Below, piece by piece: positions 1 through 64,000 of a stretch of DNA of 64,000 bases. Every line of letters starts with the position of its first letter. Positions within the stretch are counted from its first letter, which is position 1. The DNA is taken from contig NZ_SJPM01000004.1 in the NCBI RefSeq assembly GCF_007859915.1, forward strand, positions 1-64,000, read 5' to 3'. The stretch comes from Neorhodopirellula pilleata. Its GTDB lineage: Bacteria; Planctomycetota; Planctomycetia; Pirellulales; Pirellulaceae. Both the position numbers and the translations under genes were made by a program. Under the pieces are notes generated by a model. It saw only the letters and a list, made by a program, of their open reading frames with translations, searched no databases and was not told where the DNA came from.

Positions 1-253
1 CTGACATGATGAGTCCTTCCTAGACTACGGGGCCTATCCAACTTCAGCCGATCTTAGCGTCCTGGCTGGAAAATCGCCCTCCCAATTCTCAAACGTCATC
101 CCAACGCCGATTAGCGTGCCTGCACCCCGAAACTCGCCAAGAGCTTCGGCCTAAACGGCCGGTCACCGAAAGTCTTGGCGATTTTCGCCGCTGCCAGGCT
201 GATTCGCTGGTTCCAAGGCTCCCGCCCTTTTGATCCTACACATTTTTTTGACC

Positions 254-274
254 CCCACGAGCTTGTCTCGTGGG
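254..274. terminator. Hairpin downstream of greA
   Basis: A perfect inverted repeat: an 8-bp stem CCCACGAG (254-261), a 5-nt loop, and CTCGTGGG (267-274). On the minus strand it lies beyond the greA stop and is followed by no clear U tract; on the plus strand a T run precedes it, which reads as an A run in the greA transcript. It may act as a terminator or belong to a dispersed repeat. Confidence 0.4.
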
Positions 275-391
275 TGGATAAGGTTTGCAAGCTTGCCAAC
301 CTCGGCTTCCTGCCCGACGAGCTGGCCGGGGATCAATCCATGAGGACTTGTGGGCTAGAAAGAAGACGGGAGCCTGGGAACGAGTGGAAAT

Positions 392-414
392 CCGAAACTC
401 TTGGCGAGTTTCGG
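392..414. repeat. Palindromic intergenic repeat (CCGAAACTC family)
   Basis: A perfect 9-bp stem CCGAAACTC (392-400) with loop TTGGC and arm GAGTTTCGG (406-414), just beyond the greA stop. Related imperfect copies are visible at about 127-150, 166-190 and 1180-1225, all carrying the core CTTGGCGA or its complement. The rest of 1-450 holds no convincing gene; the long plus-strand ORF there is antisense to greA. Confidence 0.6.
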
Positions 415-450
415 TGCGCCACGGTCCTCGAGCCGAATCGAGACAAGGGT

Positions 451-930
451 TTAGAAATTCATTTCGATCTTCAAGATTTTGAATTTCATCTTGCCCGCCG
501 GCACGTCGACTTCGGCCGTTTCACCGACCTTTTTGCCCAGCAAACCCTGACCGAAGGGGCTCGTGACCAAGATTTTGCCCGCGTCGTAGTCCTCGTCGCC
601 GGCACCGACCAACGTGAACTCTTCCTCGTCCCCGTACGCGAGGTCTTCGACCGTCACGGTGCATCCGAAAACGACTTCGTCTTTGGGCAATTTCGAGATA
701 TCGATGATGGTGGCCCGCGCGATCTTGTCTTTCAGCTCGTTGATTTTCGCCATCAACATACCTTGGTTTTCTCGCTGGGCGTGATACTCGGCGTTCTCTT
801 TCAAGTCGCCTTCCGCGCGGGCTTCGGCAATTTTCTCCGTCACCAAAGGCATCTCGACGTGCTCGAGGCGATGAATTTCAGCCTTGATTTTGTTGTAGCC
901 TTCACGGCTCATCGGGACGGATTCGACCAT
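451..930 (-). CDS. greA: Transcription elongation factor GreA
   Basis: GreA binds the RNA polymerase secondary channel and stimulates cleavage of backtracked transcripts. From the start at 930 the product is 159 residues, the normal family length. The N-terminal half is the antiparallel coiled coil, with the typical acidic tip sequence [15 protein letters not shown] and the downstream [15 protein letters not shown]; the C-terminal half is the FKBP-like domain ending in [10 protein letters not shown]. An ATG eight codons upstream (954) is possible, but AGGAA stands at the right distance before the ATG at 930. The next ATG, at 912, begins the conserved MSREGY, so the true start is 930 or 912. 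The gene stands alone, convergent with nothing nearby. Confidence 0.95.
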
Positions 931-954
931 GTCATGGTTCCTGGAAACAAGCAA

Positions 955-1245
955 AAAAAAGAAACCTTTTCCGAATTCGCTCCGTTGGGAACGCGAGCCG
1001 GAAAAGGCCGTCGTCGTTAGTTGGGATCAATTTGTCGGCCGTCAGGTTCGCCGACGCCGGGCCCCCATTGTGAACAACGACTCGCCCTGGGGCAAGTCCA
1101 CCCGGGGTGGCTATTGGTCCGGGGCGAACATAACCGTAGCCGGAGTCGCAAGACTTCGGTGTCCGTCGAAAATCGTCTGAACTCTTGCGAGTCCAGCTAC
1201 CTCTTGGCGAGTTTCTCTAACCGAAGATTCGGCCTTGACGAACCA
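955..1245. other. Intergenic stretch with short repeats
   Basis: No credible gene. The stretch contains fragments of the same dispersed repeat seen around 130-414 (GAGTCGCAAGACTTCGG near 1143-1160, AACTCTTGCGAGTCCAGCTAC near 1178-1200, CTCTTGGCGAGTTT near 1200-1214), and it includes the upstream region of greA. Confidence 0.5.
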
Positions 1246-4200
1246 CTACGCATTTTGCCAATCGGATACTTTCCGTCCGTGCACCAACACATAAACGCAC
1301 GGGACTAGCAGCAACGTCAGCACGGTGGAAACCACCATTCCGCCCAGGAGCGCTCGGGCGAGCGGGATCATCGCCTCGTTGCCCGGGGCGAGCTGGAACG
1401 ATAACGGGATCATCGACGCGATCAACGTCAGCGACGTCATCAAGATCGGTCGCAAGCGAACCTGAGCCGCTGACAGAGCCGCGTCGTGGGCGGATAGTCC
1501 TTCGCCGAGACGTCGGTTGGCGAACTCGACCAACAGGATCGAATTATTGACAACGACGCCGATCATCATCAACGTCCCCATCAGCGATTGAATGTTGATC
1601 GTCGTGCCGGTGAAGAACAGCACCACGATCACGCCGCCGATGCCCAGCGGAACAGCCAACATGATGATCAACGGATCGACAAACGAACGGAACTGAGCCA
1701 TCAGGACGAGATACACCAATAAAGTTGCGACTGCCAAGCCGATCGACAACAAGCTCATTCCCGATCGCATCTTTTCGACCGGGCCACGCAGCGTCACCGA
1801 GACGCCGTTGGCGAATTCCATGTCGGCGATGACCGCGTCAATGTCACGGGCGACCGACCCGAGGTCACGGCCGGAAACGTTCACGTGAACGTCATTGACC
1901 CGCGCGATGTTGTAGTGTGCGATCTCGCCGGGAATCGTGACCCGACTAACCGTGGCAACGTTCGACAACGGGATCGTCACGGGACCGTCCTTGGTATCCA
2001 ACGACAACGGAATGTTGCGAACCTCATCGAGCGATTGGAAGTCGTTGGATTCGTATTGCACGCCCATGAAGAAGTCCGTGCCGGATTTGGGATCGATCCA
2101 AATCGTCGGTGCGTAGCCGACGCTTGAACCGAGCGCCGTCAAAACCGTTTGGGCGACTTGTTCTTGATCGAGACCGAGGTACTTCGCTCGCGTTCGATCG
2201 ACCTGCACGTCGAACTGCGGATAATCCATCGACTGTGCGATCTGAACATCTTCGGTTCCGGCGATCGGGCGAATCGCGTCGACCAATCGCTCCGCCGCGT
2301 CACGGCACTGTTGCAATGTTCCGGCCGAAACCTGCACACTGATCGGCGTCGGCACGCCTTCGTTGAGCGCCATGTTGACGATACCACCGGTGACGAACAG
2401 AAACTGTTCCATCGGATACTGCTGTGCAAGCTCGTCACGAAGCTCGTCGATGTAAATCTTCGTGCTCGTCGTTCGATTGTCTTGCTTCAGGTTAACAATC
2501 AGATACGCCGTGTCGGGCCCCGAGTTGGAACTGAGCACGGTCGAAAAACCCGCTCCTTTGCCGACCGGCAAGCCGATGTTCGCGATCAGCGTCTCGATCT
2601 GTTCCTCGGGGATGACCTCCTTGATCGTGTTCTCGATTTTGGCAACCAATTCCTCGGTTTTGTCGAGCGAGGTCCCCGGCAATGTCTTGATACGAAGTTC
2701 GAACGAACCGGCATCCACTTCGGGAAACAATTCCGTGCCAAGTCTTGGCAATAATAAGAACGAAGCCCCTACCCCAGCCACGATAATCAACGACGTCAAG
2801 GCTGGAGCTTTCAGCAAACCCGACAACAACCGGTCGTAGAAACCGTCGGCTCGGACCGGAGCATCGGACCTCACGTCGGACTCGCGTTTAGCATTGACAC
2901 GATCGCGAACAAATGTCGCGCAGAACGCCGGCACGACCGTTAACGCGAGTATGTACGAAGCGCCGATCGTGAACGCTGCCGCGAGGGACAAAGGCGTGAA
3001 TAAGTATTTGATCATCCCGGTCAAGAACACTGCGGGCAGGAACACGGCGAGTGTGGTCAACGTGCCTGCCAAGATCGCGCCGGCGACTTCTCGCGTTCCC
3101 TCGAGCGCCGCTTGCATTTTGTCTTTGCCCATTCGTCCATGGCGGATGACGTTCTCCACGACGACGATGCCCGCATCGACCACCGTTCCGATCGCCAGTG
3201 CGATCCCGCCGAGCGTCATGACGTTGATCGTTTGGCCGGTGAAGGCGAACCCGAGTGCTCCGATCAGGATCGCAAGCAGAATGGTGGAAACGATGATCAC
3301 CGTCGGTAGCAACCGCCGCAAGAAAACGAGCACGACGATCGCCACCAAGACCGCCCCCAAGCCGACCTGGGTCAAGAGATTGGACATCGCGTTGCGGATG
3401 TAGCTCGATTGGTCCGACACGAGGGTGACTTCGGTCGCCTCAGGAATGTCGCCCCGCTCTTTCATTTTCGGGATTTCGGTCGCGATGCCTTCGTAGATCC
3501 GGTCGACGACGGAGATCGTGTTCTCGCCCGGTTCTCGCAACAGCGGACAATACACGCTGCGTTTGCCGTTGACGCGGACGATGTTGTACTGCAAAGCCGC
3601 GTCATCGACGACGCGACCGACATCGCGGATGAAGATCGGCCGACCGTCGCGAACGGTAATCGGGATCGCTTCGATCTCTTCGGTTCCCGGCAACGTGTTG
3701 CGTGGATGAATCTGGTAGTCGGTGCCGCCCATTCGCGCCGTTCCGGCGGCCAAGACGAGATTGGATTTTTGCATGGCGTCGACCACGTCGGTGGCGCTGA
3801 CGTGATACGCCCGCAGTTTATCCGGATCGACATACACCATCATCTGCCGAAACTTGCCGCCAAATGGGTGAGGGATTTGGACGCCTTGGAGTCCGCCCAT
3901 TTTGTTTCGGACGGCGTAGTAGCCGATCGTGTAAAGCTCCGATTCGCTGAGTCCTTCGCCGGAGATCGCGGCCAACACGACGGGCAAGTTCGCCGGTTCA
4001 CTGCGGAGTGTGAAGGGCCATTCGATCCCGGGCGGCAAGTGAAACATGTCGCTGGCTTCCAAATTCACGATGTCGTTCATCGCCGAACTGGGATCGGCAC
4101 CCGGTTGAAAGAACACTTTAATGACCGCCGCGCCGGGAACGGTGCGAGATTCTTGGTGTTCGATCTTTCCCGCCAACGTTAAGGCACGTTCGACCCGTGA

Positions 4201-4401
4201 GCTGACCGACTTTTCCATGTCGAGCGTGGGCAGACCTGGATAGGAAAAGAAGCTGACCACGACCGGCTTTTTGAAGTCGGGCAAGATATCGATCGAGATG
4301 CCGGGAATCACTGCCGCACCGAGCACGCACAATGCGATCGAAACCGACAAAACGGCAAAGCGATTCTTCAGTGAGAATTCAATCAAACCCATCGGGGCCA
4401 C
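1246..4401 (-). CDS. RND efflux permease, AcrB/HAE1-like
   Basis: Inner-membrane proton-driven pump subunit of a tripartite efflux system. The 1051-residue length and plan match the family: a first membrane helix after the N-terminal GLIEFSLKNRFAV, a large periplasmic loop, a helix block with the conserved acidic motif AIGTVVDAGIVVVENV (the proton-relay Asp in TM4), a second periplasmic loop from about residue 560, and a last helix block with GVVVNNSILLVEFANRR. The heavy-metal CusA subgroup is not indicated by any methionine triad I can see, so drug or solvent export is more likely. The adaptor gene (4561-5892) lies upstream on the same strand and the TolC-like gene is divergent. The start could also be the ATG three codons in. 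Confidence 0.93.
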   Translation of the reverse strand: MAPMGLIEFSLKNRFAVLSVSIALCVLGAAVIPGISIDILPDFKKPVVVSFFSYPGLPTLDMEKSVSSRVERALTLAGKIEHQESRTVPGAAVIKVFFQPGADPSSAMNDIVNLEASDMFHLPPGIEWPFTLRSEPANLPVVLAAISGEGLSESELYTIGYYAVRNKMGGLQGVQIPHPFGGKFRQMMVYVDPDKLRAYHVSATDVVDAMQKSNLVLAAGTARMGGTDYQIHPRNTLPGTEEIEAIPITVRDGRPIFIRDVGRVVDDAALQYNIVRVNGKRSVYCPLLREPGENTISVVDRIYEGIATEIPKMKERGDIPEATEVTLVSDQSSYIRNAMSNLLTQVGLGAVLVAIVVLVFLRRLLPTVIIVSTILLAILIGALGFAFTGQTINVMTLGGIALAIGTVVDAGIVVVENVIRHGRMGKDKMQAALEGTREVAGAILAGTLTTLAVFLPAVFLTGMIKYLFTPLSLAAAFTIGASYILALTVVPAFCATFVRDRVNAKRESDVRSDAPVRADGFYDRLLSGLLKAPALTSLIIVAGVGASFLLLPRLGTELFPEVDAGSFELRIKTLPGTSLDKTEELVAKIENTIKEVIPEEQIETLIANIGLPVGKGAGFSTVLSSNSGPDTAYLIVNLKQDNRTTSTKIYIDELRDELAQQYPMEQFLFVTGGIVNMALNEGVPTPISVQVSAGTLQQCRDAAERLVDAIRPIAGTEDVQIAQSMDYPQFDVQVDRTRAKYLGLDQEQVAQTVLTALGSSVGYAPTIWIDPKSGTDFFMGVQYESNDFQSLDEVRNIPLSLDTKDGPVTIPLSNVATVSRVTIPGEIAHYNIARVNDVHVNVSGRDLGSVARDIDAVIADMEFANGVSVTLRGPVEKMRSGMSLLSIGLAVATLLVYLVLMAQFRSFVDPLIIMLAVPLGIGGVIVVLFFTGTTINIQSLMGTLMMIGVVVNNSILLVEFANRRLGEGLSAHDAALSAAQVRLRPILMTSLTLIASMIPLSFQLAPGNEAMIPLARALLGGMVVSTVLTLLLVPCVYVLVHGRKVSDWQNA

Positions 4402-4432
4402 TAAGTTGTGAAGGAAGTTACATGGAGCTCAA

Positions 4433-4553
4433 GTAGGCTGGGTCGCAGCGATAGCGGAGACCCGGCAACCGAACGAGGAAATGAAAAACGATGTATCAAA
4501 CGGTTGGCGGCAATGCCGGGTGTTCGTCGCAAAGCCTCCTCCACCCAGCCTAC
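4433..4553. repeat. Inverted repeat between adaptor and RND genes
   Basis: GTAGGCTGGGT at 4433-4443 is repeated as its exact complement ACCCAGCCTAC at 4543-4553, enclosing about 100 bases with further GC-rich complementarity (GGAGACCCGGCAACC, AATGCCGGGTG). It fills the gap between two co-directional efflux genes, so it would be transcribed and could fold as one large hairpin that lowers permease expression relative to the adaptor. It looks like a dispersed element rather than a gene. Confidence 0.6.
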
Positions 4554-4560
4554 GGGCAAC

Positions 4561-5892
4561 CTACAGTGGCTGGACCTTTTGGCCGTCGGTGAAGCGTTTC
4601 AGGTGAGCGTCGATGACCCGTTGTCCCGGTTGCACCCCGGAGGTGATCTCGATGAAGTTGCCGTCGTCGATGCCCGTCGTGACCGTGGCCACTTTCACTA
4701 CGTCGTCGTCGGACAGAACGTAAACGTAAGCCTTGCCCGTTTCATCGAACCGGATCGCGCGGGCGGGTAACATGTGTGCGGCGACCTGCGTGGACAACTC
4801 GATCGTGGCTTGCCCGAACATCCCCGGTAACAACTTGCCATCGGTGTTTTCCATTTCGGCTTCGACCATCATCGTTCGCGTGCTCGGGTCCAAACTGCCG
4901 CTCGTTCGGGTCACCGTCGCGGTCATCGGCGATTCGCTCGCGAACGAAGGGAACGTTAATGTGATCGTGTCACCTTGGTTGACCATCGGCGCGTCCGTTT
5001 CGGGCACCGGCACGCGAACTCGCAACTTGGACACGTGACTGACGACGTACAATGGCTTGCCATTGCCCGTGTCGGATTGGGCACGAACCAGGTCGCCCGG
5101 TTCGATGTTTCGTTCGGTAACGATTCCGTCGAACGGTGCCTTCAGGACCGCGAAATCGATTTGCACGTTGAGTTCATCGAGCTCACGTCGGGCGACTTGC
5201 GTGTCCGCTTGAGCGGCTTGCAAGTCCGCCTCGGCCGCCGCCAGTTCGGCGCGGGCGACTTGAACGTCCGCTTCGGCCGCGTTGACCAACGACTCGATCG
5301 AATCTTTCATGGCCGCTTGCGAGTCGCGATTCTTGCGGGCTTCGTCGAGCATGCGATCTTGCAATGATTGTCGTTCGACCAAGTCTTCGGTTCGATCGAA
5401 TTGAGCTTCAGCGGCGGCCAACGACGCGTCCGCTCCACTCATTTCAGCTTGAGCTTGTTCGACTTTGGCTTCGGCCGACCGGACGCCCGCCCGAGCCAAC
5501 TCGACGCGAGATTGCGATTGTTTCTCTTTTGCTTCGGAACGTTGCACATGAGCCTGTTTGACTTGGGCTTGCATCTTCAACTCGGGTACGTCGAGCGTCG
5601 CCAATACCGCGCCCGCCTTCACGTAGTCGCCGATGTCGGCGTGCATGGCCTCGACAAACCCACTCACTCGGGCATTGATTTCGGTGCGGTAGTACGCGTG
5701 GACGCTGGCTGGTTGCGAGGTGGTGCGGCGAACATCAGTCGTGGCAATCGCAACGGTTTTCACCGGGACGACCTTCACGTCAGATTCTTTCTTCAGAGCA
5801 ACCGAGGCAGGTTGACATCCGGTCACTGCGATTCCCCACATTGCGATCAGCATCACGGCATGAGGAACGTGAGTCGTGGCGGTAGGCGGCAT
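4561..5892 (-). CDS. Efflux adaptor lipoprotein, HlyD/MFP family
   Basis: Periplasmic membrane-fusion protein linking the RND pump to the outer-membrane channel. The 443 residues start with a lipoprotein signal ending AVTGC (Cys-26). A barrel-sandwich half-motif (INARVSGFVEAMHADIGDYV) follows, then a very long alpha-helical hairpin rich in Ala, Glu and Gln (about residues 110-240), the second lipoyl half (FDGIVTERNIEPGDLV), a beta-barrel and a membrane-proximal domain. The hairpin is longer than usual and built of near-repeats such as VEQAQAEMSGA and VQVARAELAAAEADL. It is transcribed before the permease gene with a 159-bp gap that holds the inverted repeat. It also resembles the broken adaptor gene at 33388-34296. 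Confidence 0.92.
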   Translation of the reverse strand: MPPTATTHVPHAVMLIAMWGIAVTGCQPASVALKKESDVKVVPVKTVAIATTDVRRTTSQPASVHAYYRTEINARVSGFVEAMHADIGDYVKAGAVLATLDVPELKMQAQVKQAHVQRSEAKEKQSQSRVELARAGVRSAEAKVEQAQAEMSGADASLAAAEAQFDRTEDLVERQSLQDRMLDEARKNRDSQAAMKDSIESLVNAAEADVQVARAELAAAEADLQAAQADTQVARRELDELNVQIDFAVLKAPFDGIVTERNIEPGDLVRAQSDTGNGKPLYVVSHVSKLRVRVPVPETDAPMVNQGDTITLTFPSFASESPMTATVTRTSGSLDPSTRTMMVEAEMENTDGKLLPGMFGQATIELSTQVAAHMLPARAIRFDETGKAYVYVLSDDDVVKVATVTTGIDDGNFIEITSGVQPGQRVIDAHLKRFTDGQKVQPL

Positions 5893-6109
5893 GGGGTCCC
5901 TTCGTTCGTTGAATTTTACCTGATCGTTACAACCGTTCGACGCGCTCGGGTTTGTCTGACAGGCTGTCTTACTGTAGTCGGATCAAGCGGGTTTATCGAT
6001 GCGACAGTAGCGTGAATCGAAGAGTTTGTGGTGCGCAACCCTCAATATCGGATCGACCGATTGCCGAAGCAAATCTGGCACAACCGAGCCATTCCGACCG
6101 AGGAAACAC
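5893..6109. promoter_or_regulatory. Divergent promoter region of the efflux genes
   Basis: The 217-bp gap between the minus-strand adaptor gene and the plus-strand TolC-like gene must carry promoters for both. I see no repressor gene beside it. A short symmetric stretch, TGACAGGCTGTC, lies around 5957-5968 and could be an operator half, but nothing firmer can be read from the sequence. A longer reading frame starts at 6026, but the better start for the channel gene is at 6110. Confidence 0.4.
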
Positions 6110-8188
6110 ATGACCCGCCCGAAAACGATTCCGGTTTCCATTCGACGACTTACACTGTTGGGATGGATTGGTTGCACAAGCTGTTTGGGTACGGTTGCAT
6201 CGCCGGGTTGCGCGAGCAGTCGTTATCTCGCCGACGCACCACCCACGGTAGCACCTGAACATTCGCTGCCGATTCAGCCCGAACTGGTCGCCAGTCGCAT
6301 CGCAGCCTCCGGGAGAGCGATCCAGTCACCGCTCGCCCGAACTTCCACGAAATCGATCCCTGATTCTTCCGACGCGATCGAACCGAATGAAGCGCGAGCA
6401 GCCACCATTCGGCTCGCCAGCGCACGGCTGAATCAGGATGTTCCCAAACCGTTCGCGACCAAAACAGCGACAACTCAAGCTAGTCGCCCAAAGACAGACC
6501 AATCGCAAACGGTCAAGGCCATGCCTGAGTTACCAGACGCTGCACCAAACGAAAGTGCGGTCACGAGCGCGGTGGCCATCAATAAGGCCGACGACGACAC
6601 TGCGAGAAACGGTGATCAGGCCCCGCCGTCTCAGTTCGGCACGCTAACAATCAACGGGCAACAATACACGATTCAATTGGCCGAACCCAAACCGTCCGAA
6701 GGAGACTCCGCCCGATCGGACCATTCGCTCGTTGCTCTGCCGACTCCTATGGTCAAGGCGGTTCAAACGTCCGATGCGATGAATGAAAGCGACTTGATCC
6801 AGGAAGTCAGCGTCACGCAGGAGTACTACGACGAATCGGTTTACCACGCGCCCGTGGTGAACGAAACCATGGTGCCCGTCGACAGTGCCGACGACATCAG
6901 CACTCTGGATTTGAACCTGCCTTCGGCACTTGCGATGATCGACGCCAAACATCCTGCGGTAGGCTTGGCGCAGTGGCGCGTTCAAGAAGCGTACGCGAGA
7001 CTCAGCCAAGCCGAGGTAATGTGGTTGCCCACGATCCAGGCGGGACTCAGTTTCCATCGACACGACGGCAACTATCAATCGAGCAACGGAGACATTGTCG
7101 ACGTCAACCGAAACTCGATGCAGTATGGTCTCGGCATGGGGGCCACCGGAGCGGGTACGACTCAACGTCCCGGTTTGGTTGCTCAATTTCATCTCGCCGA
7201 CGCGTTGTTTCAGCCAAAGATCGCCGAACGAAACGCATGGGCTCGCGGTCACGCTGCCAAAGCGGTCGTCAACGACCAGTTGTTGCGGGTCGCGATCGCT
7301 TACAACGATTTATTGCGGGCTCACCAAGATCTGCGGATCGTCGAGGAGTCTCGCGATCGAATGAATGAACTCTTCAAAATCACCGACGACTTTGCCCAAG
7401 CCGGACAAGGGTTGCGAGCGGACGCGGATCGCGTCGAGACCGAACGACTACTCGTCCAGCGGAGCATCGCCGAGGCTCAAGAAGCCATCGCGACCGCATC
7501 GGCGAGGCTGGCCGAAGCTCTCAGCATCGACGCGTCCACCACGATCATGCCGATGGATGTGAATGCGGTCGCGTTGGACTTGAATCCGCCTGGACTCGAC
7601 AAAGCATCGTTGATTCAAACGGGCTTGACGAATCGGCCGGAACTGAAGGAGTCTCAGGCTCTCGTGGCGGCCGCCTGCGAAGCCTACCAGCGAGAAAAGT
7701 ACTCGCCATTGGTACCTAGCGTTCTGCTCGGTTTCAGTACTGGCGGATTTGGCGGCGGACTCGGCGGCGACGTCGACGATACCGACGGGCGTTACGACTT
7801 CGATGCATTGATGTCGTGGGAAGTACGCAATCTCGGCTTCGGCGAAAAGGCGGCTCGGCGATTGACGTCGTCCCAGGTCGAACAGGCCAAGTACGAGAAA
7901 ATTCGAGTGATGGATGAAGTCGCTCGTCAAGTCAGCGAAGCGCATTCGCAACTCGATTTCCGACGACAACAGATGTCGTTGACGCAATCGGCGATCCGGT
8001 CGGCTCAAGCATCGTATGAACGCAATGTGTCTCGAATCCGGGATGGGCAAGGTTTGCCGATCGAAGTCTTGCAGTCGGTCCAGGCCCTCGAGACCGCACG
8101 GAGAGCGTACTTGCGGTCGGTCGTCGACTACAATGAATCGCAGTTCCGATTGCAATGGGCGTTGGGATGGCCGGTCTCACAAGGGTAA
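6110..8188 (+). CDS. TolC-like outer-membrane efflux channel
   Basis: Outer-membrane factor of the efflux system. The product is 692 residues from the ATG at 6110, preceded by GAGGAAAC. The N-terminus has a signal-like hydrophobic stretch with several Cys (GWIGCTSCLGT, SPGC), suggesting a lipoprotein. Then come about 200 residues of low-complexity, Ala/Ser/Thr-rich sequence without family similarity, an unusually long leader. The two TolC repeats follow from about residue 270, with the typical long helices (AHQDLRIVEESRDRMNELF, RRAYLRSVVDYNESQFRLQW). A glycine-rich strand, GGFGGGLGGDVDDTDG, interrupts the second repeat. It is divergent from the adaptor and permease genes; together they make a complete tripartite exporter. 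Confidence 0.9.
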   Translation: MTRPKTIPVSIRRLTLLGWIGCTSCLGTVASPGCASSRYLADAPPTVAPEHSLPIQPELVASRIAASGRAIQSPLARTSTKSIPDSSDAIEPNEARAATIRLASARLNQDVPKPFATKTATTQASRPKTDQSQTVKAMPELPDAAPNESAVTSAVAINKADDDTARNGDQAPPSQFGTLTINGQQYTIQLAEPKPSEGDSARSDHSLVALPTPMVKAVQTSDAMNESDLIQEVSVTQEYYDESVYHAPVVNETMVPVDSADDISTLDLNLPSALAMIDAKHPAVGLAQWRVQEAYARLSQAEVMWLPTIQAGLSFHRHDGNYQSSNGDIVDVNRNSMQYGLGMGATGAGTTQRPGLVAQFHLADALFQPKIAERNAWARGHAAKAVVNDQLLRVAIAYNDLLRAHQDLRIVEESRDRMNELFKITDDFAQAGQGLRADADRVETERLLVQRSIAEAQEAIATASARLAEALSIDASTTIMPMDVNAVALDLNPPGLDKASLIQTGLTNRPELKESQALVAAACEAYQREKYSPLVPSVLLGFSTGGFGGGLGGDVDDTDGRYDFDALMSWEVRNLGFGEKAARRLTSSQVEQAKYEKIRVMDEVARQVSEAHSQLDFRRQQMSLTQSAIRSAQASYERNVSRIRDGQGLPIEVLQSVQALETARRAYLRSVVDYNESQFRLQWALGWPVSQG

Positions 8189-8212
8189 GTAATCATCGAG
8201 AGGTCAGACGGA

Positions 8213-9289
8213 TTGAACCAAGACGATCCACCCACCAAACCTTTAGCGAGGCGACGACGCCTTTTCGCCATCGCATCCGTTACGCTCGGTTTGGTGGTCT
8301 CGGCATTGATAGCGGAGTTCGCCCTTCGTGTTTACGTCGCTTCGCGCGGCTGGACCCCCAATTGTTATGTCACCGGTATGGCGTTCCTTGTGCCGCATGA
8401 ACAGGCCGGTCATACGCTGCGTCCAAACCTGCGATTGCGCTCGTCGGTGTACAACGTTACGACCAACGCGTTTGGTTTGCGAGGGCCTGAAATCGAAGCA
8501 ATCAAACCCGACGACACCACCCGTATTCTCGTTTTGGGCGGTTCGAGTGTGTTCGGCTATTTAGTTCCCGACGGACAAGACTCATGTGTTCAGTTGCAAG
8601 CGATCTTGAAACAAGAGTCCTCATTGGCGGAACACGATTGGCAAGTTCTCAACGCCGGAGTACCGGGTTACAACATGACGCAATGTCGTTTGCGATACAC
8701 GTCGGACCTCGCCGCGTTGAAGCCCGATTGGGTGATCCTGTAACTCGGTTGCAACGATACGCCGACGATCATCAGTCCCGAACCCGACCAGATCGACCGC
8801 ACGCCGCCCGCCCCACCATGGTGGAAACGCGTGATGATCCACAGTGTTCTGTACGGTTTGATCAGTCACCGATTGTTACCAATGAGTGCACCAAAGTTCG
8901 TGCCGCCGGAAGACGAGTCAATAAAAATCACCGCTGAGGGTATCGAACGGTTTCGCAACGACTATCAGGCACTGATCGATACGATCGAAGCCTCCGGGGC
9001 CAACGTATTGGTTAGCACGCAAATGATGGCAGGCTTACCCAATTGCGAACCGATGGATCGATACCTAGGCGATACGCCTCAACAGATTCAAACCAATAGC
9101 GAAATCGCGCAAGCGATTACCGATGCCGTTCGCGAGGTGGCGGCGGCAAATGATTTGCCCTTCGCAGATATCGCCGCGGACGTTCCGTGCAATGATTCCT
9201 TACTCGGCGACTCGATCCACCTCACTCGCGAAGGCCACCGTGTCGTCGCCGAGGCATGGGCCGACCATTTCCAATTTGGAAGCTATTAG
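8213..9289 (+). pseudogene. SGNH/GDSL hydrolase split by an in-frame TAA
   Basis: Both halves lie in one frame. The first (TTG at 8213) has an N-terminal membrane anchor and the block-I serine motif LGGSSVFG (residues 109-115), then NAGVPGYN (block II). It stops at TAA 8741-8743 and continues without a break as LGCNDTP (block III, Asn) and finally DSIHLTREGH (block V, Asp-His). Apart from this codon the gene of 358 codons is intact, so the mutation is recent, a sequencing error, or a read-through site. Homologues carry a residue such as Tyr or Gln before LG.ND, each one base from TAA. The second half alone would lack the nucleophile. It follows the channel gene by 24 bp and ends inside the heptamer repeat tract. 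Confidence 0.8.
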
Positions 9290-9392
9290 CTATTAGCTAT
9301 TAGCTATTAGCTGTTAGCTGTTAGCCAACAGCCAACAGCCAACAGCCAACAGCCAACCGCCAACCGCCAACCGCCAACCGCCAACCGCCAAC
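9281..9392. repeat. Tandem heptamer tract at a 3'-3' gene junction
   Basis: Sixteen contiguous 7-bp units: AGCTATT x4, AGCTGTT x2, AGCCAAC x5, CGCCAAC x5. The first unit supplies the TAG stop of the SGNH gene and the last ends 3 bp before the stop of the Gfo/Idh gene, so the tract exactly fills a convergent junction. Its left part (GCTGTTAGC) is nearly the complement of its right part (GCCAACAGC). In minus-strand RNA the mismatches become G-U pairs, so it could form a long hairpin and terminate transcription. Translated ORFs in it give artefactual GWRLAVG repeats. Confidence 0.85.
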
Positions 9393-9395
9393 CCA

Positions 9396-10787
9396 TTACA
9401 TTTCGATCGCGTAGCCTTCGCGGTAGGGCCGACCGAGCATCGCGTTGGCTTGGTCGTCGCCGACGATTTGTTCGTTCGCGTCGTCCCACTTCAGGTCGCG
9501 ACCCAAGCGGGCGGAGATTCCCGCAAGGTGACACACGTTGAGCATTTCCATGTGCGAATGCACGTCGGAGATCGGCTCGAGTCCCTCGCGGCTGCAGTAC
9601 AGGAAGTTTGCCCAGTGTTGGCTCCGTTCGTTGTGTTCCATCGGCAGTCCTTTGTAGACCTTCGAGATCGCGTCGTCGGGCAACGGATTGTCCTTCAAGT
9701 CATCGACGGGTTGTCCGACCAATTTTCCACGATTGACGAAAATGCGGCCTTTATCGCCTTCAATCATCGCGCCGTTATCGGTGTCGTTGCGAATGATCAT
9801 TTGCGTTCCACCGGGGTAGTCGACGGTGAACTGGAACGATGTTGCGGTGTTGTAGCGATCGTTTTGCACCGGCTTTCCGTCTTTGAATTCGACCGGGTGC
9901 TTGGCGGTGCCGCCGATCGCGATGGGGCCGTCGGTTTGACCGTTGAGCTTCAACGCCCAATTGCAAATGTCCACATGGTGGGCACCCCAATCGGTCAATT
10001 TGCCGCCGGAGTACTCGTACCACCAACGGAATTCGTAATGACCGTTTGTATTGGGGCGATTACCTTTGCTTTCCAAGAAACGGTAATCTGTTTCGGGAGC
10101 AGGGCCGAGCCAGCGATCCCAATTCAACTCCGACGGTACGCTTGCAACCGGAATCGAAGGGCTCGTCGGTGCGCCGCCGATGGCCGCTTGGACACGTTGG
10201 ATTTTGCCCAGTCGTCCTTCGTTGACGATCGCCATGGCTTTGACGAACAACGGGAACGTGCTGCGCTGTTGAGTACCGACTTGAACGATTCGGCCGGTTT
10301 GTTTCTGAACTTTGCGAATCAGTTTGCCTTCTTCGATCGTCAATGTCAGCGGCTTTTCGCAGTAAACGTCTTTGCCCGCGAGCATCGCTTCGATGAGTGG
10401 TTTAGTGTGCCAGTGATCGGGGGTCGCGATGTGCAAGACCTTGATATCGTCCCGTTCAATCACGCGGCGGTAGTCATCGTACACATCTGCTTTGCCCTCG
10501 CTAAACCGATCATTCGCGGCGGCGGCCCGTTTGGAATCGACGTCGGCGATGGCGACCAGGTTGATCCACTTGCGTGCGGAGTTCAGGTTGCCGGTTCCCA
10601 TGCCGCCAGCCCCGATCAATCCGATCGGCGTTTTGTCACTTTCCAACTCGTCAGCGATCGAACGCGGGCTCCAAGCAAAATAGGGGGTCGCCACAGCGGC
10701 CGCGGCGATGCCCTGCAAAACGTGACGGCGGCCAATTTGAGGCGTTTGGGAGGCTGGCGTGGCCGGATTGATTCTTTTCGTGTTCAT
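9396..10787 (-). CDS. Gfo/Idh/MocA-family oxidoreductase with Tat signal
   Basis: Exported NAD(P)-dependent sugar or inositol-type dehydrogenase; the substrate cannot be read from sequence. The 463-residue protein starts with a twin-arginine leader (IGRRHVLQGIAAAAVATPYFAW). A Rossmann fold follows with IGLIGAGGMGTGN, then the family motif EKPLTLTIEEGKLI, and a C-terminal alpha/beta domain with WWYEYSGGKLTDWGAHHVDI containing the catalytic-region His pair. The length and C-terminal insertion match the planctomycete secreted subfamily. The gene stands alone, with its 3' end in the heptamer tract and a 195-bp upstream gap shared with the divergent radical SAM gene. Confidence 0.92.
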   Translation of the reverse strand: MNTKRINPATPASQTPQIGRRHVLQGIAAAAVATPYFAWSPRSIADELESDKTPIGLIGAGGMGTGNLNSARKWINLVAIADVDSKRAAAANDRFSEGKADVYDDYRRVIERDDIKVLHIATPDHWHTKPLIEAMLAGKDVYCEKPLTLTIEEGKLIRKVQKQTGRIVQVGTQQRSTFPLFVKAMAIVNEGRLGKIQRVQAAIGGAPTSPSIPVASVPSELNWDRWLGPAPETDYRFLESKGNRPNTNGHYEFRWWYEYSGGKLTDWGAHHVDICNWALKLNGQTDGPIAIGGTAKHPVEFKDGKPVQNDRYNTATSFQFTVDYPGGTQMIIRNDTDNGAMIEGDKGRIFVNRGKLVGQPVDDLKDNPLPDDAISKVYKGLPMEHNERSQHWANFLYCSREGLEPISDVHSHMEMLNVCHLAGISARLGRDLKWDDANEQIVGDDQANAMLGRPYREGYAIEM

Positions 10788-10982
10788 GAAAAAGGTTTAC
10801 CAAAGGGCGGGGGGGTGAAGGGAGGTAAAGACTCGCGGGGCGAGAATCGCGTATTGTACCCAGATTACGGACGGTTTGCATTACGTTACCGAATCGAGTT
10901 GGTTTGCCGCTTTTATTTGCTAGACTGATCCGAAACCCTATCCGTTGCCCGGAAAATCTGTTCTCCATCTCGATCGCCGCAC

Positions 10983-12242
10983 ATGTATCTCGCCATGGCC
11001 CGCCGTTTCGCTTTCGAAACCGACAAGCGTTTGCTCGCCAAAGCGGTTTGGATGCTGGGCGTGAAGGGATTACGAAGCATTCACCGCCACAAACGTCGAC
11101 TCAAACGCGGGGAATTCTTTCCGCCGTTTCTGTACCTGTCGGTGATCAACAGTTGCAACCTCCGCTGCCAAGGTTGCTGGGTCGACGTGGCCGCCAAGCA
11201 ACACAAAATCGAACTCGAGGCGGCCACCAAGACAATCCGTCAAGCCAAAGCGATGGGCAATAGCTTTTTCGGCATCTTGGGCGGTGAACCGTTCATGCAT
11301 AAAGACTTGCTGACGCTGTTTGAAACCCATCCCGATGTTTACTTTCAAGTCTTCACCAACGGGCATTTCATCACCGACGAGGTTGCCGCTCGGTTGCGAA
11401 AATGCGGCAACGTCACGCCGTTGATCAGTGTCGAAGGCAGTGAAATCATCAGTGATACGCGACGTGGTCGTGATGGCGTGCTGAATCAAACCATGGCGGG
11501 CATCGAAGCGGCGGTGCGCAACAAACTGCTTGTGGGCGTTTGCACCAGTGTTTGCAAATCGAACATCGACGACTTGGTCAACGAGAAATGGGTCGACCGT
11601 TTGATCGAGATGGGCGTGATGTATTGTTGGTTTCACATCTACCGACCCGTCGGACCGGAACCCAACCCGCAGCTTGCCCTTTCCAGCGCTGAGCAAAAAC
11701 GCGTTCGGCAGTTTGTCGTTGACACGCGAGCGACCAAGCCGATCGTGGTGATTGACGCTTATCACGACGACGCGGGCAACGCATTGTGTCCCGCCGTAAC
11801 CGGATTCACGCACCACGTCGGACCTTGGGGCGACATCGAACCGTGCCCCGTGATTCAGTTGGCGACCGAATCGATTCATGACGATCGACCGCTCGCCGAA
11901 ACGTTCAATAACTCTAGTTTTCTGCGAGACTTCCGCGAGTTAACCGCTGGCAACACTCGGGGATGCGTGATCATGGAACGCCCCGACCTGCTCGTTGAAC
12001 TGGCCGAAAAACACAACGCCCGCGACACGACCGCCCGGGGCGGCGTGATCGATGAACTCAAAGCGGTCTCGCCTCGGCGCAGCCAATACCAACCAGGCGA
12101 CGAGATTCCCGAACGAAACTTCATCTATCGATGGGCTAAGAAATACGCCTTCAACGACTTCGGAGCTTACGCGAAGCACTTTGACGCGAGTCGCTACCAA
12201 GATCCTGATCAGCGTGTAGCGGAACAGAAATCGTGTAAATAG
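10983..12242 (+). CDS. Radical SAM protein
   Basis: Binds a [4Fe-4S] cluster through the canonical CNLRCQGC motif (Cys-58, Cys-62, Cys-65) and should cleave S-adenosylmethionine to a radical. The glycine-rich SAM motif ILGGEPFMH follows. A second cysteine set further on (NALCPAVTG, then IEPCPVI, and RGCVIMERP near residue 325) resembles a reduced SPASM-type auxiliary cluster region. The N-terminal 45 residues are basic and helical (KRLLAKAVWMLGVKGLRSIHRHKRRLK is interrupted by no motif I know). The 419 residues form a stand-alone gene with no peptide substrate nearby. It is not an obvious sulfatase-maturing enzyme, although sulfatases occur in the window. The exact reaction is unknown. Confidence 0.88.
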   Translation: MYLAMARRFAFETDKRLLAKAVWMLGVKGLRSIHRHKRRLKRGEFFPPFLYLSVINSCNLRCQGCWVDVAAKQHKIELEAATKTIRQAKAMGNSFFGILGGEPFMHKDLLTLFETHPDVYFQVFTNGHFITDEVAARLRKCGNVTPLISVEGSEIISDTRRGRDGVLNQTMAGIEAAVRNKLLVGVCTSVCKSNIDDLVNEKWVDRLIEMGVMYCWFHIYRPVGPEPNPQLALSSAEQKRVRQFVVDTRATKPIVVIDAYHDDAGNALCPAVTGFTHHVGPWGDIEPCPVIQLATESIHDDRPLAETFNNSSFLRDFRELTAGNTRGCVIMERPDLLVELAEKHNARDTTARGGVIDELKAVSPRRSQYQPGDEIPERNFIYRWAKKYAFNDFGAYAKHFDASRYQDPDQRVAEQKSCK

Positions 12243-12307
12243 CCGGAATCGCAATCGTACGAGTTCCACACCCGTTTCGATCAATTCAATCGCGAGTATG
12301 CGTATCG

Positions 12308-13099
12308 CTAGAAAACCAGGAATGCAAAACCTGCCATCGAAGCGGCCTGCATCAGCATGCCGCGGGTGCAATCGGATCGCTCGCCCTGGGAATCGAGCGG
12401 TTCGATCGGTATCGGATACTGCTGGCACGTCGTGCAATCGCCATAAGCTGAGACGCACTGGCAAGGCGATTGCGTGACGCTACGGTAAGGCAGCAAGGCG
12501 GCGTTACTCAGGAACCAGAAACTCGAGTAGGCGTTCTGCAGACATCCCATCGATTGGCAATCGATCCGGCCGCAACGTTCCAGGTTCAGTTCTTGAAAAT
12601 ACGTTGGTCGGTGGCAGAACGGTACATGAACCCGTTCCGCCTTGACGATCGGTGGCCACTGCGCACTGATTCTCTGTGGCGATTCCGAAGCGAATATGAC
12701 GGCGGCCTGATTGACCGGTTCGACCGAATCATCAATGGCAAGAACATCGGGGACCAACGTTAACTGTCCGGCCGGCTTATGCAGCGCGGCCAACCGCGTT
12801 TCCAATCGCTCGGCGTCTCGTCGAAACTGATCGGCAAGCGTTTCATTAGCCGGCTCGACGTCCGAGTCAACGGTTAGGGGATTGTCCGTTGGTAACGGCA
12901 TTGCACTTGGAATCGCTTCAGCCTTTGGAGCGGGCAAATTCAAGGAAGGGTCGTCCGGCTCCAAAAGCATCGCAAAATCGTTCGCGGGGGCGGACTCTGG
13001 CGAAATGAGTAAGAAGGACCCGGTGATCAGGAAAACGTGCGCGAAACGTCGATCGAACCAGGCTTTCGGCGAGTTTTTTCGAATCCGGATCATTGCCAT
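12308..13099 (-). CDS. Conserved secreted planctomycete protein of unknown function
   Basis: About 264 residues from the ATG at 13099 (or two codons later), which begins a clear signal peptide (AHVFLITGSFLLISPESAPA). A charged, low-complexity middle is followed by a Cys-rich C-terminal domain with FCHRPTYFQELNLERCG, CQSMGCLQN and CQCVSAYGDCTTCQQYP, and a hydrophobic end. The pattern (Y/F)FxExNLERxG...PYR...P...C resembles a family I know from planctomycete genomes without assigned function. It is convergent with the radical SAM gene and divergent from the surface-protein gene that follows. The upstream extension to 13165 lacks signal-peptide logic. Confidence 0.75.
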   Translation of the reverse strand: MAMIRIRKNSPKAWFDRRFAHVFLITGSFLLISPESAPANDFAMLLEPDDPSLNLPAPKAEAIPSAMPLPTDNPLTVDSDVEPANETLADQFRRDAERLETRLAALHKPAGQLTLVPDVLAIDDSVEPVNQAAVIFASESPQRISAQWPPIVKAERVHVPFCHRPTYFQELNLERCGRIDCQSMGCLQNAYSSFWFLSNAALLPYRSVTQSPCQCVSAYGDCTTCQQYPIPIEPLDSQGERSDCTRGMLMQAASMAGFAFLVF

Positions 13100-13281
13100 T
13101 CGTCTTTCGTCTCTTCCCAATGGGCGGGCACGTGGCGGTTGACCGCATTGAAGCGAGGACGCCATCGTTTTACAACGATTTCATCGGTTATCCGCTGCCG
13201 GACCGTTCATGTGGACGCTTTCAAGCCGGACGACACGAAGGACCTGCACCATCGGAATAATCGCCAAGATCCTCTCGAGCG

Positions 13282-16083
13282 GTGCATTTGTTCCAGCGAG
13301 CCAAGAAATCCGGGACGATTCAACGGTCCGAGGTGACTAAACTGGAGGAACGTCCACTCTGTCATCAGAACATCATGCCTGTCCGTCCGAAACATACCGA
13401 GAGCCGCCCAAAGGCCGACACTGATCCTGTGTTGGCCCGGGATTTTAGTGCCATTCGTCGCCCTCTGCGGGTGCGATGTTTGGAACGCCGAATCGTTCTC
13501 AATGCCACCGCCGAACTGGCCGCATTTGGCGACTTGTTCATCAGCGGTGATGCGGCCGATGACTCGATTCGAGTCGATACGAATACCGACGGACGGATCG
13601 AAATTTTCGATGCCAACAACGCCGTGATTCCCATCCGAGTCGGCACCGACGGATTGGGTAATCCGATTTTGGTGGATTCGGTCGCCCCCGATCAAATCGC
13701 CTCGGGACGCCTGACCGTCAACCTCGGTGGTGGTGACGACTCGCTCGACGTGGATTTGCCGGCCGACTTGGATCTGACGGTCATCGATGGCGATGGAAAT
13801 GATTCGGTCAATGCGACGCTGCGTTCCGATGCCGCCGGTCTGGTCGATCAAACGTTCGACTTGAACGCCGAAACCATTCGACTCGATGCCGATGGCAGTG
13901 AATTGAAACTCGGCGATAGCGTTCTACGATCAGAGGGCACCAACGGACGAATTGAAATCCTGAACGCCCTCGACGTCGAGTTAGGCCGAGTCAACGTTGT
14001 GGGCGAGTTCAACCTGGGGAGCAGCGTCGAAGTGATTGGCGGTTCGATCTCGCAGAAGACTGGTACTCACATTGATGTTTTGCTGTTGTCGATCACCAAC
14101 GACGGCGACGTGTCACTCGATCAGCTCACCAACGAAATTCCAGATGTCGTTACCATTGACAGCACTGGAGACGTCGTGGTGAGATCAGCAGTAACCATGG
14201 AAGTCCGTTCGGCGAGCGGCGAGGACCTATCGTTCACTTCCACCGGCGACGGTTCGGATTTGATAGTCGGCGATCTTCGGGTGAACTCGCCGACAACCGG
14301 CGACATCGTACTGACGGCAGGTGATGATATCTTCGCTATGAACGATGGCACGAATGCACCGACACCGATCATCGCCGATGATTTGATCCTGTTGGCCTAC
14401 AATGCTACCGCCGACGACCAATCGGGAATCAATCTCCGCACCGACGTCAACGATTTGGACGCAACGGTCGAGGGAACTCATGCGGGCGATCTGATTATCG
14501 ATGAGATCGGCTCGATCCGTTTGGCGTCCCATGACGGCGGTCCCGATATGGGTAACGTGCGAACCGCCAACGGTGTCATCAACATCACCGCCGGCGGATC
14601 CATCTTCATCGACGACGGGGACGTTTCCGACGACGGCGACTCACTGGCCGGTGATCGCGAAATCGAGTCGGGCGGAGTGAACGGTGGCATCAAGTTGGTT
14701 TCGAACGAATTGATTGTCGGCGACTCGGTGCAACTCGCATCGCAAAACAGCCAAGACAGGGCAGTTTCCATCACCGCAAACCGAATCGTGTTGGGAGATG
14801 AGTTTGAGATCAACACCGGCGACGGAGAAGGCATTGCTAGACGATTCACACCACGTCCGAGTTCCGACGGGTTGCTGCCGACCGATCCACCATTGGACGT
14901 CAACCCGAGCTCTCCGGACTTCATCGACATCGAGACGGCTTTTTACGACAGCAATTCGGTCACCACGGATACCTTGACCCAGATCAACGAAAACGATGCG
15001 ATCGGAACCCTGTCGCTCGAAATCGGAGTTGAAGGCGAGAATGGGTTGGTACTCGCCGTCGATTGGGGCGGACTCTCCGATCGATTCAGCGAAACGCCCA
15101 GTATATTAGGCGGATCCCGCGTGGACGTTCAACACGTTTACACCCAAGACGACATCCTCAATTCGACTCTCAACGGGCGCGACAGCGCCACCGACCCACT
15201 GGCCGTGCGTTTTTCCGTTTCGCATCACCCGTCGATTCTCATCACCGGTGGTGAGATCGAACAAACGGTTCCCGAGGGAACGATCGGCCGTGTCCGCGAA
15301 ATGGTCCCGGGCGGCTTGATCTCCTCGACAGATAATCCCGAAACGTTGTCCACGGCAAACCCAGGGCTTGAGAGTGGTCGTGCGTTCTTTGTCATCCCAC
15401 GTATCGATGTCCCGGTCGCGTTCTTTCCCGTCCGCGACGTGATTCCCGAACCGATCGACCCGCCGACGCCTGTCGTCGTTTCGTCGGTAACATTGGTGTC
15501 GGACGTTCGATTGGATTCCGCCGAAGCATCCGCTTCGTCGATCACGATACGCGAAGAGTATTTTCAGCTACGTACGCTCTCACCAGATCCCGAAGGCGAA
15601 GACCTGATCGAACCGGTGCGGTTGCCCGAGGGCATCTTGGCGGGGGATCGGCTCAATGATCTGTTTGCCCGGTTACCCGACGGTAGTTACGAAATTCAGT
15701 ATGTGATCGGTGATGGCGACCAACGGACGATACTCCGAGTCGAACTTCGAGGTGGTGAACCGATCATCGTGGGCGACGAATTGGATAGTGAGGATCTGCG
15801 GTTGCGAAAGTTGGACACCGATTCCGATGAAACGAATCAAACCGAAGGCGAACAAGACCTGCAACGACAACCCACCGAGGATCAGACCAGCCAAAACGAT
15901 TCGCTGAATCCGGGAAAGGATGTTGCATTCGCGACCGGTTCGATCGCATTGATTTTGAACACCCAGCGTCCTTTTTCGCGAGCCAATCGATTCTTGCGGA
16001 AACATCCTTCATCCACGTTGAAGCATACGATCCAAGATCGTACCGCCACGTCGCCTCTCGTCGCGGACTCGAAAACGATATGA
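13282..16083 (+). CDS. Large surface protein with LEPR-XLL-like N-terminal motif
   Basis: A 933-residue (GTG start) or 902-residue (ATG at 13375) protein of repetitive, acidic beta-rich sequence with many DGDG-type turns, typical of exported planctomycete surface or adhesin-like proteins. Residues 61-75 contain CLERRIVLNA, a variant of the LExRxLL-A motif that marks the N-termini of giant planctomycete exported proteins. The body has repeated strands such as LTVNLGGGDDSLDVD and GDIVLTAGDDIF. A C-terminal hydrophobic segment (VAFATGSIALIL) precedes a basic tail. Its stop overlaps the kinase start by 4 bp (ATGA), so the two are translated together. The function is not known; a link to the kinase signal is inferred from that overlap. 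Confidence 0.8.
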   Translation: MHLFQRAKKSGTIQRSEVTKLEERPLCHQNIMPVRPKHTESRPKADTDPVLARDFSAIRRPLRVRCLERRIVLNATAELAAFGDLFISGDAADDSIRVDTNTDGRIEIFDANNAVIPIRVGTDGLGNPILVDSVAPDQIASGRLTVNLGGGDDSLDVDLPADLDLTVIDGDGNDSVNATLRSDAAGLVDQTFDLNAETIRLDADGSELKLGDSVLRSEGTNGRIEILNALDVELGRVNVVGEFNLGSSVEVIGGSISQKTGTHIDVLLLSITNDGDVSLDQLTNEIPDVVTIDSTGDVVVRSAVTMEVRSASGEDLSFTSTGDGSDLIVGDLRVNSPTTGDIVLTAGDDIFAMNDGTNAPTPIIADDLILLAYNATADDQSGINLRTDVNDLDATVEGTHAGDLIIDEIGSIRLASHDGGPDMGNVRTANGVINITAGGSIFIDDGDVSDDGDSLAGDREIESGGVNGGIKLVSNELIVGDSVQLASQNSQDRAVSITANRIVLGDEFEINTGDGEGIARRFTPRPSSDGLLPTDPPLDVNPSSPDFIDIETAFYDSNSVTTDTLTQINENDAIGTLSLEIGVEGENGLVLAVDWGGLSDRFSETPSILGGSRVDVQHVYTQDDILNSTLNGRDSATDPLAVRFSVSHHPSILITGGEIEQTVPEGTIGRVREMVPGGLISSTDNPETLSTANPGLESGRAFFVIPRIDVPVAFFPVRDVIPEPIDPPTPVVVSSVTLVSDVRLDSAEASASSITIREEYFQLRTLSPDPEGEDLIEPVRLPEGILAGDRLNDLFARLPDGSYEIQYVIGDGDQRTILRVELRGGEPIIVGDELDSEDLRLRKLDTDSDETNQTEGEQDLQRQPTEDQTSQNDSLNPGKDVAFATGSIALILNTQRPFSRANRFLRKHPSSTLKHTIQDRTATSPLVADSKTI

Positions 16084-19000
16084 GTTCACCACAACCCAAC
16101 GATCCCGATCCAGGGCACGAAGCCGATCTTGAGTCGAGCCTTGACGAAACAGTCGACCACGTTAATCTCGACGCCACCATCGACTTTAGCGGGCCAGGCG
16201 ATCCAGACGCTACCGTCGATCCCAGTGCCACATTGGATCCCAGTGCCACATTGGATCCCAGTGACACAGTGGATCCGGATGTGACGATCGACCAGCCCGT
16301 GCTCGACGAAACGTGGGTCCAACCTGATGCAGACGCCACGGTGGAGCTCGTAGGCAACAACGATCCAGCTTCGGCTAAGACCGTCCTTCAAGAAACCGTC
16401 GAAGTCCCAACCGACGCGGCGTCGAATACGGCAAAGAACATCGACGAGACCATCGAAACGTTTGCGAGTATCTCGATTAGCCGCGATGACTCGAACACGC
16501 ACAACGGCGATCGCGAGAATCTTGAAGCCACCATTGACTTCGAGGATGACCGAACCACCGCAATCCTTGATAGCACCAACCTTGGGCAAACGATCAACCC
16601 GAAGTCGCTGTCAAAAGCGGAGGCGGATTACTGGAACGGCATTTCGGCCGAGTTCACTTCGCCTAGTCAGCCGACCTCCTTGCCGCCGGCGATCGATCGC
16701 ACGATCGTCGAGACACGGTTGCAGATCCGCAATCAATCCATCGCCACACAACTCACCGGCGATCAGGAAACGGCCGACTATCGACTCGTCCGTTTGCTCG
16801 GTCGCGGCGGGATGGGTAACGTGTTTGTCGCCCGGCAAGGATCCCTCGACCGTTTGATCGCGGTCAAGGTCATCCGGCCGCTCGATGCGGAGAAGAAAGC
16901 CAAGCTGGCTGCCGAAGGCAAACTCGAGAAGGTGGAACAGAGTCGCCGTCAACAATTCTTAACTGAAGCCGTTGTGACCGGTGACTTGGATCACCCTAAC
17001 ATCGTCCCGATCCATGACGTTGCGATCACCGGCCAAGCGACGTTGTTTTATTCGATGAAACGGGTCGTCGGCACACCATGGTCGGACGTCATCACCGATA
17101 AGACACGCGACGAGAACCTTGAAATTTTAATCAAGGTTGCCGACGCGATCGGTTTTGCCCACACTCGCGGCGTGGTGCATCGCGATATCAAGCCCGAAAA
17201 CGTGATGCTGGGTGACTTCGGCGTTGTGATGGTGATGGACTGGGGCATTGCGCTCGCGAAACCCGAATTCGAGAAACTCGACTCGATCACGCCGGCGACC
17301 GGCTTGGGCGGCACGCCCTCGATGATGGCACCAGAGATGGCGATCGGACCGATCGAACGCATCGGGCCGGCGGCCGACATTTATCTACTCGGCGCGACCT
17401 TATTTCAGATCATCACCGGAAACCCGCCGCACCACGCCGCCAACGTGAGCATGTGTTTGCGGGCCGTGGCGACCAATGCCATCCGTGATTTCGATCCAAA
17501 GCATCGCGGCGAATTAATGAACATCGCTCTCAGGGCGATGGCCACCCAACCTCAAGACCGCTATCCCAATGCGACGGCGTTCCAAGACGCCATTCGTGAG
17601 TATCGTTCGCACAGCGAATCGATCGCGTTGGCGACTCGAGCAGAAACGGAGATGCGCACCGCGGTCGAACAGAACGACTACTCGGTATTCGCCCGATCTC
17701 AATTCGGGTTTGAAGAAGCGATCGCATTGTGGCCGGGCAACGGGCGAGCCAAAGAGGGATTGCATCGCAACCGCATTGCTCACGCCGAGGCCGCCTATCA
17801 AAAAGGCGATTTTGATTTGGGTTTGAACTTGCTCTCGCCCGACGATGCGGCGCATGTTGAACTGATCGAGAAACTGAATGAAGCCTTGCGATTGCGTCGT
17901 CAACGTGAAGCCCGTTTCGCGTTTCTCAAGAAGGCTGCGGCGGCGATGTTGGCATTCATCTTTCTTGGTGGTTCAGCGGCATCCTACGCGATCAACCAAG
18001 CGCGCAACCGGGCGAACGCGAACGCGATACTTGCCAAAAGTGAAGCAGCCAAAGCGGAAACACAGCGAAAAGAGGCCGATAGTCAGAGAAGAATAGCGGA
18101 AGAGAATGAAAAGTTAGCGAATCGAAAAACAATCGAAGCCCAAGAGAATTTTGAGCTGGCCCAGCGAAAGCGACTCGAAGCCGACGCCAGCAAGAAAGCC
18201 GCAGAAAAGAGTGCCGAGCAAGCCAACAAGAGCGCCGCCGAGGCCCTTAAGAGTGCTGAGGAAGCGAGACTGGCCAGAGCCCGAGCCGAATACGAATCAT
18301 ACGTTTCGCAGATCGGACTTGCGAAAGCCCGAATCGATCGCAACGAGTTCAGCGAAGCCCGTCGCTTGCTCAACAAACTGACCCAAAGTCAATCCGACTC
18401 ATCGAATGCGATCGGGACGCCTAATACGATCGAGACCACTGGCGCCGCAGCGGCCGCGTGGGAAATTCGATACCTAACCGCGATCGCCAATCAGGCGACT
18501 GCGTCGGTCGCGACACAAGCATCCGTCGCAGAAATCGCGTTGCCGGTACGACCCTTGGACGCAACACCGGATCGTCGATCAGGGCCGAATCAGCGAACAG
18601 GACTGGTCCGTTTCGATGACGGCACCATTGCCCCACTGACGCTCGACCAACGTGCGAATGAAATTTCGATCGGGAAGGTGATTTCGTTGGATCAAGATCG
18701 CTTTGCCACGGCAATCGACGTCAGTCAAGACGGTGGTTTCGCGATCATCGGACTCGACAACGGTGATCTGATACTTCGGCGCGCCGGGTCCGATCCGCAA
18801 ACGAGGCGAATGACCGGACACCGTAGCCGAATCACCCGGGTGCAGGTACTTGATAACGCGTATGCCCTTTCGTCGTCGAATGATCGCACTGTACGGGTAT
18901 GGGATCTCAACGAAGGCAATTCGGTGGAAACCCTGTGGCACATTGCCCCGGTTGTCGATCTGCATGCTCAATCTATTTTGTCGAGTTCAAACGAAGACGC

Positions 19001-21734
19001 CGTTTGGATGATTGCGGCTGCCGTAAGTGAACGGCGCAGCGGTCAAGTCGTCGTTTGGCGATCCGATTTAGGAAACAAGACACCATCGCAACGGGTAGGC
19101 TTTTATTCGCCTCACACGACGGCGGTGACGTGCGTCAACGTGTCGGCCGACGGACAACTGATCGCTTCGGGAGACGCAAGCGGCCAAGTTCTTGTTTGGC
19201 CGGTTGACGAAATTCAACAGCGAGACCTGAAAGAATTGGTCAATCAAGCCGTTGAGTCGGTCGCGGCCGAAGCCTCCGGTTCTGAACTAACGACACGTTC
19301 AGTCAACCGTCCTACCGAACCAAGTCCTTTTGCACTGACTCGTTCTGTGTCGACGGAGACCGCAGCAATCCTCGATCCAATTCCCGCACACGCCTCGGCG
19401 GTAAGACGCGTCGCATTCGTTCCCGGCGAGGAGGGCGAAGCTTATTTCAATTGCTTGATTTCTTGCAGCGAGGATTATTTGGTCGCCTATTGGCATCCTG
19501 AAACGGTCTCGTCTGCATCGACGCCAACGAGTTGGCGATTGCAACAATTGTTTCGAGGGCACGGAGGTCCGGTCAGCGATGCGGTCTTTATCGGCAAGGA
19601 TCAATTGATCTCGGGAAGCGACGATCAGAGCATCCGTTTATGGAACCTTACACCGACCGTCACATCGACGAAAAAGACGGTCCATGCGACGGCATCGATC
19701 GGCGACGGCACATTCAGTCAACTCGTTCACCAAGAACCAATCTGGGCTTCGGCCTTATCGTCCGACGGCGGCAAGTTCGTTACGGCAAGCCGCGATCGCA
19801 CCGCGACGGTTTTGGCAATCGAGCCGAATACGTTTCAGTTTCGAGCTGTCGCCAGTCTCAAGGACGATGATCTGGTCCGAACCCAAACATTGGAAGAAGG
19901 CAGTTCATTCCGCGCGATGTCAATGCAAACGTCGGCGGACGGCAAACAACTATTCGTCGGAGGCGCCGATTCGGTTATTCGCATCTGGAACATCGATCGT
20001 GGAACCGAGTTAAATCGCTTGTCCGGTACTGGACTGAATCAAATCCTTGCCGTCTCGTCGAACGGAAAAACATTGATGACCAGCGCCGATCAGGCTGACG
20101 TGGACGCCTTGGTTTGGCGTTGGGACGTCGACTCGAGGCAAGCTACCGTTTTGCATCGACTGCGTGGCCACGAAGAAACCGTCGCCGCCGTCGCCGTTTC
20201 CGACAACGGCCGAATGGGTGCGACGGGCGATCGCGCGGGACGTTTGATTTTCTGGGATCTTGCAACGGGACAACCGTTCGGTCGCCCCAATGACTCGTTG
20301 CTCGGAACAAGGATCAACGACTTAGCGATCACATCCAATGGTCAACATGCCTGGGTTGCTGCGGACGATGGTCGCTTGACTTGTTTGGAGATTCAAACCG
20401 GCCGGGTGATCGATCGTCTGGACCACGACGGATTCGTCACGCAAGTGGCGATCTCCGACGACGGTCGTCTCGCGTTGACGGTTTCGGAGCTCCAAAAGGT
20501 GACTGAGACCGTTCATCGTGTCATGCTGTGGCGGTGTGCTTTACCGACCGATTCGAGCACCCGTGATGAACCGAATCGATCCAAGACTCTTTTGGAATTC
20601 ACCGCCAAGGCGGATGCGAGAACGCTTGATGGCGGCCGTCCTGGAATCGCTGCGGTCGACTTCCGCTCCGCAGCGTCCCAAGCGATTCTGGTATTCACGC
20701 CACCTGGAGACGCCGGCAGCCGTGTTCAAGTTTGGAATATGAAAGACGAGCTAACGCAATCGACGCGTGAACTCGATTTCAGGCTGCCTGCATCGCTCGG
20801 GGATGTTTCCGGACTCGTGGCTCAAGGAATTGCCGCGAATGAGATTGTTTCCTTGCATGGCAGTTCCGCGTATCGATGGGATATCGCCTCTGGCGAACTG
20901 CAAGTCAGCTACCGTGCCCACGGCGCATTGACGTCGGTCGCATTCTCAAGCGACGCCCGTTTGGTCGCCACGGGAAGCCGCAGTCTGAAGATTTGGGACG
21001 CCGATAGCGGGGCTTCGCTCGCGAAATTGGAGTCGCCCCACGCCGGAGTGATCCGCGCCATTGCCTTTGTTCGGACCATCGATTCGTCCATGGGCGATAT
21101 CCTGTTGACCGGCGGTGACGATGCTCGCATTCGTCGATGGCGTTTCGACCGTTCCGAGTCCCGCTTCATCCCCGAAGGTCAGATCGAAACGATCAATGGA
21201 ATGGGCATCCCGCTTTCGCTGACCGTTTCGTCGGATCACCGGCAATTGTTGGCAACGACCGATCGAGGGCAAGTTGTCATCCATCGCCTCGACGAGCCAT
21301 CATCCCGGCCTCGGGTTCTCTTGGACGACCCCAGCATCGGCGAGATTCGTGCAGGCTGTTTTTCAGAAGACAGTCACCTCGTCGCCGTCGGGGGAGAAGA
21401 TCGTTTGATTCGCATGTGGAAGTTGAGCGAGCAGTCGGAGCCGACGATTTGCCAAGGCCACGCCGAAGCGATCGAGGCGATCGCGATATGCGGATCAGTC
21501 GATCAGGAGCCGGATCGGATCTTGTCGGCCGGACGTGATGGTAGTATTCGCGTATGGGATTCCAACGATCCGACCGCCCCCAAGCAAGGACGTGAGTTAT
21601 TACAACTTAACGGTCATGATGACGGCGTCACGGGGCTCGATCTCCATCCCGATCGCAACTCGATGATCACCACCGGGCGTGACGGTCGGGTTGTTTTATG
21701 GCCTACCCCATCCGTAACTCGGTTAATCGATTAG
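16080..21734 (+). CDS. Membrane Ser/Thr protein kinase with C-terminal WD40 propellers
   Basis: An 1884-residue PknB-type kinase. The N-terminus is acidic and has a short internal repeat (DPSATLDPSATLDP, about residues 40-65). The kinase domain spans about 234-510: LLGRGGMGNVF nucleotide loop, AVKVIRPL lysine, HRDIKPEN catalytic loop (about 366) and DWG in place of DFG (about 386). One membrane helix lies near 620, followed by an Ala/Glu/Lys coiled coil (about 640-740). The rest, from about 860, is at least twelve WD-type repeats such as ISGSDDQSIRLWN and LSAGRDGSIRVWD. The kinase is therefore probably cytoplasmic and the propellers extracytoplasmic, which suggests a receptor. An ECF sigma gene follows after 48 bp. 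Confidence 0.93.
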   Translation: MSSPQPNDPDPGHEADLESSLDETVDHVNLDATIDFSGPGDPDATVDPSATLDPSATLDPSDTVDPDVTIDQPVLDETWVQPDADATVELVGNNDPASAKTVLQETVEVPTDAASNTAKNIDETIETFASISISRDDSNTHNGDRENLEATIDFEDDRTTAILDSTNLGQTINPKSLSKAEADYWNGISAEFTSPSQPTSLPPAIDRTIVETRLQIRNQSIATQLTGDQETADYRLVRLLGRGGMGNVFVARQGSLDRLIAVKVIRPLDAEKKAKLAAEGKLEKVEQSRRQQFLTEAVVTGDLDHPNIVPIHDVAITGQATLFYSMKRVVGTPWSDVITDKTRDENLEILIKVADAIGFAHTRGVVHRDIKPENVMLGDFGVVMVMDWGIALAKPEFEKLDSITPATGLGGTPSMMAPEMAIGPIERIGPAADIYLLGATLFQIITGNPPHHAANVSMCLRAVATNAIRDFDPKHRGELMNIALRAMATQPQDRYPNATAFQDAIREYRSHSESIALATRAETEMRTAVEQNDYSVFARSQFGFEEAIALWPGNGRAKEGLHRNRIAHAEAAYQKGDFDLGLNLLSPDDAAHVELIEKLNEALRLRRQREARFAFLKKAAAAMLAFIFLGGSAASYAINQARNRANANAILAKSEAAKAETQRKEADSQRRIAEENEKLANRKTIEAQENFELAQRKRLEADASKKAAEKSAEQANKSAAEALKSAEEARLARARAEYESYVSQIGLAKARIDRNEFSEARRLLNKLTQSQSDSSNAIGTPNTIETTGAAAAAWEIRYLTAIANQATASVATQASVAEIALPVRPLDATPDRRSGPNQRTGLVRFDDGTIAPLTLDQRANEISIGKVISLDQDRFATAIDVSQDGGFAIIGLDNGDLILRRAGSDPQTRRMTGHRSRITRVQVLDNAYALSSSNDRTVRVWDLNEGNSVETLWHIAPVVDLHAQSILSSSNEDAVWMIAAAVSERRSGQVVVWRSDLGNKTPSQRVGFYSPHTTAVTCVNVSADGQLIASGDASGQVLVWPVDEIQQRDLKELVNQAVESVAAEASGSELTTRSVNRPTEPSPFALTRSVSTETAAILDPIPAHASAVRRVAFVPGEEGEAYFNCLISCSEDYLVAYWHPETVSSASTPTSWRLQQLFRGHGGPVSDAVFIGKDQLISGSDDQSIRLWNLTPTVTSTKKTVHATASIGDGTFSQLVHQEPIWASALSSDGGKFVTASRDRTATVLAIEPNTFQFRAVASLKDDDLVRTQTLEEGSSFRAMSMQTSADGKQLFVGGADSVIRIWNIDRGTELNRLSGTGLNQILAVSSNGKTLMTSADQADVDALVWRWDVDSRQATVLHRLRGHEETVAAVAVSDNGRMGATGDRAGRLIFWDLATGQPFGRPNDSLLGTRINDLAITSNGQHAWVAADDGRLTCLEIQTGRVIDRLDHDGFVTQVAISDDGRLALTVSELQKVTETVHRVMLWRCALPTDSSTRDEPNRSKTLLEFTAKADARTLDGGRPGIAAVDFRSAASQAILVFTPPGDAGSRVQVWNMKDELTQSTRELDFRLPASLGDVSGLVAQGIAANEIVSLHGSSAYRWDIASGELQVSYRAHGALTSVAFSSDARLVATGSRSLKIWDADSGASLAKLESPHAGVIRAIAFVRTIDSSMGDILLTGGDDARIRRWRFDRSESRFIPEGQIETINGMGIPLSLTVSSDHRQLLATTDRGQVVIHRLDEPSSRPRVLLDDPSIGEIRAGCFSEDSHLVAVGGEDRLIRMWKLSEQSEPTICQGHAEAIEAIAICGSVDQEPDRILSAGRDGSIRVWDSNDPTAPKQGRELLQLNGHDDGVTGLDLHPDRNSMITTGRDGRVVLWPTPSVTRLID

Positions 21735-21782
21735 AATGCTGATTCGATTCTACCGTTTCGCGTCTCGAACTGACTGATTTCC

Positions 21783-22415
21783 ATGGCGTCTAACCCTTCC
21801 GATCCTTCAAACGCACCCGATCCCGGACTCGAGTCGGCCGTTTTGGTTGAGCGATGTCGTGGAGGTGACCAGGATGCGTCACGCGAGTTATTCGATCGGT
21901 ATGTCGCTCGATTAATTTCGATGGTTCATCGCCGGATGAGCGGGCGCTTGGCCAGACGGGTTGATGCCGAAGACATTGTGCAGTCCGCGTTTCGGAGTTT
22001 CTTCGTCGGTGTCGAGAAGGAAAAGTTTCACATCGATGAATCTGGGGACCTGTGGCGATTGCTTGTGGTGATGTCGCTCAATAAGCTCCGTCGCCGCGTG
22101 GCCTATCATCGCGCCGGTAAACGCGGGATGGACGCCGAACAGTCTCGTGGACACCACGGCAATGATGAAAACATGGCATGTTTTGAAGTCGCCGCGACAG
22201 AACCGTTGCCCGATGCGGCGGCCGCCGTCATGGACGAGTTTGAACGTTTGACGTCGGATTTCGCGCCACATCAACTTGAGATTCTGCAGCTTCGGATGCA
22301 TGGATATCAAATGGAGGAAATTGCCGAGAAAGTGGGACGTAGCGAGCGGACGGTGCGTCGCTTGCTCGACAAAACTCGGACAATGTGGCAAGAACGCCTC
22401 GCAGAATTGGCGTAG
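21783..22415 (+). CDS. ECF-type sigma-70 factor
   Basis: A 210-residue extracytoplasmic-function sigma factor. Region 2 is seen in SRELFDRYVARLISMVHRR and DAEDIVQSAFRSFF; region 4 with its helix-turn-helix is seen in LQLRMHGYQMEEIAEKVGRSERTVRRLLD. The family normally answers to an anti-sigma factor, but none is encoded here. Instead it lies 48 bp behind the WD40 kinase gene, matching the planctomycete arrangement in which ECF factors accompany Ser/Thr kinases and may be switched by phosphorylation. That mechanism is an inference from position. The gene ends 20 bp from the convergent cytochrome c gene. Confidence 0.92.
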   Translation: MASNPSDPSNAPDPGLESAVLVERCRGGDQDASRELFDRYVARLISMVHRRMSGRLARRVDAEDIVQSAFRSFFVGVEKEKFHIDESGDLWRLLVVMSLNKLRRRVAYHRAGKRGMDAEQSRGHHGNDENMACFEVAATEPLPDAAAAVMDEFERLTSDFAPHQLEILQLRMHGYQMEEIAEKVGRSERTVRRLLDKTRTMWQERLAELA

Positions 22416-22434
22416 CATTCGATCCGGAAATCCA

Positions 22435-25400
22435 TCAACGAAGTGAGTCGAAACTGATGCTCGTCTTACCTTCGGCGAGATAACGCCATCCTTTAAGGTA
22501 ACCGATCAGGTGTCGCATTTGGTCAACCGTCACGACCTGTTCTAGCCCGACCGGCATCAATGACATCCCGGTCGCTTGCAACGATTCGAGATCGTTTCGA
22601 ACGATACGGTGCGTTTTTCCGCCGGCTTCCTGCAACGTGACGGCATCTCCGGTGCTTTCCAACAGGGAGCCGGTGATTACATCGCCGTCGATCGTTAATA
22701 CTCGATACGAAACATATCCCGCGTCGATCGCGGCGTTGGGATCCAAAATGGCGGTCAATATCGACTCGGGCGTCTTGGTCCGACTGTCCGAGATATCCGG
22801 TCCGACCGCCGTTCCGATTCCTTCGATGAGATGGCAAGCCCCGCAATGCTGCCGAAAAATTTCTCGACCGGTTCGAAGGTCGGCCGTCCCATCGAGCGCC
22901 CCCTGATAGCTCGCGACGACAGCCAATCGATCAGCGCGAGGCGAACCGAACAATTGCTCCGCCCGGTCGGCAACTGCGGGGTCTCGAGATTTCTTTAATC
23001 TTTCGATTTGTTGCATCGAAACTAACGTTGTAGGAAGACGCTCGGAATCAATCCAGTTCAATAGAACGCTTGTGGTTTCGTTGTGACGTATCAATTGATC
23101 AATCGCACCGGCTCTTACTTCACCAGGAAGTTCCAGAATCGTTTCGGCGAGCCAATCCAGTGTGGCCGGACGATCAATCTCCAACAATCGCGGCAATACT
23201 TTCAAGGTGACCGCCGGTACCGAGTCGTCAAGCAATAGCGTTCCAAACCACTCCTGGCAGTCGAGTTGAAGATCGATGGCGATTTGGATGGCATCGAGCC
23301 GATCCGCGATCGGGAATGTCGGATCTGATGCGAGAAGCTCGATTGATCGACCGACACGACGAATCATTTCATCCAAATGAACGTCATTCAAACTTTCAAA
23401 CTGTTGCTTCGGTGATCGACGGGATGCGATGTGACCCTCACACCAACCCGATACTAACGCACGTTCGATCGGCGGAGCCTGTTGGTTGGTTAGCGAGAAG
23501 CTTAAACCGGCGGCCGACACCGTACGCGCAAGTCGTTGATGGAGAATCGGCGACCGCGGATCACGATCGTCGGACGACGAGTCGTTCGCAGCGAGGCTCA
23601 TGTTCAAAACCTCCACCGCCAGCATCGGGGGAAGACACGCCACCGCCAACTCATGCGTTGCATTGACGCCTGACCGACCCGAATCCGCAAGAGGTGTAAG
23701 ATGATGATGCGCGATCAAACTCGCCATCTTGGTTTGATCCTCACTGGACAGCAACGCGTTCGTGACGAAGTCTCCCGCCAAACCCAGTGCATCGTGCCGA
23801 ACCCATGGATCGCGATCGGCAAGAAGTTGGCAGCAAGCATTCGTGAAGGATGGCAACGCCGGGTCGCGATGCCGATCGGATTCCTCTAGCCATGATCGGA
23901 TCAACGAAACCGCCACGCGTCGAACTTGGAAATCTTGATGGTTGATGGCTTGCTCTAGATCGGACGATTCGACCGCTCGGTGTGCCGCGAGTAACCACAA
24001 CATACGAGCAAAACCCTCTGGACTGACGGTCGACGTCAGTCGTTCTCGTAGTTTCTCCACAAGTGAATCGTCGACCGCATCAAGCAGATGCACCGTTGCC
24101 AATTGCCGTTGGGTTGGATTCGAGTGCGACAACCAATCCAACCACTCGTCTTGCGTATCGGGGGAAGCTGAGTCCGTTCGCGGTGCCGACTCATCGGCGA
24201 CGATACGCCAAACTCGTCCATGCTGGTTGCCCCATCGTTCGTCTTCGCGATGTTTCAATTCCGCCGGCGCCCAATTCGGGTGTTCGATGACCGCCCGGCA
24301 CATATCGACAACATACAACGCTCCATCGACGCCAATGGTTGTATCAACGGGCCGAAACCATCGATCGCGGCTCGCTAATAGCTCCTCGTCGACGGTGATC
24401 CGATGGCTGCGGCGACCGATCGCTTGTCGCTCGATTCGTTGCCGCTGAACCGCATGCGATGTCGGTTCGCACACGACCAAGTCGGATCGCCAATCGGTCG
24501 GCATCGCCGTTCCGAGTCCGACGGTCACGCCGCACGCGGCGCTAAACTGGCCTTGATGCGTGTGGCTCGTTGTCCATGTTTGCGTGATCGCGTTGACGTG
24601 AGAATCGGCGGCGGAGGCCGCGATGTCGTGCAACGCATCGCGTGGCGTGGACCATTGATTGCGTGCCAGGGTTGCGAGAGGGAACAACGTTTCGATCGCC
24701 GGATTCCGATTGCTGCAACCGACACGATTCGCAAAGTCGTCGATCGACATACCGAACTGGCTATTTCCCGAAACGGCTCCGAAGTAACCCGTTCTCCCCG
24801 ATCGGTTGCTTGGCTTGCTTCGCATTCCTCGGGGATCGAATACGAAATCCTTGGTGCGTAGATCGATCGATTCGTTCGCGGGCCATCGCGGATCAACCGA
24901 CCGGACGTTTCCGCCTCGCAATCCGTTGGCGACGGTCACAAGTCCATCGGGGCCGAGCGTCGGATGATTGGCTCGAAGTTGTTCGTTGTCTTCAGCGAAA
25001 CCCTCGAACCATACTTCACGATGGTCGCATTGCCCATCTCCATCACGGTCGGCCATGAACTCAATTCGCCCCGCCAGGGTGACGATGACGCCGTCTTGCC
25101 ATGGTTGCAAACCGGTCGGGAAAACGAGTCCTTGCGCGAAATCCGTTGCCGTTTCGAAAAAGCCGTCATGATCAGAATCAGTCAAAACACGGATGCGTCC
25201 ATCAGGACTCGTGCCTTCAATCGGTCCGGTTGGGTAGTCGCGCATTTCAACGATCCACATTCGGCCACTCGCATCGAACCGCAACGCGATCGGATCGATC
25301 ACCTGCGGTTCGCAGGCGGCCAGTTCAATCCTGACACCCTCGTGCACGACGAGCGAACCAAGCGAATCTCGAGGAGATGGTGGAAGTTCAGCTGAAATCT

Positions 25401-25467
25401 CGCCAGCAAAAATGATCGCATTGATTATCGCAACCAAATGCAACCGTGAACCGAAATCTTGTTTCAT
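22435..25467 (-). CDS. Secreted PVC-type membrane-bound dehydrogenase with cytochrome c
   Basis: A 1010-residue exported protein with the plan common in planctomycetes and verrucomicrobia: signal peptide, beta-propeller dehydrogenase-like domain (from VRIELAACEPQVIDPIALRF, about 45-420), HEAT-like helical repeats in the middle, and a C-terminal cytochrome c domain (REIFRQHCGACHLIEGIGTAVGPD) with one CxxCH heme site and a later Met candidate (TGMSLMPVGLE). It probably oxidises a carbohydrate-derived substrate and passes electrons to periplasmic carriers; the substrate is unknown. It lies upstream of no partner gene on its strand and ends against the ECF gene. Confidence 0.9.
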   Translation of the reverse strand: MKQDFGSRLHLVAIINAIIFAGEISAELPPSPRDSLGSLVVHEGVRIELAACEPQVIDPIALRFDASGRMWIVEMRDYPTGPIEGTSPDGRIRVLTDSDHDGFFETATDFAQGLVFPTGLQPWQDGVIVTLAGRIEFMADRDGDGQCDHREVWFEGFAEDNEQLRANHPTLGPDGLVTVANGLRGGNVRSVDPRWPANESIDLRTKDFVFDPRGMRSKPSNRSGRTGYFGAVSGNSQFGMSIDDFANRVGCSNRNPAIETLFPLATLARNQWSTPRDALHDIAASAADSHVNAITQTWTTSHTHQGQFSAACGVTVGLGTAMPTDWRSDLVVCEPTSHAVQRQRIERQAIGRRSHRITVDEELLASRDRWFRPVDTTIGVDGALYVVDMCRAVIEHPNWAPAELKHREDERWGNQHGRVWRIVADESAPRTDSASPDTQDEWLDWLSHSNPTQRQLATVHLLDAVDDSLVEKLRERLTSTVSPEGFARMLWLLAAHRAVESSDLEQAINHQDFQVRRVAVSLIRSWLEESDRHRDPALPSFTNACCQLLADRDPWVRHDALGLAGDFVTNALLSSEDQTKMASLIAHHHLTPLADSGRSGVNATHELAVACLPPMLAVEVLNMSLAANDSSSDDRDPRSPILHQRLARTVSAAGLSFSLTNQQAPPIERALVSGWCEGHIASRRSPKQQFESLNDVHLDEMIRRVGRSIELLASDPTFPIADRLDAIQIAIDLQLDCQEWFGTLLLDDSVPAVTLKVLPRLLEIDRPATLDWLAETILELPGEVRAGAIDQLIRHNETTSVLLNWIDSERLPTTLVSMQQIERLKKSRDPAVADRAEQLFGSPRADRLAVVASYQGALDGTADLRTGREIFRQHCGACHLIEGIGTAVGPDISDSRTKTPESILTAILDPNAAIDAGYVSYRVLTIDGDVITGSLLESTGDAVTLQEAGGKTHRIVRNDLESLQATGMSLMPVGLEQVVTVDQMRHLIGYLKGWRYLAEGKTSISFDSLR

Positions 25468-25562
25468 TTGTTACACACGTTTCCAAAGCATAGCCGTACT
25501 TCGCCGGATTCTCAGACTGACGAAATAGTTTACTGGAATTCGAGGCGGCTGAAACTTTTCGT

Positions 25563-25928
25563 TCATCCAGATTCTCTCCTGCCAAATCGAGTGTGGCGAA
25601 CTGATATTCGGTCTGCTGGTTCGATCGCTCGCTCTTTGTCGGTAAAGAAAGGGGCCGTCTTCTTCAATCCTTCGGTTCGCAGGCCTGTCCAGTTAGCGAT
25701 GCATTGCCCCAGCCAAAACCCTCGTAACTTATCGTAATATTCGCTTCGCGAGATAACTAGGTCGTCAGCCTGACAGGTGTATTCAGGATACTTCAACTCC
25801 GGATCACGCTGGGGCTCCTGACATTTACCATCGAAAATACCCAGCAGGCAGATCGTGGCAGCAACGATGATTCTTGCCAACATTCCGGTTTTACCGCCGT
25901 TTGAGGTTTGAAGTTTGTATCTGATCAT
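25563..25928 (-). pseudogene. Truncated ADP-ribosylglycohydrolase-like gene
   Basis: Only the N-terminal part is present: a signal-like hydrophobic leader (MLARIIVAATICLLGIF) and the family start motif YYDKLRGFWLGQCIANWTG, after which the frame breaks within about 40 residues. Intact family members are several hundred residues long and keep the acidic metal-binding motifs, all missing here. The start overlaps the sulfatase stop by 4 bp (ATGA), so it was once the second gene of an operon. A translation product, if made, would be inactive. Confidence 0.75.
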
Positions 25929-27523
25929 TGGGTTGAGTCTGCGTCGAAATCGGGATTGGACCTCATCATCTCGGCGTTAACATCGTTGCGCCATCGATTG
26001 AGAAGGTCCAGCAAATTTGCAACCATCTCGGGATGTGTTTTCGATAGGTCGTATTGCTCGCTTGGGTCGGCCTCGAGATCGAACAACTCAACCGTGCCGT
26101 TTTCAAAGTACTCCATCAACTTGTATCTCCCGCTACGTATCGCACCTCCCGGACTTTGCATGCCGTGATTGCTGTAGTGTGGAAAATGCCAATAGATGGC
26201 TTCGCGGTCGAGCGTCGCCGAGCCATCCAGCAGCGGGCAAAGGCTTTCGCCGTCGACGTGTTGTTGAGGCAGGGCAGGCACGCCAATCATGTCGAGGATC
26301 GTCGGATAGTAATCCGTACCGGTCACGGGCTCGTCGCAAGTCGATCCGGCAACGCCATGGCCGGGCCATTTGATAATGAGCGGAACGCGAATCCCACCTT
26401 CGTACAACCACCCCTTCGCACCACGGAGCGGCAGATTCGACGTTGCGTAGGCCATGTCGAGTTTCGCTCGATGGACAACGCGTTCCGGGCGAGCGAAGTT
26501 CGCCGCCGACATGCCTCCGTTGTCCGACGTAAAGAGGATGATCGTGTTGTGCTCGAGACCAAGTGAGTTCAGTTTCGCCACAATGCGACCAAGACTTTCG
26601 TCCACTGTTTCGACCATCGCCGCGAACTGAGGATTATCTTGCCGCTGCTTAATTTTAACCATTCGATTCGGCAGAATGCTGTGGCCGTCATAGGCCGGTT
26701 CGTCGAGCATTGCCTCTCGCTCGGCTCGCGTGAACGATGGCTTCGCGTCAGGATTATCTTCCAGAATAAACGGATAAGCATCGTTGGGTAGCCGCGAACG
26801 CTTCTTTGCATACTTCCTGACGAGGTCTGCTCGCCCCTGGATCGGATCATGAACGGCAAAGTGTGATAAGTACAGAAAGAACGGTTCATCACTGTTGTTC
26901 TCAATGAACTTGATTGATTCATCAGTAAGCCGATCGGTCAAATAGTCTCCTGGCTTATCATCGATTCCATCAAACCCGAACGGCGAATGATAGCCTGCCT
27001 TCGGCCATCCCTTGTACCAATTCGTCGGCACTTGAACATCAAACCCTTGCTGCAACGGGCCGGCAGGATCCTCGCCGAGATGCCACTTTCCGAAATGACC
27101 GGTCTTGTATCCATGACGACGCAGCGCTTCGGCAATGGTGACTTCATCAAGCGGCAATGCGTCGTGAATCGGTGCATTGAGAAGCCGTTGAAACGGAAAG
27201 TCTTTTCGACCGGTCAGCCAATCCGTCAGTCCGAGCCGCGCGGGATACTTGCCACTCAGGACGCTCGCACGCGAAGGCGAACAGACGTGGCATGTCGCAT
27301 AAGCATCAGTGAAACGAACACCTTCGCCGGCAAGATGATCGATGTTTGGCGTTTCATAAAATGGACTTCCATAGCACCCCAGGTCCGACCAGCCCAGATC
27401 ATCCACCAAGAATAGGACGATGTTGGGCAGCGTTGTGAGGTCTCGTTGGCCTGCAATCGACTTCGACTCACCAGCGACCAAGAAGAAGACGACGCACACG
27501 GCGAAGGCGAGCTGTCGAATCAT
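25925..27523 (-). CDS. Type I sulfatase
   Basis: Exported arylsulfatase-family hydrolase of 532 residues from the ATG at 27523, which opens a signal peptide (IRQLAFAVCVVFFLVAGES). The catalytic Cys to be converted to formylglycine is in CSPSRASVLSG (Cys-81 from this start), preceded by the metal site LFLVDDLGWSDLG. Further conserved pieces are HFGKWHLG, FTSDNGG and RGAKGWLYEGGIRVPLI. It should cut sulfate esters from polysaccharides, the usual planctomycete role. The 14 codons upstream of 27523 lack any ribosome-site logic. The downstream ATGA overlap joins it to the decayed ADP-ribosylglycohydrolase gene. Confidence 0.94.
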   Translation of the reverse strand: MIRQLAFAVCVVFFLVAGESKSIAGQRDLTTLPNIVLFLVDDLGWSDLGCYGSPFYETPNIDHLAGEGVRFTDAYATCHVCSPSRASVLSGKYPARLGLTDWLTGRKDFPFQRLLNAPIHDALPLDEVTIAEALRRHGYKTGHFGKWHLGEDPAGPLQQGFDVQVPTNWYKGWPKAGYHSPFGFDGIDDKPGDYLTDRLTDESIKFIENNSDEPFFLYLSHFAVHDPIQGRADLVRKYAKKRSRLPNDAYPFILEDNPDAKPSFTRAEREAMLDEPAYDGHSILPNRMVKIKQRQDNPQFAAMVETVDESLGRIVAKLNSLGLEHNTIILFTSDNGGMSAANFARPERVVHRAKLDMAYATSNLPLRGAKGWLYEGGIRVPLIIKWPGHGVAGSTCDEPVTGTDYYPTILDMIGVPALPQQHVDGESLCPLLDGSATLDREAIYWHFPHYSNHGMQSPGGAIRSGRYKLMEYFENGTVELFDLEADPSEQYDLSKTHPEMVANLLDLLNRWRNDVNAEMMRSNPDFDADSTQ

Positions 27524-27739
27524 GAAATTCCTAACAAAACCAAGGCCCGATTGCAGGCGAAGCAATGCTTTTCAGGGCCGGGGTGCAACAACGGCGTGAT
27601 CGCGAAAGCACAAACGTTTGTGCAATCCTACCGAGCTGCGAAACTCGTGTCGATAGGCCGGAGCTAAGATCCCGATCTCACCGGCTCAGCTTCGCATGTC
27701 ACCCTTGCCTTGTTCGTGGGTTGTGCGTTCACACACCGA

Positions 27740-27903
27740 GTTAGGCCCGAAGCAAAGGAAGTTCACCGGAATCCGCACGATGTTACCGTTCCCACGAGGA
27801 CATTTGACACACCGGAAACACGCGGCGAAATGATCCGTTACGCCGAAGCCGTCGAGCGTTTGGATCGGATCATCGGGCGGTTTCGCAAGCTTACAGCAAA
27901 ACA
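27740..27903 (+). pseudogene. Internal fragment of another sulfatase
   Basis: The plus strand encodes about 50 residues, including HDVTVPTRTFDTPETRGEM and IRYAEAVERLDRIIGR. This is the heparan-N-sulfatase-like segment (DVTVPxxxPDTPETRxDxxRYxxxIxRLD) found in the middle of sulfatases. No catalytic motif or start is nearby and the sequence passes directly into unrelated remnants, so this is debris. Confidence 0.6.
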
Positions 27904-27924
27904 CCAGTCGTCTGATAACCCACT

Positions 27925-28260
27925 ACCAACTAACCAGATCGCAAACCCCGCCCAGGATGCAACGGTGATGATAATCGCGACGGTGGGCATACGAGATGAG
28001 CTTGAAGTATCCTCAATCTCGTTGAACGTTTCGATCACTTCGGTGATGGGTCTCTCAAGATTCACGTCTGAGCAATCTTTCGATTTCGAATTCGTTTCAT
28101 TAACCGAATCCCTTCTAGCAAAAGCGAATCAATGGTCGCGTCATCGGAGTCAGGAAGTTGGTCGCGGAGGTCATCTTCGACCACGCGGATTGCGAACTCA
28201 GACTGCTCGGTCCCAAACCTAATGCGTTCCTAGGGACTCGTTCTCACCAAGCAACGGCGG
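27925..28260 (-). pseudogene. Decayed copy of the nucleotidyltransferase/small-protein pair
   Basis: Read on the minus strand this matches the pair at 55578-56365 at both ends. 28065 begins MNLERPITEVIETFNEIE (intact copy: MNLEDAITRVIEGLSEIG), and 28070-28240 matches the small upstream gene (compare the stretch complementary to GGTCGCGGAGGTCATCTTCG). The sequence downstream of the intact gene (ATCGCGAC.GTGGG.ATACGAGATGAGCTTGA type) is also present at 27975-28010. The body of the transferase is deleted. At 28245 a short match (CACCAAGCAACGG) to the sequence at 56391 suggests the neighbour was shared too. Confidence 0.7.
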
Positions 28261-28293
28261 GCGATAGGCTCTAAGTTCGAATTTCAAACTATC

Positions 28294-28554
28294 ATGAAAT
28301 ACAACTTTCGTTTGAACCTATATGTCGCTGTATTCGAAGCGACCTTCATCGTTTTGATTGCCTGCAGAACTTCGCGAGCGCAGCCCCCCAGTCCGGCGGC
28401 ACTGCATTCAGCGGAATCGAACGTGATTCTAAAGATTGTCTCGCTTGATGGCATTGAAATCGTCCATCGCAAAGCGGGGCCGATGGATGGCCCAGTCCGC
28501 CGCAATGCTGGCCGACATTCGTTGATGCTCTCAGGACTCGCGTGCAATCACTGA
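28294..28554 (+). pseudogene. N-terminal fragment of the alpha/beta hydrolase
   Basis: The 86-codon frame aligns from its first residue with the intact gene at 50007: MKYNFRLNLYVAVFEA against [16 protein letters not shown]. It keeps the signal-peptide region, then VSLDGIEIVHRKAGPMD (intact: [17 protein letters not shown]), and ends before the oxyanion-hole HGFPTS. It cannot be an enzyme. Both this and the next fragment mirror genes at 46-51 kb. Confidence 0.7.
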
Positions 28555-28658
28555 ACCGGCGTGTATAATCTTGGCCCGCGCGGAACTCCGCCATTTGCGG
28601 CATCGCTATTCGATCTCTGCTGTTTTCACACGCGTAAGCAGAAGGACGAATTATCACT

Positions 28659-28790
28659 ATGAGTAGAAGATTGAAACAAATTATGACGGGCCTTTGTGTT
28701 TGTTGTGCTGGGTTTCCAGTCAACGTTGCGGATGCTTGCAGCCGTGCTGTCTATTTCGGTGCGCTCGGTCAGACAGTTATTCAACTGTAA
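28659..28790 (+). pseudogene. N-terminal fragment of a choloylglycine-hydrolase-like gene
   Basis: A 43-residue frame: a leader with LCVCCAGFPVNVADACSRAVYFG, in which the Cys of ACS would be the N-terminal nucleophile after signal removal in linear-amide hydrolases (penicillin V acylase/bile salt hydrolase family). It stops at TAA soon after. The same leader occurs at 46256-46330, where the downstream part survives but the start is lost. The two loci hold complementary wreckage of one gene type. Confidence 0.65.
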
Positions 28791-29073
28791 TGGTGACCTC
28801 GTAGCTGGTTTTCTCGACGAGTTTTTCCTTGCTGCGCACGGTAGCTTTGACAGGCAGCAAATATGATTTCGATTTGGTGTCGCGAAAGATTGACGTTTGC
28901 CAGCTCGTGTCGCCGACCGTAGCGGTCACTCGGATCGAGCCAAAGTTTCGTTTGCGGTGGGAGCAAAACCGTTCGAGATCCTCTGCATCCTCAACGGGAA
29001 GACTAACGAACCACCAAGATGACTCACCACCATACTTCCAAAGCTCTCCCGAGAAGCAGCAGCTAAAAATCAT
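28781..29073 (-). CDS. DUF1905 protein
   Basis: From the ATG at 29073 the protein is 97 residues and consists only of a DUF1905 beta-barrel (FSGELWKYGGESSWWFVSLP, then FGSIRVTATVGDTSWQTSIF, ending in YEVTITVE). The family is small and of unknown biochemical role, often fused to other domains but complete here. A 22-residue upstream extension to 29139 has no family match. Its 3' end overlaps the choloylglycine-hydrolase fragment by 10 bp on the opposite strand. Confidence 0.75.
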
Positions 29074-29704
29074 CGTGCGAAACCATTTGATTGCCGTATC
29101 TATGCAGAAACGCGAACCCGAAGAAGACTGTTTGACCATTAAGCCTCGTGCTGTGTGAACGAAGGTTCCAGGATACCAGAAGCTTGGTCTTGCGTTGACA
29201 AAATACGCTTTGGGGCAGGTCTAGGCACGCCGGGTTTCTGTGGACCAACCTCGCTTGCTACGCGGTTGGCGAATCGCATGAAATGAATCGCGATCCAAAA
29301 GTACCGCGAAGATATGGACGGTCCGGGAAATCACGGTGATTCGATAGAATCCATATCAATTCAGGCCTCCCTAACTCGACCGTGGTTGACAACGGCACAC
29401 TTTTAGCTTGTAATGTGCAAGTCACTGGCCGTTCCGACACTCGGAGTTGCTGCCATGTTTTTGTCGATCAGGTGGCCTGTTATTTCTGGTTGGTGTTTTT
29501 GTCACTGAAGCCATGCCGGTACGGCAATCATTTGCCGAGGAAAGCGAAGGCGTTTGACCGACGACATGAGCTGGAACGATCTTTCCCATGGCGGTTCAAA
29601 CTCGCAGGCCATCTTGAACTATTTGAGTGATTCGATTTTCAATGAATGTGGTTTTTGTCCATTGGCACGCAATGCCGCAATATCAATGCGACTCGCTTGC
29701 TCCA
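29074..29704. other. Gene-free stretch
   Basis: About 630 bases with only short, unconvincing frames on both strands. No homology I recognise, no long hairpin. It separates the debris zone from the repeat-rich island that begins at 29705. Confidence 0.4.
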
Positions 29705-29759
29705 TAGTGGCACGGTGGTCTCCACCGTGAATCACGACGGAGGACCGTCGTGCCACTAT
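29705..29759. repeat. REP/BIME element A
   Basis: Two back-to-back hairpins: TAGTGG then CACGGTGG-TCT-CCACCGTG, a short linker AAT, then CACGACGG-AGGA-CCGTCGTG and CCACTA. The second stem differs from the consensus (GGTGG to GACGG) at both arms, so pairing is preserved. It lies upstream of the kinase gene. Confidence 0.85.
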
Positions 29760-29790
29760 TCCTAACGCCAAAAGGTAAAGTGTCGATCAC

Positions 29791-31029
29791 GTGACCGCTG
29801 AAAAACGCAGTAATGAATTGCCAGAGACTATCGCCCCCGATCCGACAGCGGCCGGCGACGAAGCCAGCCTCATCCTGACCGGCACGGCCGGACTGACTTC
29901 GTTACCTACGGTCGGTCGATCGGGGAACCAGGTGACTCTGACGTCTCGCAATGAAGTACGCTATCGGAGCGAGAGCGTCTTGGGCCGCGGCGGAATGGGC
30001 GAAGTACGGCTTGCCAGTGACCAAGACATCGGTCGGCGCGTGGCGGTCAAACGCTTGCTTGACAAAAAAAATCCGCAGTCGGTAGCGCGTTTTATTGACG
30101 AGGTTCGCACGGTCGGCAAACTCGAGCATCCCAACATCGTCCCCATACACGATGTGGGCGTCGATGCCGACGGAAGTCTGTTCTTCGTGATGAAATATGT
30201 GGACGGAGAAACTCTCGCGTCGATCATCTCACGACTGCGCGAAGGGGACGGCGAGTATCACAAGCGATACAGTTTCGAGGCTCGCCTGGATCTCTTTTCA
30301 GGTTTGCTGAGGGCTCTTCAGTACGCTCACGAACAAGGCATGCTGCATCGGGACGTGAAGCCCGAGAACATCATGGTCGGCCATTTCGGCGAAGTCATGT
30401 TGACCGACTGGGGCATCGCTCGTCATGTCAATCACCGCCAAGGTAGCTCAGCAGATAACGACAAGCCAGCGGTTGAGATGCCGCGTGCATCGGGACAAAC
30501 GATCGATGGATCCATCATCGGCACGATCGGATACATGTCGCCCGAACAGGCCTCCGGGCATTCGGAAGAGATCGACGCGAGAAGTGACCTCTACGCAGCG
30601 TTTGTCGTTCTTTATGAACTCTTATCAACGCAAGCGTTCGCCCCACGCGGCGATTCGCTGTTGAAAGTGATCACTGACGCGAAGGAACGTCAAGCTCCAC
30701 AGTTCCTTGACCCGAATTTCGCCAGTCGCTACCAACCGGCGGTGCCAGCGGAACTTCGCCACTTTTTGCGTCGCGGCCTTCAACCCGCAAAGAAAGACCG
30801 CTTCCAAAGCGCGGGCAATGTGCTTCGCGATCTAGAACGTATCCGCTCGGGTGAGCCACCGATCCAGTGCGCCGGCACTTTTATCAAGGTTGCCAACGCT
30901 AGGCTCGAACGCTTGGTCGACAAACGCCCGATCCTCGCCATTAGTCTCTATGTGATGACGACCTGTCTATTCTTGATTGGGATCGTGACCACCTGCATGG
31001 TTATAGTGGCACGTTGGTCCCCAACGTGA
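29791..31029 (+). CDS. Membrane-anchored Ser/Thr protein kinase
   Basis: A 412-residue PknB-type kinase with a GTG start. The glycine loop is GRGGMGEV (65-72), the ATP lysine is in VAVKRLL (Lys-87), the catalytic loop is HRDVKPEN (Asp-188), and the metal motif is DWG (206-208) as in the larger kinase at 16080. The APE-like segment is GTIGYMSPEQASG. One C-terminal membrane helix (YVMTTCLFLIGIVTTCMVI) ends directly in sequence derived from REP element B, which supplies the last seven residues and the TGA. The sensory or extracytoplasmic part that usually follows the helix is therefore missing, and the gene may be 3'-truncated. Confidence 0.9.
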   Translation: MTAEKRSNELPETIAPDPTAAGDEASLILTGTAGLTSLPTVGRSGNQVTLTSRNEVRYRSESVLGRGGMGEVRLASDQDIGRRVAVKRLLDKKNPQSVARFIDEVRTVGKLEHPNIVPIHDVGVDADGSLFFVMKYVDGETLASIISRLREGDGEYHKRYSFEARLDLFSGLLRALQYAHEQGMLHRDVKPENIMVGHFGEVMLTDWGIARHVNHRQGSSADNDKPAVEMPRASGQTIDGSIIGTIGYMSPEQASGHSEEIDARSDLYAAFVVLYELLSTQAFAPRGDSLLKVITDAKERQAPQFLDPNFASRYQPAVPAELRHFLRRGLQPAKKDRFQSAGNVLRDLERIRSGEPPIQCAGTFIKVANARLERLVDKRPILAISLYVMTTCLFLIGIVTTCMVIVARWSPT

Positions 31030-31074
31030 TAGCTTAAATCGTCAAGCTCACCGTGGAGACCACGGTGCCACATT
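31004..31074. repeat. REP/BIME element B
   Basis: TAGTGG plus CACGTTGG-TCC-CCAACGTG, a linker of about 24 bases, then CACCGTGGAGACCACGGTG and CCACATT. The left stem carries GTTGG/CCAAC in place of GGTGG/CCACC, a compensated change. The kinase stop codon TGA is inside it. Confidence 0.85.
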
Positions 31075-31139
31075 AATCAGTCTCTATGTGATGACGGCTA
31101 TTCTATTCTTGACTGGGATCGTGACCACCTGCATGGTTA

Positions 31140-31210
31140 TAGTGGCACGTTGGTCCCCAACGTGATAGCTTAAATCGTCAAGCTCACCGTGGAGACCACA
31201 GTGCCACTTT
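31140..31210. repeat. REP/BIME element C
   Basis: Copy of element B made by the 136-bp duplication, 13 bases upstream of the transposase start codon. The right arm has one mismatch (CACAGTG for CACGGTG). Being this close to the start, its hairpin could hide the transposase ribosome-binding site (GGAGCG). Confidence 0.85.
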
Positions 31211-31222
31211 AAGGAGCGAAAC

Positions 31223-31873
31223 GTGATCTGGAATGTCTTTGATCGTGAAGCCGAGTCAAGAATCACCGCTCGCAATCTACCACACGTCGATCAGCCCAAC
31301 GCACTAACCTTCGTGACGATGCGGCTCGGCGATTCGATGCCCCGCAACGTTATCGCGAAGTGGCATCAAGAGGTTGAAGCTTGGCTTCGGCAACACAAGC
31401 TTGACAATAGGTCGGTCGATGAGGTGATGCGGTGTGAATCGGTTGACATGAATTTGAAAAATGAACTGCGACAGTTTCATCAGCGAAAGTGGCATGGTCA
31501 CCTGGATGATTGTCATGGGGAGTGTTGGCTTCGGCGACCAGAACTGGCTGACGAGGTTGGCCGGTCCATTTTGCACTTCAATGCAGATCGGTATGACGTC
31601 GAACGATTCGTTGTCATGCCAAATCATGTTCATGTGCTGATCCAGATGCGAAGCGGTTTTGACCTGCGAAAGACCTTTCGCGAGATCCAACGCTTTTCAG
31701 CGCGATTGATCAACAAGATACTCGAACGCGAAGGCCAGCTTTGGCAGGGTGAGCCTTTCGATCATGTCGTGCGAAGCGAAAACCAATTTGGCTACCTTCA
31801 AGGTTACATCCGCGACAATCCCAAGAAGGCAAACCTTCGTGAAGGGGAGTTCCTCCTTTGGGAATGTGAATAG
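31223..31873 (+). CDS. REP-associated tyrosine transposase (RAYT, Y1/HUH type)
   Basis: Single-strand DNA transposase-fold protein, 216 residues. The HUH motif is in VVMPNHVHVLIQ (His-135, His-137) and the nucleophilic Tyr is in GYLQGYIRDNPKKA (Tyr-195 the likely one). The N-terminus has an ALTFVTMRL strand, and there is an insertion with several His/Cys (KWHGHLDDCHGECW, 90-102). RAYTs nick single-stranded REP hairpins guided by a short 5' tetranucleotide; here elements C and D stand directly on both sides and the stop codon TAG is the first three bases of D. No terminal inverted repeats of a classic IS are present. The start GTG lies after GGAGCGAAAC. Confidence 0.9.
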   Translation: MIWNVFDREAESRITARNLPHVDQPNALTFVTMRLGDSMPRNVIAKWHQEVEAWLRQHKLDNRSVDEVMRCESVDMNLKNELRQFHQRKWHGHLDDCHGECWLRRPELADEVGRSILHFNADRYDVERFVVMPNHVHVLIQMRSGFDLRKTFREIQRFSARLINKILEREGQLWQGEPFDHVVRSENQFGYLQGYIRDNPKKANLREGEFLLWECE

Positions 31874-31932
31874 TGGCACGTTGGTCCCCAACGTGATGCT
31901 TGACTCACGGCGGGGACCGCCGTGCCACTATA
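31871..31932. repeat. REP/BIME element D
   Basis: TAGTGG plus CACGTTGG-TCC-CCAACGTG, linker ATGCTTGACT, then CACGGCGG-GGA-CCGCCGTG and CCACTA. It supplies the transposase stop and fills the convergent junction with the SDR gene, whose stop is only 3 bp further on. Confidence 0.88.
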
Positions 31933-31934
31933 GC

Positions 31935-32741
31935 TCACGCGATGTCCAGCGATTTCTTCAGTTGACTCCGAAACATTTTCGAAGGCATCACGGCACCTAG
32001 AAATCCAATCAGCTTCGAAAAACCGTCGGCGCGAATGACAGGATTCATCGTGCGAGCTTCGATCGCGTCCGCAACAGTCTTTCCAATGGCTTTTGGTTCC
32101 GGACCTTTTTGCTGCATGCGATGGAAAGCGGCGATGGCCCGATCGCGCGGACCGTCGTACACGGCGACAGGCTCGGCGGCTCGACGGAAACTTGCTTCGG
32201 CACCGGTTTTCACGCCACCGTTTTGCAAGTACGAAACCTGGATATCCAATGGCTCGACTTCATACCGCAGCCCATCGCAATAGATTTGCAGAGCGGCTTT
32301 GCTGCACGAGTAAATTGCATGGTAGGGCAATGCCGCGTCACCGGCATTGGAACTCATGTATAGCAGTCGGCCTGCACCGGCTTCTCGGAAGTGTGGCAGC
32401 AAAACTCGCGTGACACGATGAGCACCGACGAAATAGGCATCGAGCTGCTGGTGTATCTGTTCCGGCGTCGTCTCTTCAATCGCCCCCGCCGTATAGAAAC
32501 CTGCAGCGTAGAACATCGCATCGATTCGTTGTTCGTTGTCCAGAATCTTGCGAACCGCCTCCTGTATGGAATGATCGTCGTTGATTTCCAGGTCCAAGCC
32601 GACAACGTTGGAAATGGTCACCCGCGAGGCATCACGGCTGGTTCCATAGACTCGGTGACCCCGCCCGGCCAATGCTTCTGCGGCAGCTTTCCCAATTCCC
32701 GACGAAGCACCAACGACCAAACAGACTTTGCGATTCTTCAT
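31935..32741 (-). CDS. SDR-family NAD(P)-dependent oxidoreductase
   Basis: A classical short-chain dehydrogenase of 268 residues. The cofactor motif is VVGASSGIGKAAAE at the N-terminus; the catalytic residues are Ser in LLYMSSNAG and YSCSK (Tyr/Lys). The TSRD after the second strand suggests NADP use. The substrate cannot be read. The gene runs alone between REP elements D (3' side) and E (5' side) and ends 3 bp from D. Confidence 0.92.
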   Translation of the reverse strand: MKNRKVCLVVGASSGIGKAAAEALAGRGHRVYGTSRDASRVTISNVVGLDLEINDDHSIQEAVRKILDNEQRIDAMFYAAGFYTAGAIEETTPEQIHQQLDAYFVGAHRVTRVLLPHFREAGAGRLLYMSSNAGDAALPYHAIYSCSKAALQIYCDGLRYEVEPLDIQVSYLQNGGVKTGAEASFRRAAEPVAVYDGPRDRAIAAFHRMQQKGPEPKAIGKTVADAIEARTMNPVIRADGFSKLIGFLGAVMPSKMFRSQLKKSLDIA

Positions 32742-32880
32742 TCGAAGTAGGTTCCTATTTCTAATTCTCGACGGTTGGGTAGTCAGATCTCGCTACGATA
32801 CAGCATACGCAGATAGCTTGCAAAGTGCAACATACGAGGCAGTGTCGACTTCAGTGTTTTTGTACAGCGCCGTGTTAAAA

Positions 32881-32943
32881 TAGTGGCACGTTGGTCCCCA
32901 ACGTAATTCGTGATTCACGGTGGAGGACCACCGTGCCACTATT
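32881..32943. repeat. REP/BIME element E
   Basis: TAGTGG plus CACGTTGG-TCC-CCAACGT, linker, then CACGGTGG-AGGA-CCACCGTG and CCACTA. It lies upstream of the SDR gene and upstream of the fragment at 33043. Confidence 0.88.
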
Positions 32944-33042
32944 AGACCCGCAATCAGGCATCTCCGACATTGCGTCCGAGAGGCAATCCGTGGTAGCTTG
33001 CACTGTGAAAGCGAATGCTCCAGAATCACGAGAGAACGAAAA

Positions 33043-33411
33043 ATGGAAAAGGTAGGCGATGTGACGTCACACACGAATGACCGATCGATCCCGCTGGCAG
33101 GCGAGAGCAGGACGGCACTGAGGACCTGGCCAGCGATCGGCCTGTTGTCACTGATGATGATCGCGAAAGGCTTGCCATGGTTGTTTTCGGAGCCTCCGCA
33201 GTCCGTCCAAGTCGCCAGTCTCTTGGGACCTGCCGCCGCCGCTTTGTTTTTGATCGTTTGGTGGCTCTTTGCCAGCCGTGCGGGCAGAAAGGAGAAAGTT
33301 GGTGGTCTGCTTGGCCTGGGCGTCGTCGCGGGTCTAACTTTCTTGCTACTTCATCCGACGATGCGGGTGTTCGAGCTTCCGGTCACTTCACCAGTAGTCG
33401 ACTCTTTTTGA
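33043..33411 (+). pseudogene. N-terminal fragment of a membrane-anchored PQQ/beta-propeller protein
   Basis: From the ATG at 33043 come 122 residues with three hydrophobic segments: WPAIGLLSLMMIAKGLPWLF, AAAALFLIVWWLFASR and LGLGVVAGLTFLLLHPTM. This order (short cytoplasmic start, LRTWPA, three helices, LLHP) is what I recall from the membrane domain before the propeller in planctomycete PQQ-like repeat proteins. The frame ends where the propeller should begin. The end meets the broken adaptor gene and a hairpin at 33425, so a deletion probably joined the two. Confidence 0.5.
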
Positions 33412-34236
33412 ACGGGAGATGAATCGGCGTCTTGGAGAGACGCCGTTATGGTTCTTTACGCCCACTTTGACTCGCACGGTGCCGTTGGTCGGGTCGATCT
33501 TGGGCGACATCTCGCGAATAAAACCGACTGCTTTGATGGGCGGGGCCGACTGCAACGATAGGTCGATGTTGTTCTTTTCCGGCGGTCCGGGAGGGAACGC
33601 GTCCAAGACCACGTCCCGTTCACCATCCACGGCAATCGTGTAAACCGGAGCGCCGGCGACGACGACTTGCCCCGCCTCGGCCTGCCTCGTCGTAACCACG
33701 CCCGCGACGGTTGCCCGTAGGTCGGTGTAGGAAAGTTGCAACTCTGCTAACTCAAGGCCGCCATTGGCGATCAGCAGACTCGCTTTTGCCGATAATACTT
33801 CGGCCATCGCACCGTCGAATTCTTACTTGGACGCCGCCATGCGGGGAAGCAACTGCTAGATTCGTTTGAAATTCGCGTTGCGTTCCTCAAACTCGGCCTG
33901 GGCCGACCGCACCGATGCTTTCGCCGCATCGACATCGGCCGTTTGCTGGATGGAATCGATTCTCGCCAACAGATCACCCACGACAACGTGTTGACCGACT
34001 TCGGCGATGTGGTACTCGATCCGGCCGCCCGTACGAAACGACATGTCGCTTTCAACACTCGCCCTAAACTCGCCGGTCAACGATTTGGTCACCGGACAAG
34101 AAGCGATCCTGGCGACCTGAACACGAACGCCCAGCGGCGGCAGCTCTGGTGACTTCAATCGCGATTCGCATCCCAGTATTGTTGCAAAGGTCAGAACCAA
34201 TAGAGTCGTTAGCCCTTGGAATTTGCCTCGATTCAT
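33388..34236 (-). pseudogene. HlyD/MFP-family efflux adaptor with two in-frame stops and a lost 3' end
   Basis: All parts lie in one minus-strand frame: lipoprotein signal (TFATILGC), first lipoyl half (FRASVESDMSFRTGGRIEYH), start of the helical hairpin, then TAG after FKRI and TAA after MAASK (33829-33858), and then the second half with DLRATVAGVVTTRQAEAGQVV and the barrel. The C-terminus ends in the hairpin sequence at 33425-33445 instead of the usual membrane-proximal domain. Both stops sit in the hairpin region and are one base from sense codons. No RND partner gene survives here. The alternative start is at 34296. Confidence 0.8.
33425..33445. repeat. Perfect hairpin at the joint of two gene fragments
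   Basis: CGGCGTCT (33425-33432), loop TGGAG, AGACGCCG (33438-33445). It marks the point where the PQQ-protein fragment (plus) and the broken adaptor gene (minus) meet. It may be a terminator or a third small palindromic repeat. Confidence 0.6.
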
Positions 34237-34328
34237 GCCAAGATGGAGGATTACGGGCTGCATCATTTTGATCGTTGCTCGTTGCAAGTTATCCATGAAT
34301 GGCCGCAGGAAACTGGGCCGTGTTCGTT

Positions 34329-34754
34329 ATGAAAAACGACCTTCGTTCCGATTGCCCGATCGCCGCATCTCTAGATGTGATTGGTGACCGTTGGACGTTG
34401 GTTGTTCTTCGAGATCTTTTGCTGATGCAGAAGGTTGCTTTTTCGGAGATTGGGGTACAGGAAGGCATCGCGACCAACATCCTGATGAATCGGTTGGAAC
34501 GACTGACCGAGGCCGGCATCATCGAGTGCTACGCTCACCCGACCGACGGCCGCCGGCGGATCTACTTGCCGACTCAGCGTGGCATTGAGCTCATTCCGGT
34601 TTTGGTCGATCTGGTGGTCTGGGGTACCGATCACACAGCGGCTCAAGGCGTCAGAAAAATCGCCAAGGCGATCAAGCAAGATCGCGAAGGGATGATCAAG
34701 AACATCGAAGCAAAGGCGGCAGCGAGTCGTGCCGCCAATATGCCCAAGGCCTAA
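34329..34754 (+). CDS. HxlR-family transcriptional regulator
   Basis: A winged-helix regulator of 141 residues starting at the ATG of MKNDLRSDCPIAASLDVIGDRW. It has the HxlR signature: a single N-terminal Cys (CPIAASLDVIGDRWTLVVLRDLL), recognition helix GIATNILMNRLERL and wing HPTDGRRRIYLP. Some members sense aldehydes or quinones through this Cys. It is divergent from the broken adaptor gene, which it probably once regulated, and is a paralogue of the regulator at 36325. Its stop is two bases from REP element F. Confidence 0.92.
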   Translation: MKNDLRSDCPIAASLDVIGDRWTLVVLRDLLLMQKVAFSEIGVQEGIATNILMNRLERLTEAGIIECYAHPTDGRRRIYLPTQRGIELIPVLVDLVVWGTDHTAAQGVRKIAKAIKQDREGMIKNIEAKAAASRAANMPKA

Positions 34755-34755
34755 A

Positions 34756-34915
34756 TAGTGGCACGGTGGTCCTCCACCGTGAGTCTTCACTGTGAGTCTT
34801 CACTGTGAGTCTTCACCGTGAGTCTTCACCGTGAGTCTTCACCGTGAGTCTTCACCGTGAGTCTTCACCGTGAGTCTTCACTGTGCATCACGGCGGAGGA
34901 CCGCCGTGCCACTAT
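34756..34915. repeat. REP/BIME element F with 13-bp internal expansion
   Basis: Normal left hairpin CACGGTGGTCCTCCACCGTG and right hairpin CACGGCGG-AGGA-CCGCCGTG. Between them the linker GAGTCTTCAC(C/T)GT is repeated eight times at exact 13-bp spacing (starts 34781, 34794, 34807, 34820, 34833, 34846, 34859, 34872). It lies in a convergent junction and supplies the C-terminal codons of the membrane protein gene. Confidence 0.92.
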
Positions 34916-35399
34916 ATCCGCGAAGATGATTGATCAGTCGGTAGGTGATGTAAATCTGCGTCAGCAGGACGAGCGGTACGTAGTACTGGATCACGATCCA
35001 CATTCCGCCGAGGTACGACTCGAATACACCGGCTTTCAAGCCCGTTGGGATCGCAATCGCAAAGTCAACTCCGCCGACGACTACAAACACGGCAACCAAC
35101 GGAGTTGCCATCTTCGACTTGGCAGCAACCGCGATCGCAGCAGCCAGTGCGGTAACGGCGGCTGCCAGATCGCCGAACGCCATAAGCTGAATTGAACTTC
35201 GGGGAAGTTCAGGATCAATCTGTCCATTTACCAGCATTGTCAGTCCGACGAAGCGGAACGAATGGACAAGCAGTCCCGGCAAGACCGCTGGGCCAAATGG
35301 CTGCGCAGCGAACCAAGGCCGTAAGTACGTAACGTAGATGACTAGAATGGCAGTGAGGCACATCACTGCTTGGATGTTCAAAATGATGAGGCTGTTCAT
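34878..35399 (-). CDS. Small integral membrane protein of unknown function
   Basis: 173 residues with about five hydrophobic helices (IQAVMCLTAILVIYVTYL, VHSFRFVGLTMLVNG, LAAAVTALAAAIAVAA, MATPLVAVFVVVGGVDFAIAI, WIVIQYYVPLVLLTQIYI). No motif I recognise beyond that. The last residues (GYSGTAVLRRDAQ) are translated from REP element F, so the original C-terminus has been replaced or slightly extended by the repeat. It lies between elements F and G. Confidence 0.7.
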   Translation of the reverse strand: MNSLIILNIQAVMCLTAILVIYVTYLRPWFAAQPFGPAVLPGLLVHSFRFVGLTMLVNGQIDPELPRSSIQLMAFGDLAAAVTALAAAIAVAAKSKMATPLVAVFVVVGGVDFAIAIPTGLKAGVFESYLGGMWIVIQYYVPLVLLTQIYITYRLINHLRGYSGTAVLRRDAQ

Positions 35400-35440
35400 G
35401 CGTTGGTTATTTCAGGAGTTAGAGTGCCGAGATTGATGAA

Positions 35441-35506
35441 TAGTGGCACGGTGGTCCCCACCGTGAATCTGGACTCGGGATCACGGCGGAGACCGCCGTG
35501 CCACTT
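35441..35506. repeat. REP/BIME element G
   Basis: TAGTGG plus CACGGTGG-TCC-CCACCGTG, a linker of about 13 bases, then CACGGCGG-AGA-CCGCCGTG and CCACT. Read on the minus strand it supplies the end of the SDR gene (KVARRSPP and stop). Confidence 0.88.
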
Positions 35507-36242
35507 TGAAGCTCTTGTTGAGTTGCCCATAGATGAATCCTGGAGCGAGTCGGCTGAGCCATCTCAGTTGCGCTGACTGACCAGGCGCGATCTCGTCACG
35601 CCCTCGCTTAAGACCGCTGATGAGAGCCGCCACAAGTTTCTCGGGCGGCATTTTTGAAAACGAGTGGTCGAGAGTTGCCGCCAGCGGCGTATCGACGACG
35701 GGAGGCAGCAACTCGACCACTCGTACCGATGTCCCAGCAAGCTGTGTCCTCAAACACTGCGTGTATGAATGAAGGAACGCCTTGCACCCGCAGTAGACAG
35801 GTGCCGCCGCGAAGGGGACGTAAGCCAAGCCCGAGCTGACATTGACGATGATCGAAGGGCGTTTGAGTAACCCCGGAAGGAAGTGATGCACTAAACGTAC
35901 TGGGCCGGCGGCATCAATCGCGATCTCGGCGAGCTGCTTTTCCAAGGGATGGCCCTGAGTAACGTCGAAGAAGTCCATCACCCCCGCATTGTTGATTAGA
36001 ACGTCGGTACCACCGCGTCCGTCCATGAAATCGCGAAGCGCGACAACTTGCTCGTCGTTGGTGACGTCGCAAACGAATGGAGTAACGCGAGTCATTCCAG
36101 ATGCCGCTTGATCGAGCGTCGATTGATTCCGTCCCGTGATCACCACGTCGGCCCCAGTTTCTCCGAACTTTTTGGCCATCTGAAGACCGATTCCAGAACT
36201 GCCACCCGTGATGACGATACTTTTCTCGTTGATTTTCATCAT
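35481..36242 (-). CDS. SDR-family oxidoreductase, DltE-like
   Basis: A 253-residue short-chain dehydrogenase. The motifs are VITGGSSGIGLQMAKKFGE, NNAGVMDF, Ser in IIVNVSSGLAYVPF, and YCGCK (Tyr/Lys) followed by AFLHSYTQCLR, a pattern of the DltE/YkvO type. The C-terminus is closed by codons from REP element G. It is divergent from the HxlR gene at 36325 with an 82-bp gap, an arrangement typical for an SDR controlled by its HxlR neighbour. Confidence 0.92.
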   Translation of the reverse strand: MMKINEKSIVITGGSSGIGLQMAKKFGETGADVVITGRNQSTLDQAASGMTRVTPFVCDVTNDEQVVALRDFMDGRGGTDVLINNAGVMDFFDVTQGHPLEKQLAEIAIDAAGPVRLVHHFLPGLLKRPSIIVNVSSGLAYVPFAAAPVYCGCKAFLHSYTQCLRTQLAGTSVRVVELLPPVVDTPLAATLDHSFSKMPPEKLVAALISGLKRGRDEIAPGQSAQLRWLSRLAPGFIYGQLNKSFKVARRSPP

Positions 36243-36324
36243 GCAATGCTCTCCTCATGGGAAAATATGCTAACTTTTAATTCACAAGCTATCGTAGCCG
36301 CTTGCTCTTTGCAAGGTACATACC

Positions 36325-36747
36325 GTGTCTCCGAATGAAAATCGATCAGATTGTCCAGTGGCAAATGCGCTCGACTTACTCGGTGACCGCTGGACGCTGC
36401 TGATCGTCCGCGACATCGTATTGGGTCAACGTTTCGCTTACACCGAGATCGGGGCCGACGAAGGAATCGCGACCAACGTGCTTTCCAATCGACTCGAAAG
36501 ACTGGTATGCGCCGAAGTCATCGAGCAATTCCAGCACCCTACAGACAAACGAAGACGAGCTTACCTTCCCACGGAAAAGGGCATTTCGTTGGTTCGCGTA
36601 TTGGTCGAGTTGTTGGTTTGGGGCGACGCGCACACTTCAGCCACTAGTGGAGCCGAATTTGCGGCGGCCATCCGTAAGGATCGAGAAACGATGATTGCGC
36701 ACCTAGAAGCCAAAGCACGTCAGAGTGTCGAAGATTTTCACGAATAG
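36325..36747 (+). CDS. HxlR-family transcriptional regulator
   Basis: 140 residues, a close paralogue of the regulator at 34329. It has the N-terminal Cys in DCPVANALDLLGDRWTLLIVRDIV, the recognition helix GIATNVLSNRLERLV and the wing HPTDKRRRAYLP. The start MSPNENRSD looks native. It probably controls the divergent SDR gene. The stop TAG is directly followed by REP element H. Confidence 0.93.
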   Translation: MSPNENRSDCPVANALDLLGDRWTLLIVRDIVLGQRFAYTEIGADEGIATNVLSNRLERLVCAEVIEQFQHPTDKRRRAYLPTEKGISLVRVLVELLVWGDAHTSATSGAEFAAAIRKDRETMIAHLEAKARQSVEDFHE

Positions 36748-36748
36748 A

Positions 36749-36817
36749 TAGTGGCACGGTGGTCCTCCACCGTGAATCAGGGCTCGAAATCACGGTGGAG
36801 GACCACCGTGCCACTAT
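36749..36817. repeat. REP/BIME element H
   Basis: The most symmetric copy: TAGTGG, CACGGTGG-TCCT-CCACCGTG, linker of about 17 bases, CACGGTGG-AGGA-CCACCGTG, CCACTA. It lies in the convergent junction between the HxlR gene and the second isochorismatase-fold gene. Confidence 0.9.
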
Positions 36818-36847
36818 CCCCAAATACCCGCCAACGCCCTATGTTCA

Positions 36848-37462
36848 CTATCGACGCGTGAGTTTTTTGAATTGCTGGAAGCTCAAAATAGATTGAGCAT
36901 AGCGCGACAACGTGCTTCTAGCGTATTCGGAGATCTCTCCGACGTCTTCGCTTATCGCTTCTTGGATGAGCGTCACGTGATAGCCCAGTTGGACGCCATC
37001 CCTGACGCTTGAGTCGATCGAGATGCGAGCCAGCGGACCGGCGATGATTAGATGTTCGATTCCTCGCCTTTGAAGCTGTTCATGTAGGTCCGTGCCCTTG
37101 AACGCGCTGAGCGTGCTGCGTGCTGAAAGCACCAGATCATCAGGGCCAGGCGACAACTTGTCGGGGATGCCGTCACGGCCATCAACCGGTTTCACAGCCT
37201 CTTTAAGCAGCCGATGGGCGCGGGTCTCGAACGTATGCTCTGCCGCGGCGTCGAACTTGCTGTAGACAACGCTAAAATCGGATCGTCGCGCCAACGCGAC
37301 TAGATCCAGAAGCGACGACATCAATCGGCTGGAGTCGGGCACGAGCCCCTTCTGCGCATCGACCAGCAAGACCGCCGTCTGGCGCGCCGGATAGGTTCGA
37401 TAAGGGCGGAAACGTCGGTGCAACCACCAACGGGTAATGATACCGATTGTCTCAGGAATCAT
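36848..37462 (-). CDS. Isochorismatase-fold protein lacking the catalytic Cys
   Basis: A cysteine-hydrolase fold of about 204 residues from the ATG at 37462. The catalytic Asp region is kept (VLLVDAQKGLVP), but the segment that should hold the nucleophile (cis-peptide then Cys, as in MATNSCIEATAR of the partner) reads PLARISIDSSVRDG, with Ser where Cys belongs. The N-terminus has an extra basic helix (TRWWLHRRFRPYRTY). The start overlaps the upstream homologue by 11 bp, so the two are translated together. It is probably inactive as a hydrolase or a regulatory partner subunit. Confidence 0.85.
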   Translation of the reverse strand: MIPETIGIITRWWLHRRFRPYRTYPARQTAVLLVDAQKGLVPDSSRLMSSLLDLVALARRSDFSVVYSKFDAAAEHTFETRAHRLLKEAVKPVDGRDGIPDKLSPGPDDLVLSARSTLSAFKGTDLHEQLQRRGIEHLIIAGPLARISIDSSVRDGVQLGYHVTLIQEAISEDVGEISEYARSTLSRYAQSILSFQQFKKLTRR

Positions 37463-38093
37463 GGGTGACCTTTTCGGATTGCAGTGCATTGACCAGTTGA
37501 TTGGTGTCCAGCACAGCGTGAGCGATCTGCGGATAAATTTCAGCGACCGTCGAATGGTGTTCCTTACGCGAGAACGTGGCCACGGCGTCGGTCACCAGCG
37601 TGACGTGATAGCCCAGGTCCACTGCGCTTCTGGCAGTTGCCTCGATGCAGGAATTGGTGGCCATTCCCACAAGGATCAGGTGAGTGATTCCGAGTTTCTG
37701 GAGTTGATCGTGCAGGTCGGTTTCCGCAAAGCCGCTCGAACAGGTGTGTTCACTGGCGACGATGTCGCCCTCCTGTGGTTCGAGCCCTTTGTAGTACTGG
37801 CCGCCAAAGCCATCACGCGGGAATGCTTTGAAAGCAGTTTGTAGCGCCTGCGAAGGGTGCAAATATTTCTTGTCTGAGAAACTGCCCGGCTGCCATCGAT
37901 GATGGGGTGCGTAGGCAACCTGTAAACCGACGGATCTCGCCGAATCGAGTATCTTTCTGAGATTGGGCAGAAGATGCATTTCCTTGATCGTCGCACCAAC
38001 ACTGCTCCACATTTTCCCCCACCGCGAAAGAAATTCGTTGAAGGGGTCGACGACGATCAACGCCGTGCGATTTTTTTCGTCTATCTGCATCAC
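37452..38093 (-). CDS. Isochorismatase-family cysteine hydrolase
   Basis: 213 residues. The catalytic Asp is in LIVVDPFNEF (Asp-16) and the nucleophile is in GMATNSCIEATARSAVDLGYHV (Cys-149, shown in part). The usual Lys position is in ASEHTCSSGFAETDL, as in a known subgroup of amidohydrolase-like members. The likely reaction is hydrolysis of a small amide or enol ether; the substrate is unknown. It is the first gene of a pair whose second member has lost the Cys. REP element I lies upstream. Confidence 0.9.
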   Translation of the reverse strand: MMQIDEKNRTALIVVDPFNEFLSRWGKMWSSVGATIKEMHLLPNLRKILDSARSVGLQVAYAPHHRWQPGSFSDKKYLHPSQALQTAFKAFPRDGFGGQYYKGLEPQEGDIVASEHTCSSGFAETDLHDQLQKLGITHLILVGMATNSCIEATARSAVDLGYHVTLVTDAVATFSRKEHHSTVAEIYPQIAHAVLDTNQLVNALQSEKVTHDS

Positions 38094-38119
38094 TGGTTCC
38101 TCTGGTTGGCTCTTAACAA

Positions 38120-38184
38120 AGTGGCACGGTGGTCCCCACCGTGAGCCTGCGGTCTAAAACACGGTGGGGACCACCGTGCCACTA
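38120..38184. repeat. REP/BIME element I
   Basis: AAGTGG plus CACGGTGG-TCC-CCACCGTG, linker, then CACGGTGG-GGA-CCACCGTG and CCACTA. The last copy of the cluster. It separates the isochorismatase pair from the epimerase fragment and overlaps the stop region of that fragment. Confidence 0.9.
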
Positions 38185-38490
38185 TTTCTTCGCGACTACA
38201 ATTCCTGCGTCAATTAATTGCTGGAACATTTCTGTCATCGTGTCAGCGAGTGGTCGGTACACGATCCCCAGTTCCTTGATGCTTTTGCTCGCATCGACCT
38301 TGACCGAGTGATTGACGTTTCGAGAGACGTATTTCCGTGTGATCGTCTTGTCAATGATCGGCCCGGCCAACCAAGCGGCAAATTTCGGTAGGATACGTTT
38401 CGGAAACGGATAGGCGTCCCCATCTCTTGCAAGGAAGTAGCGTACATGTTGTCCGCCTTTGAGAGTATTTGAAAATGAATGACCTGAGGC
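38182..38490 (-). pseudogene. C-terminal fragment of an NAD-dependent epimerase/reductase
   Basis: The minus frame is open from a TAA at 38491 and encodes GGQHVRYFLARDGDAYPFPK, then a KRILPKFAAWLAGPIIDK stretch, then VDASKSIKELGIVYRPLADTM. This is the C-terminal end of the extended SDR (dihydroflavonol-reductase-like) family, including the typical VDASKSIKELGIVY. The Rossmann and catalytic parts are absent. No start codon is supported. Confidence 0.7.
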
Positions 38491-38858
38491 TTAAGCTATG
38501 CTGACCGGGTTGCCCCGCCAATCTCGCTTCCTCCCGAAAAATTGCATTGCCTGTCCCAAAATTCTTCGGATTGCACATAGATTGCACATTGCAAGCTACA
38601 GGAATGCCTTGCAGAGTGCAAGGGAGGTTTTTCGTCGAATTCTTGCTTCATTCCGACCGCCCAACAGCTGAATCGCTAGATCTGCTAAGCAACCCAAAGG
38701 CGATCGTCACTGTCGGTCAAACGGTACTCGGTCAACGATTTAGCCACGGTTTTGCGGTTGCGGAGCCAGCGGAGCATGGCTTCGCAATCGAAGTTCTTGG
38801 GCCGACGGCGAGTGACGTTGGCGAGGTTGACCCCAGACGCAACGCTCCCTGGGTGAAG
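38491..38858. other. Stretch without a recognisable gene
   Basis: A 122-codon plus-strand frame (38547-38915) has no recognisable motif and overlaps the csrA remnant. On the minus strand a short frame (about 38690-38840) encodes RRPKNFDCEAMLRWLRNRK and a basic tail that look protein-like but match no family I know. Probably debris. Confidence 0.35.
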
Positions 38859-39071
38859 CTACTTTGGGCGAATGCACATGGCTTCCACTGGATCGCTATC
38901 GGGCTCTGTGTCTAACAACTCGCTTCGCCGAATCGCCACGTCGATGGGAGCGTCGATGGCGATCTGGACGCGGACTCCGGAGATGCGAATCACCTTGATC
39001 CATACCTCGTTATGATTGTCTGATACGACGACGCTCTCACCAAGTCTTCGAGATAGTACTCGCGATCGTTG
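38859..39071 (-). pseudogene. csrA: csrA-like remnant without a start codon
   Basis: The minus frame encodes VLSRRLGESVVV, a short variable loop, then VWIKVIRISGVRVQIAIDAP and IDVAIRRSELL, ending at TAG 38859. This is almost the entire CsrA/RsmA RNA-binding fold (consensus MLVLSRKxGE...V.I.G.RVRIGI.AP..V.I.R.E). The frame is intact, but the codons before VLS read CGA TCG CGA, with no ATG, GTG or TTG back to a stop, so the start has been lost or recombined. It has not been reported as a gene because no start exists. Confidence 0.75.
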
Positions 39072-39271
39072 ACTCGAACGGTAAGTCCTGGCCGGTCCGG
39101 CAATTCAATGCCAACGAACTGATCCGCGAAAGTTGATTCAATCAAAAGCTTCACGGTCGACAGCTCAACGCTGCGAAGTCTACAGCACTGTAAGCGTGTA
39201 AGTTTCAAGGAGCTGCTGCGTCGCAAGAAGGGTTGAACTTCCGATCAGACGTGGCGAACGAATGGGGTGAA

Positions 39272-39892
39272 CTATTCCTCAACCTTTCGCATCTCAAAAC
39301 GCCAGCGTTTTACCTTCTTGCCGCCGGCAAACTCTTCGTAGGTGCCGGCCCACACGCCATTCCTTTTCGTGTCTGGCTTTAATTTGACCAGCCCGGAAAG
39401 CGCGTAGGCATCGTCCTGGTCGAACTCGAACTTGTACTCGCTTGATCCGGACGTGGAATAATCACCGATGCGTTCGTCTCCGGTCGTTTGCACTTTGGAC
39501 TCGTTCAATCGCTGCGACAGCAGCCCCTTGAGGTTTCCACGAAGGTCGGTGTCCCCATTCTCTTTCGCTTCCTTACCTTCATTCTCTTGCTCGCCGACCA
39601 TTTTCGGTTTGCCCACGGCAAAGATCGACGTTTGCTTGATCCGAAGACGTCCGGTCATCTTCGTCTCTTTAGAATCGTCCCTTTCGCCCGGTTCAATGAC
39701 CTTGTACTCCCAGACTGTCCCTTCGACATCTTGACGTCGATTCGTCGATTCCGTGCCACCCTGATTGAGAACGGCTATATCGGGCTTCCCGCCACCAATT
39801 TTGTCCTTGAGTCGGACCTGTGCCATGGCTGTGTTCGTGGGGATCATCGCGACTAACAGCGAGAAGATCGTGAAGTGAAGGTACTTGTTCAT
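39272..39892 (-). CDS. Secreted protein of unknown function
   Basis: About 206 residues from the ATG at 39892, with a good signal peptide (KYLHFTIFSLLVAMIPTNTAMA). The mature part is charged and beta-like, with GTVWEYKVIEPGERDDSKET and a C-terminal GVWAGTYEEFAGGKKVKRWRF, resembling a small lipocalin-like or META-like fold but not matching one firmly. It is a single gene with no obvious partner. Confidence 0.65.
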   Translation of the reverse strand: MNKYLHFTIFSLLVAMIPTNTAMAQVRLKDKIGGGKPDIAVLNQGGTESTNRRQDVEGTVWEYKVIEPGERDDSKETKMTGRLRIKQTSIFAVGKPKMVGEQENEGKEAKENGDTDLRGNLKGLLSQRLNESKVQTTGDERIGDYSTSGSSEYKFEFDQDDAYALSGLVKLKPDTKRNGVWAGTYEEFAGGKKVKRWRFEMRKVEE

Positions 39893-40053
39893 TGCCTCAT
39901 TCCTAGGGAAGTAAAAAGAAGTATGGTTGTGAGTCAATCGCTACATTGTGCGAATACGTCGATACAGCGACAAGTTTCAGCGCCGGGCCCTCGAACGTGG
40001 TCCGTCAATCAAGTGTGCCCAGTTCGCTCGTCGAGTTTCAACGCGGCGTTTGA

Positions 40054-40635
40054 TTATTCGGCGTAGGAGATGAAACAGCCCACGGCGACGGTTTTCGCGT
40101 TTTCGACCGCACGTCCCGCAACAACCGCCTCCAAAGCATCAGCCAAATCGTGCGTGGTGGCGACCTTTCGTTTCTTACCGTATCCGGCGTACAAATTATC
40201 AATTCGCCCGTGGTAGATCGGAAGTCGTTGATTTCGGCCGAACACGAAAGCTTGCGGTGTGACCGTTGCCCCGGCCCGACGCGCAATCGATTGATCGTTG
40301 TCGATCACAACCGGTGTGGTGATGCCAAACTCGCTCGCGTGCTTGCGAGCTTCTTCGGTTGACAGTGTCTGGCTAGGGTGAATCATGAAGACACGCACGC
40401 CATCTCTACGATATTCGTCGGCGAGCCGCTGAATCTGCGGCTGGTAACCATTCGCAATCGGACAGTCGGTTGAAATAAAAACCAGAACGAGACCACGCGT
40501 CGACTGCTCTTCAAATGGCTCGTGAACTTTTCCGTCAATGTCGGTAAGTTTCCATTCGATGTTCGGTTCCATCGCCAATGTGTTCGACGACGCCGAAACA
40601 AAGAGACTTAGAACGATCTGTGTAATGCGGATCAT
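40054..40635 (-). CDS. Secreted redoxin/AhpC-TSA-family protein
   Basis: 193 residues with a signal peptide (IRITQIVLSLFVSASSNTLA) and a thioredoxin fold. The Cys of VFISTDCPIANGY is Cys-58; there is no CxxC pair. VTPQAFVFG supplies the cis-Pro, and the C-terminal motif VAVGCFI carries a second Cys (187). In planctomycetes this family accompanies copper type II monooxygenase genes, and such a gene lies at 42328 on the same strand. The role as its reductant or peroxide scavenger is inferred. Confidence 0.85.
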   Translation of the reverse strand: MIRITQIVLSLFVSASSNTLAMEPNIEWKLTDIDGKVHEPFEEQSTRGLVLVFISTDCPIANGYQPQIQRLADEYRRDGVRVFMIHPSQTLSTEEARKHASEFGITTPVVIDNDQSIARRAGATVTPQAFVFGRNQRLPIYHGRIDNLYAGYGKKRKVATTHDLADALEAVVAGRAVENAKTVAVGCFISYAE

Positions 40636-40772
40636 GGGTCAGATGCTTTCCGTGTGTTGCGGGATTTAGGCTCTTAGTTCGTTGCCCTATCATGGTGAGC
40701 CGGTAACGCTAGCCGCGGGCCTCGAAGGGCGGCTTACTCACGCAAGGCCTGCCGCTATCGCCGTCGACTCAT

Positions 40773-40806
40773 TAAATCAACACGCCGCTAGCGGGCTGTT
40801 GATTTA
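40773..40806. repeat. Hairpin TAAATCAACA...TGTTGATTTA
   Basis: Perfect 10-bp arms at 40773-40782 and 40797-40806 with a GC-rich loop that contains GCTAGC. A similar GCTAGCGCC core recurs at 40909-40918 and a related GCTAGCCGC near 40710, giving a clustered set of small palindromes between the redoxin and dockerin genes. Confidence 0.6.
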
Positions 40807-40817
40807 GTCTTCATCGA

Positions 40818-40889
40818 AACCCGAAGCGTGAGCGAGGGATACATACAAAGGACTTAATGGCGATGAATCCCTCGCTCACGCTTCGGGTT
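40818..40889. repeat. Second palindromic repeat family, copy 1
   Basis: Perfect 23-bp arms (40818-40840 and 40867-40889; the outer part is AACCCGAAGCGTGAGCGA) separated by 26 bases. Related copies are at 43999-44063 and in triplicate at 49139-49379. It differs in sequence from the RAYT-linked family. Confidence 0.85.
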
Positions 40890-40966
40890 ACGATTAAATC
40901 AACACGGCGCTAGCGCCGTCGGCTCACACTATCAACATCAATTTGCTCGAATTCAAGACGCTCGAG

Positions 40967-42199
40967 TCATCGCCGCGTGGGCCGAACGATACGATCTCTC
41001 GGCCGATCGTGGTTGTTCCAAAACTCGGTGCGAATCGCGTTCACGTCTTCGGCAATCGTTTGAATGTCCTCCTGGGCAATGCCGCTGGCATCGACGATCG
41101 ATTGGATATCTTCCAGCACGGCATCTCGCTCGGCTTGCGGGATATTCGCACTTTCCAGCACGGCATCGACCCCCGAAGCTAACTGTTCACGATCCGCATC
41201 GCTAATTTCGCCATCGCTGCGCGCCGCGCGTGTATCACGCAGCAACTGCAGCTTCAGCGATCGGTCGGGACGCGTTGCTCCCTCGGCAAGGTCAAACAGA
41301 CTGCTTCGCAACTCTTCGATTTGCTCTGGTGTGACCTCGGACTCGCTTCGAATCGCCGTGATGTCAGATACCAATATGCGAATGTTCTCGCGTTGAGTCT
41401 CACTCACCACTGGTTCACGATTTTGAAACTCGGCAAAGATCGCATTCAGGTCAGCGGCAATGATTTGGACATCCTCTTGATCGACGCCGCTTGCCTGGAC
41501 GATCGAGCGAACACTGTCAGCGACCGATTGTGCGTCTTTCGGCGAAATGTTCGCACTTTCGAGCACCGCCTGCACATCCGCAGTCAACCCAGCCAACTCG
41601 ACTGGGGTGAACTTTCCATCCTCCGCAGCCGCTTGGGCACTTTCGATCAGTTGGGAGACGGATTCCTCGCTTGGTCGCGTAGCGTCTGCGGCGACCGTCG
41701 CCAGATCTCCGAGCAATTGCGTAATCTGCTCCGGTGTCACTTCGGATTCCGCGCGAATCGAATTCAAGTCGCCCATCAGTTGACGAATGTTATCTTTCTG
41801 AGCATCGCTGATTCTGTCGCCGCGTGGTCCGACCAGTTCCCGCAGCTGGATCGTACCGCCTCCGTGACGGTTGAGGTGGTTGATCACTAACAAGGCGTCG
41901 ATGGAACTGATCCTTCCATCGCGATTCGTGTCGCGGAGAGAGTCTCCCACCACGCCGTCGCCCCGTTGCGACTCGCTTCGAACGAGGTGATTGATGACGC
42001 TCAGGGCATCGGATGCGGAGACGGCACCGTCGGCATTGACATCCATCGCGAGCGCGGAGGCTCCCATCCCAAAATCCGCTGCCAGCATCGCGCGGGCATC
42101 AAGCTTCTCCAATCGCATGGAGCGTTCACGAATGGCTCGCCGGGGCTTCGCTGTGTACCGCGAATTCAACAATCGACCCAAGCTGTCTGGCAATTTCAT
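40967..42199 (-). CDS. Exported dockerin-type protein with LEPR-XLL-like motif
   Basis: About 410 residues from the ATG at 42199. MRLEKLDARAMLAADFG (28-44) is an LExRxxLA-type motif that marks exported planctomycete proteins. A dockerin type I pair follows (MDVNADGAVSASDALSVINH and DTNRDGRISSIDALLVINHL, about 52-110), each a calcium-binding loop plus helix. The rest is two long helical repeats of about 130 residues (IRQLMGDLNSIRAESEVTPE, then the like with IRILVSDITAIRSESEVTPE). It probably attaches to a surface partner. It is transcribed after the monooxygenase gene on the same strand. Confidence 0.85.
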   Translation of the reverse strand: MKLPDSLGRLLNSRYTAKPRRAIRERSMRLEKLDARAMLAADFGMGASALAMDVNADGAVSASDALSVINHLVRSESQRGDGVVGDSLRDTNRDGRISSIDALLVINHLNRHGGGTIQLRELVGPRGDRISDAQKDNIRQLMGDLNSIRAESEVTPEQITQLLGDLATVAADATRPSEESVSQLIESAQAAAEDGKFTPVELAGLTADVQAVLESANISPKDAQSVADSVRSIVQASGVDQEDVQIIAADLNAIFAEFQNREPVVSETQRENIRILVSDITAIRSESEVTPEQIEELRSSLFDLAEGATRPDRSLKLQLLRDTRAARSDGEISDADREQLASGVDAVLESANIPQAERDAVLEDIQSIVDASGIAQEDIQTIAEDVNAIRTEFWNNHDRPRDRIVRPTRR

Positions 42200-42327
42200 C
42201 TGTGTGTTTCCTAGGTTAGAGGAAAGATTGTGAGGCAACCAAAGGGAATGATTGCTTGACGGGAGTAATTGCCGGAGGCAAAGGAAAAGGGGACAAAGAA
42301 GCCAAATAAAATTTCGTATGCGCATCA

Positions 42328-43944
42328 TCAACGGCGAAACCAACCGCGTAATCGCAGAACATTTTCGAGCTCGGATTCGTCCAATGCGCCGCTGTCGTCG
42401 GCGTCAACAAACTCAAACACACGGTCCTTCATTCGCGGTGGCGTTTCGCTGCGTTGCAGGCTTCCGTCATGGTTGTCATCCAGTTGCATTAACATCTCAA
42501 CCAATTGCGAAGGTTCCCGATGGATCAGCGAGTTGATGAAATGTCGTCGAACCGCATTTCGCAGCGATTCTTCGCCGTTTTGATCATCAGCAATCGCCAG
42601 CAACGTGATGCTGCCCATTTCGTCGGTCGAGCCGCGTCCCCAGCGGATGTCCTGTGGTGGATGATGCGGGTTCTCCGGGTTTTCGGCCGAGTTGTCGTAG
42701 ATGAGTTCGGAAATGAGTACCGTGTCGGCCGGCAAATCGATTGGCTCGGCAAACAGGTACTGGTCTTGCCAATCGAGATCCCAATCGTCGATGTGAAGCA
42801 GTATCTTTGCTTGGCCACTAGGCAGTTGCGCGGTCAGCTTGAGTTCACGGCATACGTAGTGCGCATGGCCTCCGACTCCGATCGCGCGGGTGGCGACGGG
42901 AAGCGTCAACCTGTCGAAAACCCGGCAGTTCTTCTCACCGGCGGGGATCTTGATATTGGCCCCGAATCCGAACATAGGCGGCACCATGATGGGCATCAGC
43001 TCTCGCGAGGGTGGCTGTTCTGCAAAATACAGAGCGATTTCGGCTTGCTCAGTCTCGGCTTTTCCAGAGGGGTGAAAGTGGGTTTGCATCACGATGTCGC
43101 TTCCTGCCGGCAATGACATCGCTAGGTCTCCCGGCAGCAGGTTCGGAGTGCTGCCCGGAACACATCCACCGAGTCCGCGAGCCAGTCCATCGTTCACGTG
43201 GTACGCTTCGTCATCGTCGGAGTCTGCGGATCTTCGCTCGCCCCGAAGCCGCGACAGGATTGTTCCGCCGCCTTCGGTGTTGGTCTCATTTGATTCGCCC
43301 AGTCCCGCCAGGAATCCCATTCCCGCGATACCAGTCTGCCCGTCGGCTCCATCCATTTTTCGAGCATTACCGGCGGTGTCGACAAAGAACAGTGCGTGGT
43401 GCACCGACGATTTGGCGCGGGGTCGAAGCTGGACTGCCTTCACCCATTTGTCTTGGGGTAAGTCGAGCGGAAAAACAAAGGAACGATAGATGTCGGGTCC
43501 GTCGGCCGGGATGTCAAACGTACCATTCATCCTGACGACCAGATCTGGTTTACCAAGTATCCAACCCTCGGTGACCTGCGGAGGATCCGGTGTCTTCCCG
43601 CGGTCTCCTTCGGGACAACCGGCGTCGATCCAGCCTTTGATCTTTTGGGTCTCTTCGTTTGACAAACTTCGGTCATTAGCGAAGGCAATTCCATGATCAA
43701 CCGGTTTCCAGGGCGGCATGTAGCCCATGTCCAATACGGCCTCAATGGTCCCAGCACGCTGCTGCACATCACGGTAGGAGATCAACGAAAACGGCGCCGA
43801 TGACTCCGGTCGATGGCAACTCGCGCATTTATCATGAATGATCTTGGCCACGTCGTTTGAAAAAGTTGGTACGGTTTCGTCAGCCGACGCAAGCAAGGCA
43901 AAGCCAAGGCAAACAACGAAATTAATCAGTGAGTAGCGGGACAT
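42328..43944 (-). CDS. Copper type II monooxygenase-like protein with EF-hand tail
   Basis: About 538 residues from the ATG at 43944 (signal peptide with FVVCLGFALLASAD). The order is: a cytochrome-like CASCH site (40-44) in HDKCASCHRPESSAPFSL, the two domains of the ascorbate-dependent copper monooxygenase fold (His in SSVHHALFFVDT; DIVMQTHFHPSGKAE; VGGHAHYVCRELK), and a C-terminal EF-hand pair (LDDNHDGSLQRSE, VDADDSGALDESE). The family hydroxylates peptides or small substrates. It lies within an ECF-sigma-linked secreted set. The upstream 19 codons to 44001 are unlikely to be used. Confidence 0.88.
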   Translation of the reverse strand: MSRYSLINFVVCLGFALLASADETVPTFSNDVAKIIHDKCASCHRPESSAPFSLISYRDVQQRAGTIEAVLDMGYMPPWKPVDHGIAFANDRSLSNEETQKIKGWIDAGCPEGDRGKTPDPPQVTEGWILGKPDLVVRMNGTFDIPADGPDIYRSFVFPLDLPQDKWVKAVQLRPRAKSSVHHALFFVDTAGNARKMDGADGQTGIAGMGFLAGLGESNETNTEGGGTILSRLRGERRSADSDDDEAYHVNDGLARGLGGCVPGSTPNLLPGDLAMSLPAGSDIVMQTHFHPSGKAETEQAEIALYFAEQPPSRELMPIMVPPMFGFGANIKIPAGEKNCRVFDRLTLPVATRAIGVGGHAHYVCRELKLTAQLPSGQAKILLHIDDWDLDWQDQYLFAEPIDLPADTVLISELIYDNSAENPENPHHPPQDIRWGRGSTDEMGSITLLAIADDQNGEESLRNAVRRHFINSLIHREPSQLVEMLMQLDDNHDGSLQRSETPPRMKDRVFEFVDADDSGALDESELENVLRLRGWFRR

Positions 43945-43998
43945 AAGACGCTCCTGGGTAGGAAAGGTAAGCAGCTGTTCGGAAAAAAATCCTGATTT

Positions 43999-44063
43999 CA
44001 AAACCCGACGCGTCAGCGAACGATGAATTGAAACGGCGAATCCCTCGCTGACGCTTCGAGTTC
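43999..44063. repeat. Second palindromic repeat family, copy 2
   Basis: AACCCGACGCGTCAGCGA (from 44001) and, after a linker, TCCCTCGCTGACGCTTCGAGTT, a diverged inverted pair of the family seen at 40818. It fills the gap between the anti-sigma-like gene and the monooxygenase gene. Confidence 0.65.
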
Positions 44064-44070
44064 TGGTGCG

Positions 44071-45015
44071 CTAGGGTCGTTCGAATGTCGGCTGGCCGAG
44101 TGAATCGATTCGCATGATGACCCGGCGGCCCTGATAATGAGCTTCAGGAGTGAACCATTCATCCGAAAGCGCGGGTTCATCAGTTTGGAATGTCAGAGCG
44201 ATCGATTTTCGTCCAGCTTCACCGTCTGCCAGATTCCATCGCACAACGATTCGAATCGCCATGCCCGTTTCACGGCTTACCCACAGCTCGATCGTGTCAG
44301 GAGCGTTCGGTTCGTCGGTCACATCAAGCTCGGCACGAATGTGTTGGCAGGCCACTACCGTTCCATCGGGAAGGGTGACTTCCTTATCGGACAGATCGTC
44401 CAACCGGTAGCCTTGAGACATGCGTGTTAAGAGCGTCGTGACGTGCAGATAGGGGGTATCGAGTTGCTCGTGCGAAGCAAGCCAGCGACTAAGAACCATA
44501 TCACTTCCAATTCGAACCGGACCAATCGGAGGAACGACCCACTCGTCCGTCTCATTCTTGCCAAGCCAAAAACTGCTGCTTGACAGGAGCCCCGGATGCC
44601 GCAAGACAAAACGGTCGTGACCTTGCACGTAGAGTTCGTTGTCGATCTGTGGTTCGGACCCAGTGGGGCTGCGATACTGTACCTGCAGCAAATACTTGCG
44701 AGTCATCTGTTCGGCGGCCACGTGCAGGGATCGTTGAACAGCCGCCATGGCCTTGGCAGAAGTGCCGTCAACATCAAGCACAAACGACAGGGCTATCAGC
44801 ACGGATGCGGCAATCGCGATTGCTCCCCACCGCACTGACCTCCGCGACGTGCGTGTCACATCGGCCACATGCGTTGCCTCAGGCTCGTTAATTCGCTTCA
44901 TCGCTCGGGCAACGTGATCGGCGTGATCTTGCGGAGTCACGGCACTGGCGAGCAGCGACTCGATCCAGCAATCCCTGAGTTGGCCTCGCTTCAGTTCTTC
45001 GTTCTCATTCATCAC
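44071..45015 (-). CDS. Putative anti-sigma factor/membrane protein
   Basis: 314 residues. A cytoplasmic N-terminal part of about 65 residues is followed by one membrane helix (WGAIAIAASVLIALSFVL) and an extracytoplasmic domain with repeated beta strands (RKYLLQVQYRSPTGSEPQID), like the LolA/outer-membrane-lipoprotein-carrier-type sensor domains of planctomycete anti-sigma proteins. There is no ZAS Cys/His motif. It overlaps the ECF sigma gene upstream by 4 bp, which is the main argument for an anti-sigma role. Confidence 0.75.
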   Translation of the reverse strand: MMNENEELKRGQLRDCWIESLLASAVTPQDHADHVARAMKRINEPEATHVADVTRTSRRSVRWGAIAIAASVLIALSFVLDVDGTSAKAMAAVQRSLHVAAEQMTRKYLLQVQYRSPTGSEPQIDNELYVQGHDRFVLRHPGLLSSSSFWLGKNETDEWVVPPIGPVRIGSDMVLSRWLASHEQLDTPYLHVTTLLTRMSQGYRLDDLSDKEVTLPDGTVVACQHIRAELDVTDEPNAPDTIELWVSRETGMAIRIVVRWNLADGEAGRKSIALTFQTDEPALSDEWFTPEAHYQGRRVIMRIDSLGQPTFERP

Positions 45016-45542
45016 GACGTCTCGCCAAGTCCCAGTTTGTTCTCCAGGCAGTCCGCCAAACGCGCTTTACCGCGGGCCAGCCGTTTCTTCAAAGTCTCTT
45101 TTGCCAGGTTCAACATCGACTCGATTTCGCCCCAAGCCCGCTGTTCGGTGTAGCGCATCGTGATCGGACGCTGGTAAGTTTCCGGGAGAGAACCGATACA
45201 TTCACGTAAGGCGGCCAGCTTGTCGTGAAATGTGTCACCTTCGAGTGATCCAATCGCGACAAAGCGTTCGTTCAGCCACTGGAGCGCCTCTTCGTCAATC
45301 GGCTTATCCGTGCGAGAAGTCTTCCGATAGTAAGCGAGCATCATTTTTCCGGCGATTCCTCGCAACCACGGACCGATCGGCCTGTCTCGGTCGTAAGTAT
45401 CAAGACGCTTCCAGGCGGTGAGGACCGTTTCTTGATAAAGATCATCCACGGCATGCTGATCTCGCACCCCTGACCGGATGTATGCGAGCAGCATGTCCGT
45501 GTTCTCGCGAATTAAGATTTCAAACAGTGTTGTTGCGTCCAT
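45012..45542 (-). CDS. ECF-type sigma-70 factor
   Basis: 176 residues from the ATG at 45542. Region 2: DQHAVDDLYQETVLTAWKRLDTYD and GPWLRGIAGKMMLAYYRK. Region 4: LPETYQRPITMRYTEQRAWGE and LNLAKETLKKRLARGKARL. Translationally coupled to the membrane anti-sigma candidate. The downstream same-strand genes (copper monooxygenase, dockerin protein, redoxin) are plausible targets. The alternative start at 45563 adds seven codons. Confidence 0.92.
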   Translation of the reverse strand: MDATTLFEILIRENTDMLLAYIRSGVRDQHAVDDLYQETVLTAWKRLDTYDRDRPIGPWLRGIAGKMMLAYYRKTSRTDKPIDEEALQWLNERFVAIGSLEGDTFHDKLAALRECIGSLPETYQRPITMRYTEQRAWGEIESMLNLAKETLKKRLARGKARLADCLENKLGLGETS

Positions 45543-46255
45543 GGTTCTCCCTAAAGCTGCCAATCAAGGGGAATTGTCCCGCGAGACGAGAAAGGGGACG
45601 GCGAATCGCAAACATTTAACAAATAACCGGGAACACTCGATTCTCGAATCGAAAACGATTCGCGCAGTCCAAAATTACCAGCGAACGCAAACGTTGACGA
45701 ATACTTTACTGTAGCTCTCTGTTGCGAACCTACTTCACCCTTGTCCCCCTCCACCGGGAGCAATGCGGTCACAAAAGTCGCAGAACAATGCTCTTCGTCT
45801 TCCGCTTCGCTCGATGAAAACGGGAGCATTGGGAGCACAGTTTTCGGCTGATGATGTACCGTCACCGGCGATCCAAAGTCGTATCGCTCGGCTTGATTGA
45901 CTGAACACCGACCTTGCGATCTCGCCTCAATCGAATCGCGCCAACAACGCTGTTACGTCGCACGCGATGTTTTTTAGCTCCCCTCTTTAACCCGGATCAC
46001 GTAGTAGCCAAATCGATTCAGGAACCCGCCGGGGGCAGAGCCTTCTGCGTTCTCGTCGTCGAACAGAGACTCCTCATCGAGCCAATGAATCAGTGACGTC
46101 GACGCCGCTGAGCATTGTTGAATGAATTCGACGACCACAGCGTATTTCACCTGAGCCTCGCAAGCATCATTGGATCCAAACACAACGGAAAATGAGTTAG
46201 GCCAAACAGTTTTTCTACCAGACCACAGTTGACCACAAGTGGACTTGGAATCAAT
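45543..46255. other. Mostly gene-free stretch with one doubtful small ORF
   Basis: Only a minus-strand frame at 45974-46183 (69 residues, GTG start, acidic, ending GGFLNRFGYYVIRVKEGS) looks at all protein-like; I cannot name it. The right end of the stretch passes directly into the leaderless choloylglycine-hydrolase fragment at 46256. Confidence 0.35.
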
Positions 46256-46692
46256 GCCTCTGCGTTTGTTGTGCGGCGTTTCCTGTCAACGTTGCGGATG
46301 CCTGCAGTCTGGCTGTCTATTTCGGCAAGCAGGGCCAGACGGTGACCGGTCGCACGATGGACTGGCAGGAAGACATGCATACCGACTTATGGATCTTTCC
46401 GCGAGGGATGAAGCGTGACGGCGGCATGGGCGATCAAGGCTTTAAGTGGGCCAGCAAGTATGGCAGCGTGGTTTCATCGATCTACGAAGCTGGCACCGCC
46501 GACGGTATGAACGAGAAGGGGCTCGTTGCCAACTCGTTGTTTCTTGTCGAGAGCGAGTATCCCAGTCCCAAAGGTGACAATCGTCCGTTGATGTCGATCG
46601 CAGCTTGGACACAACCCGAATTGGACTGGGACGCGACGCAGGACTCCTCTCAGTGGCCGAGACGTTCCCGCCGTGTCATTGCTAGTCTCTGA
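46256..46692 (+). pseudogene. Broken choloylglycine-hydrolase-like gene
   Basis: The frame encodes LCVCCAAFPVNVADACSLAV, then GRTMDWQEDMHTDLWIFPRG and the downstream TADGMNEKGLVANSLFL. This is the N-terminal-nucleophile linear-amide hydrolase fold (Cys of ACS, RTMDW, NEKGL). The leader is cut off at its start (no initiation codon before the match), and after about 140 residues the frame shifts (QPELDWDATQDSSQW and stop), while a second frame continues with a plausible SVAETF. An ORF from GTG at 46342 exists but lacks the nucleophile. Confidence 0.7.
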
Positions 46693-48325
46693 GCGTAATT
46701 CCTAGGCTTTTTATCCGAGAAGCTAGTGTGGTGGGTTTCATACCGAGCAGAGCTGCCGCGCCTTTGTCGCCATAGACCTTGCCGTCGCAAGCTTGCAACG
46801 CGCGACGAATGTTCGCTGATTCGAAGGATCGTAGCTGCGACGCGGACAAGATCGGCTCGTTCGAAATCGATGTGGAGGGCGTTGTTGTTGCCTTGGTGTT
46901 TTCGCCAGAGTTAAGGTCAAAACGCAACTTGCCTTTCGGCGAAGTGATCAAGGCACGCTCGAGCACGTGTTGTAGTTCTCGAATATTGCCCGGCCAATCG
47001 TATCGCAGCAGTTCGGCTACATTGGCTTGCGTCAATCGCGGCGGCTGTTTTCCAAGACGCCGGGATAGAATTCCCAGCAGGTGCTCGGCGAGCATCGCAA
47101 TATCTTCTTTGCGTTTTCGCAGCGGCGGCAATTCGATGGGAAATACACTTAAGCGGTAATACAAGTCGCTTCTGAACTTCCCGGTTTCCGCTTCGTCTTT
47201 GAGATTACGATTGGTGGCGGCTATGATGCGAACATTGACTTTGCGAGTTCGCTCTTCGCCGACTCTCTCAAGTTCTCCCTCTTGCAAGACCCGCAACAGC
47301 TTGCTTTGCAGATCGAGCGGGATCTCGCCGACCTCGTCGAGAAACAAAGTGCCACCATCGGCTAATTCGAATCGGCCAACCCGGTCTCGTAGTGCACCGG
47401 TGAAGCTACCTTTGGTGTGCCCAAAGAATTCGCTCTCGTAAAGCTCGCGTGGAATCGCAGCGCAGTTGACCTTGATCAATGGTCTCGCGTGTCGTGATGA
47501 GCGGGCATGAATTTCGCGGGCAACCAACTCCTTGCCCGTTCCGCTCTCGCCGGTCACTAAGACTGTCGCGTCGGTTGGGGCGACGAGACTAATCTGCTGC
47601 GCTACCATTTGCAGCGCTGCACTTTGGCCAATCATGTCGCCGAAAGACTCGCCGCGAAGCTCCTCTTGCAGATAATCGTTTTCTAGCTCCAAACGTTTGC
47701 GCAGCGATTCAATTTCCTCCCACGCCTGGGCGTTGGCGATGGCGGAAGCTACGTGGTCGGCGATCATCCGCAACCAATCGAGACACTGGTCACCTATCGT
47801 TGTGCGGCTAAAGACACCGAGCACTCCCAACACTTGGCCATGGTGGACCAACGGTTGCCCAGCAAATCCACGGATTCCCTCGTCTTTGGCCCATTTGGGA
47901 TTGGCCAGCCACTCAGGTTCACCGTCAATGTTCTGAACCTCAAGCGGCTCACCCGTCACGGCAATTCGCCCCACCTTACGAACCCCCAACGGGAAGCGGC
48001 GAAACGATCCATCAATGCGGTTGAGCGCATTATCCGGATCAACGACGGAAGTCCCAGAGCTGGCCACCAGATGAAGGCAGTTCGTTTGGTCCGGGCACTC
48101 CGAACGCATCCGGCACGTCTGGCAGCCAGCCCCCGGTCGAATCAACCAGATGCGGGCCAAGGCGACCACTTGTGAACTCGCTAGTTCCGCAACGACCAGT
48201 TTCAACACCTCATCCACGCTTCGCTGCTGGGCCATCGCCAACAGCAACGATTTCGGATCGGGAATCAACGGTAAATGTTGCTCAAGCATGTTGATAGACA
48301 TACACGACATCTCGTGCATACGCAA
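46682..48325 (-). CDS. Sigma-54-dependent activator with N-terminal GAF domain
   Basis: 547 residues. The GAF-type sensor (about 30-200) includes a four-Cys motif [16 protein letters not shown] (Cys-68, 71, 77, 83). The AAA+ domain has Walker A GESGTGKE (259-266), the sigma-54 loop GSFTGA (306-311) and Walker B GGTLFLDE. The C-terminal Fis-type helix-turn-helix is [20 protein letters not shown]. It activates RNA polymerase-sigma-54 open complexes; the divergent gene at 48513 has a matching promoter. The Cys set suggests a redox, metal or NO signal. The start could be one of several close Met codons. The 3' end overlaps the broken gene at 46692 by 11 bp on the other strand. Confidence 0.93.
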
Positions 48326-48331
48326 CGGGCT

Positions 48332-48347
48332 TTCGTGTTTTCACGAA
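48332..48347. promoter_or_regulatory. Palindrome in the activator/target intergenic region
   Basis: TTCGTG-TTTT-CACGAA, a perfect 6-bp inverted repeat 7 bp upstream of the activator start and about 85 bp upstream of the sigma-54 promoter at 48425. Another TCGTG follows at 48351. Suitable as an activator-binding or autoregulatory site. Confidence 0.5.
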
Positions 48348-48382
48348 TTATCGTGCCTATGAAAAACGAACGTTAATTACCG

Positions 48383-48407
48383 TAAGTCATTTATCCACAT
48401 TGACTTA
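48383..48407. promoter_or_regulatory. Inverted repeat, candidate upstream activating site
   Basis: TAAGTCA (48383-48389) and its complement TGACTTA (48401-48407) with an 11-base spacer, 18-42 bp upstream of the candidate -24 box. The symmetry fits a Fis-type dimer, but the distance is short for an enhancer. Confidence 0.5.
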
Positions 48408-48424
48408 TGTATTCTTCCGTGATT

Positions 48425-48440
48425 TGGCACTGCAAATGCC
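48425..48440 (+). promoter_or_regulatory. Candidate sigma-54 promoter
   Basis: TGGCAC (48425-48430), five bases, then ATGC (48436-48439), matching the -24/-12 consensus TGGCAC-N5-TTGC except for the first T. It points towards the gene at 48513 and lies in the intergenic region of a sigma-54 activator gene. Confidence 0.7.
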
Positions 48441-48512
48441 TTTAGGATAGGCATGATCAGCAGCTGTTGCTGACAAGTAAAGAAAACCTTCTGGAACCAA
48501 CGGAGTCCAACC

Positions 48513-49133
48513 ATGTCTCGAATCGAAACCGTAAACCCAAAGCTAGCGACAGGCAAAGCGAAAGAACTGCTCGACGGCGTGAAGGCCAAGCTGGGGATGA
48601 CACCCAACCTGATGCGTGGCATGGCCAACTCGCCAGCCGTGTTGGATGCGTACCTGAAGTTTAGTGGCAGCCTGGGCAGTGGCGACCTGCCAGCGAAGAC
48701 CCGCGAGCAGATCGCGCTTGCGGTAGGCCAAGCTAACTCGTGTGACTACTGCCTCAGCGCTCATTCGACCATTGGCAAGATGGTGGGGCTCACCGCGGAG
48801 CAGATTCTCGAAAGCCGTCGCGGCTCATCGGCAGACCCAAGCACAGCCGCAGTGCTTCGCTTTGCCCGCCAACTCGTGGACAAACGCGGGAAGGTCAGCG
48901 ACGCCGATTTAGCGGCCGTTCGAAGTGCAGGTTGGAATGACGGTGCGATTGCAGAAATCGTCGCCAACGTTGCGCTGAACATCTTCACCAACTACTTCAA
49001 CCACGTCGCCGAAACCGAAATCGACTTTCCACTCGCCGAGGTAGTCGATGAAGCCCCCGAAACCTGTGAAACGCACCAAGCCTGTGCCGTGAACTCGATC
49101 TCTGAACCGATCCATCAAACCAACTGTTTATAA
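48513..49133 (+). CDS. Carboxymuconolactone decarboxylase/AhpD-family protein
   Basis: 206 residues. The AhpD redox motif SCDYCLSAH (Cys-77, Cys-80, His-84) lies in the CMD fold (KTREQIALAVGQANSCDYC). The length and C-terminal helix (VALNIFTNYFNHVAETEIDF) fit peroxidase-related members. A Cys-bearing tail (EAPETCETHQACAV) is an addition. It probably removes peroxides or a quinone-type compound with a thiol partner. It is the first gene behind the sigma-54 promoter and is transcribed away from the activator. Confidence 0.92.
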   Translation: MSRIETVNPKLATGKAKELLDGVKAKLGMTPNLMRGMANSPAVLDAYLKFSGSLGSGDLPAKTREQIALAVGQANSCDYCLSAHSTIGKMVGLTAEQILESRRGSSADPSTAAVLRFARQLVDKRGKVSDADLAAVRSAGWNDGAIAEIVANVALNIFTNYFNHVAETEIDFPLAEVVDEAPETCETHQACAVNSISEPIHQTNCL

Positions 49134-49138
49134 AGGTA

Positions 49139-49379
49139 TGAAGTTGCGATTCCTTCGTAACCCGCTGCGTAAGCGAGGGATCATTGATATTGAATCATCC
49201 CTCGTTTACGCATTTTGAAGTTGCGCTTTCTTCGTAACCCGCTGCGTAAGCGAGGGATCATTGATATTGACTCATCGCTCGCTTACGCCTTTTGAAGTTG
49301 CACTTTTTTCGTAACCCGCTGCGTAAGCGAGGGATAATTGATATTGACTCATCCCTCGCTTGCGCGTCGGGTTACGATA
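49139..49379. repeat. Triplicated 77-bp unit of the second palindrome family
   Basis: Three tandem units start at 49141, 49218 and 49295 (AAGTTGC.....TTCGTAACCC). Each contains one inverted pair with outer arms GCGTAAGCGAGGGAT and its near-complement and an inner loop TTGATATTGA. The last unit ends with CGTCGGGTTACG. It lies between the first and second genes of the sigma-54 set and could separate their expression. Confidence 0.85.
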
Positions 49380-49492
49380 AACCAATGCCACAGGCAAAAA
49401 GGCAGTCTTCAAAACTGACGTGTCGGGTTACGATCCTCTTGCTCGATGCGAATGCCGAAGTGATTTCCGAACCGTTCTCAAGGAACCCTATC

Positions 49493-49963
49493 ATGCTAAA
49501 CCAAACTGATCTTCGCCCACCCTTTACTCTCGAAACGGCGACGGAAAAAGTCCGCGCCGCCGAGAACGCTTGGAACTCACGCGATCCGAATCGTGTTTCG
49601 ATGGCGTACTCGGAAGACTCGGTGTGGAGAAACCGCAGCGTGTTCATTACCGGTCGTGACCAAATTCGCGAGTTTTTGTCGGACAAGTGGAAACGTGAGG
49701 TGGACTATCGATTGGTGAAGTCGCTCTGGGCCTATACCGACACTCGGATCGCGGTTCGGTTTCAGTACGAGTGGCATGATGCCTTGGGAAACTGGTTTCG
49801 TGCTTATGGCAACGAAAACTGGGAGTTCGATGAGCACGGATTGATGCGTCGCCGAGAAGCGAGCATAAACGATGTGGCAATCACGGAAAACGAACGCAAG
49901 TTCTTCTGGGATGCACCAGGACCTCGTCCTTTAGACCACGTCGGCATCGGCGACGTGAAGTAA
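49493..49963 (+). CDS. DUF1348/NTF2-like protein
   Basis: 156 residues from the ATG at 49493 after AAGGAA. An NTF2-like cone: [20 protein letters not shown], then [20 protein letters not shown] and the conserved [36 protein letters not shown] (seen in part). The family is small and unassigned; related folds bind or isomerise small molecules. The longer reading frame from 49292 runs through the repeat tract and is rejected. Confidence 0.9.
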
Positions 49964-50006
49964 TCGCAATTTCTCTCTGCAAATCTAACTCGAAAAGTGA
50001 ACGATC

Positions 50007-50999
50007 ATGAAAATTAACATTCGGATGAAGCTATTTATCGCTGCATTAGCAGCGATCTCCTTCACCTTCGTCGCCGGCGGAACTTCGCTTGCGCAGACGC
50101 CCATCGCGACTGCGAAACATTCAGCGGCATCGACTGTGGCCTATAAGACTGTCGCTGTTGACGGTCTTAAGATCTTCTATCGTGAGGCAGGGCCAAAGGA
50201 TGCGCCGAGCGTCTTGTTGCTGCACGGGTTTCCCACCAGCTCGCAAATGTTTCGCGAACTGATACCAGCCCTCGCTGAAAAATATCATGTTGTTGCGCCA
50301 GACTACCCAGGCTTTGGGCACAGCGAGATGCCCTCACGCGACAAGTTCAACTATACGTTCGACAGCCTCGCGAAAGTCGTCGATCGATTCACCGATGAGA
50401 TTGGCTTGAAAAGCTTCGCGATATACGTTCAAGATTACGGTGCACCCGTTGGTTATCGGATCGCAGCGGCACATCCGGAACGTGTTACAGCGATCGTGGT
50501 CCAAAATGGAAACGCTTACGACGAGGGCTTGGACAATGGCTTCTGGAAGCCGATCAAAGCTTACTGGAACACGCCAAAAGATGCTTCTAAGCGAGAAGCC
50601 CTGCGAGGCCTATTGGCGTACGATGCGACCAAGTGGCAGTACACACACGGCGTCAAGGAAATTGAGCGGATTAGTCCTGATGGTCCGGCGCACGATCAGT
50701 TCTTGCTCGATCGAGAGGGCAATCAGGAGATTCAACTCGATTTGTTCCTCAGCTACGGCAGCAACCCTTCGTTGTATCCAAAATGGCAAGAGTACTTCCG
50801 CAAACATCAGCCGCCGATGCTAATCGTTTGGGGTGAGCACGACCAGATCTTCCCGCCTGCCGGAGCGGAACCTTACAAACGCGATTTCAAAAACCTTGAG
50901 TTTCATCTTCTAGACGCCGGTCACTTTGCATTGGAATCCAATGGAGCCGAGATTGCCGGACTGATGAAATCCTTCTTGGACAAGACGCTCGCCAAGTGA
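50007..50999 (+). CDS. Secreted alpha/beta hydrolase, epoxide-hydrolase/dehalogenase-like
   Basis: 330 residues with a signal peptide ([24 protein letters not shown], shown from residue 7 in part). Oxyanion hole HGFPTS (73-78); nucleophile Asp-143 in [10 protein letters not shown], as in Asp-type epoxide hydrolases and haloalkane dehalogenases rather than Ser-type esterases; acid in [11 protein letters not shown] and His in DAGHFALE. It is the third gene behind the sigma-54 promoter, 43 bp after the DUF1348 gene. An N-terminal fragment of a paralogue lies at 28294. Confidence 0.92.
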
Positions 51000-51089
51000 C
51001 CGTGTTACGGTTTTGCACTCGCTCGGAAGATACGAGCGAGTGCTCTTGCAAAGACCTGTGATAAAACCATTCAACTTTGGACAACGACC

Positions 51090-51698
51090 ATGCCAACTTC
51101 ATCCAGCGATATCGCATTCACTCCATCGGTCAAAGCCATTCAGGCACAGAAGGGATCGCGTGCAAGCTACGCCCGAATGGAGTCGCATGGTGGTTGGCAA
51201 ACAAAGGTTTCGCCCGACCTAGCGGGCTTTCTCGCGGGATTGGACATGTTCTATCTCGGCACAGTGAATGGAGAGGGGCAGCCGTACATTCAGTACCGCG
51301 GCGGACCTCCTGGATTTCTCAAAGTCATCGATGATCAAACGCTTGGCTTTGCCGACTTCGGAGGCAACCGGCAGTACATCACACTTGGCAACTTATCAGA
51401 GAACCCCAAATCCTTCATCTTCTTGATGGATTACGTGAACCGCCAACGAATCAAGATCTGGGGCCGCGCTGAAGTAATCGAGGATAACGCCGAACTCAAC
51501 GAGCGTCTTCACGACCCCGACTATGTCGGCAAGGTTGAGCGTTCCATTCTATTTCACGTTGAAGCCTGGGACGCAAACTGTCCTCAACATATTCATCAAC
51601 GCTATCCACACAGCCAAATCGCCCCGATCATTGAAGGCCTGCAAACCCGCGTCGCTGAACTGGAAGCGAAACTTGCGCGATATGAAATCGATCGGTGA
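51090..51698 (+). CDS. Pyridoxamine-5'-phosphate-oxidase-like flavin protein
   Basis: 202 residues of the PNPOx split-barrel family: FLAGLDMFYLGTVNGEGQPYIQYRGGPPG, the core strand with substrate loop, then FGGNRQYITLGNLSENPK and FLMDYVNRQRIKIWGRAEV. Likely an FMN- or F420-binding reductase of small molecules. Fourth gene of the sigma-54 set. The N-terminal 20 residues are not conserved. A C-terminal coiled helix (LQTRVAELEAKLARYE) follows. Confidence 0.92.
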   Translation: MPTSSSDIAFTPSVKAIQAQKGSRASYARMESHGGWQTKVSPDLAGFLAGLDMFYLGTVNGEGQPYIQYRGGPPGFLKVIDDQTLGFADFGGNRQYITLGNLSENPKSFIFLMDYVNRQRIKIWGRAEVIEDNAELNERLHDPDYVGKVERSILFHVEAWDANCPQHIHQRYPHSQIAPIIEGLQTRVAELEAKLARYEIDR

Positions 51699-51715
51699 TA
51701 AACTTTGCCATAGTG

Positions 51716-51966
51716 TTTACTCGCATCGAATGATTGACCTACGGCAACCCGCCAAGCTCACTTATTTCGACGAACTCATTCGCCAAAAGAGAACCGGCCC
51801 CGAAAAAGGGACGCTCAACGCTTCCGATCAAAGGTTCCACGCCGGCAAGTGCGAACGTCTCACCAAAGAACTTGGGTCAGCGTACTCGCAATCCAGCCTT
51901 CCGGAGATGTCGTCAGCGCGATCGGCACTCAACGACTTACTTGTTCGGCTGAGACTCTGGAGTTAA
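51716..51966 (+). pseudogene. C-terminal remnant of a COG3541-type nucleotidyltransferase
   Basis: The frame gives PAKLTYFDELIRQKRTGPEK, matching TAKLSYLDDLIAQKQTGPEK in the intact gene at 63361, and ends SSARSALNDLLVRLRLWS. No start or catalytic part is left. The end lies 29 bp inside the M56 gene on the other strand. Confidence 0.75.
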
Positions 51967-54276
51967 TCGGTCTCTTGGCACGAAACTTTTCAGGAAATCG
52001 TTGTCAGGGATCAGTGTTGTTCGGATCATAAAAACTTGCCCCATTCCATCGCCGCAGTTTTCATGCTCACCGTCCTCTTCGTCGGAATAGGGTCTTGGGG
52101 AGAATACGAGCAGAGCTTCGTCCTCGTTCAAAACACTCTCCACTGCGATAGTGTCTGAATGAACTGTTGGCACTTGGATGGTGAGTCGTTCTGGAAAATT
52201 ATTTCCGCGTGTATTCGGAAGATTTGCGAATTTCACGCCGTCGACGCTCGATTGGGTGAAAACCATTTGTAGCTTTACACGTTCTTCCGCAGTCACACTC
52301 GTTTTGATCAAAAATTTCCAGCCATCCTCGATAACGGAAATCTTAGGTTGTAGCGCCGTTGCAAAGTCTCCAGCAACTTCCAACACATCGGTGACAAACG
52401 GGCGTTGCACACAGTCGCTGATCAAACCACGCTGGCCGTTGAACATCGTGACCTTCGGAGCCATCATGATGTTCGACCGAACGTCGCTTTGCACTTGATG
52501 GATGAAATTCACGCTTTCCAAGTGATTGATCTTGGTCGCCCGTACAGGAAGAGAAACAGATTGCTCGACATTGAACTCCGGTAAATCCTCGTTGGACGCC
52601 CCCGACATATTGATGGACAGCGAGGGGCCTTCGATATATGTGTGGTCGTTGTCAACGAGTCCGTCAATGCTGGGAGATCGATCGAGTCGGCGGCAACGAA
52701 CCGTCGAATCCGATAACGACCAATCAAACGGGTCAAGAAAACGGATATCGGTGTCGATGACCCTCAACTCAGTAACAATCTGCCATAAACCCGATTGTTC
52801 AAACGCGGACAGGGTTTGCCTGATCAACGCCTCTTGTTGCGGGGTGACCTGGACCGTCATGAAACCGTCAACAATTTCTGCCAGAGGACTTTGGTCATTG
52901 GTCGCGGGAAAGAACCCAAAGTAGGTCATTGCAAACCTCTCTGCATCGATACCGGCTTCCATCTCTTTCGCTTTCTGCAACGCCTTCTCGACATTGATGG
53001 AAACAACTCGCCTTTCCTGCTGGTCCCGGGATTCATCGGGTCGATTTATCTTCTTCCAGTCTAGTTCTGCCAAAGCCACTTCGATGTTCGGTATTGGTCG
53101 CGGCTTCATGGTGGATGGCTGGACCGTCTTGGCATCCGTTAGTCCACACGCGGCGACCATCGTGATCACAGCGATTGCCACCAAACTTCGCAGCCACCGT
53201 ACTCTGCGAACCGGTGTCCCCAGCGACGCGATGCGTCGGCTGAGATCTTTCGGCGCGGCCATCGACAGCAAACCGATCGTTGGTCGTCTGCGCGTTTCAG
53301 GCTGATCGGTCGCGAAACGAAGCAGTAACTCGCCGTACTCGCGAACTTGCGTTCCAGTCAAGTGCAGCGTGGCTACTTCATCGGCGGCACGCTCTATGCT
53401 GTTTTGTAGCTTGGAAACGGCGATCCAAGAAAGCGGATTGAACCAGTGAATCGACCTAGCCAATGTCGCCACAAACAGAAGCAAGCCATCGCGACCTTGA
53501 ACGTGTGCGACCTCGTGCCGAAAAACCCACTCAAGCTGCTCCATTGTTAGCTTCTCTCGCCAACCGATGGGAAGGCACACGGTCGGCCACAGCATCCCGA
53601 ACATGGCGGGAGCGTCAAGTGATGGAACCTCCTTCAGTTTGGGCCGTCGTCCAACACCAACGTCATCGCAAACTCGAAGCAAACAGTCAATCGTGTCGCG
53701 TTCTGTCACTGCGGGCAACGTCCGTAGCTTCCATACGAATCGGAGGTGCGAGGCGATACCACGCAGTATCAAGATGATCCCGATGGCCGGTATAACGAGG
53801 ATTAGTAAATAGTTTAACAGATTGAAATTCGGTTCTACTAACACTCGCGAGTTGTCACTTAGTTCGACTTGATTGAATTGCGGCAGCGGACCGTTAGCCG
53901 AACCCGATGCTAGTGCTTGTGCATTGATCTTCGCGACATAGGCGTTAGCTTCTGCCTGTTGTTCAGCCGTCGCATCGTCAGGGATCTGGGCAACCGTGAC
54001 GGGTATGCCGTCTGAGCTTTCAACTGTGAAGGTGCCGACCTCAACTCTGTCGTAGCCGCCATTCCCAACCATTAAGAGCAGTGCTTGAACAGGTGCATCC
54101 GCAACCGAGCTGATCGCGACCACCGAAGGCACCGATACCGGTAAAAGTAGCCTGGCTACAACGATCAACCACAGCCAACATAGATAAGCACTACTCGCCT
54201 CGGCGTGCTCGATCCCAAACGCTGCCCAATTCGTTGGCCCCATCGCACGCGGCGTTCTTACCCTTCCGCTGGTCAT
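51937..54276 (-). CDS. M56/BlaR1-family metallopeptidase
   Basis: 779 residues. The zinc motif HEVAH (254-258) lies in VFRHEVAHVQGRDG with the third-ligand region NSIERAADE; membrane helices come before (LIVVARLLLPVSVPSVV; LLILVIPAIGIILIL). A last helix (LRSLVAIAVITMVAACG) leads to a long extracytoplasmic C-terminal part (about 390-779). Usual members begin with an additional helix and pair with a BlaI repressor gene; here both are missing, and the start overlaps the VF530 gene in another frame, so the 5' end has probably been lost. Function as a surface-signal protease is uncertain. Confidence 0.85.
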   Translation of the reverse strand: MTSGRVRTPRAMGPTNWAAFGIEHAEASSAYLCWLWLIVVARLLLPVSVPSVVAISSVADAPVQALLLMVGNGGYDRVEVGTFTVESSDGIPVTVAQIPDDATAEQQAEANAYVAKINAQALASGSANGPLPQFNQVELSDNSRVLVEPNFNLLNYLLILVIPAIGIILILRGIASHLRFVWKLRTLPAVTERDTIDCLLRVCDDVGVGRRPKLKEVPSLDAPAMFGMLWPTVCLPIGWREKLTMEQLEWVFRHEVAHVQGRDGLLLFVATLARSIHWFNPLSWIAVSKLQNSIERAADEVATLHLTGTQVREYGELLLRFATDQPETRRRPTIGLLSMAAPKDLSRRIASLGTPVRRVRWLRSLVAIAVITMVAACGLTDAKTVQPSTMKPRPIPNIEVALAELDWKKINRPDESRDQQERRVVSINVEKALQKAKEMEAGIDAERFAMTYFGFFPATNDQSPLAEIVDGFMTVQVTPQQEALIRQTLSAFEQSGLWQIVTELRVIDTDIRFLDPFDWSLSDSTVRCRRLDRSPSIDGLVDNDHTYIEGPSLSINMSGASNEDLPEFNVEQSVSLPVRATKINHLESVNFIHQVQSDVRSNIMMAPKVTMFNGQRGLISDCVQRPFVTDVLEVAGDFATALQPKISVIEDGWKFLIKTSVTAEERVKLQMVFTQSSVDGVKFANLPNTRGNNFPERLTIQVPTVHSDTIAVESVLNEDEALLVFSPRPYSDEEDGEHENCGDGMGQVFMIRTTLIPDNDFLKSFVPRDRLTPESQPNK

Positions 54277-54493
54277 AACTGATCGAGTTCAGGTATAGCC
54301 GTTCGATTTTCGCTCTGGCCCATTCGGTCTTGCGAAGGAACTTCAGGCTACTGTTGATGCTCGGCTCGTGGTTGAAGCAATCGATGTTGATCCGCTGCCC
54401 CAGTCGCTCCCAACCGTACTCGGCGACCAAGTATTCGAGCATCGCCTTGAGAGTGACGCCGTGCAGCGGATTGTTGGGCTGGGGTTCGTTCAT
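54191..54493 (-). CDS. VF530-family (DUF2132) DNA-binding protein
   Basis: 100 residues from the ATG at 54493. NNPLHGVTLKAMLEYLVAEYG, then INIDCFNHEPSINSSLKFLRKTEWARAKIERLYLNSI, is the whole family domain. Residues from about 75 (DQRKGKNAACDGANELGS) are an extension read from the M56 gene's 5' region and probably replace the native end. The upstream frame extension to 54562 is unneeded. A start overlap (ATGA, 54490-54493) links it to the small ORF before it. Confidence 0.88.
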   Translation of the reverse strand: MNEPQPNNPLHGVTLKAMLEYLVAEYGWERLGQRINIDCFNHEPSINSSLKFLRKTEWARAKIERLYLNSISYDQRKGKNAACDGANELGSVWDRARRGE

Positions 54494-54717
54494 TGCGGTG
54501 CGCCGCCCTTGTTCTGGTTCTTGCGGATCCGTGCCTTGACCACTCGCATCAAGATTTCGCAATACTCAAATTGATCAAGCTCACCGTCTGTTTGGTCGTC
54601 GAACTGGTTCGCTCGGTCGAGTTGTAGCAGTTCATTGGCACGGTCGACCAGTGGTTGGTCAACCTGGGTTGAAGGAAGCCGACTGCGGAACAACAAAGTC
54701 GTGCCAAGTAACGCCAT
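54490..54717 (-). CDS. Small acidic protein, doubtful
   Basis: Up to 75 residues, ending ILMRVVKARIRKNQNKGGAPQ with an acidic middle (FDDQTDGELDQFEYC). It starts inside the dioxygenase gene, so the true start is probably later (for instance near 54650). Its stop overlaps the VF530 start by 4 bp, which favours a real coupled gene. I recognise no family. Confidence 0.4.
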   Translation of the reverse strand: MALLGTTLLFRSRLPSTQVDQPLVDRANELLQLDRANQFDDQTDGELDQFEYCEILMRVVKARIRKNQNKGGAPQ

Positions 54718-55399
54718 CAGGCAGCGTCAACGACGAGGCAAATTCTAGGTGCAGGATTCGGCGATGCCGACGCGTGCCCTCGACCGAAGGACCGCTGGAA
54801 TGGCTAATCAGCGGTCGCATCGCCAGCACGTCGCCGGCCATGGCGTGAACGTCGACGGTTGCATCCAAACCGTCGCCTTCGCTCGTCGATGAAACGTGCG
54901 AGCCGGGGATGACTCGCAACGGTCCGTTTTCGTTGGTGACCTCGTCTAGGTGAATCCGCAACGTCAGCATTTGTTTCAATACCTCATCGCAAGCGATCAA
55001 ATGCGGCACGCCGGCTTTGATCGTCGGCCGCGAGAAGAACTCCGAAACGATCGAGTTGTCCTTGACCGCAATCGCCGTGTCTTTGTGCCAAGCGAGAGCC
55101 CATGTACGATCGGGTGGCTTGTCAAAGAACAATGCTCTCACTAATCCGAAGGATTCGCCGAGTTGTTCACGCAAAAACGTCAGGAGCGAATCACACTGCC
55201 AAACCGTCGTGACCTCAGGAATCGACGCGATCAAATTCCGCGCTGCATAAACATGCCCGCGGCTGGAGCGTGCTCGGACGTCTTCCGAATCGACGTTGAA
55301 TGTGTCGCGAAAGATAGCCAACATGCGTTGGACGGTTTCGGGCGAAACCGCTTCCACCAACAAACAGAAACCATCTCGTTCTAGACTGCGGACATCCAT
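54659..55399 (-). CDS. Phytanoyl-CoA dioxygenase (PhyH)-family protein
   Basis: An Fe(II)/2-oxoglutarate-type oxygenase of 246 residues. WHKDTA gives the first His and Asp (105, 107), LISHSSGPS gives the second His (200), and the Arg for 2-oxoglutarate is in RRHRRILHLEF. LRVIPGSHVSS is the typical loop. Substrate unknown. The start MDVRSLERDGF fits the family. Confidence 0.9.
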   Translation of the reverse strand: MDVRSLERDGFCLLVEAVSPETVQRMLAIFRDTFNVDSEDVRARSSRGHVYAARNLIASIPEVTTVWQCDSLLTFLREQLGESFGLVRALFFDKPPDRTWALAWHKDTAIAVKDNSIVSEFFSRPTIKAGVPHLIACDEVLKQMLTLRIHLDEVTNENGPLRVIPGSHVSSTSEGDGLDATVDVHAMAGDVLAMRPLISHSSGPSVEGTRRHRRILHLEFASSLTLPDGVTWHDFVVPQSASFNPG

Positions 55400-55577
55400 C
55401 CGTATTCTCCCGTGAAGTCATTTCGTCAACATTTGCGGCATCGAAGACTCGACACCAAACGCGATCATCATCGCACCCGGATTCACACCCAACTAAATCA
55501 CAAACCCAGCCCAAGATGCGGCGGTGATGAAAATCGCGACAGTGGGAATGCGAGATGAGCTTGACGGTTGCAACGTC

Positions 55578-56132
55578 TTATCCAGCGGAATCGTCATGGG
55601 GAGCGGATGCTCTCAAGAGTGCATCAGTCAAGCTCAGTCGGCTAGCCCAGGATTGCAAGTAGTCCTCGTCGAGCGATTTTCGGGTTGCTTCAATCACGCC
55701 AGCGACATCATCTCGGTCTTTGGGCCGATCCCAGATTAGTTTTTGAATGATGACGTCCTCAACGGTCGGAATCCAAACTTGTTTGCCAAACAAAACGATT
55801 TCTCGCCGCCGCTCGAATCGTGATTGATCGAATGGCTCGTTGGTCAATCTGAATATCTCAATCCGGAACGGCGTGCCTTTGATCTCAATTTCATTCTTGC
55901 TCGACCTGCCGACCGTCTCAAACGAGAGCTGCGGATCAAACTTAAATCGCTCGCCTAGAATCGTTGAAAGACGCACGACGCCCAGGTCTTGGCGGCCAAC
56001 GACAAAATCAGCATCGGTGGTCGAGCGAGGGAATGAGTAATACATGCTTGAGAACGAACCAATGAGCATGTATTCCACGCCGATCTCGCTCAGACCCTCG
56101 ATAACCCTAGTGATCGCATCCTCGAGATTCAT
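55578..56132 (-). CDS. MNT-fold nucleotidyltransferase (AbiEii/antitoxin-like)
   Basis: 184 residues. The nucleotidyltransferase motif is GSFSSMYYSFPRSTTDADFVV (GS at 25-26, metal Asp at 40 and 42, shown with one residue cut). The C-terminal part has VEDVIIQKLIWDRPKDRDDV, typical of the AbiEii/DUF6036-like group in which Asp/Lys close to the end are conserved. It overlaps the small gene 56129-56365 by 4 bp, so the two form an operon, and the pair recurs in decayed form at 27.9 kb. Possible toxin-antitoxin or defence function is inferred from family and mobility. Confidence 0.85.
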   Translation of the reverse strand: MNLEDAITRVIEGLSEIGVEYMLIGSFSSMYYSFPRSTTDADFVVGRQDLGVVRLSTILGERFKFDPQLSFETVGRSSKNEIEIKGTPFRIEIFRLTNEPFDQSRFERRREIVLFGKQVWIPTVEDVIIQKLIWDRPKDRDDVAGVIEATRKSLDEDYLQSWASRLSLTDALLRASAPHDDSAG

Positions 56133-56365
56133 CTCTTTGCGATCCTTCCATTTTGAATTCGTTTCATCAGCCGAATCCGTTCCAACAAGAGCGATGCAAT
56201 GGTTGCCTCATCGGCGTCAGGGTATTGGTCGCGGAGGCCATCTTTGACCACGCGGATCGCGAGTTCGGACTGCCTGATCCCAGCCAAAATGCGTTCCTCG
56301 GGACTCAAGCCGGAACTTGCCTGAACTCGACGTCGAATTTCGTTTTGAAGAGTGCCGTTGTCCAT
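56129..56365 (-). CDS. Small partner protein of the nucleotidyltransferase
   Basis: 78 residues from the ATG at 56365: MDNGTLQNEIRRRVQASSGL, a helix, then SPEERILAGIRQSELAIRV and a basic C-terminal ERIRLMKRIQNGRIAKR. All-helical, resembling small proteins that precede MNT genes. The 4-bp overlap with the transferase argues for coupled synthesis. Its product might bind the transferase; the biochemical role is unknown. The frame upstream to 56422 is not needed. Confidence 0.7.
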   Translation of the reverse strand: MDNGTLQNEIRRRVQASSGLSPEERILAGIRQSELAIRVVKDGLRDQYPDADEATIASLLLERIRLMKRIQNGRIAKR

Positions 56366-56391
56366 GGACGCAGTATCGCTGATCGGTCTCC

Positions 56392-56469
56392 ACCAAGCAA
56401 CGGGCATCGGCACGCGGCGCACTCAACGATCTGCTCGTCCGTCTTCGGTTGGCTCGTTCGATGAGTTGA
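56392..56469 (+). pseudogene. C-terminal tail of a COG3541-type nucleotidyltransferase
   Basis: TKQRASARGALNDLLVRLRL, followed by a few residues and TGA, matches the end of the remnant at 51966 (SSARSALNDLLVRLRL). The rest of the gene is absent. The opposite strand is read as the 3' end of the AlkZ-related gene. Confidence 0.65.
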
Positions 56470-57013
56470 TCTCGTATCGGTTGACTAAGTCCAAATGCAC
56501 CTCTCGCATGGTGAGCCAAAAGTCATTCTTCAGTGACGGATCGTTGGAGCGAACGATGTTGAGACTGATCTGCAGATTCCTGATCGCGGTATCAAACTGG
56601 CTCTTCGTGCAACCCAATTGCTCAATGGCTCGCTTTCGCAGTGGCCCGGTAAACGCAGGCTCCAACCGAATGAACTCGTAAAGTTGCTGCGCGAGCTCAT
56701 CCAAATCGCCGACCGGCTGAAAAGATGCCGGGTAATGCGTTTCGCGGAAGTATTGCATTTCCATCAGCACCGCATCGCCACCTTTGATTTTTCCGTAGAA
56801 GACGGCTTCAGGATAGGTCTGTGGAATGCGGGTTTTCCAGTCCCACACAGCCATGACTTTCGGACTCCAACCTCCCGCCCTCGGTTTCTTCTCAGATAGT
56901 GCCGTATTGTCCCACAGCGATGGGTGTGGCGAGCCTTTGCTGCCGAAGACCGTGCAAACCTTATGTTCGATGACAAACTGGTAAGCTTCTTCAAATGTTT
57001 TAATCATCTGCAT
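56423..57013 (-). CDS. AlkZ-related protein
   Basis: 196 residues (or 194 from the second Met). FEEAYQFVIEHKVCTVFGSK, SLWDNTALSEKKP, then PKVMAVWDWKTRIPQTYPEA and VFYGKIKGGDAVLMEMQYF, and a C-terminal winged-helix-like RAIEQLGCTKSQFDTAIRNL ending near LNIVRSND. I recall this pattern from a family labelled AlkZ-related (DNA glycosylase-like fold); activity is not shown. The last 15 residues are read from a nucleotidyltransferase remnant on the other strand and are probably not native. Confidence 0.65.
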   Translation of the reverse strand: MQMIKTFEEAYQFVIEHKVCTVFGSKGSPHPSLWDNTALSEKKPRAGGWSPKVMAVWDWKTRIPQTYPEAVFYGKIKGGDAVLMEMQYFRETHYPASFQPVGDLDELAQQLYEFIRLEPAFTGPLRKRAIEQLGCTKSQFDTAIRNLQISLNIVRSNDPSLKNDFWLTMREVHLDLVNRYEINSSNEPTEDGRADR

Positions 57014-57116
57014 TCACGTTCAATGGGGTTATCATCTGAATCGCATTTTGACCGAAAGTGGGGATCCAGAGTTTCACTCGCCGTTGGTATTCGTTGTAAG
57101 TATCACCGAATCATGA

Positions 57117-57698
57117 CTAGCTGTTTTGCTTCTCTGTCCACGACAAAACAAAACCTTCTTGCGATTCATTTTCTGGCGCTTTCCAGGTCGCTCGCTCAAC
57201 GTCCGCTTGCCGCAGTTGCGTCAGCAAACTAAGCACGTTGTCCGGTGATGCAAAACCATGCCGCCGGAGCCAACAACAAATCGTCGAACCTGTTCGTCCC
57301 ATGCCGCCGAAGCAGCGAACATAAACGGGCCGATTGACGACCAGAGATAGATCGATGGCGTCCAGGATGCATCGCATGCGATCGACAGAAGTCTTTCCGC
57401 CGTCGGGAACTGGAAAACGCAAGTGAGCGATATGCTCGCCGCGATCACTGGCAAGCCTTCGCAATTCGTCGTCGTACCGGACGAAGGCCACACCGAAATT
57501 GTTTTTCTCGTTCTCTTCTTGCAAGTTGATGAACGTCCGCATGCCGGCGTCGAACAGCGACTGAATCCGCTGGCGATGATCTGCTGGTTCTGGTCGGCCT
57601 GGGTACGCCCCAGCGAGCAGCCAATCATCGATGACCCAATAGGTTCGATGGCATGGCGTTGGTCTTTCTGGATGCAGAAATTTTGTTGGAATGGGCAA
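57117..57698 (-). CDS. Dual-specificity/tyrosine-phosphatase-like protein
   Basis: The signature CFGGMGRTG is the HCX5R P-loop (Cys-171, Arg-177 in the longest frame); the general acid is probably Asp in FPVPDGGKTS. About 193 residues from the TTG at 57698, where LPIPTKFLHPERP begins the family sequence (TYWVIDDWLLAGAYPG); the frame extends to 57824 but that part has no match. It is probably a cytoplasmic phosphatase of phosphotyrosine or a small phosphorylated metabolite. It is divergent from the gene at 57842. Confidence 0.85.
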   Translation of the reverse strand: MPIPTKFLHPERPTPCHRTYWVIDDWLLAGAYPGRPEPADHRQRIQSLFDAGMRTFINLQEENEKNNFGVAFVRYDDELRRLASDRGEHIAHLRFPVPDGGKTSVDRMRCILDAIDLSLVVNRPVYVRCFGGMGRTGSTICCWLRRHGFASPDNVLSLLTQLRQADVERATWKAPENESQEGFVLSWTEKQNS

Positions 57699-57841
57699 GC
57701 GAGGTCTCGGGAAGGAAGTGCTAGGATATCCTGAGATGGCAATGCGGTCGATCACGTTTCTTGGGGGATTGATGGGTGACATGAAGGTGGTTGGTTCAAT
57801 AGAGTTTAGCACCACCGGAAGCACACGTATTTTGAGATGCC

Positions 57842-58300
57842 ATGAAAGCCGCCACGATCAGCCAGTTGAAGAAGCAGCTTGCGAAGCTTGAACACGAGGA
57901 CTTGTTGGACGTTTGCGTTCGCTTGGCCAAGTTCAAGGTCGAGAGCAAGGAACTGCTGACGTACTTGCTAATGAAAGCCGATGACGAGATCAGTTATGCC
58001 GAGGAACTGTGCGATGAGATCGACGAGCAACTGAGCACTCCAGGCAAAATCCACAAAAAGACGCTTCGCAAGGTAGTCCGCTGGATGGACAAGTCGCTGC
58101 GGTTCTCAGGCGACAGAGAAACCGAACTGCGAGTGCGGATTCACTTTTGCCGGCGGATCAAGGACCAGCGAATCACTTTCGGCGGCTGTCGCGTCAGCGA
58201 AAACATGGTCGCGACGCAGTTTAAGAAAATCGACGCGGCGATCGAAAAGGTGCATCCCGATTTGCAGTTCGATTACAACCAGCAACTCGCGGGACTGTGA
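57842..58300 (+). CDS. Conserved hypothetical protein
   Basis: 152 residues, helical and charged: LEHEDLLDVCVRLAKFKVESKELLTYLLMKADDE (in part), followed by LRKVVRWMDKSLRFSGDRETEL and a C-terminal region with HFCRRIKDQRITFGG. I recall similar uncharacterised proteins in Bacteroidetes (LVELCLRLAKYKKENKELL). No catalytic motif. It starts after a divergent gap with the phosphatase. Confidence 0.75.
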   Translation: MKAATISQLKKQLAKLEHEDLLDVCVRLAKFKVESKELLTYLLMKADDEISYAEELCDEIDEQLSTPGKIHKKTLRKVVRWMDKSLRFSGDRETELRVRIHFCRRIKDQRITFGGCRVSENMVATQFKKIDAAIEKVHPDLQFDYNQQLAGL

Positions 58301-58668
58301 CCGCGCGGGTAACAGCCGCCACGCACTTCGTGTGCGTCGCCGCGTCGCTTGCGGCTTCCCTTGGATCCAACGCCTGGGCGGCTTCGTGCCGCAAGAGACG
58401 GCAGACTTCCTGTCCGCCGATAAGAAAGACCACCTTACGGTAGCCTGTTAAAGCACCGTTTCGCTCTGGTGCAGAGGGAGGTTGTCTCAACAAAGAGACC
58501 TGACCCATTTGGCGGCTTTCGAATTCCCAAGTGCTGCTTTTAGTGGATGGGCAAAATTCGGATGGGCAAAAAGATGGAAGCATTTTTCTGCCCAACATAT
58601 TTCTGCGTTGGAACTCAATGTTTCTTGGTTGGACATTGACTCCCAACAGACCGCGAATGAACGGCGGA
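58301..58668. other. Gene-free stretch
   Basis: No supported gene. A short direct repeat GGATGGGCAAAA occurs twice around 58550-58568, followed by a segment rich in GAAGCATTTTTCTGCC. The minus frame 58221-58646 is not protein-like and overlaps the previous gene. Confidence 0.4.
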
Positions 58669-59646
58669 CTATTTCTCAGTCTTCGCGTATTCGTCCCAGT
58701 ACTTCTCGATCACGTTCACGTCGATTGCTTTGGAAGTCACCAAGTAGCGGTAACGTGAAACGTATTCGTTGCCAGGCGAGATCTCGAACGGGCCTTCGAC
58801 CATGGGCGAGAAGCAGAAATACGGCTTGTTGGGATGAAGCCGCACAGGTTGAGGCGCACGAAAGTTCTTAGGACTGCAGAAGACGGTTGCCGATATGTCC
58901 TGACCATCGATTTTGCCAGAAAGGGCAACCCAGTTGGGACGAGTATGATTCCCTTTCCAGCGGTCATGGCCATCGCTGGTCAGGAATTGCAGGTCGCCAG
59001 GCTTGATGCTGTGATCTTCCTTTTCCTTCAGCCACTGGTAGTTGCCGCGAATCGCCATGCCACCGTAATGGTACTCGGACAAGCCCAGCGGCTTTTCGGA
59101 AACGCAGTTTTGAACGCTGACAATGTCGAAAAGAAAATGGTCCTCGGGGGTTTGATGAACTGTGACGGTCCAGACCTCGTGGATCGCATCAATCCACTTG
59201 TCACCCTGCTTCACCATAAACGCGTGTTTGACACTAAAGGAAACGTTTTGCTTTTCTCGGTTCAGTTTCTGCACTTCGCGAAATTCGATTTTTCCAAGAT
59301 CCTTTGCCTGATTCCAGAAGTCGACATTCTTTCCGTCAAACTTGCTCTTCACCCAGGCAAAATAGAGAGCATGTTGATGGGCATGATCCTCGGGATAGTC
59401 ACCCGTGAGTTCCTGCCCGGTCGGGGTGTAAATCGGATGAATGTAGCCGCTGCGGCTGAAGTGCTTCTCAATGCCTTCGGGCACCGGCCTCGCGGTCTTG
59501 ACGTATTCCAGCACCGTTTGGTCGCGCTGGCTGATGCGAATGGTGTCGGCTGTTTCCGTCAGTTTAAGATCCCCGCCGAAAACGGGCTGGAGTGAGGCGC
59601 AGAGCGCACAGGCGAGCAAGAGAACAAGGAATTGGGGAGGTTTCAT
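58669..59646 (-). CDS. Secreted DUF6807 (PmoA-like) protein
   Basis: 325 residues with a signal peptide (PPQFLVLLLACALCASLQPVFGG in part). Family core: HPIYTPTGQELTGDYPEDHAHQHALYFAW (in part), FDIVSVQNCVSEKPLGLSEYHYGGMAIRG and the later CFSPMVEGPFEISPGNEYVSRYRYLV. Function unassigned, common beside sulfatases and carbohydrate genes. It is the last gene of a minus-strand trio with 59777 and 60626. Confidence 0.88.
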   Translation of the reverse strand: MKPPQFLVLLLACALCASLQPVFGGDLKLTETADTIRISQRDQTVLEYVKTARPVPEGIEKHFSRSGYIHPIYTPTGQELTGDYPEDHAHQHALYFAWVKSKFDGKNVDFWNQAKDLGKIEFREVQKLNREKQNVSFSVKHAFMVKQGDKWIDAIHEVWTVTVHQTPEDHFLFDIVSVQNCVSEKPLGLSEYHYGGMAIRGNYQWLKEKEDHSIKPGDLQFLTSDGHDRWKGNHTRPNWVALSGKIDGQDISATVFCSPKNFRAPQPVRLHPNKPYFCFSPMVEGPFEISPGNEYVSRYRYLVTSKAIDVNVIEKYWDEYAKTEK

Positions 59647-59776
59647 TGGATTCGTTTCATTGGATTCGTTTCAAAAGTTCAGCTTCCTCTTTGCCCACCG
59701 TTCCGGAGCAAAGACACGGCCAGGGTAACGCCATTGCCACTGCTCTTAACGAATGCAGGCATGGCTTCCGATTAGC

Positions 59777-60586
59777 CTAAGGCTTGTCCTTGTGTTGGGC
59801 GAACAGCCACTCGGCGAGACCCTCCTGCTCCTTCCAAGCCTCGCAAATCTGGCCATGGCTCTTTTTAGGGTCCTCGGTGTATTTGATCATGCCACCCACC
59901 TTCTCGAGCGCCTCGACGACTGCTCTGGTTCCGGCCACGGGGCAGGTCTGGTCTCCCGCACTGGCGAAGGCCCAGATGGGAAGCTCCTTCCATTGTGCCG
60001 CCATCTGTGGATCGCCCCCTCCGGCAATCGGCACCGCCGCAGCGAAGAAGTCTGGGCGTCGCGCGATCGCGTCCCAAGTTGCGAAGCCTCCCATTGAACG
60101 GCCGGTGACGTAGATGCGGGTCTTGTCGACAGGCAACTCGGCGACCAGTTTATCCACGATGGAAAGCGCCAGGGTCATTTCGTCGCTGACGGCCACTGTT
60201 TTCGAATCGTAAGCGCCATCCGACCAGTTATGGTTGACCCACCGCTTTCCTCCCAGCGGGCATTGCGGAGCGACGATGAAGGCGGGATGTTTACGCTGCA
60301 TTTCCGCCGAACTCAGGACGGGATAAGCGAGGGAACCTCGGGCCTGGTTGTCGGTGCCCCGACCTTTCGCGCCATGAAAACACAGCATGAGAGGATAGGT
60401 CTTCCCATTCTCCACCTTTTCCGGGGTGAAGATCCGATAGGGCATGGTGGTGCCATCGGCGCTCTTGAACAAACGGGCTTCGCCGGCCACTTCATTGGCA
60501 GGCTTTTCCGCTGCAAAGGTCGGAAGGGAAACAAACAGAATGGCGAGAACGGTCGAGGGAGCCGTTTTGAATCGATGCGTTTTCAT
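59777..60586 (-). CDS. Secreted carboxylesterase/peptidase-like alpha/beta hydrolase
   Basis: 269 residues with a signal peptide (VLAILFVSLPTFAAEKPAN). Nucleophile Ser in VTGRSMGGFATWDAIARRP; oxyanion region LMLCFHGAKGRG; acid near DQTCPVAGT and His in KKSHGQICEAW. The layout matches the prolyl-oligopeptidase/polyhydroxybutyrate-depolymerase-like esterases that often remove ester groups from polysaccharides. Co-directional with the sulfatase. Confidence 0.88.
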   Translation of the reverse strand: MKTHRFKTAPSTVLAILFVSLPTFAAEKPANEVAGEARLFKSADGTTMPYRIFTPEKVENGKTYPLMLCFHGAKGRGTDNQARGSLAYPVLSSAEMQRKHPAFIVAPQCPLGGKRWVNHNWSDGAYDSKTVAVSDEMTLALSIVDKLVAELPVDKTRIYVTGRSMGGFATWDAIARRPDFFAAAVPIAGGGDPQMAAQWKELPIWAFASAGDQTCPVAGTRAVVEALEKVGGMIKYTEDPKKSHGQICEAWKEQEGLAEWLFAQHKDKP

Positions 60587-60625
60587 TAGTATCGTAGTTA
60601 GTTAGATGCCGAGTAGGATGCTGCT

Positions 60626-62092
60626 TCACTGTAACTTGTCGCCCTGCAGCAGGCTTTCCAACTGTTTGATCATCGCCTCTTTCTTTTCGGGATCGTTGAC
60701 ATTGTCTTCGTAATAGTCTTCCATCAGCGAGGACCGGGGCTTCGGCTTACCGACCATGTCGGGCAGGTGCTGGAGCTGATAGGAATACTTGTCCTTCTTT
60801 GTTCTATCCTGCCATATCTTCATGAGTTTAAAGTCGTCGACGAGCAGGGTGATGCTGGAGCCGATCGTTGTACCCTTGGTGTCCCTGCCTCCATCCCAAG
60901 TATTGGATAGATGATTGAGGGTGCGGACGTTCAGATATTGACGTCCTTGCAAAGGTTGCTCTTGCCCCGTGAGATAAGGCATGAGGTCGGTGCCATCGAT
61001 CTTGAGGGACGTCAGGTCGGTCGACGGGGCCACATACTTTAAGGCCGTTGGGAGGATGTCGCAGACCGACACCAGACCGTCGTAACGGGCCGGTTTGTCT
61101 GCGGAAGCCTTGAGAGACGCAGACCAAACGATATAAGGCACCCGGATTCCGCCATCGAAGGGTTCATGTTTGAATCCATGCATGGGATTATTCAGCGAAA
61201 GAGTCCCCTCTCCACCATTGTCGCCGGTGAAGATAATCAAGGTGCGCTCCAGTTGCCTGTTCTTTTCCAGGGTCTCGACGAGTCGGCCAATGCCTCGATC
61301 CACGGCATAGACCATGGCCATGATCTTCTGGCGCGTGCTGGCGTGCTCGGCCTGCTTGGGAAACAGGGTGCGGAGGTCCTCGTCCTTGGCCTGAATCGGA
61401 GTATGGGGGGCGTTGTAAGGCAGGTAGAGGAAAAATGGCTGTTTTTCCCCGGCGCAGCGGTTGATGTAATCGATGCCAAGTTCGGTAAGTGTGTCCGTGA
61501 GGTAGGCTCCATCCATCGGGAATTGGTAATCGATCATTTTTTCCCCCACCCGATAGGTGATGGGAGAATTCTTCGTCTCGGCCACGAACTCTCCGGCCTT
61601 GCGAAAATATTCGCTCATCGCCTCAAACCCGAAGAACTCGTCGAATTCGAGGAACTCGGAATGATAGGGAAGAGTGATGGTCTTCTCCACCTCATGGTGA
61701 TACTTCCCGAAATGGGCCGTTTTCAGACCGGCCTCGCGCATGGCTCGCCCGATCATGGGTTGGCCACCCAGAACAACTTTGCGAGTCTGCCACTTCCCGC
61801 TCAGCAAGGACATCCGGGACGGGACGCAGTGGTTGTTGCCATAGGCTCTGGTGCAGACGACTCCTTCCTTCGCCAGTCGGTCCAGATTTGGAGTGAAGGA
61901 ACCGATGGCAGTTTTGAACTCCTCGCCCTCTTGGTAGAGCTTGCGATACACCGGCAGTTCGCCGTAGCCGAGATCGTCGCAAAGGATCACGATGACGTTG
62001 AGCTTTGGTTCCTCCTCCCCGCCTTGCACGATCATGGGAGCGATGGTGAACAAGCAAAACAGCGCGAGCAAGGTTGTTGAGAATGGTTTCAT
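60626..62092 (-). CDS. Type I sulfatase
   Basis: 488 residues with a signal peptide (FSTTLLALFCLFTIAPMIVQGG). Formylglycine Cys-89 in NNHCVPSRMSLLSGK; metal site VIVILCDDLGYGE; HFGKYHHEVE, FTGDNGGEGTLSLN and PFDGGIRVPYIVWSAS. The group resembles choline- or carbohydrate-sulfatases; the substrate is unknown. Likely first gene of the trio with the esterase and DUF6807 genes. A C-terminal sulfatase fragment directly upstream (62114-62297) suggests a former tandem. Confidence 0.93.
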   Translation of the reverse strand: MKPFSTTLLALFCLFTIAPMIVQGGEEEPKLNVIVILCDDLGYGELPVYRKLYQEGEEFKTAIGSFTPNLDRLAKEGVVCTRAYGNNHCVPSRMSLLSGKWQTRKVVLGGQPMIGRAMREAGLKTAHFGKYHHEVEKTITLPYHSEFLEFDEFFGFEAMSEYFRKAGEFVAETKNSPITYRVGEKMIDYQFPMDGAYLTDTLTELGIDYINRCAGEKQPFFLYLPYNAPHTPIQAKDEDLRTLFPKQAEHASTRQKIMAMVYAVDRGIGRLVETLEKNRQLERTLIIFTGDNGGEGTLSLNNPMHGFKHEPFDGGIRVPYIVWSASLKASADKPARYDGLVSVCDILPTALKYVAPSTDLTSLKIDGTDLMPYLTGQEQPLQGRQYLNVRTLNHLSNTWDGGRDTKGTTIGSSITLLVDDFKLMKIWQDRTKKDKYSYQLQHLPDMVGKPKPRSSLMEDYYEDNVNDPEKKEAMIKQLESLLQGDKLQ

Positions 62093-62113
62093 GGCAGGCT
62101 TTATCGAGTGGAA

Positions 62114-62297
62114 TCAGAACGTGAGAATTATCTTGATTCTTGAGGGAGGAACGAAGCCGGGTTCGACGAACGGCTTTTGATCGAACGCGCTGCCGTCTCC
62201 CATTATGCGTGGATCGCCGGTGAATCGCAACTCATTCATCATGCGATCCGTGAGCTCCCGCAGGACCTTCGCGTAGCCGGAATCCGCTGCGACGTTT
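62114..62297 (-). pseudogene. C-terminal fragment of a second sulfatase
   Basis: The minus frame reads AADSGYAKVLRELTDRMMNE, then LRFTGDPRIMGDGSAFDQKP, and ends at TGA. This is the C-terminal helix and tail found in N-sulfoglucosamine-type sulfatases. No start or catalytic part survives. It stands 22 bp upstream of the intact sulfatase. Confidence 0.75.
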
Positions 62298-62419
62298 CAT
62301 CCCCAATCAACGGTCAATGACAAGCCGATGCAACACCAGAGCTCACGAACCCGCCACGCACAGAATGCCTCAATTCTTTACAATTTGAGATTTTCATGCC
62401 CAAATGAAATTACAAATAA
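62298..62419. other. Short gap upstream of the nucleotidyltransferase genes
   Basis: AT-rich near its right end (ACAATTTGAGATTTTCATGCC, shown in part). It should hold the promoter of the pair that starts at 62420; no clear boxes can be named. Confidence 0.35.
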
Positions 62420-63364
62420 ATGAATCAAAGCGACAGTCCCACACTGATCTACTCTTCCGGCACCCAGGTCGTCGCCCAGAAAGATGTGATGGTGGCGAAC
62501 GGCCGGATTGCTCATCCGTCCGGGGCTGTCGGTGTGATCGTACGCTCGCCAGTCGATCGAACCCACGCTTACCGGGTTCGGTTCAGCGACGGTTTTGAAG
62601 CACCGATTCATCATGATCAACTTGTTCGATTGTCTGAATTCAAGACGAACCAAATTCGCGCGTCGGATTCACCACTTATGAGCGCCGGTCTGTACGAGAG
62701 AGTGATCTACCGCTGCGTGATCGGTTCGCGTGCCTACGGGCTTGACGACGAAGCGTCCGATACCGACCGTCGAGGCATCTACCTACCACCGGCCGAATTG
62801 CATTGGTCGCTTTACGGTGTACCCGAGCAACTTGAAAATGACGAAACCCAGGAAGTCTATTGGGAGCTTCAAAAATTCATCGTGCTTGCTCTGAAAGCGA
62901 ACCCGAATGTCCTCGAATGCCTCTATTCGCCTATTGTTGAAGACGTAACGCCACTTGGCGAAGAGTTACTCTCGATGCGAGAAGCGTTTCTGTCAAAGCT
63001 CGTCTTTCAGACGTTCTCGGGTTATGTCGCATCGCAGTTCAAAAAAATGCAAGCCGACATTCGCAACCAAGGCCGCGTGAAGTGGAAACACGTTATGCAC
63101 CTAATTCGCTTGTTGCTGTCGGGAACGCACGCCTTGCAACAACGCACGATGCTTGTTGACGTCGGCACATACCGCGATCGATTGCTGACGATCAAACGTG
63201 GGGAGATGCCATTTGCTGAGGCCGATGAATGGCGGACAAAACTGCAACGCGAATTCGAGGCGGCTTACCAAGAAACCACTTTGTCGGAGCGTCCCGACTA
63301 TGAACGAGCGAACGCTTTCCTAATTGACGCGCGGCAGCGGGCCACCCAAAGTGAACTTCCATGA
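62420..63364 (+). CDS. COG3541-type nucleotidyltransferase with N-terminal barrel domain
   Basis: 314 residues. Residues 11-72 form a small beta-barrel-like unit (TQVVAQKDVMVANGRIAHP, then GVIVRSPVDRTHAYRVRFSD), unusual for the family and possibly nucleic-acid binding. The catalytic domain has VIGSRAYGLDDEASDTDRRG (GS at 102-103, Asp at 114 and 116). The C-terminal helical half has ANPNVLECLYSPIVEDV and KWKHVMHLIRLLLSG. The stop overlaps the next gene's start by 4 bp. Confidence 0.88.
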   Translation: MNQSDSPTLIYSSGTQVVAQKDVMVANGRIAHPSGAVGVIVRSPVDRTHAYRVRFSDGFEAPIHHDQLVRLSEFKTNQIRASDSPLMSAGLYERVIYRCVIGSRAYGLDDEASDTDRRGIYLPPAELHWSLYGVPEQLENDETQEVYWELQKFIVLALKANPNVLECLYSPIVEDVTPLGEELLSMREAFLSKLVFQTFSGYVASQFKKMQADIRNQGRVKWKHVMHLIRLLLSGTHALQQRTMLVDVGTYRDRLLTIKRGEMPFAEADEWRTKLQREFEAAYQETTLSERPDYERANAFLIDARQRATQSELP

Positions 63365-64000
63365 CCAGCACCACTTCGATTGACTATGACAAGATGATGC
63401 AGCACGTGCGGACACATCCGTTTCCGCTCGTGTTCGCCACCATCAGTGGAGCCCATCTCTACGGATTTCCATCGCCCGATTCCGACTTCGACCTGCGCGG
63501 CGCACACCTACTGCCGCTTGAGACCGTCGTCGGTCTCGATGAAGGCAAGCAAACCGTTGAAAAAGAAGGCATCTATGATGGCCTGGAAATCGATCTCGTC
63601 ACCCACGACGCGGCAAAGTTCTTTAGCTTAATGCTTCGTCGCAACGGTTACGTGCTTGAACAGATCTTCTCACCGCTCGTCGTGTTCACCACGCCCGAGT
63701 ATGACGAACTAAAGTCAATCGCTGCCGAGTGCATCACCCGTCATCACGCCCATCATTACCTGGGCTTCGCGGCGACGCAGTGGAAGTTGTTCAGCAAAGA
63801 ATCACCGCCACGGGTCAAACCACTGCTGTACGTCTATCGGGTGCTGCTGACCGGCATCCACCTGATGCGAACCGGCGAAGTCGAAGCCAATCTCATCACC
63901 CTGAACGAAACCGCCAAGCTCAGTTATCTCGACGACCTCATCGCCCAAAAGCAAACCGGCCCCGAGAAAGGAACGCTGGCCACCAGTGACCTCGAATTCT
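63361..64000 (+). CDS. COG3541-type nucleotidyltransferase, cut by the window end
   Basis: 213 residues are visible from the ATG at 63361, which overlaps the stop of the first transferase (ATGA). TISGAHLYGFPSPDSDFDLRG (in part) gives the nucleotidyltransferase motif with Asp-42 and Asp-44; then LLRRN-like LMLRRNGYVLEQIFSPLVV and HHYLGFAATQWKLFSK. The last visible residues TAKLSYLDDLIAQKQTGPEK match the remnant at 51716. The two transferases form a tandem and may act as one complex. Confidence 0.88.
   Translation, partial: MTSTTSIDYDKMMQHVRTHPFPLVFATISGAHLYGFPSPDSDFDLRGAHLLPLETVVGLDEGKQTVEKEGIYDGLEIDLVTHDAAKFFSLMLRRNGYVLEQIFSPLVVFTTPEYDELKSIAAECITRHHAHHYLGFAATQWKLFSKESPPRVKPLLYVYRVLLTGIHLMRTGEVEANLITLNETAKLSYLDDLIAQKQTGPEKGTLATSDLEF

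Follow-up and report, generated by a model that had tools for sequence, protein, structure and literature searches.

A RAYT gene among nine GTGG-tagged inverted hairpin pairs in a planctomycete: a probable REPtron, with a guide that varies in its third base among relatives

Our analysis of the first 64,000 nucleotides of a Neorhodopirellula pilleata contig (NZ_SJPM01000004.1; hereafter the window) indicates that a locus of 8.5 kb is very likely a REPtron, that is, one RAYT (TnpA_REP) gene together with its cognate inverted REP pairs (BIMEs or REPINs), a reading that we hold at a probability of roughly 85%. The observations behind it are the anatomy of the locus, the conserved residues of the protein, the tie of one RAYT to one hairpin family and the crowding of plain pairs around the RAYT gene. 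From these we infer that the protein binds and nicks the hairpins, that the pairs are mobile, and where cleavage would fall; the RAYT probably acts on the nine hairpin pairs. REPtrons are a known kind of locus, and among planctomycetes a REP system has already been reported from Rhodopirellula baltica (Di Nocera et al. 2013, PMC3733652). In the lineage of the present RAYT, though, the third base of the guide differs from one relative to the next.

Nine two-hairpin elements (18 hairpins) bracket the RAYT gene (Table 1). All nine lie where a first-pass annotation of the sequence had placed them, and its claim that the rest of the window holds no copies agrees with our counts: GTGGCACGNTGG occurs nine times, every time at a cluster element, and TAGTGGCACG eight times. 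When both halves of all nine elements are extracted, GTGGCAC is invariant in 18 of 18 hairpins, with the GTGG foot immediately 5' of the stem. The longer tag TAGTGG, originally described beside every stem, thus stands as far as GTGG is concerned, while the preceding TA is present in 14 of the 18 halves and lacking in four. Seventeen hairpins have perfect stems of 7-8 bp and a loop of 3-4 bases; the right half of element C has one stem mismatch. Elements B and C belong to a 136-bp tandem duplication, of which C is the second copy. Genes interspersed with the elements are found in both orientations, which speaks against an integron cassette array, and an Rfam scan of 29000-39000 gave nothing at the gathering score. 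The elements occupy intergenic gaps or their margins, and several of them start just past stop codons.

Table 1. Coordinates of the hairpin pairs and of the RAYT gene in the window.
Feature	Position	Strand	Remarks
Element A	29705..29758		two GTGG-tagged hairpins in inverted arrangement, spacer of 3 bases
Element B	31004..31073		
Element C	31140..31209		ends 13 bp upstream of the RAYT start codon
RAYT (TnpA_REP-like) HUH/Y1 transposase	31223..31873	+	216 aa, GTG start
Element D	31871..31930		first three bases (TAG) are the RAYT stop codon
Element E	32881..32941		
Element F	34756..34914		107-base spacer made of a 13-bp repeat
Element G	35441..35506		
Element H	36749..36816		
Element I	38119..38184		start about 38119-38121

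Paired changes in the stems had been read as compensatory and as a sign of selection for folding. The paired changes are real: on the 12 distinct hairpin rows 99.0% of stem cells pair, three stem pairs have changed on both sides, and there are nine double-change cells against 2.1 in shuffles and 0 in all slid versions. As an indicator of selection for folding, however, they are weak evidence, since paired changes would equally arise if one arm were copied from the other.

The RAYT gene sits between the third and fourth elements, which abut it on both sides. Its reading frame is intact and all key residues are kept, including the two motifs already noticed in the first pass, HVH at 135-137 (catalytic H135 and H137) and YIRDNP with Tyr195. 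Residues W174, Q175, D180, H181 and R184 are the equivalents of W94, Q95, E/D100, H101 and R104, which have been implicated in recognizing the guide by E. coli TnpA_REP (PMC6006769), and residue 19 is Leu. The Arg directly following YI was considered, by eye, as a possible guide reader. The protein scores 31 bits against Pfam Y1_Tnp (cut-off 23) and 59.4 bits against NCBIfam NF047646 (REP-associated tyrosine transposase, an equivalog), which is below the curated cut-off of 80, so that it is not filed under that equivalog though clearly related. The sole sensible match in the PDB is E. coli TnpA_REP 4er8, and it is weak (E 0.01); an AlphaFold model of the RAYT alone reached a mean pLDDT of 48 and was discarded. 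The best named matches of the family are from Pirellulaceae, which supports the earlier proposal of a planctomycete REP/BIME system with its own RAYT. This REP family has one RAYT gene, and the genome holds no second one like it; the next closest protein there is 29% identical and is flanked by another hairpin family.

How does the locus compare with known systems? The proteobacterial REPtrons of E. coli (Ec), S. maltophilia (Sm) and Marinomonas (Mb), as described in PMC8266576, likewise have a single RAYT gene, flanking inverted REP pairs and a tetranucleotide foot, and Sm REPs share the 8-bp perfect stem and 3-base loop. Both loop and foot matter for cleavage in those systems (PMC8266576). 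The present locus differs in its GTGG guide (GTAG, GTCG or GTTG in relatives) and TCC loop, and in having many distant copies within MITE-like elements. Of the features by which a REPtron is recognized, a GT[AG]G foot 0-2 nt before the hairpin is found in 18 of 18 halves, and inverted hairpin pairs, nine in all, lie on both sides of the gene. The protein resembles TnpA_Y1 subclass 2.7 (Quentin et al. 2018, PMC6006769), for which that paper gives a length of 213 aa, a GT[AG]G foot for the REPs and the motifs [ND]HVH, WQ and YI[LR][NQ]NP; NHVH, WQ and YIR.NP are shared, and YIRDNP departs at one position, with Asp for N/Q. The automatic REP search described there required GTAG or GTGG, so that GTCG and GTTG feet would escape it. 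The locus has in common with IS200/IS605 the HUH/Y1 type of chemistry and the placing of a guide on the 5' side of a hairpin (PMC6006769), but its gene is single rather than part of a multi-copy insertion sequence with left and right ends. In R. baltica, from the same bacterial group, PMC3733652 describes a number of REP families together with numerous repeat-flanked genes for tyrosine transposases, both RAYTs and TIRYTs, some of them bounded by long inverted repeats. Its text gives GTAG and CGTC tags; the GTCG series and the possible link to a protein residue are features of the present analysis.

In the mechanism that we envisage, each half, when exposed as single-stranded DNA, would form a hairpin of 8 bp closed by a loop of the TCC type, and the RAYT would grip the hairpin together with its GTGG foot. 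The HUH/Tyr195 site would then nick at a dinucleotide that pairs with the final bases of the guide and that, by analogy with TnpA_Mb, is expected to be CC or CA for GTGG. Strand transfer might subsequently move or rearrange the pair, mostly nearby.

The hairpin family extends well beyond the cluster. A covariance model finds at least 93 hairpin halves in the 8.5-Mb genome, 18 of the 93 model matches falling in the 8.5 kb around the RAYT. Our first pattern had put 14 of 17 genome matches in the cluster, and we rejected the resulting picture of a confined family on the evidence of the model and of the borders of distant copies: the apparent confinement arose because that pattern demanded TA before GTGG. 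The guide in this genome is uniform (75 strict copies with GTGG, none with GTAG), and in congeners it is mostly GTAG. The covariance-model search of relatives, which the first-pass annotation had suggested, supports a link between hairpin and RAYT in part. The two genomes with the closest RAYTs among 60 (60% and 56% identical) also carry the hairpin. On the other hand, and against the first-pass interpretation by the refuting condition set there, the congeners G004 (23 GTAG and one GTGG strict copies) and G007 (14 GTAG copies) have closest RAYTs of only 43% and 46% identity, and G033 has 40 weaker model matches with no RAYT match at E 1e-10. Orphan REPs after RAYT loss are described in E. coli strains (PMC3733652), so hairpins without a close RAYT do not break the link.

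Could the pairs instead be cores of MITEs moved in trans by a classical transposase, with the adjacent RAYT incidental to their spread? At 22 of 40 distant loci inspected the pair indeed forms the centre of a longer element whose arms are shared between copies. Both ends could be located by pattern at 14 of the 40, six of these elements being 130-131 bp long with termini TAGTGC...GCACTA; a transposon that moves the 131-bp element would be expected to carry ends of the form TAGTGCTTC...GAAGCACTA. A BLAST search of this genome with one such copy returns 48 matches, and 48 of the 93 halves lie inside or within 60 bp of these matches, with borders different from those of plain pairs; the RAYT thus need not have spread that half of the family. 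There is also a second MITE-like class with different arms, and the second hairpin family lies within a longer inverted-end element at two of three distant loci. Nevertheless, such arms are missing from the nine pairs of the cluster (element A, aligning to positions 42-122 of the MITE-like query at 80%, is a partial exception), which have TA borders rather than AC/TC, six of 12 congeners match the hairpin core only and none of the 12 match the arms, and tagged hairpins flank RAYT genes throughout the relatives. We consider this alternative improbable. The nesting may still matter, as a REP pair within a MITE-like element offers a possible second route by which REPs spread without their RAYT.

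A somewhat stronger alternative, though still an unlikely one, is that the system is a relic or host-adapted, its pairs persisting because they serve RNA ends or the structure of the chromosome, while the RAYT no longer moves them. The intergenic placement, in several cases right after stop codons, and the orphan hairpins of congeners would fit, and no movement can be dated: the cluster region has no DNA match in 12 congeners at E 1e-10, hence no empty site to compare. Against it are the intact RAYT with its full set of key residues and the homogeneity of the guide, which fits recent turnover better than decay.

The guide itself is best seen across related loci. The flanks of 117 related RAYT genes contain 3.97 perfect hairpins/kb within 600 bp, against 0.54/kb elsewhere in the same loci and 0.16/kb after mononucleotide shuffling (17 of 134 loci had been dropped for want of an ORF under the HUH..Y filter). 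Among these flanking hairpins 412 carry GTNG; 76 of 118 ORFs have a confident tag, and 20 more a looser one with the loop restricted to TYY. Contig searches with a single RAYT protein gave no match, and with the RAYT alignment gave 80 loci; in this fresh set the filter found no ORF at seven loci, 31 encoded proteins already in hand, and a tag could be called for 22 of the remaining 42. GTAG, GTCG, GTGG and GTTG all occur, and all four are found in the eight-protein clade (SH-aLRT 98) containing the window RAYT. GTTG was near background in the first set (22 versus a mean of 17.3 per 4-mer) and is accepted only because the fresh loci L252, L269 and L281 have 4-5 copies each, L269 and L281 being near-identical proteins. 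The frame (G1, T2, G4) is constant and the third base varies between RAYT lineages, which, together with the guide-contact equivalents, suggests that GTGG plays the part of the proteobacterial guide, as had been proposed.

The guide and its putative reader seem to have changed in step. Residue 19 is Arg or Lys in 49 of 51 GTCG, 0 of 47 GTAG (one with Ser, scored as not Arg/Lys), two of 14 GTGG and 0 of five GTTG proteins. This pattern could reflect shared ancestry only, with a third base that drifts unread by the protein, and we give that possibility nearly even odds. The majority of GTCG proteins fall into a single large clade, and the rule is broken by L121 and L183 (GTCG with Leu19) and by L122 and L206 (GTGG with Arg19). 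Moreover, supported branches yield five independent pairs, of which residue 19 goes in the same direction in 2.5 on average and shows no difference in 2.5; the sign test is not significant, supported independent guide switches being too few. However, none of the five pairs goes in the opposite direction, and L127 has Arg19 with GTCG inside a mostly GTAG group. Within the window RAYT's own group the GTCG proteins L110 and L111 have Arg19 while nine GTAG or GTGG relatives have Leu or Met, and the fresh set gives Arg or Lys in eight of eight GTCG proteins versus 0 of 13 others. Column 19 is one of two that separate this group fully; it exceeds 90% in the large GTCG clade, where the other, column 114, is at 75%.

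More speculatively, the guide of planctomycete RAYTs may be GTNG rather than GT[AG]G alone, its third base being an often-switched address that residue 19 helps to read, Arg/Lys for C and mostly Leu/Met otherwise, which would amount to a guide that nature can reprogram in a domesticated single-strand transposase; we offer this tentatively, as possible rather than probable. All four bases occur in the window RAYT's clade, and a switch fixed on both hairpins of a pair would automatically place the matching cleavage dinucleotide on the inverted partner. A GTAG guide changed by hand to GTGG let one RAYT cleave at CC (PMC8266576); that change, plus those to C and T, has recurred in nature. This bears on cleavage-site choice by RAYTs and on the diversification of REPs, and these natural changes with a candidate reader residue make the guide rule testable with natural enzyme and substrate sets. 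That a cleavage dinucleotide matching the guide lies at a constant distance from the hairpin is not supported as a general rule: CT stays at or below 0.12 at every offset examined in GTAG loci and CC at or below 0.19 in GTGG loci (n=7), and CG rises to 0.54 at 3' offset 3 in GTCG loci. Tags are not always pure, and some loci (e.g. L188, L113 and L137) carry a mixture.

Our analysis of the hairpins around RAYT genes indicates that the more interesting part of this system lies outside the cluster described by the first-pass annotation, in a guide letter that evolves. RAYT loci were gathered across the order and their flanks inspected. In the flanks of 117 RAYT genes, out to 600 bp, there are 3.97 perfect hairpins per kb; sequence at greater distance or within the ORF has 0.54 per kb, and mononucleotide shuffling leaves 0.16 per kb. 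A motif-free count of the four bases 5' of perfect hairpins put GTAG (187) and GTCG (177) on top. Within the 600 bp the tags were GTAG (178), GTCG (170), GTGG (43) and GTTG (21), with a TCC loop in 295 of these 412 GTNG-tagged hairpins; facing hairpins share their tag in 85 of 86 pairs, at 76 loci picked for one dominant tag, a choice that favours agreement. A fresh set of 42 proteins, scanned with neither middle base specified, gave GTGG 24, GTAG 24, GTCG 21 and GTTG 14, the next G..G word reaching 6. Thus the guide keeps G1, T2 and G4, while base 3 is variable.

The same variation appears close to N. pilleata. A strict hairpin pattern, run over 60 genomes with GTGG or GTAG and all else equal, found 75 GTGG and 0 GTAG copies in the genome itself (reversed-pattern control, 0); the corresponding counts were 1 and 23 in G004, 4 and 12 in G005, 0 and 14 in G007, 8 and 14 in G011, 1 and 1 in G010, and 0 and 1 in G002, with none of either in the remaining 53 genomes. 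The closest relatives of the window RAYT in this set, from G011 (60% identical) and G005 (56%), are both flanked by GTAG hairpins. Another genus (G033) has 40 hairpin-model matches and no RAYT relative at E 1e-10. A 460-aa RAYT-like ORF at locus L066 (G058) has repeated low-complexity peptides ahead of its motifs and between them, a pattern that recalls in-frame REP insertion.

A quick tree built from 118 RAYTs whose guide could be called requires at least 22 guide changes (shuffled mean 51), and the set of eight that holds the window RAYT (SH-aLRT 98) includes four GTCG, two GTAG, one GTTG and one GTGG. Which residue might read the variable letter? The column with the most tag information among 76 proteins (0.95) was residue 19, the Leu of N-L-P-H in the window RAYT; the runner-up columns were close (0.93 and 0.91, one run on 68 of the 76), reflecting shared ancestry. 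Arg or Lys occupies this position in 49 of the 51 GTCG proteins having a residue there, 0 of 47 GTAG, 2 of 14 GTGG and 0 of 5 GTTG proteins. A looser set of 20 has Arg or Lys there in 8 of 10 GTCG and 0 of 9 other proteins that have a residue at this position; among 22 fresh proteins the figures were 8 of 8 for GTCG and 0 of 13 for the rest.

That this link reflects shared ancestry only is a serious alternative. The five supported independent pairs, of which on average 2.5 go the same way and 2.5 show no difference, cannot be significant, although none goes the opposite way. The better argument for residue 19 comes from within the window's own group, where it is one of two columns that fully separate the proteins of loci L110 and L111 from nine relatives, and the sole one of the two that also exceeds 90% in the large GTCG clade.

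How could a guide letter change while the system keeps working? According to the available text of PMC8266576, a RAYT binds a folded single strand, and the dinucleotide that will be cut is recognised by base pairing with the guide: CT for GTAG and, in one enzyme, CC or CA for GTGG. By analogy, the window RAYT would bind the folded strand and its guide would select the dinucleotide. Since the two hairpins are inverted relative to each other, the far end of the pair has the guide's reverse complement (CCAC in this cluster, CTAC or CGAC in others), which could provide a dinucleotide that matches; a guide change on both halves would then leave the system consistent. A direct look revealed no fixed position with a guide-matched dinucleotide in the GTAG and GTGG families, and in the GTCG families the signal is suggestive only.

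The window RAYT scores 31 bits against Pfam Y1_Tnp (cut-off 23) and 59.4 bits against the NCBIfam RAYT model, which falls short of that model's cut-off of 80; its sole sensible PDB match, E. coli TnpA_REP (4er8), is weak (E 0.01). H135, H137 and Y195 are all found, and W174, Q175, D180, H181 and R184 take the positions of E. coli W94, Q95, E100, H101 and R104, which the available text of PMC6006769 discusses for guide recognition; the motifs of its TnpA_Y1 subclass 2.7, as given there, resemble those of the window RAYT, one position off. Going by the available texts of PMC3733652, PMC2817692 and PMC6006769, RAYTs together with REPs that have a GTAG or GTGG foot form a known kind of system, Planctomycetes included. 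A planctomycete REP system with its own active transposase was the right kind of reading, with "active" an overstatement. GTCG has 0 occurrences in the main text of PMC6006769, and literature searches, covering texts without figures or supplements, returned nothing that joined GTCG to repetitive extragenic palindromes and a transposase, or Rhodopirellula to either REP-associated tyrosine transposase or miniature inverted elements; priority for the GTCG guide is therefore not proven.

The elements had been reported as found nowhere else in the window, and the search of the whole window bore this out; genome-wide they are not so confined. A covariance model built from the 18 halves (E 1 or better; 150 of 8496 first-look candidates scored) has at least 93 matches in the 8.5-Mb assembly, 18 of them in the cluster. 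At 40 distant places that we inspected, GTGG follows AC or TC in 73 of 81 halves; in the cluster it follows TA in 14 of 18. In 22 cases at these places the REP pair forms the centre of a longer element whose arms are shared between copies. A pattern search located both ends at 14 of the 40 places, six of these elements measuring 130-131 bp, with TAGTGC...GCACTA. BLAST with one full 131-base copy gave 48 matches in the genome, 18 spanning at least 120 bases (counted from the table), and in six of 12 congeners matches to the hairpin core only. Of the 93 halves, 48 are inside a BLAST match or no more than 60 bp from one, and 27 are placed elsewhere; among these 27, several show second-class arms and at least 10, by eye, neither arm set. 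Many of the distant copies are thus carried along by a longer element, and it is around the RAYT that plain pairs reach their highest density. The second class of MITE-like element is seen at loci L076 and L092, and the REP unit is tandemly multiplied within the element at L071, L087 and L104.

The nine elements are as first described, each consisting of GTGG and a hairpin, a spacer of 3 (element A) to 107 bases (element F), and an inverted copy of both. GTGGCAC is common to all 18 halves, and variation in the stem middle tends to affect both sides together. This covariation clearly exceeds what shuffling gives (double changes in 9 cells, compared with 2.1), yet with only 12 distinct rows, and since arm-to-arm copying would look alike, it does not prove the selection for folding that had been read from it. 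Element C ends 13 bp upstream of the RAYT start codon, and the gene's stop codon is provided by element D. The gene sets between the elements look as if they were duplicated modules.

Coordinates of features in the window and elsewhere in the N. pilleata genome
Feature	Position	Strand	Remark
Nine REP elements	window 29705-38184		none similar outside, whole window searched
Tandem duplication	window 30940-31211		136 bp, 94% identical; contains B and C; first copy includes part of Ser/Thr kinase ORF 3' end, kinase stop within B
Window RAYT	window 31223-31873	+	216 aa
Genes between elements	window 31935-38093		two SDR genes, two HxlR regulators, two isochorismatase-like ORFs
RND efflux adaptor	window 33388-34296	-	two ORFs, apparently broken gene
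Repeat run expanding element F spacer	window 34775-34888		13-bp repeat, GTGAGTCTTCACC
Second isochorismatase-like ORF	window 36848-37489		assigned by eye only
Second RAYT	contig C5:110921-111514		29% identical to window RAYT
MITE-like element with REP-pair core	e.g. locus L078:152-282		~131 bp, ends TAGTGC...GCACTA
Halves without either arm set	contig C3 343.9-347.0 kb		six, by eye
Halves without either arm set	contig C5 112.5 kb		two, by eye
Halves without either arm set	contig C13 111.4 kb		two, by eye

The second RAYT is flanked by hairpins of its own, GTGG-TGGCGACTTTCAGTCGCCA, a family with 95 strict copies in the genome; among the 66 own-genome rows listed, 64 tags are GTGG and 2 GTAG, and two of the three distant loci shown sit inside a longer element whose ends are inverted. 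This GTGG-tagged pairing is seen at loci L008 and L033 on contig C5, and at L062 (G055) a relative of the second RAYT has flanking hairpins with this stem and a GTAG tag.
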